In this document: one piece after another, positions 1-32,023 of the stretch
Numbering within the stretch: the first letter of the stretch is position 1
Layout of the letters: each line of letters opens with the position of its first letter
Origin: a virus
Virus record (IMG/VR): IMGVR_UViG_3300044678_000071
Location: 1-32,023 of that record
Strand: one strand, 5' to 3'
Length of the DNA stretch: 32,023 bases
Program-made: the position numbers and the translations under genes
The notes under the pieces: model-generated
The model's input: only the letters and a program-made list of their open reading frames with translations
What the model was told of the DNA's origin: nothing
Database searches by the model: none

Positions 1-27
1 AAACAGCAGAAAGGTTGGAAAACTCAG

Positions 28-435
28 ATGAGTGAACTATTAATCGGTTCTACAAGCGATCCGAACGAAGCAACAGTATTACCAGCAAGCGCAGAAGAGA
101 AGGCTAGGCAAGTACCAGACCCGTCTGGATACCGCATCCTGTGTGGGATTCCAGAAATTGAGGATAAATTTGACAGTGGTCTAGTTAAGGCAGATATAAC
201 CATGCAGCATGAAGAATTGCTGACTACGGTTTTGTTTGTTATGAAAATGGGTCCAGATTGTTATAAAGACCCAGCTAGGTTCCCGTCAGGTCCGTGGTGC
301 AAAGAGGGTGATTTTGTATTAGTTCGCCCTCACGCCGGTACACGTCTGAAGATTCATGGGCGCGAGTTTCGGATTATTAACGATGATTCTGTAGAGGGTG
401 TAGTAGAAGATCCTCGCGGCATCAGTCGCAAATAA
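28..435 (+). CDS. GroES-like co-chaperonin (phage type)
   Basis: The 135-residue product fits the GroES/Cpn10 fold. A short variable N-terminus is followed by a first strand (GYRILCGIP, residues 34-42), a stretch with the hydrophobic tripeptide G-L-V at 51-53 where GroES has its GroEL-binding mobile loop, then VMKMGPD (71-77) matching the GroES VLAVG strand. EGDFVLVRPHAG (93-104) matches the GroES VGDIVIF region, and FRIINDDSVEGVVED (114-128) matches the VLIMSESDILAIVE end. An insert with two cysteines (C78, C91) replaces the usual roof loop. GroES proteins cap GroEL; T4 gp31 and RB49 CocO do this for the phage capsid protein. The gene sits directly before the scaffold and capsid genes, which supports that role. 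A purine-rich AAAGG lies upstream of the start. GroES-like is well supported; capsid as client is inference. Confidence 0.85.
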   Translation: MSELLIGSTSDPNEATVLPASAEEKARQVPDPSGYRILCGIPEIEDKFDSGLVKADITMQHEELLTTVLFVMKMGPDCYKDPARFPSGPWCKEGDFVLVRPHAGTRLKIHGREFRIINDDSVEGVVEDPRGISRK

Positions 436-445
436 GGAGTAGAAA

Positions 446-1399
446 ATGGCAGATACTGAAAATATTAAAGAGCAGGAACCAGCAGTAGAAGATAAGGATT
501 TTGAACTAGAAATAGAGGATGACACGCCTGAAGAGGACCGTGGGCGTCAGCCGCTACCGAAAGAAGTGGTCGAAGAGCTAGAGCAAGATGAGCTAGAAGA
601 CTACTCTGAGAAGGTAAAAACTCGTCTGAAACAGATGAAAAAGGTCTGGCACGACGAGCGGCGGGAGAAAGAAAGGGCACTGCGGGAGCAACAAGAAGCC
701 TTAGCTATGGCCCAAAAAGCCCTAGAAGAGAATAAAGCTCTCAGAAATAAGCTGAGTGAAGGGGAAAAATCTCTAGTATTGACAGCTACTAGCGCTGCAG
801 AGATTGAGTTGGAGATGGCTAAACGAGCCTACAAAGAGGCTTATGAGGCCGGAGATTCTGACAAGCTAGTAGATGCTCAGGCTAAGCTTAATTCTGTGAA
901 TTTTAGGTTGGAAAAGTTAAAAGGATATAAACCCCCTTTACAAACTCAACAAACTCCTGATATAAATACATCAAGGCCGCAACCTCCGGCTCCGCAGTTA
1001 GACCAGAAAACTGCCAACTGGCGTAACAAAAATACGTGGTTTGGGCAGGACGAAGAGATGACTGCAACGGCGCTAGGGTTGCATCAGAAATTAGAAAAAC
1101 AGTACGGAGCTGGTTATGTCGGTACTGACGAATATTGGAGTACGGTCGATAAGACCATGAAGAAACGATTCCCTGAGTACTTTGGGGAAGAGGAAGAAGT
1201 AGAAACGACTGACAGGGGCGGCAAGCCTGCTCAGCGCACTGAGATGAAACCGGCTAATGTTGTGGCTCCGGTATCAAGAAGCACTTCTGCCAAGAGGATA
1301 GTGCTAAAGCAATCGCAGTTAGCAATTGCGAAGAGGCTTGGGTTAACGCCTGAGCAATATGCGAAAGAAATGATACGACTGGAGAAACAAAATGGCTGA
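446..1399 (+). CDS. Probable capsid scaffolding protein
   Basis: This 317-residue protein has a very acidic N-terminus (residues 1-50, mostly E and D) and a long charged helix likely to form a coiled coil (about 50-160). A Pro/Gln linker follows (about 165-190), then a conserved-looking segment around NTWFGQDEEMTATALGL and a basic helical C-terminus ending LTPEQYAKEMIRLEKQNG. An acidic coiled coil with a basic helical tail is the usual plan of phage scaffolds, where the tail binds the capsid protein. It lies two genes before the major capsid gene, the normal place for a scaffold. AAGGAG is spaced well before the ATG. It overlaps the next gene by 8 bp. No protease motif is seen. The function rests on composition and position. 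Confidence 0.7.
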   Translation: MADTENIKEQEPAVEDKDFELEIEDDTPEEDRGRQPLPKEVVEELEQDELEDYSEKVKTRLKQMKKVWHDERREKERALREQQEALAMAQKALEENKALRNKLSEGEKSLVLTATSAAEIELEMAKRAYKEAYEAGDSDKLVDAQAKLNSVNFRLEKLKGYKPPLQTQQTPDINTSRPQPPAPQLDQKTANWRNKNTWFGQDEEMTATALGLHQKLEKQYGAGYVGTDEYWSTVDKTMKKRFPEYFGEEEEVETTDRGGKPAQRTEMKPANVVAPVSRSTSAKRIVLKQSQLAIAKRLGLTPEQYAKEMIRLEKQNG

Positions 1400-1841
1400 A
1401 AATAGACTTGCACGCGAACTTGAGAGTAGAGAAAAATCTGAGAGACCTAAGCAGTGGCAGCGCCCAGAAACGCTACCGCAGCCTACTAAACAACCTGGTT
1501 ATGCATATCGTTGGATTCGCATATCTGCAAATGGGCAGTTAGACGCTAAAAACGTCTCTGCTAAGTTTAGAGAGGGCTGGGAGCCAGTGCGTATTGAGGA
1601 GCAACCCCAGTTTAAGTTTCTCGTAGACTCTAACAGCAGGTTCAAAGACAACATCGAAGTCGCTGGGCTGTTACTCTGCAAAATGCCAGAAGAGTTCGTG
1701 GACCAACGTGCGGCGTATTTCGCCAAAACGACCAAGGACAATATGGACGCTGTAGACAGCAGCTTTATGAAAGATAACGATCCGAGGATGCCGCTATTTA
1801 AAGAGCGTAGATCCACGACATCGTTTGGCAAAGGCATTTAA
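1392..1841 (+). CDS. Conserved phage protein in head operon, function unknown
   Basis: The 149-residue protein is soluble and charged, with no membrane segment. The segment GYAYRWIRI, the phrase KFREGWEPV and the end DNDPRMPLFKERRSTTSFGKG recall a protein family I have seen in many uncultured marine and T4-like phages next to capsid genes, always without a proven function. It starts inside the end of the scaffold gene (8-bp overlap ATGGCTGA), so translation is probably coupled. Its place between scaffold and capsid suggests a head assembly or virion role. That is inference from position only. Confidence 0.6.
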   Translation: MAENRLARELESREKSERPKQWQRPETLPQPTKQPGYAYRWIRISANGQLDAKNVSAKFREGWEPVRIEEQPQFKFLVDSNSRFKDNIEVAGLLLCKMPEEFVDQRAAYFAKTTKDNMDAVDSSFMKDNDPRMPLFKERRSTTSFGKGI

Positions 1842-1859
1842 CTTTTAACGAGGTCAACT

Positions 1860-2516
1860 ATGGCTTATCCTACTGTTAATGGCCCCTATGGGCTAATTCC
1901 GATCAACTTGATCGGCGGTCAGGTGTTTGCTGGTGCTACTCGTCAGATCCCCATCGCCTCAGCCTATGGCACCGGAATTTTCTTCGGTGACGTAGTTAAG
2001 CTGTCCAGTGATGGTGTTCTGGTGAAAGAGACCGGTACTACTACCGCTACTCCTGTTGGTGTTTTCCTTGGCTGCTCTTACACCGATCCTACCTACGGTA
2101 AGGTGTTTCGCCAGAACTATCCGTCTGGCACGGTCGCTGCAGACATTCAGGCTTATGTCCAGGATGATCCTGATGCGCTGTATAAAGTAGCTATCGTTTC
2201 TTCCGGTACGACTATCGGTACTGTCCAGCGTACGGTTGTTGGCAACAACGCTGCTCTGGTTCAGAACCCCGGTAATACGACCACTGGTAACTCTGGTGTG
2301 GCTATTGACGACACCGTTGCTACTACGGCTTCCCTCCCGATTCGTATTATTGATCTCGTTCCTGAGACTTCGTACGTGTCTGGCGGTAATGTCGTGTATC
2401 AAGAGGCAATTGTTAAGTGGAATGCTCCGTACGTGGTTTCGACCTCTGACGGTGGCGTTACTACCACTAGCGTTGTGACCGGCGGACACCAATATCTCAA
2501 CCCCGTTGGCGTCTAA
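1860..2516 (+). CDS. Virion structural protein, possible head decoration protein
   Basis: The 218-residue protein is rich in Thr, Val, Gly and Ser and should be mostly beta strand. It opens with NGPYGLIPINLIGGQVFAG and contains an IFFGDVVKL segment, which I recall from small structural proteins encoded just before the capsid protein in many podovirus-like marine phages. A good GAGG ribosome site precedes the ATG. Codon use is the strongly biased type seen in the capsid gene, so high expression is likely. A decoration or minor capsid role is plausible; a vertex or adaptor role is not excluded. Confidence 0.6.
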   Translation: MAYPTVNGPYGLIPINLIGGQVFAGATRQIPIASAYGTGIFFGDVVKLSSDGVLVKETGTTTATPVGVFLGCSYTDPTYGKVFRQNYPSGTVAADIQAYVQDDPDALYKVAIVSSGTTIGTVQRTVVGNNAALVQNPGNTTTGNSGVAIDDTVATTASLPIRIIDLVPETSYVSGGNVVYQEAIVKWNAPYVVSTSDGGVTTTSVVTGGHQYLNPVGV

Positions 2517-2528
2517 GGAGAAACTTAA

Positions 2529-3437
2529 ATGGCTATTTCACGCGCACAACTACTTAAAGAACTCCTTCCTGGTCTGAACGCTCTGTTCGGTATGGAATAT
2601 GCACGCTACGGCGAAGAGCATAAGGAGATTTACGAGACCGAGACCTCCGAGCGTTCGTTTGAAGAGGAAACCAAACTGTCTGGCTTCTCCGCCGCACCGG
2701 TGAAGAACGAAGGCAGTGCAATTGCCTACGATAACGCGCAAGAGGCTTGGACGGCACGCTATACGCACGAGACGATTGCTCTTGGTTTCTCGCTGACGGA
2801 AGAGGCTATTGAGGACAACCTCTATGACTCCCTGTCTTCGCGCTATACCAAGTCTTTGGCTCGCGCTATGGCTTACACCAAGCAAGTTAAGGCTGCGGCT
2901 ATCCTTAACAATGGCTTTGACACTGCCTACCCCGGTGGTGACGGTAAGCCCTTGTTTGCAACGGATCACCCCCTTGTGTCCGGTGGCGTCAACTCTAACG
3001 AGCCTGCTACCCCGGCTGATCTTAACGAGACTTCTCTTGAAGCCGCTGTTATTCAGATCGCCGCATGGACAGATGAGCGTGGTCTCTTGATCGCTGCTCG
3101 CCCCCGCAAGCTGATTATTCCTCCGTCATTGCAGTTCGTTGCAACCCGCCTGTTGGATACTGAACTCCGCGTGGCTACGGCTGACAACGACATCAACGCG
3201 CTGAAGAATAACGGCTCGATCCCCGAGGGCTATGCCATTAATCACTGGTTGACGGATACCGACGCATGGTTCCTGACGACCGATGTGCCCAATGGTATGA
3301 AGCACTTTGTTCGTACCCCGCTGGCTCAGTCCATGGACGGCGATTTCGACACTGGCAACGTTCGTTACAAAGCCCGTGAGCGTTATTCGTTCGGTTGGTC
3401 TGATCCGCTTGGTATGTTCGGCTCGCCCGGCGCTTAA
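2529..3437 (+). CDS. Major capsid protein, Mu gpT-like (HK97 fold family)
   Basis: At 302 residues the protein is close to Mu gpT, the major head subunit. The N-terminal third has the charged TETSERSFEEETKLSGF region. A helical segment like the HK97 spine helix follows (SLTEEAIEDNLYDSLSSRY, about 90-108), then GKPLFATDHPLVSGG, RPRKLIIPPSLQFVATRLL and a C-terminal strand-rich part ending FGWSDPLGMFG. It probably needs no large propeptide, because no long acidic prodomain is present. Codons are strongly biased (GCT/GCC, CGT/CGC, ATT/ATC; I saw no ATA), as expected for the most abundant virion protein. An AGGAGAAAC site precedes the ATG and a strong terminator follows the stop. Confidence 0.85.
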   Translation: MAISRAQLLKELLPGLNALFGMEYARYGEEHKEIYETETSERSFEEETKLSGFSAAPVKNEGSAIAYDNAQEAWTARYTHETIALGFSLTEEAIEDNLYDSLSSRYTKSLARAMAYTKQVKAAAILNNGFDTAYPGGDGKPLFATDHPLVSGGVNSNEPATPADLNETSLEAAVIQIAAWTDERGLLIAARPRKLIIPPSLQFVATRLLDTELRVATADNDINALKNNGSIPEGYAINHWLTDTDAWFLTTDVPNGMKHFVRTPLAQSMDGDFDTGNVRYKARERYSFGWSDPLGMFGSPGA

Positions 3438-3444
3438 TCTGGGT

Positions 3445-3475
3445 AGAAAGGGGGCTTGTGCCCCCTTTCTTTTTG
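3445..3475 (+). terminator. Intrinsic terminator after the capsid gene
   Basis: A perfect 11-bp stem (AGAAAGGGGGC paired with GCCCCCTTTCT, 3445-3455 with 3460-3470) closes a TTGT loop and runs into five T residues. It starts 8 bases after the capsid stop codon. The stem contains six G:C pairs next to the loop, so this is a textbook Rho-independent terminator. It would end, or partly end, the head transcript and protect the capsid mRNA 3' end. Confidence 0.9.
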
Positions 3476-3507
3476 CTGTACTGTTGTTTCTAGTCCAAGA
3501 TTTTTTA

Positions 3508-3562
3508 CTCATATCGACAGGCTTGGCTGACTTAGTAGAGACGATATGAGGATGTGCTACTA
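3508..3562 (+). promoter_or_regulatory. Candidate structured RNA element (hairpin with possible pseudoknot)
   Basis: CTCATATCG (3508-3516) is the exact reverse complement of CGATATGAG (3542-3550), giving a 9-bp stem with a 25-base loop. TAGTAG inside the loop (3533-3538) is complementary to CTACTA just after the stem (3557-3562), so an H-type pseudoknot is possible. A second loop segment, TTGGCT (3523-3528), is complementary to AGCCAA (3573-3578) right before the next start codon at 3581, so an alternative fold could hide the start site. The element lies in the 143-base gap between the capsid terminator and the next gene. I see no convincing -35/-10 promoter pair in this gap. Function is inference. 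Confidence 0.55.
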
Positions 3563-3580
3563 CACGAAAGGAAGCCAAAC

Positions 3581-3766
3581 ATGGCTCAAACCTCGTTCTC
3601 CGGCCCAGTAAACCTGGGTGTCTATACCGTCGCTACGGCCCCCACAGCTACTACTGGCTCTGTCGCTTACTTTAGCAATGGCGCTGCTGGTCAGCCCGTT
3701 CTCGCTTTCTATAACGGCACCAACTGGCTCCGCGTAGATACTCTCGCTGCTATTTCCGCATCGTAA
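3581..3766 (+). CDS. Small virion-associated protein, unknown function
   Basis: The 61-residue product starts at the ATG preceded by AAAGGAAG (from 3567); an in-frame ATG at 3554 lies inside the structured leader and has no ribosome site. The sequence opens MAQTSFSGPV and has a beta-type motif GSVAYFSNG...LAFYNGTNWLRVD. This motif is common in small head, fibre or tail-associated proteins of phages, where it ends with a displayed strand pair. It is the first gene after the capsid terminator. Codon bias resembles the capsid gene, so it may be well expressed. No enzyme motif is present. Confidence 0.65.
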   Translation: MAQTSFSGPVNLGVYTVATAPTATTGSVAYFSNGAAGQPVLAFYNGTNWLRVDTLAAISAS

Positions 3767-3778
3767 TAGGAGGCTCAA

Positions 3779-4090
3779 ATGCCTACTATGCAATATGACG
3801 TACTAGCGACTAAGCCGCTAGAGTCTACGGGTAACTTTCTAGACCAGAATAACAATGCCATTCAACGGGCGCGGATTAAGACTATTTACGCTGTTAATGG
3901 CGGTAGTGCTGGTTCTGTTGTTATCCGTGAAGGCGGTGCTAGTGGAAAGATTCTAGCCACTATTAACACGGCTGCTAGTACAACTGCTGGTTATACGATC
4001 ATCCCTATGCCTGGTGAAGGAATCCTTTGTGAGTCTGGACTGCACGGGACTGTGACCAACACAACCTCGATGACATTGATCTATGGCTAA
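3779..4090 (+). CDS. Small beta-rich phage structural protein
   Basis: The 103-residue protein has alternating strands (IKTIYAVNG, GSVVIREGG, KILATINTAA, GYTIIPMPGEGILC) and ends TSMTLIYG. I recall small proteins of this pattern next to capsid genes in many marine podoviruses; they look like a compact beta sandwich and may be decoration or head-surface proteins. An AGGAGG ribosome site sits 5 bases before the ATG. The gene overlaps the next one by 8 bp. The function is unproven. Confidence 0.6.
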   Translation: MPTMQYDVLATKPLESTGNFLDQNNNAIQRARIKTIYAVNGGSAGSVVIREGGASGKILATINTAASTTAGYTIIPMPGEGILCESGLHGTVTNTTSMTLIYG

Positions 4091-4337
4091 GACCCCTGCT
4101 TGGCAGCGCAAAGAAGGTAAGAACCCCAAAGGCGGTTTAAACGCCAAGGGGCGTGCTTCCTATAACGCTGCTAATCCAGGTAAGCCGGGGTTAAAAGCTC
4201 CGCAGCCAGAAGGCGGTAAACGGCGTGACTCGTTTTGCGCCAGGATGAAAGGCATGAAGAAGAAGCTCACCTCTGCTAAGACTGCCAATGATCCTAATAG
4301 CCGCATCAATAAATCGCTACGTGCATGGAAGTGCTAA
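4083..4337 (+). CDS. Small basic phage protein (DUF6321-like)
   Basis: The 84-residue protein is strongly basic. Its start AKTPAWQRKEGKNPKGGLN and its core RRDSFCARMKGMKKKL, with an end KSLRAWKC, match from memory a small phage family listed as DUF6321, whose function is unknown. Two cysteines (one in SFCARM, one at the last residue) are conserved-looking in that family. It begins inside the preceding gene and is followed directly by the next ATG. The charge suggests nucleic acid or capsid-interior contact; this is inference. Confidence 0.65.
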   Translation: MAKTPAWQRKEGKNPKGGLNAKGRASYNAANPGKPGLKAPQPEGGKRRDSFCARMKGMKKKLTSAKTANDPNSRINKSLRAWKC

Positions 4338-4586
4338 ATGGAGATGATGCTTTGGAATATCGCCCTCAGTGCGATAGTGGCGGTGATGGGTATGTTGCTT
4401 AAGGGCAAGTTCGATGAGCTTCAACGCATCAGCATTCTGCTTAACAGAACGCGTGAAGAAGTTGCTCGTGACCACATTACCCGTGCAGAAGTCAGGGCAG
4501 ACCTAGAGAAGATCCGTGAGCATTTTGACAACGGATTTAAACGGTTAGAAGACAAAATTGACGCCTTAGGGCAGAGGAAAGTATGA
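4338..4586 (+). CDS. Small membrane-anchored coiled-coil protein
   Basis: This 82-residue protein has one N-terminal membrane segment (about residues 4-23, LWNIALSAIVAVMGMLL) followed by a long amphipathic charged helix (25-80) likely to form a coiled coil. The layout, with N-terminal anchor and coiled coil, resembles hemolysin-XhlA-like or inner-membrane spanin proteins. It lies far from the lysis cassette at 17191-18806, so a lysis role is only one option. It starts directly after the previous stop and overlaps the next gene by ATGA. Confidence 0.6.
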   Translation: MEMMLWNIALSAIVAVMGMLLKGKFDELQRISILLNRTREEVARDHITRAEVRADLEKIREHFDNGFKRLEDKIDALGQRKV

Positions 4587-5137
4587 AGAAGCGTAAATTT
4601 TCTGAAGGCGGTTACGCAGACTCTGACGACGCCAAAAATCTTTTAGAAGCTGAAGAGCGTGAAAAGAAAGAGTATGAGCGTAGCCAGATGAGTGATGAGC
4701 CTGGTACTACTGAAAGTATCAAAGATTTTGTGGCTCGTACTAACAAACCAGCCGCGCCCAAGGCTACTGCGCCTAAGGCTACTGCGCCTAAGGCTAAACC
4801 TAAAGCAGCCGCACCTAAAGTAACTGATACAGGCGATGAAACATCACGTCTGGCTAAGCGTGGTACGGCTTCTAAAGCAGCTGATGCTACGCCTAAGCGT
4901 ATGACCCCTGCAGAGAAACTACGTAACTTACGGGCAAGCCTACCTGAACAAAAAAAGGCTGATATCAAGCCTGATGCTGCCCCAGAAAAAGGGTCTCCTT
5001 TGGATAAGGCGCGCCGTCTTGTACGTGGTTTGAGAGTTCCAGAGCGTACTAGCTATAAGTCTGGTGGTTCCGTATCAGCATCTAGACGTGCTGATGGTTG
5101 TGCAACGAAGGGTAAAACGAAAGGAAAAATGGTATGA
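4583..5137 (+). CDS. Lysine/alanine/proline-rich basic protein with histone H1-like tail
   Basis: This 184-residue protein is mostly disordered by composition. A charged N-terminus is followed by a PKAT/PKA repeat tract (residues about 56-76) that resembles the tails of histone H1 and bacterial histone-like proteins. More basic segments follow. The last 14 residues, DGCATKGKTKGKMV, recur in altered form in the next gene and partly at 7659-7799. No enzymatic motif is seen. Start and stop overlap both neighbours by ATGA, so it belongs to one translation-coupled group. DNA or RNA binding is likely from charge, but a virion role is inference. Confidence 0.6.
   Translation: MKKRKFSEGGYADSDDAKNLLEAEEREKKEYERSQMSDEPGTTESIKDFVARTNKPAAPKATAPKATAPKAKPKAAAPKVTDTGDETSRLAKRGTASKAADATPKRMTPAEKLRNLRASLPEQKKADIKPDAAPEKGSPLDKARRLVRGLRVPERTSYKSGGSVSASRRADGCATKGKTKGKMV
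4754..4795 (+). repeat. 15-bp tandem repeat coding for A-P-K-A-T units
   Basis: Three near-identical copies of GCGCCTAAGGCTACT (the first has one C for T, the third is cut to 12 bases) lie in tandem and encode APKAT-APKAT-APKA. Such exact short repeats change copy number easily, so this tract is a likely length-variable site between related phages. Confidence 0.85.
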
Positions 5138-5241
5138 AAAAGATGACTGGCATGGGCGCTACCAAAATGGGCGCTGTTAAGACTGCTGCTCCTAGCCGTG
5201 ACGGTGTGGCTTCTAAGGGCAAAACCAAAGGCAAGATGGTC
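5093..5241 (+). repeat. Duplicated 42-bp segment encoding DGxAxKGKTKGKMV
   Basis: Copy 1 (5093-5134) ends the 4583-5137 gene and copy 2 (5200-5241) lies inside the 5134-5298 gene. The protein reads DGCATKGKTKGKMV and DGVASKGKTKGKMV. At DNA level the codons have drifted mainly at third positions, so the duplication is old and the peptide is kept by selection. Confidence 0.75.
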
Positions 5242-5298
5242 AAGATGATGAACGGCGGTATGCCCAAGACCAAGATGGCTGGCGGCGGGAAGTGCTAA
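5134..5298 (+). CDS. Tiny Lys/Met/Gly-rich basic protein
   Basis: The 54-residue product runs from the ATG at 5134 (ATGA overlap with the preceding gene) to TAA at 5296-5298, directly followed by the next ATG. It is composed mainly of K, M, G, A and T, with repeated TKM, GKMV and PKTKM steps. Residues 23-36 (DGVASKGKTKGKMV) repeat the last 14 residues of the upstream protein, so the two genes probably share a duplicated segment. No known domain is recognised. Its packing between two genes with no gap supports that it is real. Confidence 0.6.
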   Translation: MKKMTGMGATKMGAVKTAAPSRDGVASKGKTKGKMVKMMNGGMPKTKMAGGGKC

Positions 5299-5586
5299 AT
5301 GAGACCTTCACGCGGGATGGGTGATATTCGCCCATCTAAAATGCCCAAGGCTAAAAAAGCCACTCGTAGGGATAACCCTAATTCTTTCACGCAGTATGCT
5401 GAAGGCGGAAAGGTTAAATCTCGTGTCAATGAAGCAGGCACTTATACGAAGCCGGGAATGCGTAAGAGTCTTTTTGAAAAGATTAAAGGCTCCGCCACTC
5501 AAGGGACTGCTGCGGGTCAATGGTCAGCAAGAAAAGCACAACTCTTGGCTAAGCAGTACAAAGCTAAGGGGGGTGGATATAAGTGA
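5299..5586 (+). CDS. Small basic protein, first half of a DUF5872-like domain
   Basis: The 95-residue protein ends with a strongly conserved-looking block: NEAGTYTKPGMRKSLFEKIK (44-63), then GQWSARKAQLLAKQYKAKGGGY (73-94). From memory this block is the first part of a domain (DUF5872) found in phages, giant viruses and some algae, often followed in the same chain by the block seen here in the gene at 5686-5925. The function of the domain is unknown. The gene starts right after the previous stop, and its stop overlaps a possible GTG start. The family name is recall, not a search result. Confidence 0.65.
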   Translation: MRPSRGMGDIRPSKMPKAKKATRRDNPNSFTQYAEGGKVKSRVNEAGTYTKPGMRKSLFEKIKGSATQGTAAGQWSARKAQLLAKQYKAKGGGYK

Positions 5587-5747
5587 TTCGGGCACCGGTG
5601 TACGACCCGAAGAGAGACGGAAATGTGTTTTCGTGGGTTTTAAGAGCTGCGGAAGTTTACCGGATGAGAAAAAGGACTGAGCGAGATGCCGCTAAAGAAG
5701 CCGCAGCAGAGCTTGAAAGACTGGACAGCACAAAAGTGGAGAACTAA
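5583..5747 (+). CDS. Possible small charged helical protein (GTG start)
   Basis: A 54-residue reading frame opens with GTG at 5583 (GTGA overlap with the previous stop) and closes at TAA 5745-5747. An AAGGGGGG run lies about ten bases upstream. The sequence has a short ordered start (APVYDPKRDGNVFSWVLRAA) and a charged helix RMRKRTERDAAKEAAAELE. It overlaps the next gene by 62 bases in another frame, which is unusual for this window, so it may be spurious. No family is recognised. Confidence 0.4.
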   Translation: MIRAPVYDPKRDGNVFSWVLRAAEVYRMRKRTERDAAKEAAAELERLDSTKVEN

Positions 5748-5925
5748 GAGTGGGAAACCGTCTTCCGTTACTGGCGAGCGTTACCTCCCAACGTCAGCGA
5801 TCAACGCACTATCTCCAGCTGAGTATGCAGCGACGACAAGAGCGAAAAGAGCTGGCAAAGCTTCTGGAAAACAATTCGTTAAACAACCAGCAGGAATTGC
5901 AAAGAAGACAGCGAGGTTCCGATAA
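5686..5925 (+). CDS. Small basic protein, second half of a DUF5872-like domain
   Basis: The 79-residue protein is almost all one conserved-looking block: QQSLKDWTAQKWRTKSGKPS (residues 6-25), TGERYLPTSAINALSPAEYA (28-47), then KGKQFVKQPAGIAKKTAR with small differences (59-77). I recall this block as the C-terminal part of proteins that carry the block of the gene at 5299-5586 as their N-terminal part. Here the two are separate genes in the same frame. AAAGGA sits 9 bases before the ATG. The protein is strongly basic and has no membrane segment. Function unknown. Confidence 0.65.
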   Translation: MPLKKPQQSLKDWTAQKWRTKSGKPSSVTGERYLPTSAINALSPAEYAATTRAKRAGKASGKQFVKQPAGIAKKTARFR

Positions 5926-6284
5926 TGGCTGAAGAAAAGAAAACAGAAGATAAGCGTTCTAGCCGTACCAAGTGGTTAGATTCGCTACCAGACAACGCCA
6001 TGACAAAGGCTTCCCGTGTGATAAGCCGGGCTGGAGATGCTGTTGGTATTACTCAGGAAGAGCATTACAAGGCTAAGAAGTACCAAGTACCTGAGAAGAC
6101 CGAGAAAAAAGCCAAGGGTGGTTGGATCCAGAAGGCTATTAAGAAGCCTGGCGCACTGCGTGAGCAGCTTGGCATCAAGGGTAAGAAAAAGATCCCCGCT
6201 AAGATGCTGGACCGAGCTACAAAAGCACCGGGTAAGCTAGGGCAGAGAGCGCGTCTGGCTAAGACCTTGAGAGGAATGAAGTGA
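5925..6284 (+). CDS. Small basic phage protein, function unknown
   Basis: The 119-residue protein is Lys/Arg-rich with a C-terminal block (about 75-119) GALREQLGIKGKKKIPAK...GKLGQRARLAKTLRGM. This block is frequent in small phage proteins of environmental genomes, as I recall, and looks like a compact helical nucleic-acid-binding unit. It starts in a TAATG overlap and ends in a GTGA overlap, so it is translationally coupled on both sides. No enzymatic motif. A packaged or assembly role is inference. Confidence 0.6.
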   Translation: MAEEKKTEDKRSSRTKWLDSLPDNAMTKASRVISRAGDAVGITQEEHYKAKKYQVPEKTEKKAKGGWIQKAIKKPGALREQLGIKGKKKIPAKMLDRATKAPGKLGQRARLAKTLRGMK

Positions 6285-7024
6285 CCACTTCAGGCACCAA
6301 TAGTTTCAACCTAGACTTCAACGAGATTATCGAAGAAGCCTTTGAGCGTTGTGGCTTAGAGCTACGCACGGGCTATGAGTTCCGTACAGCGCGTAGATCT
6401 CTGAACCTGCTGACTATTGAGTGGGCTAACCGTGGTATTAACCTCTGGACTATTGAGCAGGGGTCGATTCCGATGGTGCAGGGGCAGATTACCTATGCTC
6501 TACCTGTAGACACTATTGACCTTTTGGATAGCGTAATACGGACTCAGACAGGCGCTGAGCAGACTGACATCAACATCAGCCGTATTAGCGTTTCTACCTA
6601 CGCCACGATACCGAACAAGAACGCGCAAGGCCGACCCATTCAGGTCTGGATTAACCGGCAGTCTGGTGCTACATACCCCATAAACGGCAACCAGCCTAAT
6701 ACGACTAACCCCTCCACTGGGGTGAACCCACCGAATATTAATGTCTGGCCTGCGCCAGACCAGAGTAACTTCTACACCTATGTTTACTGGAGGCTGCGTC
6801 GTATACAGGACGCAGGCAACGGGGTAAACACTCAGGACATTCCGTTCCGTCTGTTGCCTTGCTTGGTAGCTGGGCTGGCTTATTACCTGTCGATGAAGAT
6901 TCCTGAGGCGCTCCCAAGGTTAGAAATGCTCAAGATGTCGTATGAAGAGCAGTGGGCGTTGGCATCGTCTGAAGACCGTGAGAAGGCTTCTCTGCGGTTA
7001 GCGCCGCGTGAGATGTTCTATTAA
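6281..7024 (+). CDS. Head-tail connector-like protein
   Basis: The 247-residue protein begins at GTG in a GTGA overlap, with AGAGGAA upstream. It starts with a helical region (FNEIIEEAFERCGLELRTGYE) and a segment RSLNLLTIEWANRGINLWTI. The core YALPVDTIDLLDSVIR and the C-terminal helical part fit the gp4-P22/Sf6-gp7-like family of ring-forming connector proteins that bind below the portal. A Pro/Asn-rich loop (about 130-155) is inserted. It lies in the region where such a gene belongs, before the adaptor at 7800. The fold is inferred from pattern, not from a search. Confidence 0.65.
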   Translation: MTTSGTNSFNLDFNEIIEEAFERCGLELRTGYEFRTARRSLNLLTIEWANRGINLWTIEQGSIPMVQGQITYALPVDTIDLLDSVIRTQTGAEQTDINISRISVSTYATIPNKNAQGRPIQVWINRQSGATYPINGNQPNTTNPSTGVNPPNINVWPAPDQSNFYTYVYWRLRRIQDAGNGVNTQDIPFRLLPCLVAGLAYYLSMKIPEALPRLEMLKMSYEEQWALASSEDREKASLRLAPREMFY

Positions 7025-7446
7025 TGCCTACCAAGTTTGCCTCTGGTAAATGGGCCATATCGCAGTGCGATAGGTGTGGTTTCCGTTATAAGCTAAAACA
7101 GCTTAAAAGCATTGTTATTAAGACAAAGAACGTAAATCTTCTTGTCTGCCCTACATGTTGGGAACCAGATCAGCCGCAGTTGCAGTTGGGTATGTATCCG
7201 GTAAATGATCCGCAGGCTATCCGTAACCCACGCCCAGATACTACTTACCGACAAGCTGGTTACACAGGCTTACAAATTGAGTCTAATGCTGGCCCATTAG
7301 GTAGCGGTGACCCATCTGGCGGTAGTAGAATTGTGCAATGGGGATGGGCACCGGTTGGCGGTTCTAGAGCTAACGATGCGGGGTTGACCCCTAATAATTT
7401 GGCGCTAAGCATTACGCTTGGTTCCGTAACTGTGTCTGTCACATAG
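7024..7446 (+). CDS. Zinc-ribbon phage protein
   Basis: The 140-residue protein has two CxxC pairs, C15/C18 (CDRCGF) and C42/C45 (CPTCWE), forming a four-cysteine zinc ribbon. DQPQLQLGMYPVNDPQAIRNPRP follows in two parts, a tail I recall from small proteins next to connector genes in marine phages. The C-terminal half is Gly/Ser/Asn-rich and beta-prone, ending SITLGSVTVSVT. It overlaps the previous stop (TAATG). A head-tail interface or DNA contact role fits position, but is inference. Confidence 0.65.
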   Translation: MPTKFASGKWAISQCDRCGFRYKLKQLKSIVIKTKNVNLLVCPTCWEPDQPQLQLGMYPVNDPQAIRNPRPDTTYRQAGYTGLQIESNAGPLGSGDPSGGSRIVQWGWAPVGGSRANDAGLTPNNLALSITLGSVTVSVT

Positions 7447-7455
7447 GAGAACAAA

Positions 7456-7659
7456 ATGCCTTCACACATGGATAAAGCACAAGACAAAAAGATGGTCAAA
7501 GAGGCCATCGAAAAGCATAAGGAAACCTCAAAGATTCATCAGATGGGCCTGAAAAAAGGCGGTATGCCTAAGCCACCCAAAGAGTCCATGATGGAGAAAA
7601 AAATGGGCAAAGGTATGGCTAAGGCCATGATGCAGAAAAAAGCTGGGCGGGGTCGATAA
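7456..7659 (+). CDS. Small Lys/Met-rich basic protein
   Basis: The 67-residue protein starts MPSHMDKAQDKKMVKEAIEKH, a helical start I recall from small environmental-phage proteins. It continues as a disordered basic tail with GGMPKPPKE, MMEKKMGKGM and QKKAGRGR. AGGAG lies 6 bases before the ATG. It ends in a TAATG overlap with the next small gene. Like the other small basic proteins at 4083-6284, it has no recognised domain. Confidence 0.6.
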   Translation: MPSHMDKAQDKKMVKEAIEKHKETSKIHQMGLKKGGMPKPPKESMMEKKMGKGMAKAMMQKKAGRGR

Positions 7660-7799
7660 TGAACAAGATGCCTACCCCAGTACCTGTAAAGGATACTAAG
7701 AACGGTTATCCAAATAACGTTCCTAATACTCAGACTGTTAAAACGCGTGGCACTGGATGCGCTACCAAGGGTACTAATTCATCGAAGAAGCTAGGCTAA
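7659..7799 (+). CDS. Tiny basic protein with RGxGCATKG motif
   Basis: The 46-residue product begins in a TAATG overlap at 7659 and ends directly before the ATG at 7800. It is Pro/Asn/Thr-rich at first (PTPVPVKDTKNGYPNNVPN) and ends TRGTGCATKGTNSSKKLG. The GCATKG core equals that near the end of the 4583-5137 protein. The exact fit between two genes and the shared motif support that it is real. Function unknown. Confidence 0.6.
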   Translation: MNKMPTPVPVKDTKNGYPNNVPNTQTVKTRGTGCATKGTNSSKKLG

Positions 7800-8516
7800 A
7801 TGAACTACGCAACTCTGTTTGAGACGATTAAGGGATATTGTGAAAACGATTTCCCAAATACGCAGTTTTCAGACCCTGCTGGGTCTACGGCTACGCTTAC
7901 GTCTAAAGAACAGATTGATACGTTCATTCAACAGGCTGAGCAGCGGATTTATAATAGCGTTCAATTTCCATCAATACGTAAGAACGTAGTAGGGCTAACC
8001 ACTACTAATAACAAATATCTTTCTTGCCCTGCAGATTTTTTAGCTGTGTATTCTATGGCTGTGATTGATGGTACTGGTAACTACGAATATCTGCTTAACA
8101 AGGATGTGAACTTTATTAGGGCTGCATTTCCAAACCCAGCTACTACTGGCATACCTAAGTACTATGCTCTGTTTGGCCCAGCTACTACGAATACTAACCC
8201 GCCTGTAATCACTAATGAGTTGACGTTTATTCTTGGCCCTACGCCTAACAACGTTTATAACGTAGAACTCCATTATTACTATTACCCCGAGTCAATTGTT
8301 ACAGCAGGTACTACGTGGCTTGGTGATAACTTTGACTCTTCGTTGCTTTACGGCGCATTGGTTGAAGCCTATACCTTTATGAAGGGCGAAGCCGACGTGA
8401 TCGCTGGGTACAACAAACGTTATGAAGAAGCAATGATTCTGGCTAAACGCCTTGGTGATGGTATGGAGCGTCGTGACGCGTACCGGTCTGGGCAAGTTAG
8501 AATGACGGTGAACTGA
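7800..8516 (+). CDS. Head-tail adaptor protein (SU10/T7 gp11-like)
   Basis: The 238-residue protein has an N-terminal helix (YATLFETIKGYCENDFPN), then TLTSKEQIDTFIQQAEQRIYNSVQFP, a beta domain with LSCPADFLAVYSMAVIDGTGNYEYLLNKDVNFI, and a C-terminal helix bundle (YGALVEAYTFMKGEADVIAGYNKRYEEAM). This matches the adaptor family of short-tailed phages such as SU10, whose members form a 12-fold ring under the portal and hold the tail nozzle. Length is usual for the family. It starts on the base after the previous stop, and the next gene starts in a TGATG overlap. Confidence 0.75.
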   Translation: MNYATLFETIKGYCENDFPNTQFSDPAGSTATLTSKEQIDTFIQQAEQRIYNSVQFPSIRKNVVGLTTTNNKYLSCPADFLAVYSMAVIDGTGNYEYLLNKDVNFIRAAFPNPATTGIPKYYALFGPATTNTNPPVITNELTFILGPTPNNVYNVELHYYYYPESIVTAGTTWLGDNFDSSLLYGALVEAYTFMKGEADVIAGYNKRYEEAMILAKRLGDGMERRDAYRSGQVRMTVN

Positions 8517-8938
8517 TGGCTTTCACGGGCAATTACATATCAGATGCTTTTTTGTCAGGAGTTTTGGCTGCTGACTATGACTTTGCTACAGGTACAGCAG
8601 ATGTCTTCAAGATAGCGCTGTACACAAATAATGCTACGTTAGATAATACGACTCTAGCGTATACGACTTCTGGCGAGGTAGTAGCTTCTGGATACACCGC
8701 TGGAGGAGAAATACTGACCCCTACCAAGGGGTTTAGTAACGGCGTTTCGTACGTCACGTTTGCTACCGTTTCTTGGTCAGGTGCTTTTACTGCGAGAGGC
8801 GCTTTGCTTTATAAAGTAGGGGGCGGTAACCCAGCCATATGTGTATTAGATTTTGGCTCAGACAAAACCTCTACCACGAGTTTTATTGTAACTTTCCCTG
8901 CGGCTACTAGCGCTAGTGCGCTTATTAGACTTTCTTAA
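8516..8938 (+). CDS. Small beta-rich virion protein
   Basis: The 140-residue protein starts FTGNYISDAFLSGVLAADYDF and continues with alternating strands (FKIALYTNNATLDNTTLAY, VSYVTFATVSWSG, ARGALLYKVG, AICVLDFGSDKTSTTSF). Proteins of this pattern are common in marine phage tail regions and are thought to be small tail or fibre-base proteins. It follows the adaptor with a 1-base overlap and precedes another predicted virion protein. Function is inferred from context. Confidence 0.6.
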   Translation: MAFTGNYISDAFLSGVLAADYDFATGTADVFKIALYTNNATLDNTTLAYTTSGEVVASGYTAGGEILTPTKGFSNGVSYVTFATVSWSGAFTARGALLYKVGGGNPAICVLDFGSDKTSTTSFIVTFPAATSASALIRLS

Positions 8939-8949
8939 AGGAGTTTGAA

Positions 8950-9516
8950 ATGAAACATGCAGCACAATCTACAGAGCGCGTAGCGGCTACTCAAGAAGCT
9001 GGCGCTAAATATCGTGAAGGTCTTGTTGGCGGCGGCGTGTTTACTGTCACCTGCTACGACAAAGACGGTAACTTGAAGTGGGAAAACAAGGCTAAAAATC
9101 TTGTGGTTAATCAAGGTCTGCAAGATATGAATACTAAGTACTTTAAAGGTGTTACTTACACCGCTGCTTGGTATCTTGGTCTTGTAACTGGTCCTGGTCC
9201 ATCTACGTTTGCCGCTGCCGACACTCTTGCCTCTAAAGCATGGACTGAGTTTACTAACTACTCAGGTAACCGCAAGGCTGTGACTTTTGGTACAGCTACC
9301 ACGGCTGATCCGTCTGTTATTGACAACAACGCTTCTCAAGCTTCGTTCAGTATCACGGGTACGGCTACTGTAGCTGGCGCGTTCTTGGCTAGTGTGGATA
9401 CCGGCACTTCTGGAATTTTATTTTCTGAGGCAGACTTTGAGTCTCCTGGTGATCGTTCAGTAGTTAGTGGTGACACGCTAAACGTTAAGTATGAGTTTAG
9501 CCTTGGTGACGCTTAA
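8950..9516 (+). CDS. Phage virion protein, unknown role
   Basis: The 188-residue protein has a short helical start, then VFTVTCYDKDGNLKWENKAKN and NLVVNQGLQDMNTKYFKG, followed by a beta-rich region with YTAAWYLGLVTGPG and SGILFSEADFESPGDRSV. This set of phrases is frequent in small tail-associated proteins of environmental phages. AAAGGAG lies 6 bases before the ATG. Expression may be high (GCT/GGT/CGT codons). A base-of-fibre role is possible; no domain is certain. Confidence 0.6.
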   Translation: MKHAAQSTERVAATQEAGAKYREGLVGGGVFTVTCYDKDGNLKWENKAKNLVVNQGLQDMNTKYFKGVTYTAAWYLGLVTGPGPSTFAAADTLASKAWTEFTNYSGNRKAVTFGTATTADPSVIDNNASQASFSITGTATVAGAFLASVDTGTSGILFSEADFESPGDRSVVSGDTLNVKYEFSLGDA

Positions 9517-9526
9517 GGAGATCTAG

Positions 9527-9706
9527 ATGGCTACCACATTTAAAAAAGGCGATGTCGTAAAGCTTAAGGCTGTTGTCCCCCAAGGTCCAGTGGTTGCTCT
9601 ACGCATGAGTGAAGACGGTATTGTGTCTTATCTCATAGAATGGGTTGACACTGACGGGGTAAAACAAAGTCGTTGGTTTTCTGAAGACGAACTAACTGCG
9701 GGGTAG
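9527..9706 (+). CDS. DUF2158/YodC-like small protein
   Basis: The 59-residue protein begins FKKGDVVKLKAVVPQGPVVA, continues ...SYLIEWVDTDGVKQSRWF and ends SEDELTAG. This is the pattern of the DUF2158 (YodC) family: a small SH3-like beta barrel with KxGDVVxLKSGGPxM, a central W and F, and an acidic end. The family role is unknown; members are often 55-80 residues. It starts after AAGGAG and stops 3 bases before the GTG of the repeat protein. It may act with that protein, but only by position. Confidence 0.65.
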   Translation: MATTFKKGDVVKLKAVVPQGPVVALRMSEDGIVSYLIEWVDTDGVKQSRWFSEDELTAG

Positions 9707-9709
9707 TAA

Positions 9710-10765
9710 GTGGCTGATGTCAGCGGCTGGGGGTCTGGCGGCTGGGGTGAAGCAGCGTGGGGTTACTCTGTCTACGATAGGGAATCAAAAGATTCTGCCG
9801 AAGGCAGTGATAAGACCAATGCTTTTTTAGCCTCTAGCCGTATAGTTAAAGATGCTGCAGATGGAGCGGATTTAGCTTATGGATTTTTAATTTCTGGTCG
9901 TACAGTTAAAGAAGCTGCCGACGCCGCTGACAAAGTTAGTTCTCTTGCTATTTTTACTACTTCAGTAATTGAAGCCGCAGATGCCTCAGACTTAACATTT
10001 GCTTCTCCTTCTTTTGATGGTTTTATAGTAGAAGCAGTCGAAGGCGCAGACAAAGTTTATGGGACGGCTCAATTTAACGCAACGTTTAAAGATGCAGCCG
10101 AAGGTTTAGACAAGGTTAATGGACAGTTACAGCTTGACGCAGTTATAGAAGAGGTCGTAGATGGTGCTGACGTAGTTAACGCTCTGGCTACATTTAGTTC
10201 TTCTGTTGTGGAAGTCACAGATTGCGCTGATACAGTTAGTGCTTTGGCAGTGTTTAACGGGGTAGTTGCAGAAAGTAGTACTGCTTCTGACACCATTACT
10301 GTACAAGCTACGTTTAATTCCTCTGTTGTCGAAGTTGCTGATGGCGGTGATATTACGACAGCTACAGTCGAATTTGCCTCTGTCATTAAAGAAGCCGCAG
10401 ATGCCGCAGACGTAATTTCTTCATCTTCCGTATACGTCACTTCTGTAATTGAAGCTGCTGACGGCTCAGACACAATATCTTCTCTGGTAGTGTTTAGTGG
10501 ACTTGTATCTGAAGCTTCTATAGGGCAAGATACAGTATACGGACAGGTAGATTTCTCTGTAAGTATTGTTGAGAGTGCTGACGCCGCCGACATTCTAAAT
10601 ACGCAAGTAGTGTTTAATTCTTCAATTATTGAAGCCGCAGAAGGTATGGATACTATGGTTGCCCGATATCTATGGGAAATTATTGACACCTACGAACTTT
10701 CTGATTGGTCAACTATAAACACTTTTGAAACGAACGATTGGCAAACTGTTATTACGCAAAATTAG
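9710..10765 (+). CDS. Virion repeat protein with fifteen 20-residue repeats
   Basis: The 351-residue protein starts at GTG. Residues 1-25 are Trp/Gly-rich (GWGSGGWGEAAWG), a start seen in several phage virion proteins. Residues 26-325 are fifteen units of exactly 20 residues without any gap. The consensus is [VI]-x-[ED]-A-x-[DE]-G-x-D, then variable residues ending in F-x-x-S. Position 3 is acidic and position 9 is Asp in all fifteen. The C-terminal 26 residues have two Trp motifs (DWSTI, DWQTV). The strict period suggests a beta-solenoid or beta-stack rod, perhaps cation-binding. It sits next to the fibre genes, so a fibre shaft or spacer is likely. There is no known family I can name. Confidence 0.65.
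   Translation: MADVSGWGSGGWGEAAWGYSVYDRESKDSAEGSDKTNAFLASSRIVKDAADGADLAYGFLISGRTVKEAADAADKVSSLAIFTTSVIEAADASDLTFASPSFDGFIVEAVEGADKVYGTAQFNATFKDAAEGLDKVNGQLQLDAVIEEVVDGADVVNALATFSSSVVEVTDCADTVSALAVFNGVVAESSTASDTITVQATFNSSVVEVADGGDITTATVEFASVIKEAADAADVISSSSVYVTSVIEAADGSDTISSLVVFSGLVSEASIGQDTVYGQVDFSVSIVESADAADILNTQVVFNSSIIEAAEGMDTMVARYLWEIIDTYELSDWSTINTFETNDWQTVITQN
9785..10684 (+). repeat. Fifteen tandem 60-bp coding repeats
   Basis: Exactly 900 bases code for fifteen 20-residue units in one frame. DNA identity between units is low outside the GAAGCCGCAGATG-type core, so the repeats are old and held in register by protein structure. Units 2, 3, 4, 10 and 11 are closest to the consensus. Units 1, 8 and 12 are most divergent, but all keep the acidic residue at position 3 and Asp at position 9. 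Confidence 0.9.
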
Positions 10766-10774
10766 GAGCCGTAA

Positions 10775-12241
10775 ATGGCAAGCACATACTCAACGCTAAA
10801 AATTGAACTCATAGGAACCGGCGAACAGGCTGGGCTGTGGGGCACCACGACAAATACCAATCTTGGTACCGCACTAGAAGAGGCGATTGTCGGCTCTGCT
10901 GACGTACCTTTTTCTAGCGCGGATGTGACGTTAACACTTACAAATACTAACGCTACTCAAACCGCACGGCATGTTCGATTAAACCTTACGGGCACTTCTG
11001 GTGGCGTACGGAATCTTATTCTTGGATCTGGTTGTCAAATTGATAAACCCTATCTAATTAACAATGGTCTTGCTGACACCGTTACGGTTAAGAACACTAC
11101 GGGCACGGGCATTGCGGTTCCTGCTGGTAAGACGATGTGGGTATACAACAATGGCACGAACGTCGTTGATGCTGTCACGCACCTGTCCTCGTTAACCCTA
11201 GGTACAGCGCTTCCGATTACCTCCGGTGGAACGGGAAGCACGTCTACGACCTTTGTTAACCTCGCTACTAACGTCACGGGTACGCTACCGATTGCCAATG
11301 GGGGTACGGGAACAACATCCACGACCTTCGTTAACTTAGCCACAAATGTCACGGGTACGCTACCAGTCGCAAACGGTGGTACGGGCGGAGCTACTCAAGC
11401 AGCGGGTCGAACAGGTCTAGGGGCGACCACCCTTGGCGCTAATTTGTTTACGATCACTAACCCCAGTGCGGTTACATTTCCACGTTTTAATGCTGACAAT
11501 ACTGTTTCGGCTCTTGACGCAGCATCTTTCCGTACGGCGATTGGTGCAGGATCCGGTACTGGCACGGTTACCTCTGTGGGTGGTACAGGTACGGTCAACG
11601 GCATAACTCTTACGGGTACCGTTACGTCGTCTGGCAACCTTACTCTTGGCGGCGCATTGTCTGGGGTTAGCCTTTCGACCCAGGTGACAGGGACATTACC
11701 GATAGCAAATGGTGGAACGGGTTCAACCGCAACAGCTTATTGCAGCCTTACTACTAACGTTTCTGGCATCCTGCCTGCGGCAAATGGCGGTACCAACAAC
11801 GCCTTCTTCCAGGTCAGCGGTCCGACAACTTCCGTCAAAACTTACACATTCGCTGATGCGAACATGACGATCGTCGGCACTACCGACACGCAGACGCTTA
11901 CTAACAAGCGTTTCACCCCACGTATTGGAACGGTTACCAGTGCCGCTACGATTACCCCCACAGGCGATACGGCGGATCAATATAATGTTACGGCCTTAGC
12001 GGTTGCTGCAACCATTGCGGCTCCCTCTGGCACCCCTACGGACGGTCAGAAGCTCGTGATCCGCATTGAGGATAACGGTACGGGCCGAGCGCTTACCTGG
12101 ACTACTACCTCTGGCGCGTATAGAGCCGTTGGAGTAACACTCCCAACGACAACTGTTGCTACCAAGGTGGTATATATCGGATGTATTTACAACTCCCAAG
12201 ATGTGTTCTGGGACGTAATTGCGGTTGCACAACAGCCATAA
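10775..12241 (+). CDS. Tail fibre-like protein with ANGGTG repeats
   Basis: The 488-residue protein starts STLKIELIGTGEQAGLWGTT, a start I recall from tail or head fibre proteins of environmental podoviruses. The middle carries repeats ending TGTLPIANGGTG (five related copies, two in perfect 25-residue tandem). SFRTAIGAGSGTGTVTSVGG and a beta-rich C-terminal domain with DTQTLTNKRF follow. These GTLP...NGGTG and TLTNK phrases occur widely in phage fibre and hub-fibre trimers. Receptor binding or shaft formation is the expected role. AGGAGCCGTAA precedes the ATG. Confidence 0.75.
   Translation: MASTYSTLKIELIGTGEQAGLWGTTTNTNLGTALEEAIVGSADVPFSSADVTLTLTNTNATQTARHVRLNLTGTSGGVRNLILGSGCQIDKPYLINNGLADTVTVKNTTGTGIAVPAGKTMWVYNNGTNVVDAVTHLSSLTLGTALPITSGGTGSTSTTFVNLATNVTGTLPIANGGTGTTSTTFVNLATNVTGTLPVANGGTGGATQAAGRTGLGATTLGANLFTITNPSAVTFPRFNADNTVSALDAASFRTAIGAGSGTGTVTSVGGTGTVNGITLTGTVTSSGNLTLGGALSGVSLSTQVTGTLPIANGGTGSTATAYCSLTTNVSGILPAANGGTNNAFFQVSGPTTSVKTYTFADANMTIVGTTDTQTLTNKRFTPRIGTVTSAATITPTGDTADQYNVTALAVAATIAAPSGTPTDGQKLVIRIEDNGTGRALTWTTTSGAYRAVGVTLPTTTVATKVVYIGCIYNSQDVFWDVIAVAQQP
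11240..11389 (+). repeat. Two 75-bp tandem repeats in the fibre gene
   Basis: Copies at 11240-11314 and 11315-11389 both encode the 25-residue unit TSTTFVNLATNVTGTLP[IV]ANGGT G. DNA differs mainly at third codon positions. Further single copies of the NGGTG end lie at about 11226 and after 11690. Units of this type form coil segments of fibre shafts. Confidence 0.85.
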
Positions 12242-12251
12242 GGAGAAGAAG

Positions 12252-12503
12252 ATGGAAGGCATGGTTCAGATCCCCTTTACCTACACTGACGGTCAGTTTA
12301 ATTATTCAGACGCGCTATGGTTGCCTGCGGATCACTCTTTTACGGAAGAGCAGATTGAGGCTATGAAGAAGGAGCGCTTTGATAACTGGAAGGCATTTAT
12401 TCTGAATCCGCCCCCCGCCCCGACCGACGAAGAACTAGCAGAAATGGGTATTACAAGGTCTTCTTTACCCCCGGAACCTGAGAATCAGACTCCCGCTGAA
12501 TAA
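12252..12503 (+). CDS. Small protein downstream of fibre, unknown function
   Basis: The 83-residue product starts at the ATG preceded by AAGGAGAAG (12240-12248), not at an earlier in-frame ATG inside the fibre gene. It reads IPFTYTDGQFNYSDALWLPAD, then FTEEQIEAMKKERFDNW and a Pro/Glu-rich tail. I recall similar small proteins directly after fibre genes in marine phages. Position suggests a fibre assembly helper or a fibre tip part. No motif proves either. Confidence 0.6.
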   Translation: MEGMVQIPFTYTDGQFNYSDALWLPADHSFTEEQIEAMKKERFDNWKAFILNPPPAPTDEELAEMGITRSSLPPEPENQTPAE

Positions 12504-12520
12504 ATACGAAGGATTAGGTC

Positions 12521-15500
12521 ATGGCAGATAGATATTGGCGTGGTGGCACTGGTACCTGGAATTCATCCAATACTGCCAACTGGTCAGCCACGAGTGGCGG
12601 CGCTGGTGGTGCATCTGTGCCTACGACATCGGATGACGTTTATTTTAACGCGTCTTCCGGATCTGGAACTGTCACTATCAGTGGCACTGTTAATGCCGCA
12701 TCTGTAAATTTCACCGGCGCTACCTTAACCTTAGCGGGTTCTGGTGCCAACATGTTAAATTATGTTGGTAGTTTCACGATGGGCTCGGGAATTACGATCG
12801 GATCTGGATTAAGTATTCTCCGTAGCAGTATGACTACCTTGGCACGGACGTTTACATCAGCGGGTAAAACTTTTCCTTGGGCTATACAGTTTTATGGGAC
12901 CGGTGGGTCAATAACATTTCAGGACGCCTTAACATGTACCGGCGGGATTTCTCAATCTGGTAATCACACGCTGACATGGGGAAACTTTACTCACACTACT
13001 ACTTCTTGGTATCAAGATACTGGAACGTCAAATTTTACTTCGCCCGGTAAGGTAGTTTGCAGCAGATCAACTGCTGGCAGCGCTTTTAGCATGCCAATAA
13101 CCTCCGGCTTTAATAACGCAATCAGCGCTTACAACAGGTTTGAAGTGTTGTCCCCGCCCGCTGGAATTACGGTAACTGTCGACCCTGGTTTTAGAACCGA
13201 AACTACGTCAGCTAAACTTTATTACATCAATTCGGGTACCGGTACAATTCAGACTAATGGTGGTGGTACTGGAACTAACTCGGGGCATGCATGGTTGATT
13301 GATGTGGGGGCTGGGTCATTTAACGTAAATAGCTTGAATGGCATACGTTCTGTAACCGCAAGCGCAAGCTGGACTGGCACCTATACAGGCATCTTATCCG
13401 CTCTTTCCATAGATGCAACCGGTACAACTATAAATCTTGGTACCGCCAGAACAAACACTACTGGAACTTTTTTTGCCAGCGCGGCTAGTGTTGGCACTAA
13501 TCCAATTTATATAGACACTAGCATTACCTTTACTACTGTTCCACCCGGTACTACCGCACCCCATACTTTTACTAACGGAGTCCTTACTCTAAGAAATAAC
13601 TCCGTTTTAACATTGTCATCGTTAAGATTTGCACCTACTCTTACAGGTTCTGGCTTCAATTTCGGCACTGGCTCAGAAAAACTCGTACTAAACCGGGCAA
13701 CTCCATCTGGTGATGTGTTCTTTGTCAACACAGCGGGTTCCTACACAAACGTAAACATAACTAATCGTAAAGCCATTGAAATTTTAGCTCCCAATTCGGG
13801 GGTAACAATAGATATAAAGCTGCCTGAAGGTATTGGCGATCGCAGCAAATTATTTTCATTTAGCGTGGTAGCGGGTGGGACCGGAACAATCCAGTTCAAC
13901 TCAGCTACCGGCACCACTTATGCTTCCGGTATTGGAGTGCAAGATTTTACTCTTCACAACTCCTCTTATACGGTAACGCAGACTGGTATGACTAATTCCC
14001 CGGCAATAAATGGAGATCTCACCATAGGTGGTTCATTAGTCGCTGCCAATTTTTTTACTAATTACATGATTGGTTTTACATCCAACACAAGTCCACAAAC
14101 GCTAAATACAAATGGAGCAACAGTAAATTTTGGAATTGATTTGGCTAATACTGCCGCTGGAGAGTTACGTCTTGCTGGAAACACCTCATTAAACACGACA
14201 ATTTCAGTCAATTCTTTGTCATTTGGTTTATTTTATACTGGTTCTGGTCAGGGTTATTTAAATCTTCAATCATTCCGTTTGACTTGTGGCAGCATAAACG
14301 CTTCAACATCATCAGGCGTGGTAAACATTAATTTTGGTGCAAGTGGAACAATTAGATGTACCAACTCTAGCGCGTTTGCTTCACGACTATTTCTTCTTGA
14401 TACAGCCCACTACGGAACAATTTCCGGAAACAAGGTTATTGAAGTAGAAGCATTTGGAACATTTGCTCAAAACTACATAAGATATTATAACCAAAGCGCC
14501 ACCACTGGTGATTACGCCAAAGCTCTCACCGTTCGGGTAGTTAATACCGGTTCCACGGGAATAGTAGGTGATGATGGTCACGTTGGCAGTACAATTCTTG
14601 AAGATGGGCCATATGCATTTAATGGCGGGTCAAACCAATTTGCTCAAACGGTAAACGTTTATCAAAACTTAGATATTCTTGGCTCATCCATAAATTTTGT
14701 GAATGGTGCGTCATCCTCAACATTTCAATTCGCTGGGGGATCCGGTGTTCCGGCTAGTAACGTTAATACTTATGGTAGCAATTTAAACATTGGTATGACG
14801 GTACAAAGTAGTGGGAAGCAGGTAAATCTTGCTGGCGCTACGACCATCAGGAGTTTTGATCTCCTTGTCGGAGCTTTGTCGTTATCAAGCTTTACACTTA
14901 CGTGCACTAGCTACTTTAATGCAACTAACTCAGGAACGGCTAGAGATCTCAACCTTGGAACCGGATCAATATATTTAACATCAAATGCAACCGGTACTGT
15001 TTTTAATGTTACCAATATAACCAGCTTCACGCTTTCTGGAACATCCAGAAAGATATATATCACCACCCCCGGAACTGGCTTTACAAAAACAAGTAGCGTT
15101 GGCTCGTCTGCAACAATCAATTTTGACTTTGAGCCAGTAGTCGTAAACACCGGCGGCACCATAAACTTCTCAAACGGTGACTTTAGAAATTTTGACATTC
15201 CTGGTGGAACGTACACTATCGGGCTGCCATCGAGCTACACAATATATGGTGACCTAACGGTCAATGGCGCAATCACCGCATACTCTAACGGTGGAACCGC
15301 CCAGAACTTTGCCAAATCTTCTGGCACGCAATTTATAAACACCAATGGAAATACATATGGTGGAACTGGTGCAATCACGTTTAACGTGCTTGCTACAACA
15401 TTGCAATTAAGCGGAAATTGTAATTTTGCGGCTTCCGTTTTTAATCACAATCAGGGAACGTTAGCGCTAAACAACTTTAGGCTGACAGTGCCATCATTTA

Positions 15501-17188
15501 GCTCGACAAGTGGCAACACTAGAACAATAAATTTTGGAACATCTGGAGCTGTTCGTCTTACTGGTTCTGGAACAGTGTGGACTACAAGCAATGTCACCGG
15601 TCTTACAATCTCTGGCACCAATAGGTTTGTTGAGCCCAATTTAAATGGCAACCAAACATTGGATTTTGGCATTTTAGCGGCAGCAGATACTTTAGATGTC
15701 AGCGTTCCAACTACAGCATCAAATAACACGCTTAGCTTTACCGCTGGTCAAAGGGTAAGGAATCTTTCGTTTGCAAACGTGGCTTACACGGTAGCCAACA
15801 TAAATCAAAATATTTATGGCAACTTAACCGTTCTGGGCACGACGCCAGTCTTTACTGCTGGTACCAGTACGTGGACATTTTTATCAACTTCCGGCACGCA
15901 GACCATTACATCCAACGGAAATACGTTCAACTTTCCAATAACATGTAATGTGACTGGTACGCTTGCCTTGGGAGACAATCTTACTATAGGCTCGTCCAGA
16001 ACATTTGATCTCACTACTGGCACGCTAGACCTTGGAACTAGGATATTGTCAACCGGCGCTGTTTCTACTACCAATAGTAATGTAAGGGCAATTAATTTTG
16101 GTGCCGGAAGCGAAATTCGATTAACAGGCACGTCATCCGTTTGGAACTCTAATACCAGCACTAATCTTACAGTTACTGGAACAACAAGAACAATTGCGCC
16201 GCAGCTTCCTAATAATCAACTTATAAGTTTTGGTGCGATATCAGAAGCAAATGCATTTGATGTAAGCGTTCCTGCTACCGCCGGCAATTTCACGCTTACT
16301 ATTAATTCATTTAGCGCGGTCAGAAATATTAATTTTGCAAACGCAACCTACACCGTTTTACTTGATAGCAATACAATATTTGGAAGCTTTACTGTTGCGG
16401 GGACATCTCCGACGTTTACAAGCAGTGCAACCGCAATAACCTTTGGGGCTACATCTGGATCGCACACCATTACGACGAATGGTGAAACGATCGATCTGCC
16501 AATAACAATCAACGCGCCCGGGGCAACTTACTCACTGGGTAGTGCATTGACGCTTGGTAGTACAAGAACATTTACCCTGACGCAGGGTACTTTCAATACC
16601 AGCAACTTTAATGTCACGTCTTTTTCGTTGAGTTCGTCAGGCAGCTCTGCTAGAACGCTTACGCTTGGTAGTTCAATATGGACCATTCTTGGTGATGGGT
16701 CGACGGCTTGGAATATAACAACCTCGACGAACATGACGTTTAACCGAGGAACTTCCAAGATTTCCATGAGTTCCGCATCGAACAAAACGTTCAATGGTGG
16801 CGGCCTGACATATGGAATTCTTGAGCAGGCCGGTGCTGGAACTCTGACTATTACCGGAACCAGCAATCGTTTTGCGGATCTTCAGCGGTCTTTCGCGGGT
16901 GCAAACACTATTACGATGCCGGGTAGTGTGACGACATTTTTTGATAATTTCACGCTGACTGGAGTTTCTGCGGTTGCAAGGACCACGCTTAATTCTTCTG
17001 GCACCAGCACCATATCCAAGTCAAGCGGGACGGTCAGCGTAGACTTTCTGTCTATCTCAAGCTCAAATGCCACTGGTGGCGCTACGTGGTACGCCGGAAA
17101 CAACTCGGTCAACGGTGGTGGCAATACCGGCTGGATATTCACCGCTCCCCCGCAGGCAAGCGGCAACATGCTGATGGTGTTCATGTAA
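12521..17188 (+). CDS. Giant modular beta-rich fibre or adhesin-like protein
   Basis: The 1555-residue protein starts RYWRGGTGTWNSSNTANWS and GGAGGASVPTTSDDVYFNAS, a signature of large phage surface proteins and bacterial surface beta proteins. From about residue 370 to 1490 it has six related modules. The last spacings between equivalent points are about 188-207 residues, the first about 221. Each has an INFGxxxxIRLTGTxxxW phrase, a TxxGTxRxI phrase and a NLTVxGTxPTFT-type strand. The end carries FLSISSSNATGGATWYAGN and NGGGNTGWIF. It is Thr/Ser/Asn/Gly-rich, with no signal peptide, catalytic motif or autoprotease end seen. A long receptor-binding fibre or spike is most likely. GAAGGA precedes the ATG. 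Confidence 0.7.
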   Translation: MADRYWRGGTGTWNSSNTANWSATSGGAGGASVPTTSDDVYFNASSGSGTVTISGTVNAASVNFTGATLTLAGSGANMLNYVGSFTMGSGITIGSGLSILRSSMTTLARTFTSAGKTFPWAIQFYGTGGSITFQDALTCTGGISQSGNHTLTWGNFTHTTTSWYQDTGTSNFTSPGKVVCSRSTAGSAFSMPITSGFNNAISAYNRFEVLSPPAGITVTVDPGFRTETTSAKLYYINSGTGTIQTNGGGTGTNSGHAWLIDVGAGSFNVNSLNGIRSVTASASWTGTYTGILSALSIDATGTTINLGTARTNTTGTFFASAASVGTNPIYIDTSITFTTVPPGTTAPHTFTNGVLTLRNNSVLTLSSLRFAPTLTGSGFNFGTGSEKLVLNRATPSGDVFFVNTAGSYTNVNITNRKAIEILAPNSGVTIDIKLPEGIGDRSKLFSFSVVAGGTGTIQFNSATGTTYASGIGVQDFTLHNSSYTVTQTGMTNSPAINGDLTIGGSLVAANFFTNYMIGFTSNTSPQTLNTNGATVNFGIDLANTAAGELRLAGNTSLNTTISVNSLSFGLFYTGSGQGYLNLQSFRLTCGSINASTSSGVVNINFGASGTIRCTNSSAFASRLFLLDTAHYGTISGNKVIEVEAFGTFAQNYIRYYNQSATTGDYAKALTVRVVNTGSTGIVGDDGHVGSTILEDGPYAFNGGSNQFAQTVNVYQNLDILGSSINFVNGASSSTFQFAGGSGVPASNVNTYGSNLNIGMTVQSSGKQVNLAGATTIRSFDLLVGALSLSSFTLTCTSYFNATNSGTARDLNLGTGSIYLTSNATGTVFNVTNITSFTLSGTSRKIYITTPGTGFTKTSSVGSSATINFDFEPVVVNTGGTINFSNGDFRNFDIPGGTYTIGLPSSYTIYGDLTVNGAITAYSNGGTAQNFAKSSGTQFINTNGNTYGGTGAITFNVLATTLQLSGNCNFAASVFNHNQGTLALNNFRLTVPSFSSTSGNTRTINFGTSGAVRLTGSGTVWTTSNVTGLTISGTNRFVEPNLNGNQTLDFGILAAADTLDVSVPTTASNNTLSFTAGQRVRNLSFANVAYTVANINQNIYGNLTVLGTTPVFTAGTSTWTFLSTSGTQTITSNGNTFNFPITCNVTGTLALGDNLTIGSSRTFDLTTGTLDLGTRILSTGAVSTTNSNVRAINFGAGSEIRLTGTSSVWNSNTSTNLTVTGTTRTIAPQLPNNQLISFGAISEANAFDVSVPATAGNFTLTINSFSAVRNINFANATYTVLLDSNTIFGSFTVAGTSPTFTSSATAITFGATSGSHTITTNGETIDLPITINAPGATYSLGSALTLGSTRTFTLTQGTFNTSNFNVTSFSLSSSGSSARTLTLGSSIWTILGDGSTAWNITTSTNMTFNRGTSKISMSSASNKTFNGGGLTYGILEQAGAGTLTITGTSNRFADLQRSFAGANTITMPGSVTTFFDNFTLTGVSAVARTTLNSSGTSTISKSSGTVSVDFLSISSSNATGGATWYAGNNSVNGGGNTGWIFTAPPQASGNMLMVFM
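13650..16990 (+). repeat. Six related ~190-220-residue modules in the giant fibre gene
   Basis: Equivalent points (the x-NFG or x-LG phrase) lie near 13659, 14323, 14945, 15524, 16088 and 16655. Spacings are about 664, 622, 579, 564 and 567 bases. The last three modules are most alike and the first two are the most changed. DNA is diverged, so this is an old duplication series with module-by-module drift. Confidence 0.7.
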
Positions 17189-17190
17189 GT

Positions 17191-17658
17191 ATGCTTCTTG
17201 AGCTCGCCGCTGCTAATGCGGCCTTTGCAGTTATTAAAGAGGCCATCAATAACAGCGGGGAGATCATCCAGGCTGGCAAGGCGGTATTTGAGTATTTTGA
17301 TAACAAGGCAAAGATTCAAGAGAAGGTAATAGCAACACCGGATCACAAGCGCAACGACCTAGAAGAATTCTTTGCGCTGGAGCAGTTAAAGAAGCAAGAG
17401 CAGGAACTGCGAGAGATGTTTATTTACCAGGGTAGACCTGGGCTGTGGGATGACTGGCAGTCGTTTCAGGTGAAGGCAAGACAGCGCAGGGAAGCAGAGG
17501 CCAGGGAACAATTGAAGCGTGAGCATGAAAAGAAGGCTCGTCGTGCAAGGCTGATGGAACAGATCCTCTTGGGGTTCTGGCTTTTTGTATCTGGTTCGAT
17601 ATTTGTGGGGTTGATGATTGGTGCGCTCTGGCTATACATGCTAAAGGACCGAGGATGA
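17191..17658 (+). CDS. C-tail-anchored coiled-coil membrane protein in lysis cassette
   Basis: The start chosen is ATG 17191, two bases after the fibre stop; longer in-frame starts lie inside the fibre gene. The 155-residue product begins LLELAAANAAFAVIKEAINN, has a segment LEEFFALEQLKKQEQELREMF, then RPGLWDDWQSFQVKARQRRE and a very basic helix. A single C-terminal membrane span follows (about 130-150, ILLGFWLFVSGSIFVGLMIG). I recall this protein type in many marine podoviruses with unknown function. It has no SD sequence, so translation is probably coupled to the upstream stop. It overlaps the next gene by ATGA. Confidence 0.65.
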   Translation: MLLELAAANAAFAVIKEAINNSGEIIQAGKAVFEYFDNKAKIQEKVIATPDHKRNDLEEFFALEQLKKQEQELREMFIYQGRPGLWDDWQSFQVKARQRREAEAREQLKREHEKKARRARLMEQILLGFWLFVSGSIFVGLMIGALWLYMLKDRG

Positions 17659-17888
17659 AATACACCGCAGAAGAAATTCAAACGATGGTCTGGGCCGCTG
17701 TAGTTATCGGCGTGCTGTCGTTGCTGGTTATCTCTACTCTTGGCATCATCTTGAGTGTTTTGTTTGTCGATCATGACCTGACGCAGATGGCCCCCATAGA
17801 CCAGAAGTTTCTTGAGATTCTGAAAGAGATCATGCTCGTGGCGATCGGTGTAATTTCTGGCGTTGCCAGTACGAAGATAGGAAAGTAA
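17655..17888 (+). CDS. Small two-TM membrane protein, holin candidate
   Basis: The 77-residue protein has two hydrophobic segments (about 11-36, WAAVVIGVLSLLVISTLGII, and 58-74, IMLVAIGVISGVAS) separated by a charged loop. Size and two spans fit a class II holin. It lies between a membrane coiled-coil protein and a 3-TM holin-family protein, with the endolysin next. It starts in an ATGA overlap after GACCGAGG. With two holin-like genes here, one may be an antiholin. Confidence 0.55.
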   Translation: MKYTAEEIQTMVWAAVVIGVLSLLVISTLGIILSVLFVDHDLTQMAPIDQKFLEILKEIMLVAIGVISGVASTKIGK

Positions 17889-18290
17889 ATGCCACATCCC
17901 CTTGCTGCTTTGCTGTCGATCGGTGAGAAAGTTATCGACAGAGTATTGCCAAGCCCGGAGGCTAAGGCTCAGGCAATGCTTGAGCTGAAGAAGCTTGAGA
18001 AAGACGGCAGGCTCGACGAGCTCCAGGCCGATATGAATGAGCAGGACAACCTCACGGAGCGGGCTAAGGCTGACATGGCCTCCGACTCCTGGCTGTCGAA
18101 GAACATCCGCCCCATGACCCTGATCTTCATTCTCGTGGTCTACACCGTGTTTGCCATGATGTCTGCCTACGGGTACAACGCCAACGAGTCTTACGTCACC
18201 CTGCTAGGCCAGTGGGGAATGCTAATCATGAGCTTCTACTTTGGCGGTCGTACGCTTGAGAAGATTCTGGCTATGAAAGACAAGAAATGA
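17889..18290 (+). CDS. Holin, 3-TM (gene-transfer-agent type) family
   Basis: The 133-residue protein has a charged helical N-terminus (PHPLAALLSIGEKVIDRVLP, then EAKAQAMLELKKLEKD and a basic/acidic helix), the phrase DSWLSKNIRPMTLIFILVVY, and two or three membrane segments between about 75 and 125. It ends FYFGGRTLEKILAMKDKK. This is the pattern of the Pfam family 'holin of 3TMs, for gene-transfer release' (PF11351). The role is to make membrane lesions for lysis. The ATG is separated by a stop from the previous gene with no gap. GC is clearly higher than in neighbouring genes. Confidence 0.75.
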   Translation: MPHPLAALLSIGEKVIDRVLPSPEAKAQAMLELKKLEKDGRLDELQADMNEQDNLTERAKADMASDSWLSKNIRPMTLIFILVVYTVFAMMSAYGYNANESYVTLLGQWGMLIMSFYFGGRTLEKILAMKDKK

Positions 18291-18332
18291 CGCAGTTTGG
18301 CAAGATTCTGGCTATGACGGATAAGGAATGAC
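18261..18332 (+). repeat. 31-bp direct repeat around the holin end
   Basis: Copy 1 (18261-18291) is the last 10 codons of the holin gene plus one base. Copy 2 (18302-18332) lies in the gap before the endolysin. They differ at 4 of 31 positions. One of the changes turns AAGAAA into AAGGAA (18323-18328), the likely ribosome site of the endolysin gene at 18339. Confidence 0.85.
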
Positions 18333-18338
18333 AAGATA

Positions 18339-18806
18339 ATGACCCAATTGACCAAGAACTTTAGCCTTGCCGAGATGGTGAAGTCTGAGACAGCGCTGCG
18401 GCATGGCATGGAAAACAACCCCGGCCCAGACGAACTGAACAACTTACTGAACCTCTGCGCCAATGTATTGCAGCCTATCCGTGACCACTACCAAAAAGGC
18501 GTCAAGGTCAACTCGGGCTATCGCTCGCCAGACGTAAATGCTAAAGTAGGGGGGTCTAGAACCTCGGATCACTGCCGGGGGATGGCTGCTGACATTGAGA
18601 TACCGGGGGTGCCAAATGCAGAGCTTGCTGCTTATATTAGAGACAACCTGGCTTACACACAGCTTATTCTGGAATTCTATACTCCTGGCGTACCTGACAG
18701 TGGTTGGGTCCATGTTAGTTACGATGATAAAGATCTGAAGAAACAGGTCTTGACTGCGACCCGTAAAGATGGAAAAACCGTATATCTCCCTGGCTTGGTA
18801 GCGTAG
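18339..18806 (+). CDS. Endolysin, M15 zinc peptidase (L,D/D,D-type)
   Basis: The 155-residue protein shows the Peptidase_M15_3 pattern: VNSGYRSPDVNAKVGGSRTS, then SDHCRGMAADIEI with H78 and D85, and WVHVSY with H125. H78, D85 and H125 are the expected zinc ligands. E112 (LILEFY) is a possible catalytic residue. Such enzymes cut peptide cross-links in peptidoglycan. There is no signal peptide, so release depends on the neighbouring holin. It follows the holin genes with AAGGAA 10 bases before the ATG. Length is usual for this family. Exact bond specificity cannot be told. Confidence 0.85.
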   Translation: MTQLTKNFSLAEMVKSETALRHGMENNPGPDELNNLLNLCANVLQPIRDHYQKGVKVNSGYRSPDVNAKVGGSRTSDHCRGMAADIEIPGVPNAELAAYIRDNLAYTQLILEFYTPGVPDSGWVHVSYDDKDLKKQVLTATRKDGKTVYLPGLVA

Positions 18807-20990
18807 ATGCCCTTTCTAAAACTCAATTTTCGTCCTGGCATAAACCGAGACACTACTAACTACGCTAACGAAGGTGGTTGGTATGAGTGCGATAAGATTC
18901 GGTTTTTCTCTGGTTTCCCCCAGAAAATAGGCGGATGGATAAAGACTACGCCGCTTACGTTTGTCGGTACATGCCGACAACTTTGGAACTGGATAACGTC
19001 TTACGCAGATAATTTATTAGCGGTTGGCACCAACGCTAAGGTCTACATTGAGGTTGGCGGTGCGTTTTATGACATTACGCCGATACAAAATTCGTCGGTT
19101 GTAGGTGGTGTTAAGTTCACAGCCACTAATGGTTCTTCGACTATAACGGTGTTTAGCCCGGCTTTTGGATCTAATGCTGGCGACTATGTAACTTTTTCTG
19201 ACGCCGTTACGCTTGGCGGTAATATTACTGCGGCGGTTTTAAATCAGAATTACAAGATAGAGACTGTAATTAACGCTGATACTTTTACTATCGAAGCAAA
19301 AGATATAAACGGTGCTTCTGTAACAGCCAATGCTTCAGACATAAGCACAGATACTTTCACCGCTGATAGTGGTACCGACGTTATTACGTTTGCTACTTAT
19401 ACACCTACTAACGGAGACACTTTTTATGTGTCTAATAGTGGTGGAGCGTTACCGAGTGGATTAACTGCTGGAACTCTTTATTACGCCGTAAATTCATCTA
19501 GTAATACATGCAAACTCTCTCTAACTGCTGGCGGTGTAGCTGTAGATATTACAAACAACGGTACCGGAACCCAGATTGCCTTATATGGCGGTGGTGATTT
19601 GGCGCTGGCTGAGTATCAGCTATCCGTCGGAAATCCATCCCCTATATATGGCTATGGTTGGGGTGCTGGTCCTTGGAACGGAAATTTTGGTTGGGGTCTG
19701 TCTTCTGTAACACCTACTTATGAGCCGCAGCGCGACTGGTTCTTTGACAATTTTGATAATGACTTGGTAATGAATATTCGCACCACGGTCACGTTAGGTG
19801 GTGAACCTGTCGGTGGGGCTATTTATTACTGGGAACGCGGTACTTCTGGTAGTCCTTTTACAGTATTAAGTACGCCAGCGCAGCTACTTTCTGGGCTAAC
19901 AATCGACGGTGTTGCGCCTGCAGATGTGCCTGATTCAGCTACACAAATTCTTGTTTCACAAAATGATAAGCACCTTCTTGCTTTTGGTTGCCAACCTTAT
20001 AATGGTTCTCCTGGCGATTTTGATCCTTTATTAATCCGTTGGGCTACACAAGATCAGCCTAACGTATGGACACCACTGCCTACTAATTCTGCTGGGTTTA
20101 TCCGTGTGTCCCGTGGTTCACGAATCGTGCGTGCTATACCAACACGGCAAGAGATTCTTACGTTTACCGACACTCACTTATATAGCTTGCAGTTCTTAGG
20201 CACAGCCGACGTGTTTGGTCTACAAGAACTAGGCGATAACATATCTATCATGGGTCCACGAGCAACTATCGTGGCTAACAACGTAACGTATTGGATGGGG
20301 CTTGATAAGTTCTATATGTACGACGGTCGTATTCAGACTTTACCTTGTTCGTTGCGTGAATACGTATTTAAAGATATTAACGTTGCTCAAGGTGAGCAGG
20401 TAATCTGCGGCACCAATGAAGGGTTTAATGAGATCTGGTGGTTCTATTGCAGTGCAAACTCTAACTGGGTCGACCGCTACGTTATCTATAATCACTTAGA
20501 TCAACTTTGGTACTACGGAAATATGAGCCGTACGGCATGGCTTGATGTTGCATCCCGTAGTTACCCCATAGCTACTTATACTGACGAAGCTCAAAATCCT
20601 GGGGTGCTATATACCCATGAGGTAGGTATTAATGCTGATGACGCACCAATGGAGTCTTACATTCAGTCTTCTGATTTTGATCTTGGAGACGGTGAAAAGT
20701 TTATGCTTTCTCGTAGGCTCATACCGGATATAAACTTCAATACATCTACTGCTAATGCGCCTGAGGTTAATCTAACAGTTCGTTCGCGTGACTGGCCTGG
20801 TTCTAACTTTCAGAATGATCCTTCTGACACACAACGTGTGATTCGTACTTCTGTAGGTATTTACACTAATCAGGTCTACATCCGTGCCCGTGGTCGTCAG
20901 ATGGCGCTAAAGATTGACTCAGACCAGTTAAATGTGCAGTGGCAGTTAGGTAGTCCAAGGCTTGATACCCGCGAAGATGGGAAGCGGTAA
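18807..20990 (+). CDS. Tail nozzle-like protein (T7 gp12-type position)
   Basis: The 727-residue protein starts FLKLNFRPGINRDTTNYANE, then GGWYECDKIRFFSGFPQKIG and GWIK, a start found in large tail proteins of very many marine podoviruses. The middle has two inserted beta domains (about 100-190 and 191-255). A core with LLRWATQDQPN, RGSRIVRAIPTRQEILTFTD and YYGNMSRTAWLD follows, and the C-terminus ends WQLGSPRLD. A six-fold nozzle below the adaptor ring is the expected role. It starts right after the endolysin stop and ends in TAATG overlap with the next gene. Nozzle is inferred from family memory and position. Confidence 0.7.
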   Translation: MPFLKLNFRPGINRDTTNYANEGGWYECDKIRFFSGFPQKIGGWIKTTPLTFVGTCRQLWNWITSYADNLLAVGTNAKVYIEVGGAFYDITPIQNSSVVGGVKFTATNGSSTITVFSPAFGSNAGDYVTFSDAVTLGGNITAAVLNQNYKIETVINADTFTIEAKDINGASVTANASDISTDTFTADSGTDVITFATYTPTNGDTFYVSNSGGALPSGLTAGTLYYAVNSSSNTCKLSLTAGGVAVDITNNGTGTQIALYGGGDLALAEYQLSVGNPSPIYGYGWGAGPWNGNFGWGLSSVTPTYEPQRDWFFDNFDNDLVMNIRTTVTLGGEPVGGAIYYWERGTSGSPFTVLSTPAQLLSGLTIDGVAPADVPDSATQILVSQNDKHLLAFGCQPYNGSPGDFDPLLIRWATQDQPNVWTPLPTNSAGFIRVSRGSRIVRAIPTRQEILTFTDTHLYSLQFLGTADVFGLQELGDNISIMGPRATIVANNVTYWMGLDKFYMYDGRIQTLPCSLREYVFKDINVAQGEQVICGTNEGFNEIWWFYCSANSNWVDRYVIYNHLDQLWYYGNMSRTAWLDVASRSYPIATYTDEAQNPGVLYTHEVGINADDAPMESYIQSSDFDLGDGEKFMLSRRLIPDINFNTSTANAPEVNLTVRSRDWPGSNFQNDPSDTQRVIRTSVGIYTNQVYIRARGRQMALKIDSDQLNVQWQLGSPRLDTREDGKR

Positions 20991-21694
20991 TGGCACTTAT
21001 CGGGTTTAGGGCACCTGCTCTACCTCTACCAGCACTGGAATATGACCGGCGGCAGCAAGATCTACTTGTCAATGCACTACGGTTGTATTTTAATTTACTA
21101 GACTCCCTCACTCCTCAACAAGCGCAGTCTTACAAAGCTGACAACTTTTACGGTGGGCTTTTCTCTGGGGACGGCTACGGGTTAAAATTACCCCATATTG
21201 CCGCTTCTGACTCTACGGATCAGATTGCTACCGGTAATAACACTGCTACGGTAGTTAAGTGGAACACGCTGGACTCTGGGTATAAATGGACCCTTAACGC
21301 ACCTGGCTCTGCTACGGCTGATGTTGCTGGGATATATAAAATTACTTATAGCTTAGAATTTATTAATACAGCTAATTCTATCCACTACGTAGATGTATGG
21401 ATGAAAGTCAATAATAATGATTTAGCTAATTCTACTTCTAGGTTTTTTGTACCAGCTCGTAAAAGTTCTAGCCCAGGTGAAGAAGGTCACGTAGTTGCTT
21501 ATTCAGAAATTACATTTCAAGTAGACACGGGTGATGAAATAGAGCTTTATTGGGCTACAGATTTGGCTGGTAACCCCACCACACCGACCGATGGTGTATA
21601 CATGTTTCATGATCCATCGCAGAATACCCCATATGCACGACCTGCAATACCTTCTGCAGTGGGTTCAATAACATTTGTTTCGGCAATTCCATAA
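20990..21694 (+). CDS. Virion protein with jelly-roll-like C-terminal domain
   Basis: The 234-residue protein starts with a helical tail-binding region (LPLPALEYDRRQQDLLVNAL, RLYFNLLDSL). The C-terminal 150 residues form alternating strands: AGIYKITYSLEFINTANS, YVDVWMKVNNNDLANSTSRF, VVAYSEITFQVDTGDEIELYW. This looks like a C1q/TNF-type jelly roll, common in phage spikes and fibres and in marine phages after nozzle genes. A receptor-binding or tail-tip role is likely. TAATG overlap with the nozzle gene. Confidence 0.65.
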   Translation: MALIGFRAPALPLPALEYDRRQQDLLVNALRLYFNLLDSLTPQQAQSYKADNFYGGLFSGDGYGLKLPHIAASDSTDQIATGNNTATVVKWNTLDSGYKWTLNAPGSATADVAGIYKITYSLEFINTANSIHYVDVWMKVNNNDLANSTSRFFVPARKSSSPGEEGHVVAYSEITFQVDTGDEIELYWATDLAGNPTTPTDGVYMFHDPSQNTPYARPAIPSAVGSITFVSAIP

Positions 21695-21703
21695 GGTGCT
21701 TAT

Positions 21704-23431
21704 ATGGCTCTTGATTACACAGACCCAATTCTTCGCGGCGAATCTCCAACGTCAGATGGAAATTTGTACGATGTAATTAATTATTATCAAAATTTAGCCA
21801 GTTTACAGTCTGTAGATCCGACTATGCAGGCTATAGAGTCCATGCAAGCTTCAGTAAGCCCCGATGCTTACTCTACGCCTAATTTTGTACCTTCTGGTTT
21901 ATATGGCGTACTTCAGTCTCAAGCGCCGTCTTTTGCACCAAGAGGAAGAGTAGATCAAGGGTTTTTACCTATATTAGAGACTGGCAAAAGGTATACAGAA
22001 CCTGCTAGAGAAATATTCTTACCTCCCACTACGCCTTCTATTCCTTCTGAAGCCCCTTCTCGTGTGTTCCAAGCATTTGCTCCAGCAGATCCTAACCGTG
22101 CAACAACTGTAAGATTTCCCACGGGCGCTGATGCTACCACTGCTAATAAGCCGGTTACACCTACTACGCCTGTTACGCCTCCTTCTGGTGGTAATGTCAG
22201 TGGTGGGAATGATGGTGGCGGCGGTGGCGGTGACGCTGGTGGCGGTGGCGGCGGTCCGGGTCCATCAGCTGGTGAAGTGGGTAGTGGAATCGCTAATGCT
22301 GTTAGCGCTGCTAATGCAGCATACAGTGGTCCTTTAGGAGTTGTTGCTACGATTGCTGATCCATTGGGAGCTTTGGCTGCTAAGGCGGCACACGCTGCAT
22401 TAAGCACGACTCCAAGTACTACACCTGCACAAGTTACAAGCATCAGTGAACAAGGGGTACCTTCGGGTTCTGGTTCAGCCTTTGGTAACCCAGCTGGCCC
22501 AGGTAATGAAGGAGTGCTTGGTGCTGTAACCGGCATGCAAGATTCCCAAGGTGCAGCAGTAGCCGCCGCACAAGCAGCAGCCGAAGCCGCAGCAGCACAA
22601 GCAGCAGCACAAGCACAAGCCGACGCCGCAGCTGCCGCACAAGCCGACGCCGCAGCAGCACAAGCAGCAGCCGAAGCCGCAGCAGCCGCAAGTAACGCTG
22701 GTTTTGGATTTGGATTTGGCGGTGGTAACGCTGGCTCAGGTTTTGGTAACGCTGCTGGCTTAGGTGGTGAAGGCGCTATGGGCGCAGTTTCTGGCCTAGG
22801 TGATTCTGGATTTGGCGGTGGTGGCGGTGGTGCTTCTGGTGTGGGTGTCGGTGCCGGTTCTGTAGGAGAAGGCGGAGAAAGCGCTGGTGTTGGTGGTATG
22901 GGCGACGGTGGCGGTGGTGGCGGCGGAAAAATTATATGTACAAAGCTATATAAGCTTGGGTTACTTAACGAAGATATATATTTAGCTGATCAAGCTTTTG
23001 GAGCTAAGTTAGTTAAAACCAACCCAGATATTTATAACGGATACCGTGCTTGGGCTGAGATTGTAGTAGATTGGATGGAAGGCAACGGGCCTAATATGAT
23101 GCCTTGGTTACCAGAAAAGCGTAGGCGTGAAATTTTACAGAGCTGGTCTACATCATGGGCTAAAGAAATTGCTACGCCTTGGGCCGAAGAAATGGCTTAT
23201 AAAATGGGCGTTAAAGAGTCCGGTAACACTACCGGCAAATTAATTACAGCCGCAGGTATACCAATTTGTAAAGCAGTTGGTGTTTGGCAAAGAGTATTTG
23301 GCCCTAGTAAAAAACCTGCCGGGTTTGGTAAAGGGGCGATGCTAATACCTGTGTTTATATTATTTAAGCTAACCGTTAAATTAGGTCGATTAATTGAAGG
23401 TAAGAAAACACCTTCTTTGCAAGGAACTTAA
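21704..23431 (+). CDS. Gly/Ala-rich virion protein with conserved C-terminal membrane domain
   Basis: The 575-residue protein has a disordered N-terminus (1-165), a Gly-rich part (about 166-195) and a helical Ala-rich part (about 197-235). A second linker is followed by an almost pure Ala/Gln helix (about 282-332) and another Gly-rich tract. Residues 409-575 form a compact domain beginning KIICTKLYKLGLL, with ADQAFGAKLVKTNPDIYNGY, EIVVDWMEGNG, ATPWAEEMAYKMG and a hydrophobic segment KGAMLIPVFILFKLTVKLG. I have seen related C-terminal domains in marine phages, of unknown function. Context with ejection-type genes suggests an internal or injected membrane-active protein; this is inference. Confidence 0.6.
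   Translation: MALDYTDPILRGESPTSDGNLYDVINYYQNLASLQSVDPTMQAIESMQASVSPDAYSTPNFVPSGLYGVLQSQAPSFAPRGRVDQGFLPILETGKRYTEPAREIFLPPTTPSIPSEAPSRVFQAFAPADPNRATTVRFPTGADATTANKPVTPTTPVTPPSGGNVSGGNDGGGGGGDAGGGGGGPGPSAGEVGSGIANAVSAANAAYSGPLGVVATIADPLGALAAKAAHAALSTTPSTTPAQVTSISEQGVPSGSGSAFGNPAGPGNEGVLGAVTGMQDSQGAAVAAAQAAAEAAAAQAAAQAQADAAAAAQADAAAAQAAAEAAAAASNAGFGFGFGGGNAGSGFGNAAGLGGEGAMGAVSGLGDSGFGGGGGGASGVGVGAGSVGEGGESAGVGGMGDGGGGGGGKIICTKLYKLGLLNEDIYLADQAFGAKLVKTNPDIYNGYRAWAEIVVDWMEGNGPNMMPWLPEKRRREILQSWSTSWAKEIATPWAEEMAYKMGVKESGNTTGKLITAAGIPICKAVGVWQRVFGPSKKPAGFGKGAMLIPVFILFKLTVKLGRLIEGKKTPSLQGT
22568..22688 (+). repeat. GCA/CAA-rich repeat coding for Ala/Gln helix
   Basis: A tract of GCA, GCC and CAA codons encodes about 50 residues of AAAQAAAEA type. 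A 29-base segment (starting GCACAAGCAGCAGCCGAAGC) occurs at 22568 and again at 22658, an offset of 90 bases. Such repeats are prone to copy-number change. Confidence 0.8.
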
Positions 23432-23434
23432 GCT

Positions 23435-24775
23435 ATGAAGCTGACTACTGAACAAAAGCAAGAGCTTGTAAGTAACTACAGACGGCTAAATACCGAAGAA
23501 AAACAATTTATCCGTCAACTCATGGCAAGTCCTGCTCGTGCAATAGTGCCTAAATTATTTGGTTCTGACATAGCTGAACTTCTAAAAATGATACCTGCTC
23601 AGACTCAAAATATGCGGTCTGGAGGTATGGTGCAAGAAGCTCAAAGATTAGCCGAGCAAGGTCGTGGTAATGACTCTATGCTTGTGCATATGACTCCTAG
23701 TGAAGTTCAGGGGCTACAAGCATTGGCTAGACGACAAGGTGATAGCTTGACAATTAATCCTAGCACTGGGCTACCAGAGGCGGGAAAACTTGAGGACGAA
23801 TTTAAAAAAGTTATGAGAGTAGCCGGCCCTGTTTTACCGTTTATTTTTGGGCCGCAAGTAGGTATTACTAGCCTAGCAGGGCAAGCTGCTGCATCTGGAC
23901 TAATTGCTGGTTTAGCCGCGCCTGGTAAAGGAATTAATTTTGACCGTGGTATCAAAACAGGCTTACTTGCCTACGGTCTGGGTAGTGCTTATAACGCTAT
24001 GAATCCTAACGCACCTATTGGTGCTCCTGCTGGTGGCGGTACAAATAGTGTTTCTGTTGGTGGGCCAAGTACCGCTACCACTGGTGGCGGCGCAGGTAAT
24101 GTTTCTGCCGGTAAAGTTGATATGCTTGCTTATGGAGACCCAACATTTTATAGTCCTCAGACTAATGCGGCTTTATTAGCACCTCCTCCACCCACGGTCT
24201 CTCCTACAACCGCAGCAACTGCTGGCACTGCGGGTACAGCCGCAGCTAAACCTGATATCTCTAAGTTTCAACAAGTAACAGGGATTGACCCAACTCTGGC
24301 ATTAATTGGTGGGAATATGGCTTACGGCGCGTATCAAGCCGGTAAAGAAATGGATCTAGCTAAACAACAATTAGCCGCAGTACAAGCCGAAGAAGAAAGA
24401 AAGAAACGTGAAGGACGCTTAGCGTTTGAAAATTCTTTAGCTAGGATAGATCAACCTGTCTATGCCGCAGGGGGTGGGTTGATGGCACTTGGCAAGGGGG
24501 GCACTACTGGTCCTACAAATGAACCACGAGTAGTAAAGGGCGCTGGGGATGGTATGAGTGATGATGTCCCAGCTACAATAGAAGGTGTGCAAGAAGCTCG
24601 ATTAGCAAACGATGAATTTGTAGTACCTGCTGATGTTGTGGCAGATATTGGCAACGGATCTAGTAGTGCGGGGGCTAATAAGCTTTATATGATGATGGAC
24701 CGTGTTCGTAAGGCTAGACATGGTACTACTGAACAGCCCCCTGAGATTAACGCTAGAAAATACATGCCTGCTTAA
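23435..24775 (+). CDS. Predicted internal virion protein
   Basis: The 446-residue protein has a helical N-terminus, then LVHMTPSEVQGLQALARRQG and SLTINPSTGLPEAGKL, followed by a hydrophobic region (about 128-165). A Gly/Ser/Thr/Pro linker and a charged helix follow, and the C-terminal block 364-446 starts PRVVKGAGDGMSDDVPATI. I recall this C-terminal block (GxGDGMSDxVPATIxGxQ, FVVPADVVADIGNGSS, LYxMMDRVRKAR, MPA end) as one of the commonest in marine and freshwater phages. Its role is unknown. The gene begins the block of large internal-type proteins. AAGGAA precedes the ATG. Confidence 0.65.
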   Translation: MKLTTEQKQELVSNYRRLNTEEKQFIRQLMASPARAIVPKLFGSDIAELLKMIPAQTQNMRSGGMVQEAQRLAEQGRGNDSMLVHMTPSEVQGLQALARRQGDSLTINPSTGLPEAGKLEDEFKKVMRVAGPVLPFIFGPQVGITSLAGQAAASGLIAGLAAPGKGINFDRGIKTGLLAYGLGSAYNAMNPNAPIGAPAGGGTNSVSVGGPSTATTGGGAGNVSAGKVDMLAYGDPTFYSPQTNAALLAPPPPTVSPTTAATAGTAGTAAAKPDISKFQQVTGIDPTLALIGGNMAYGAYQAGKEMDLAKQQLAAVQAEEERKKREGRLAFENSLARIDQPVYAAGGGLMALGKGGTTGPTNEPRVVKGAGDGMSDDVPATIEGVQEARLANDEFVVPADVVADIGNGSSSAGANKLYMMMDRVRKARHGTTEQPPEINARKYMPA

Positions 24776-24785
24776 AGGATAAATT

Positions 24786-26117
24786 ATGGCAACGTCAACA
24801 GTCACTACATCTGCCGAAATACCTTCAGTACTACAGCCGTTTTATACAGGTACGGGCGAGGGCGCAGACAGAAAAGCCGGTCTCATTGAGCAGGCTACTT
24901 CACAGATATTTCCGTCTGGAAGAATAGGTCCAGAAGCATACTCAACCCAGTACGCTGACCTAATTAACCAAGGCTTACTTGGTTCTGGTTCTGTAGCTGG
25001 TCTTACTCAAGGCCAACAAAATCTAAAAAGCGCTGTAGGTGGATTAGGTTTACCGTCTGCTTTTACTAGCGCTGGAGAGTTTGGCAGGGATGCAGCTTCT
25101 GGTCTGTCTGCCTTGCAAAATCTGCAGGCTATGGGAGTAAGCGCTCCTGATTTGCTGCAGTATCAAATGACACCGGCTCAACAAGTTTCAGCGGGTTATT
25201 ACGGTGCGCCCACTATGCAAGCTGCTCAAATGCAGGGGCCGCAGATGTTCGGCGCAGAACAAATGCAGCAGTATATGTCTCCGTATATGCAGGGCGTAGT
25301 TGATGTACAGCAACGTAAAGCTGTTGACGCGGCGCAACGAGCACAGTTAGGAGCTAATCTTGCTGCTGCACGGCAGGGGACATACAGCGGTGCAAGACAA
25401 GCAGTGCTTCAAGGTTTGAGAGAATCTGGTCTGCGACAAGAGATGGGTGATATTCAGGCTAAAGGATTACAGTCTGCTTATGATGCCGCGTCTCAACAAT
25501 TTGAGCGTGATCGCGCTTCTACGATGCAGGCGCAGCTTGCTAACCTAAATGCGGCACAACAGGCGGCTGTACAAAATCAAGCGGCACAACTACAGACCCA
25601 AGGGCTAAATGCTGAACAGGCGATGAGAGCAGCTCTTGCTAACCAACAAGCTGGGTTAACTGTTGGGCAGCAAAATCTTGCCGCCGCTCTCGGTGTACAA
25701 CAACTGGGTGCTGGTCAGAGTCTTGAGGCTCAAAGGGCAAATCAGTCTGCGGCTCTTCAAGCAGCACAACAGAGACTTGGTGCTGGACAGGCCCTTGCTG
25801 GTCTTTCTCAGACTATGGGTGGTCTGGGTACTCAGCAACTCGCTGGGCAACTGGATATTCTTAAAACTCAAGGCGCATTTGGCGACCTTGAGCGTGCTAT
25901 TGAACAACAAAAAATTGACGCTCAGCGCAGGGATCTTATGGAAAAAGCTGAGTACGGCCTCACACAAGTTGGTAACCTATCTAACATTTTGCGTGGTATA
26001 CCTCTTAATAGTAGTACTCAGCAGACTACTACGCCGCCTCCGTCGTTTGCCAGCCAACTTACAGGCATGGGGCTTACCGGTATTGGCTTGTATAACCTTC
26101 TTGGTGGGGGTAGATAA
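24786..26117 (+). CDS. Ala/Gln-rich internal (ejection) protein
   Basis: The 443-residue protein is Ala/Gln-rich. A short start is followed by a region with SAFTSAGEFGRDAASGLSAL, and from residue 163 the phrase YMSPYMQGVVDVQQRKAVDA leads into a long helical AxxQ-rich part (to about 400). A hydrophobic Gly-rich end follows (TGMGLTGIGLYNLLGG). GTYSGARQAVLQGLRE and DIQAKGLQSAYDAA are phrases I recall from internal proteins of T7-like marine phages. The composition fits a T7 gp14/gp15-like ejection protein. AAAGGA precedes the ATG; the next gene overlaps by TAATG. Confidence 0.65.
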   Translation: MATSTVTTSAEIPSVLQPFYTGTGEGADRKAGLIEQATSQIFPSGRIGPEAYSTQYADLINQGLLGSGSVAGLTQGQQNLKSAVGGLGLPSAFTSAGEFGRDAASGLSALQNLQAMGVSAPDLLQYQMTPAQQVSAGYYGAPTMQAAQMQGPQMFGAEQMQQYMSPYMQGVVDVQQRKAVDAAQRAQLGANLAAARQGTYSGARQAVLQGLRESGLRQEMGDIQAKGLQSAYDAASQQFERDRASTMQAQLANLNAAQQAAVQNQAAQLQTQGLNAEQAMRAALANQQAGLTVGQQNLAAALGVQQLGAGQSLEAQRANQSAALQAAQQRLGAGQALAGLSQTMGGLGTQQLAGQLDILKTQGAFGDLERAIEQQKIDAQRRDLMEKAEYGLTQVGNLSNILRGIPLNSSTQQTTTPPPSFASQLTGMGLTGIGLYNLLGGGR

Positions 26118-27535
26118 TGAGCATTGCGCGCTTAGGCGAAGCTATTGAAAAGCCGTCTGTTACGCAGATTATGGCTGCGTACCCGACTAAAAGAGCATTT
26201 GATGACGCTGTAAAACAAGGCAAGATTAAGCCGACTACAGAAGCCGGTGTGGTGGCTAACATATACAACCGTATTGTTAACGAAGCGTTAGCTCAAGAAG
26301 TTCAGACGGAGACTACGGTTTTCCAAGACAATACGCAGTCTGCCCCCCAGATGGGCCTAGCCGCAGCGCAACAAATGCAGGGTCAACCCGCAGGGCCAGG
26401 ACTAGATCAGATCCCCGTGCCGGAACAGATGTTTAATCAGCCACAGGGTATGGCTGGCGGCGGGATTGTTGCATTCCAGGCTGGTGGTCTTAGCATGGAT
26501 CGCGCTCTTGCGATGATGAATCTAGAAGAACGGGCTAATTACAGACTTACCGGACAACTACCTGCAAGACTTCAAGCTTTAATGCAACCCACAGCCACTG
26601 ATGCGGAGACTGCTAAGTTTTCCCGTCAAGGCACAGGAGTGCCATCGTCTTCTGCTGGACTCGCGGCTCAAGGATTTACCCCGCCTGCTGCTCCTCCACG
26701 CGCAGCATCTAACCTACCCTCTACTGCTCAAGCCGCAGTGCAACAAGCGGCTGTACAACAAGGAACTACTCCGCTTGGGGTAGAAGAAGAGTTTAATCAA
26801 GATTTTGCAATGATCCAGCGTGTTCTTGGTGAAGACCCGACTAGAGCCAGGCTAAAAGCGTTGTATGAGAAGCAAGAGAAAGAAGCAGAAGCAAATGCCC
26901 GTACAGATAATGCAATGCGTCTTATTGAAGCGGGTCTTGCTGTTGCTGGTGGAACCTCTCCCTATGCGGGGGCAAATTTTGCTTTAGCTGCACCAGCCGT
27001 TAGAGGTGCTGGTGAAGATACTCGCGCTCGACGTAAAGAAGCCACTGAGCGTGCCAAGGGTATGGCTGAACTTGAAGGCATGACTCGTAAAGAGAAAGCT
27101 GACATCCTTACTCAGACGATGACTCGGCGTAGGGAAGAAAAGAAGATTAAAGAGGACCGCGAGTTTAGAGAAAAGCTTGTACGTCTTGAAGCCTCTCTTA
27201 AGCCTGAAGACTTTAACCGCTATGCCGCACGTATACTTGAAAAAGGTACGCCAGAGCAGAAGGCTGCGGTAGAAAAATTAATAGCGAGGAACAGAGGTTC
27301 GGAAACCTTTACCTACGAAGACGCGGCTAAACTTGTAGACGATAGAATTGCTAAAGATTCGTTGCTAATAAAACGAATACAGGATAGAGAAAAAGCCGCC
27401 GGTAGACCTGTGCCTGATGAAGATACGGTAAGACGTAGACTTATTGAGCAAGAAAGACGCGCGGCTGGGGCGGGAACAAGCGTTGCTAACTCAGATTTAC
27501 TTAGAAGGGCTGACGCAATCATAGGGTCACAGTAA
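26117..27535 (+). CDS. Predicted internal virion protein (gp15-like position)
   Basis: The 472-residue protein has a helical start (MSIARLGEAIEKPSVTQIMA), a Gln/Pro-rich linker and a segment GGGIVAFQAGG (about 115-125) repeated in many environmental phage proteins. A helical region with EEFNQDFAMIQRVLGEDP follows, then AMRLIEAGLAVAGGTSPYAG (from 266). The charged helical end (about 300-460) is rich in R, E and K. It lies between the Ala/Gln-rich ejection protein and the giant protein, where T7 has gp15. TAATG overlap before, direct ATG after. Role inferred from order and composition. Confidence 0.6.
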   Translation: MSIARLGEAIEKPSVTQIMAAYPTKRAFDDAVKQGKIKPTTEAGVVANIYNRIVNEALAQEVQTETTVFQDNTQSAPQMGLAAAQQMQGQPAGPGLDQIPVPEQMFNQPQGMAGGGIVAFQAGGLSMDRALAMMNLEERANYRLTGQLPARLQALMQPTATDAETAKFSRQGTGVPSSSAGLAAQGFTPPAAPPRAASNLPSTAQAAVQQAAVQQGTTPLGVEEEFNQDFAMIQRVLGEDPTRARLKALYEKQEKEAEANARTDNAMRLIEAGLAVAGGTSPYAGANFALAAPAVRGAGEDTRARRKEATERAKGMAELEGMTRKEKADILTQTMTRRREEKKIKEDREFREKLVRLEASLKPEDFNRYAARILEKGTPEQKAAVEKLIARNRGSETFTYEDAAKLVDDRIAKDSLLIKRIQDREKAAGRPVPDEDTVRRRLIEQERRAAGAGTSVANSDLLRRADAIIGSQ

Positions 27536-30500
27536 ATGGCTACCTTAGAACAGTATGCTCAATGGTTAGTAAATAACAAAGACAAAAAAGGTACGCCTGA
27601 TTTTGAGACTGTAGCGTCAGCGTATAAAGCTTTAAGAAGCCAAGGGCAGATTGAAGAAACCTTCATACAGCCTAAACCCGAAGAACAGTCAGTCTTCCGT
27701 TCAATAGCCGACGTTCCGTTAGCCGTAGGGCGCGGCGCAGTCCAGGGCGTTCGCATGATCGCCGAAGCATTTGGTGCGGGTAATCCCGTAGCTGAGTCGC
27801 TTGTTGGTGTAGAAGGTTACATCGGTGATCTGATGTCAGCGCAGTCTAAGGCTGACGCCCAAGAAGTCTCCAGAATCATGAAGGAGGCTGAAGACAAAGG
27901 TCTTGGCGCACAACTCGGGGCTGCTCTCAAAGCTCTTACCGTTGCCCCTGTAGATTTAGTTTCTCAGGCATTGGGCACTGCCGCACCTATGATCCTTGGT
28001 GGTCTTGCCGGTGTCGGCGCTAGAGGTGTTGCTGCTGGTAGGGCATTGACTGCGGCTGAGAAAGCCTCCACTGCTAGTGGTGTGTCCACTGGCCTTGGTG
28101 CCACTATGGGTGCCGGTGTTGTTAAGGGCACTATCTATAGTTCTGTCAAAGATGCTCTTATGGAGGCTGGACAGGACGAAGCCACAGCCGAAGCCAAGGC
28201 TCAAGAAGCACAAGCCTACGGTGGTGAAAACTGGGGATCAATTCTTGCTGGTACGGTACTTGGCGGTGTAGCAGGCCGCACCGGTGTGGAGAAGATGATT
28301 CTTGGTAGGTTTGCGGCTAAAGAAGGTGCTGAGCAAGCACTATTACCCGCAGCCGGTAGAGGCGCCGTAACAGAAGCCGTACCCGAAGCAGTGCAGGCAG
28401 GCCAGGAGAAGATGGCTGAGAATATTGCGCTGCAGAAGTTCGCTGATGAGACTGGGGAAGAAGTCCCACTATTCCGTGGCGTAGCAGGTCAAGCAGCCCT
28501 AGAAGGTCTGGTTGGTGGTGCGCTTGGTGCTGGTGTCGGTGCCACTACTCGCACTAGACCTGCCCTTGTTACTCCCACTGGTGAACCCACTGAACCACAG
28601 ATTACTGAAGAACAACGCATAGCCGCAGGGCAAGTAAATTTAGGCGATGCTCTAGCACAAGCTCGTGCGGGTGTAACTGATGTTGGCACTGATGGAGATA
28701 CAGATTATCAGGCGTATATGGCTGGACAAACAGCCACCCCTGCTACTCCCACGGCGCCTGTAACAGAAAAACCCAAGCGCGGTAAAAAAGCTAAGGTAGA
28801 ACTGTCTGCAGAAGAACAGAAAGCCGTAGACGCATATAACACTGCTGAAGTTGCGGCACAGGCAGAGGCACAGAAGGCCGCTATAGATGAACAATTAAGT
28901 CTTGATCAAGAGGCGGAAGCAGAGGCTAGACAAGACGCTCGGGAGGGACGCGCCCGTTATGGGGCTGGTGAAACTCTGTCTACTCCTCAGATAACTGAGG
29001 CACCAGTAACAGTTGAGCCAAGTACATTAGAGATAGAACGTAAAGCTAGGATAGCTACGGCTGGTGAGTTTAATCAAATTCAACCGCCACAACCGCTAAT
29101 TGATCTCGCAAAAAAAGTTAGAGAAGCGGATGAGAAGGCAAATTATCCGGCAGCAAAAGCGACTGCAACTAAGCTTGGTCGTCGTTTAAATGGTGAACTA
29201 GAAACGTTTGCTCGTCAGGTGTTGGGCAGAGATCCGAGCAACGAAGATATTGGCAAATTATATTCTAGAGTTGATCAATTCATTGATCCTAGCTTTTCTG
29301 CGCCTACTGAAACAGCCCCGGAGACTACCGCCGCAGTCACCGCTAAAGAAGAGTCTTTAGCTGATAAAAAAGAACGGCTTAAACAAGCTAAGGCTGCTAG
29401 AAACAAAGTTGCTAAGGGTCAGTTGGATATTGGTGAGACCTATGCCCAGACCGACGAAGGGGTAGCCTTAGATAACGAGATTGCCCAGCTTGAAGATGAA
29501 ACAAGGATGATCGAGACGTACGAGCGTACTCGTCAGACACTTGGAAAGAGCGAAAAGAATAAGCCTTGGGAAGACTTAAGTGCCGACGAAAAGATGGTCT
29601 ATGAAGATGCTCTTGGCACTAATATCGTCTATGACGAGACCACAAAAGAGGGTATAGTCGAAGGCTTAGAAGACATAGTACTAGGTGCAATCGGAGAACT
29701 TACTGCCTATCGTAAGTCTAAAGGCGAAGGTAAAGGCAAGAAAAACACTGCCATAGCCGCGTATGAAATCAACCGTAAGGCAGAGTCTAATTACAGAGGC
29801 ATAAACCTACCCCGCTGGAATTTACTGCCTGAGCCAGCTAAAAAAGCATTCTTAGACAAAGTATTTTCACCAGAAGAATCTAGCCCAAGCTACGCTGGCC
29901 CTACCTATGAAGTTCAGCAGGCTGGGTTTGATGCTGTCCAGGAACTTGTAAAAGAAGAGTTTGCGACTGAGCGGCCTGAGTTAGAGGCAGCGGCGACGTT
30001 AAAAGAATCTGAAGCTGCGGCACAGCGTCGTGTTAGAGCCGAAGAAGAGACTGAGGAACTAAGTCTTAAACAGAAACTACCTGAAGATATTGTTCAGATC
30101 ATTAAAGAGCCTGTTAAAGGTGGTGATACTGGGCAAAAGACTGAAAAAGTTCTTGAGTACTTAAGAAAGAATGCCAAGGGTGTTTATAAAGGTAAGGTCA
30201 AAGGTCTTTTATTTGATTATTCAGGGCTAGTCGACAAAGTAACTTCTAAGATGAACCGCCTAGTTGCTGGTTCATTGAGTGGTCTTGGTCTTAAAACCAA
30301 GATGCAATATGTCGATACGAACGACTTCATTGCCTACTACGACGCTAAAACAGATACGGTCTATGTTGGTAACCGTGGATTGAACGAGACGGCTGTACTG
30401 CACGAACTTGTCCATGCGGCTACCGTAAAAGTCATATCCGATGTTAAGAACGGCACCGAGAAGAATCCCCAAAGAATTGAAGCGGTAAAAAGGCTAGAAG

Positions 30501-32023
30501 CTTTGATGGCCTTCTCCAAGAAAGATCTTGGGCAAAAATACAGCCGCGCATACAAAAACGTATATGAGTTCATTGCTTATGCAATGACAGACCCCAAGTT
30601 TCAGGCTGAGTTACAGAAACTCACTGCGCCTGGGCACTTGATTAAATATAGTGATATAAGAGATGAACCGGCTCTAACCGCAGAACAAACTACTGGGCTT
30701 CCGATTAAAGGAACATTCGCTGAAAAGAAATCGGAACAAGCGGAACCCGTTTCATACTCTGCTCTTGGAGACAACCCAAATAACTTGTATGCGGCTTTCG
30801 TTGAAGCTGTCGCTGATGTCATCGGTCTATTTAGACGCGCTGCTACGGTAATCAAGTCTATAGGTGTACCGGCTCAGTTCTTTGAGCAGGGGCGTACAAA
30901 GTCTGCTAAAGAGGTCGAAGAAGACCTTGAGTTGTCTGAAGATGATAAGGCAGAGATTGCCGAAGAGATGGGGGAACGGGCAAAAAATATAAGAAAAGAA
31001 GGCCGCGTCTATAATCCGCTTATTAAAAAAGCCGATGATCTTAATGGAAGATATACAAAACATTTAGCTGACCAAAGGCTTGCTGAAGAACGTTTGGTTA
31101 AAGAAGCCCAGGCTGAGTTCGGGGCTAAGGGGCCAAAGGCTAAAGACTTTGATGCTCTACGTAAGCTAGTAAACGCTAAACCGGAAATGATCCGGTTTCG
31201 TCAGGAAGGTAACCAACTAAGAACAGAGATAGAGAAACTCAATAAAGAACTGCGTGATGCAGATCTTGAAGACTTTGAGATTGAAGAGACCGTAGGGGAT
31301 AAAAAGTACGGGGTGATGTACTCCGTTACCCCCGGTGCTTTAGGTAATCTATTCTTAGAGGTAGCTGGCGCATTTGACACCATCATTGCCGCACCGCCTG
31401 AGGGTGGGATACCTGCATTTACGGTTGGCCCACTTTATGTTGGTGCGCCACAGCAGACACCTGAGCAGCAAGCACAGGCAGAAAAAGAACGCCTCATCAA
31501 TAAGACCGAGAACGACCAGACTAGTTCGTTCAAGCGGTTTGGTGGCGTGATGCGTAATATATTTACCAAGCAAGGCTACAACGATCTAGTACGCAAGGTG
31601 CAGAACCGCACCAGAGAGTTCGTGCTTCTAGAGCGTAACCTCACGCGGCTTGGTATCGCCAATTGGGTTGGCGACAAAATAAATACGATCAACACTGTCT
31701 ACAACAGTGCTATTGGCGTTGCCACCAATAAGAGTAACGAGTTCAAAGAGTTTAATGAAGGCGCGATGGATGCTATCCGTAACATCATGCGTCTGCAGGG
31801 TAAGAAGTACTCAGAAGTCTTGGCTGATTTGCAGATGTACATGACAGGCCTTCACGACCATGAGCGTCGTATGGAGTTGTTCTACAGGAACGTGACACTC
31901 ACCAAGTCAGCCAGTACTCAAAGAGACCTTATATATAAAGAACTTCGTAGCGATGCTTTGGGTAAGCTGCGTAGCAAGAGTGCTAAGGCTGCGGATAGGC
32001 GTGTTAAAGAACTTAAGAACAAG
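27536..32023 (+). CDS. Giant polyvalent-type phage protein with HELVH zincin domain (3' end cut)
   Basis: The frame stays open for 1496 codons to the window end, so the true C-terminus is missing. The start NKDKKGTPDFETVASAYKAL is a pattern I recall at the N-terminus of large phage injected proteins. Hydrophobic Gly/Ala segments at about 135-172, 234-247 and 319-336 may be membrane-active. Coiled and linker regions follow (340-900). LNETAVLHELVHAATVKVI contains HExxH (H956, E957, H960), and E1011 in NVYEFIAYAMTDPKFQ is a likely third zinc ligand. This fits the zincin-like domain of phage polyvalent proteins. The rest is mostly helical. It lies where T7 has gp16. No transglycosylase motif is seen in this part. 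Confidence 0.7.
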   Translation, partial: MATLEQYAQWLVNNKDKKGTPDFETVASAYKALRSQGQIEETFIQPKPEEQSVFRSIADVPLAVGRGAVQGVRMIAEAFGAGNPVAESLVGVEGYIGDLMSAQSKADAQEVSRIMKEAEDKGLGAQLGAALKALTVAPVDLVSQALGTAAPMILGGLAGVGARGVAAGRALTAAEKASTASGVSTGLGATMGAGVVKGTIYSSVKDALMEAGQDEATAEAKAQEAQAYGGENWGSILAGTVLGGVAGRTGVEKMILGRFAAKEGAEQALLPAAGRGAVTEAVPEAVQAGQEKMAENIALQKFADETGEEVPLFRGVAGQAALEGLVGGALGAGVGATTRTRPALVTPTGEPTEPQITEEQRIAAGQVNLGDALAQARAGVTDVGTDGDTDYQAYMAGQTATPATPTAPVTEKPKRGKKAKVELSAEEQKAVDAYNTAEVAAQAEAQKAAIDEQLSLDQEAEAEARQDAREGRARYGAGETLSTPQITEAPVTVEPSTLEIERKARIATAGEFNQIQPPQPLIDLAKKVREADEKANYPAAKATATKLGRRLNGELETFARQVLGRDPSNEDIGKLYSRVDQFIDPSFSAPTETAPETTAAVTAKEESLADKKERLKQAKAARNKVAKGQLDIGETYAQTDEGVALDNEIAQLEDETRMIETYERTRQTLGKSEKNKPWEDLSADEKMVYEDALGTNIVYDETTKEGIVEGLEDIVLGAIGELTAYRKSKGEGKGKKNTAIAAYEINRKAESNYRGINLPRWNLLPEPAKKAFLDKVFSPEESSPSYAGPTYEVQQAGFDAVQELVKEEFATERPELEAAATLKESEAAAQRRVRAEEETEELSLKQKLPEDIVQIIKEPVKGGDTGQKTEKVLEYLRKNAKGVYKGKVKGLLFDYSGLVDKVTSKMNRLVAGSLSGLGLKTKMQYVDTNDFIAYYDAKTDTVYVGNRGLNETAVLHELVHAATVKVISDVKNGTEKNPQRIEAVKRLEALMAFSKKDLGQKYSRAYKNVYEFIAYAMTDPKFQAELQKLTAPGHLIKYSDIRDEPALTAEQTTGLPIKGTFAEKKSEQAEPVSYSALGDNPNNLYAAFVEAVADVIGLFRRAATVIKSIGVPAQFFEQGRTKSAKEVEEDLELSEDDKAEIAEEMGERAKNIRKEGRVYNPLIKKADDLNGRYTKHLADQRLAEERLVKEAQAEFGAKGPKAKDFDALRKLVNAKPEMIRFRQEGNQLRTEIEKLNKELRDADLEDFEIEETVGDKKYGVMYSVTPGALGNLFLEVAGAFDTIIAAPPEGGIPAFTVGPLYVGAPQQTPEQQAQAEKERLINKTENDQTSSFKRFGGVMRNIFTKQGYNDLVRKVQNRTREFVLLERNLTRLGIANWVGDKINTINTVYNSAIGVATNKSNEFKEFNEGAMDAIRNIMRLQGKKYSEVLADLQMYMTGLHDHERRMELFYRNVTLTKSASTQRDLIYKELRSDALGKLRSKSAKAADRRVKELKNK

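Follow-up and report, generated by a model that had tools for sequence, protein, structure and literature searches.

In the adenovirus fibre, a triple beta-spiral from a eukaryotic virus, the length of the shaft follows the number of sequence repeats, and each repeat is roughly 15 residues long and has a conserved Gly/Pro turn. The phage T4 protein gp5 forms a triple-stranded beta-helix whose trimer buries glutamates together with hydrated Mg2+ (PMC4576200). Repeats of the type VTGVxATGxVG are found in proteins of two cultured phages, gp68 of the Pelagibacter phage HTVC023P and WJZ48131.1 of phage DSL-LC04, and the genes encoding them adjoin fibre-chaperone, lectin or tail genes. Here, we describe a protein built from a different repeat, encoded on a 32,023-nucleotide stretch of viral DNA (IMG/VR record IMGVR_UViG_3300044678_000071, positions 1 to 32,023), hereafter the window. 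At a probability of roughly 0.6, we regard it as a tail-fibre subunit of the kind carried by short-tailed phages, in which the repeats would form an intertwined, probably trimeric, beta shaft with a length set by the number of units. The gene, its parts and its neighbors are as follows:

8950 to 9516, plus strand: upstream neighbor, a structural protein resembling Gp80 ("fiber I" of podophage GP4; PF23140, E 1e-4, below the cut-off)
9710 to 10765, plus strand: putative repeat-fibre gene, an open frame of 351 amino acids with a GTG start; homologues occupy an equivalent slot on many viral contigs
9710 to 9784, plus strand: Trp/Gly N-terminal block, GWGSGGWGEAAWGY, a probable attachment module
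9785 to 10684, plus strand: fifteen gapless 20-residue units (residues 26 to 325), recognized by identity at lag 20, by the acidic position 3 and by the Asp of position 9
10661 to 10687, plus strand: conserved junction ARYLWEIID, for which the family consensus is RLLWE[LI]I, in the latter half of unit 15
10673 to 10762, plus strand: C-terminal 11-residue Trp repeats (W322, W333 and W344)
10775 to 12241, plus strand: downstream tail-fibre-like protein (MASTYSTLKIELIGTG...; phrog_11393, tail fiber, E 2e-7; phrog_3030, E 4e-20)
12521 to 17188, plus strand: giant fibre-like protein (MADRYWRGGTGTWN...), a relative of which, in locus L187, carries the 20-residue array in its C-terminal part

Within the array, position 3 is D or E and position 9 is D in 15 of 15 units, and self-identity at a lag of 20 reaches 0.35, whereas 5000 shuffles that preserved composition gave no value above 0.17 at any lag. 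The first-pass annotation, which had reported fifteen gapless units with these two acidic positions, is therefore confirmed, while the exactness it ascribed to the repeats holds for their length and not for their sequence, as the units are about 30-36% identical pairwise. Tandem Repeats Finder detected no 60-base DNA repeat across the array, and this, together with the low identity between units, indicates that the array is old. Unit 15 is a cap, with the RxLWE(I/L)I block that is found throughout the family making up its second half, and R319, L321 and E323 of the junction are invariant across 30 aligned members. The C-terminus beyond RxLWE, previously described simply as Trp-rich, does contain the tryptophans but is itself a second exact repeat that had been overlooked, with a Trp spacing of exactly 11 in the window protein and, family-wide, in 453 of 458 spacings. 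The Trp repeats bear a weak likeness to tape-measure proteins (E 0.04-0.5), which we treated as chance or convergence. At the other end of the protein, two types of short start block occur in the family: the Trp/Gly block of the window protein is common to L002, L066, L067, L080, L087 and other loci, and a Phe/Tyr block with the motif FGxxxFAxxPFA takes its place in most other members.

Relatives of the repeat gene are present on hundreds of IMG/VR contigs. A direct search recovered L002, whose 304-residue protein is encoded in the same slot as the window gene, and L003, where the likeness to the window protein is confined to the slot and the first 20 residues. The L003 gene (6001-6864) has the slot and the start of the window gene, but its body is a VTGVEATGAVGSV repeat; the repeat body appears to be exchangeable between these two repeat types. 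A further 74 IMG/VR loci were gathered through the upstream Gp80-like neighbor, and most of those that extend far enough encode a 20-residue-repeat protein in the same slot. One pattern scan for the RxLWE block, combined with a profile search, yielded 435 confirmed stretches in IMG/VR, and a second profile added members beyond these. Searches of 50,697 cultured phage records with four different members did not find the repeat body, in a tblastn with the low-complexity filter on, which could have masked a weak relative. In two scans covering contigs from bacterial and archaeal genomes, no relative was confirmed. Neither the window protein nor the scanned relatives matched a Pfam, PHROG or NCBIfam family above the cut-off, in keeping with the earlier remark that no named family fits, and nothing in the PDB was found with the protein sequence or its profile. 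We found no description of the 20-residue repeat in the literature. Two candidate relationships were rejected: phrog_13587 (E 0.002) was matched by only one of 30 members, and pentapeptide repeats, with A(D/N)LXX every five residues and 20 residues per coil, have a five-residue consensus absent from the unit, the profile match to 2j8k being weak (E 0.81).

Across a family survey of 128 distinct proteins, some of them fragments, 1643 of 1770 junctions show a unit spacing of 20; the spacing is 21 in 89 and 40, corresponding to one unrecognized unit, in 20. The consensus unit is [VI]-S-E-[ST]-[AV]-T-[AG]-S-D-x-V-x-A-x-[AV]-x-F-x-x-x. Unit length is thus as constant among relatives as had been proposed, whereas the Asp that had been called fixed is less so in the family than the acid at position 3; family-wide, position 9 is D in 71-80% of units and otherwise mostly S or E, and position 3 is acidic in 98%. 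The number of units, which the first-pass annotation had suggested comparing among related phages, ranges from 6 to about 67 and differs in whole units. Relatives with the start VFGIS[SP]FAAAPFASLAG and similar C-terminal ends have approximately 14, 23, 32, 35, 39 and 66 units. Of the pairs that differ in array length, those with 90-97% identical Gp80-like neighbors show a difference equal to a multiple of 20 residues, give or take one, in 145 of 163 cases, and those with 80-90% identical neighbors do so in 765 of 843; chance would give about 15%, with the caveat that pairs are non-independent and some fragments are included. An assembly error is an unlikely source of the long arrays, because at the DNA level L148 and related long arrays contain no 240-base stretch more than 80% identical to another at unit spacing. 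In the 1501-residue array of L148, a motif resembling the Trp/Gly start, YGWGLGYGWGLGAWGSSG, occurs in the middle, at units 21-22, as if two fibre genes had fused.

In a set of 1384 units, the odd positions, apart from 3 and 9, all exceed every even position in hydrophobicity, a contrast that is weaker in the window protein alone. Direct-coupling scores are maximal at a separation of two residues (1.26, vs 0.74 at one and 0.42 at three). The coupling peak and the alternation are, at the level of sequence, a beta pattern, and because 20 is even, the hydrophobic/polar register runs continuously through the array, with positions 3 and 9 falling on the hydrophobic face. The couplings gave no clear antiparallel hairpin. 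A monomeric beta-solenoid in which every 20-residue coil makes one turn and the cation sites form a ladder, the model put forward in the first-pass annotation, would account for the strict unit length and the alternation, and it agrees with the two strands per unit in a full-length AlphaFold2 monomer model (30 aligned sequences) and with some coupling between positions i and i+20. That model, however, has a pLDDT of 44, and one made with 85 aligned sequences reached only 48 and contained zero strands, both of low confidence, whereas AlphaFold2 usually copes well with monomeric solenoids. Foldseek on the low-confidence model returned no match below E 1, whether to a solenoid or to any other fold, and among the leading positions, coupling at i/i+20 exceeds that at i/i+40 only moderately, as expected from shared unit ancestry. 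A self-standing solenoid with a cation site per turn is consequently not supported, and we regard it as unlikely. We take the failed monomer models to suggest a fold that may need partner chains.

The same models might alternatively reflect a flexible, mostly disordered and highly acidic linker or decoration that holds a distal domain off the particle. The lack of a confident AlphaFold2 structure and the strandless 85-sequence model would be in line with this, as would a composition rich in the small residues Ala, Ser and Thr and an average unit that, family-wide, has about 2.9 acidic residues but 0.27 basic ones. A disordered chain would not, however, be expected to keep a strict 20-residue length, an alternating hydrophobic pattern and a conserved aromatic residue at position 17, and we consider it slightly more doubtful than the solenoid.

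The genes around the array bear on where the protein might act. The Gp80-like gene adjoins the repeat gene in most of the fetched loci that extend far enough, and its product matches the PDB entries 26la/44nx, "Structural protein" (E 6e-11). Downstream, the 10775-12241 product matches the annotated tail fiber protein of phage P19250A. The repeat gene therefore stands among tail and fibre genes, in a slot conserved in many contigs. Its place in a general structural region could also suit a head or internal protein outside the fibre, such as an ejected protein or an extended chain over the capsid. This is improbable given the fibre-type neighbors and the fusions with fibre-like modules described below; moreover, the repeat protein diverges faster than its neighbor (33-40% identity to L002, vs 82% for the Gp80-like protein), as is usual for host-facing parts.

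Several other features of the window can be seen near these genes. A 59-residue protein (9527-9706), weakly DUF2158-like, lies immediately upstream of the repeat gene, is kept there in L040, L048, L052 and L066, and could be a fibre helper. The downstream fibre protein contains a 75-bp (25-residue) direct repeat at 11224-11385, in 2.2 copies with a 78% match. The SU10 adaptor family has matches in two genes, at 6281-7024 and 7800-8516 (E 4e-6 and 2e-21), which suggests a duplicated adaptor or a tail-completion pair. The open reading frame at 21704-23431 has low-complexity tandem repeats, Gly-rich and Ala/Gln-rich.

The array is joined to a variety of other domains in related loci. In L187 and L203, the array, RLLWE and Trp repeats follow the N-terminal region of a homologue of the giant protein at 12521-17188; the window's giant gene matches L187 with a BLASTP E of 3e-32, and the window repeat protein matches the L187 C-terminal part with an E of 8e-20. 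A glycine-rich domain precedes the array in L082 and L086, a large insert with STDG.xW-like motifs separates it from the Trp repeats in L060, and in L038 the array and the downstream fibre protein share one continuous reading frame. Such fusion and exchange with fibre domains fits a fibre shaft, and together with the gene position, it lends support to the fibre-type virion role proposed in the first-pass annotation.

The analysis establishes the repeats and their fixed length, the family around them, changes of length by whole units, a place among structural genes and fusions to other fibre-like modules. That the repeat protein is present in the virion and trimerizes is an inference. In a tail fibre of this kind, the short aromatic/Gly start would most likely anchor the protein to the tail, and identical chains, probably three, would intertwine along the repeats into a long beta-structured shaft. 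The RxLWE block and the 11-residue Trp repeats would then form the far end, although which end is distal is itself an inferred point. The number of units may set the length of the shaft, which would evolve by gain and loss of whole units; it could conceivably also affect host range, as suggested in the first-pass annotation. The inward-facing acids at positions 3 and 9 might bind cations or hold the chains in register. More tentatively, the family might represent a large unnamed class of fibre shafts in uncultured environmental phages, with an exact 20-residue beta unit, two inward acids holding three chains through cations, and a rod length that evolves rapidly and is adjustable in steps, over a range of 6 to about 67 units. 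Because close relatives differ by whole numbers of a unit of nearly fixed length, they form a natural series in which fibre length could be related to attachment. The family is common in environmental contigs, yet its repeat body did not turn up in the 50,697 records of cultured phages, so that a widely used fibre architecture may lack a structure and a name.

Compared with the systems introduced above, the HTVC023P and DSL-LC04 proteins resemble the window protein in their aromatic or patterned start, in a body of beta-type repeats and in the 11-residue Trp repeats at the C-terminus, but their bodies differ from its own, with the motif VTGVxATGxVGxV lacking the acid at position 3 and the Asp at position 9, and only the Trp repeats align by profile with the window family. 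The relative of the GP4 fiber I protein Gp80 (PF23140) is the upstream neighbor and not the repeat protein itself. Similar to the window protein, the C-terminal beta-helix of T4 gp5 (VxGxxxxx) is a phage rod made from short repeats; it differs in its 8-residue repeat with Gly and has no sequence similarity, and its trimer is known, while that of the window protein is postulated. We regard it as an analogy and not as a sign of membership. The adenovirus fibre gave no sequence match in the PDB search, although the dependence of length on repeat number is alike. A fibre shaft built from repeats is thus of a known kind, while the 20-residue repeat, its pairing with an 11-residue Trp repeat and the wide range of whole-unit lengths are new.
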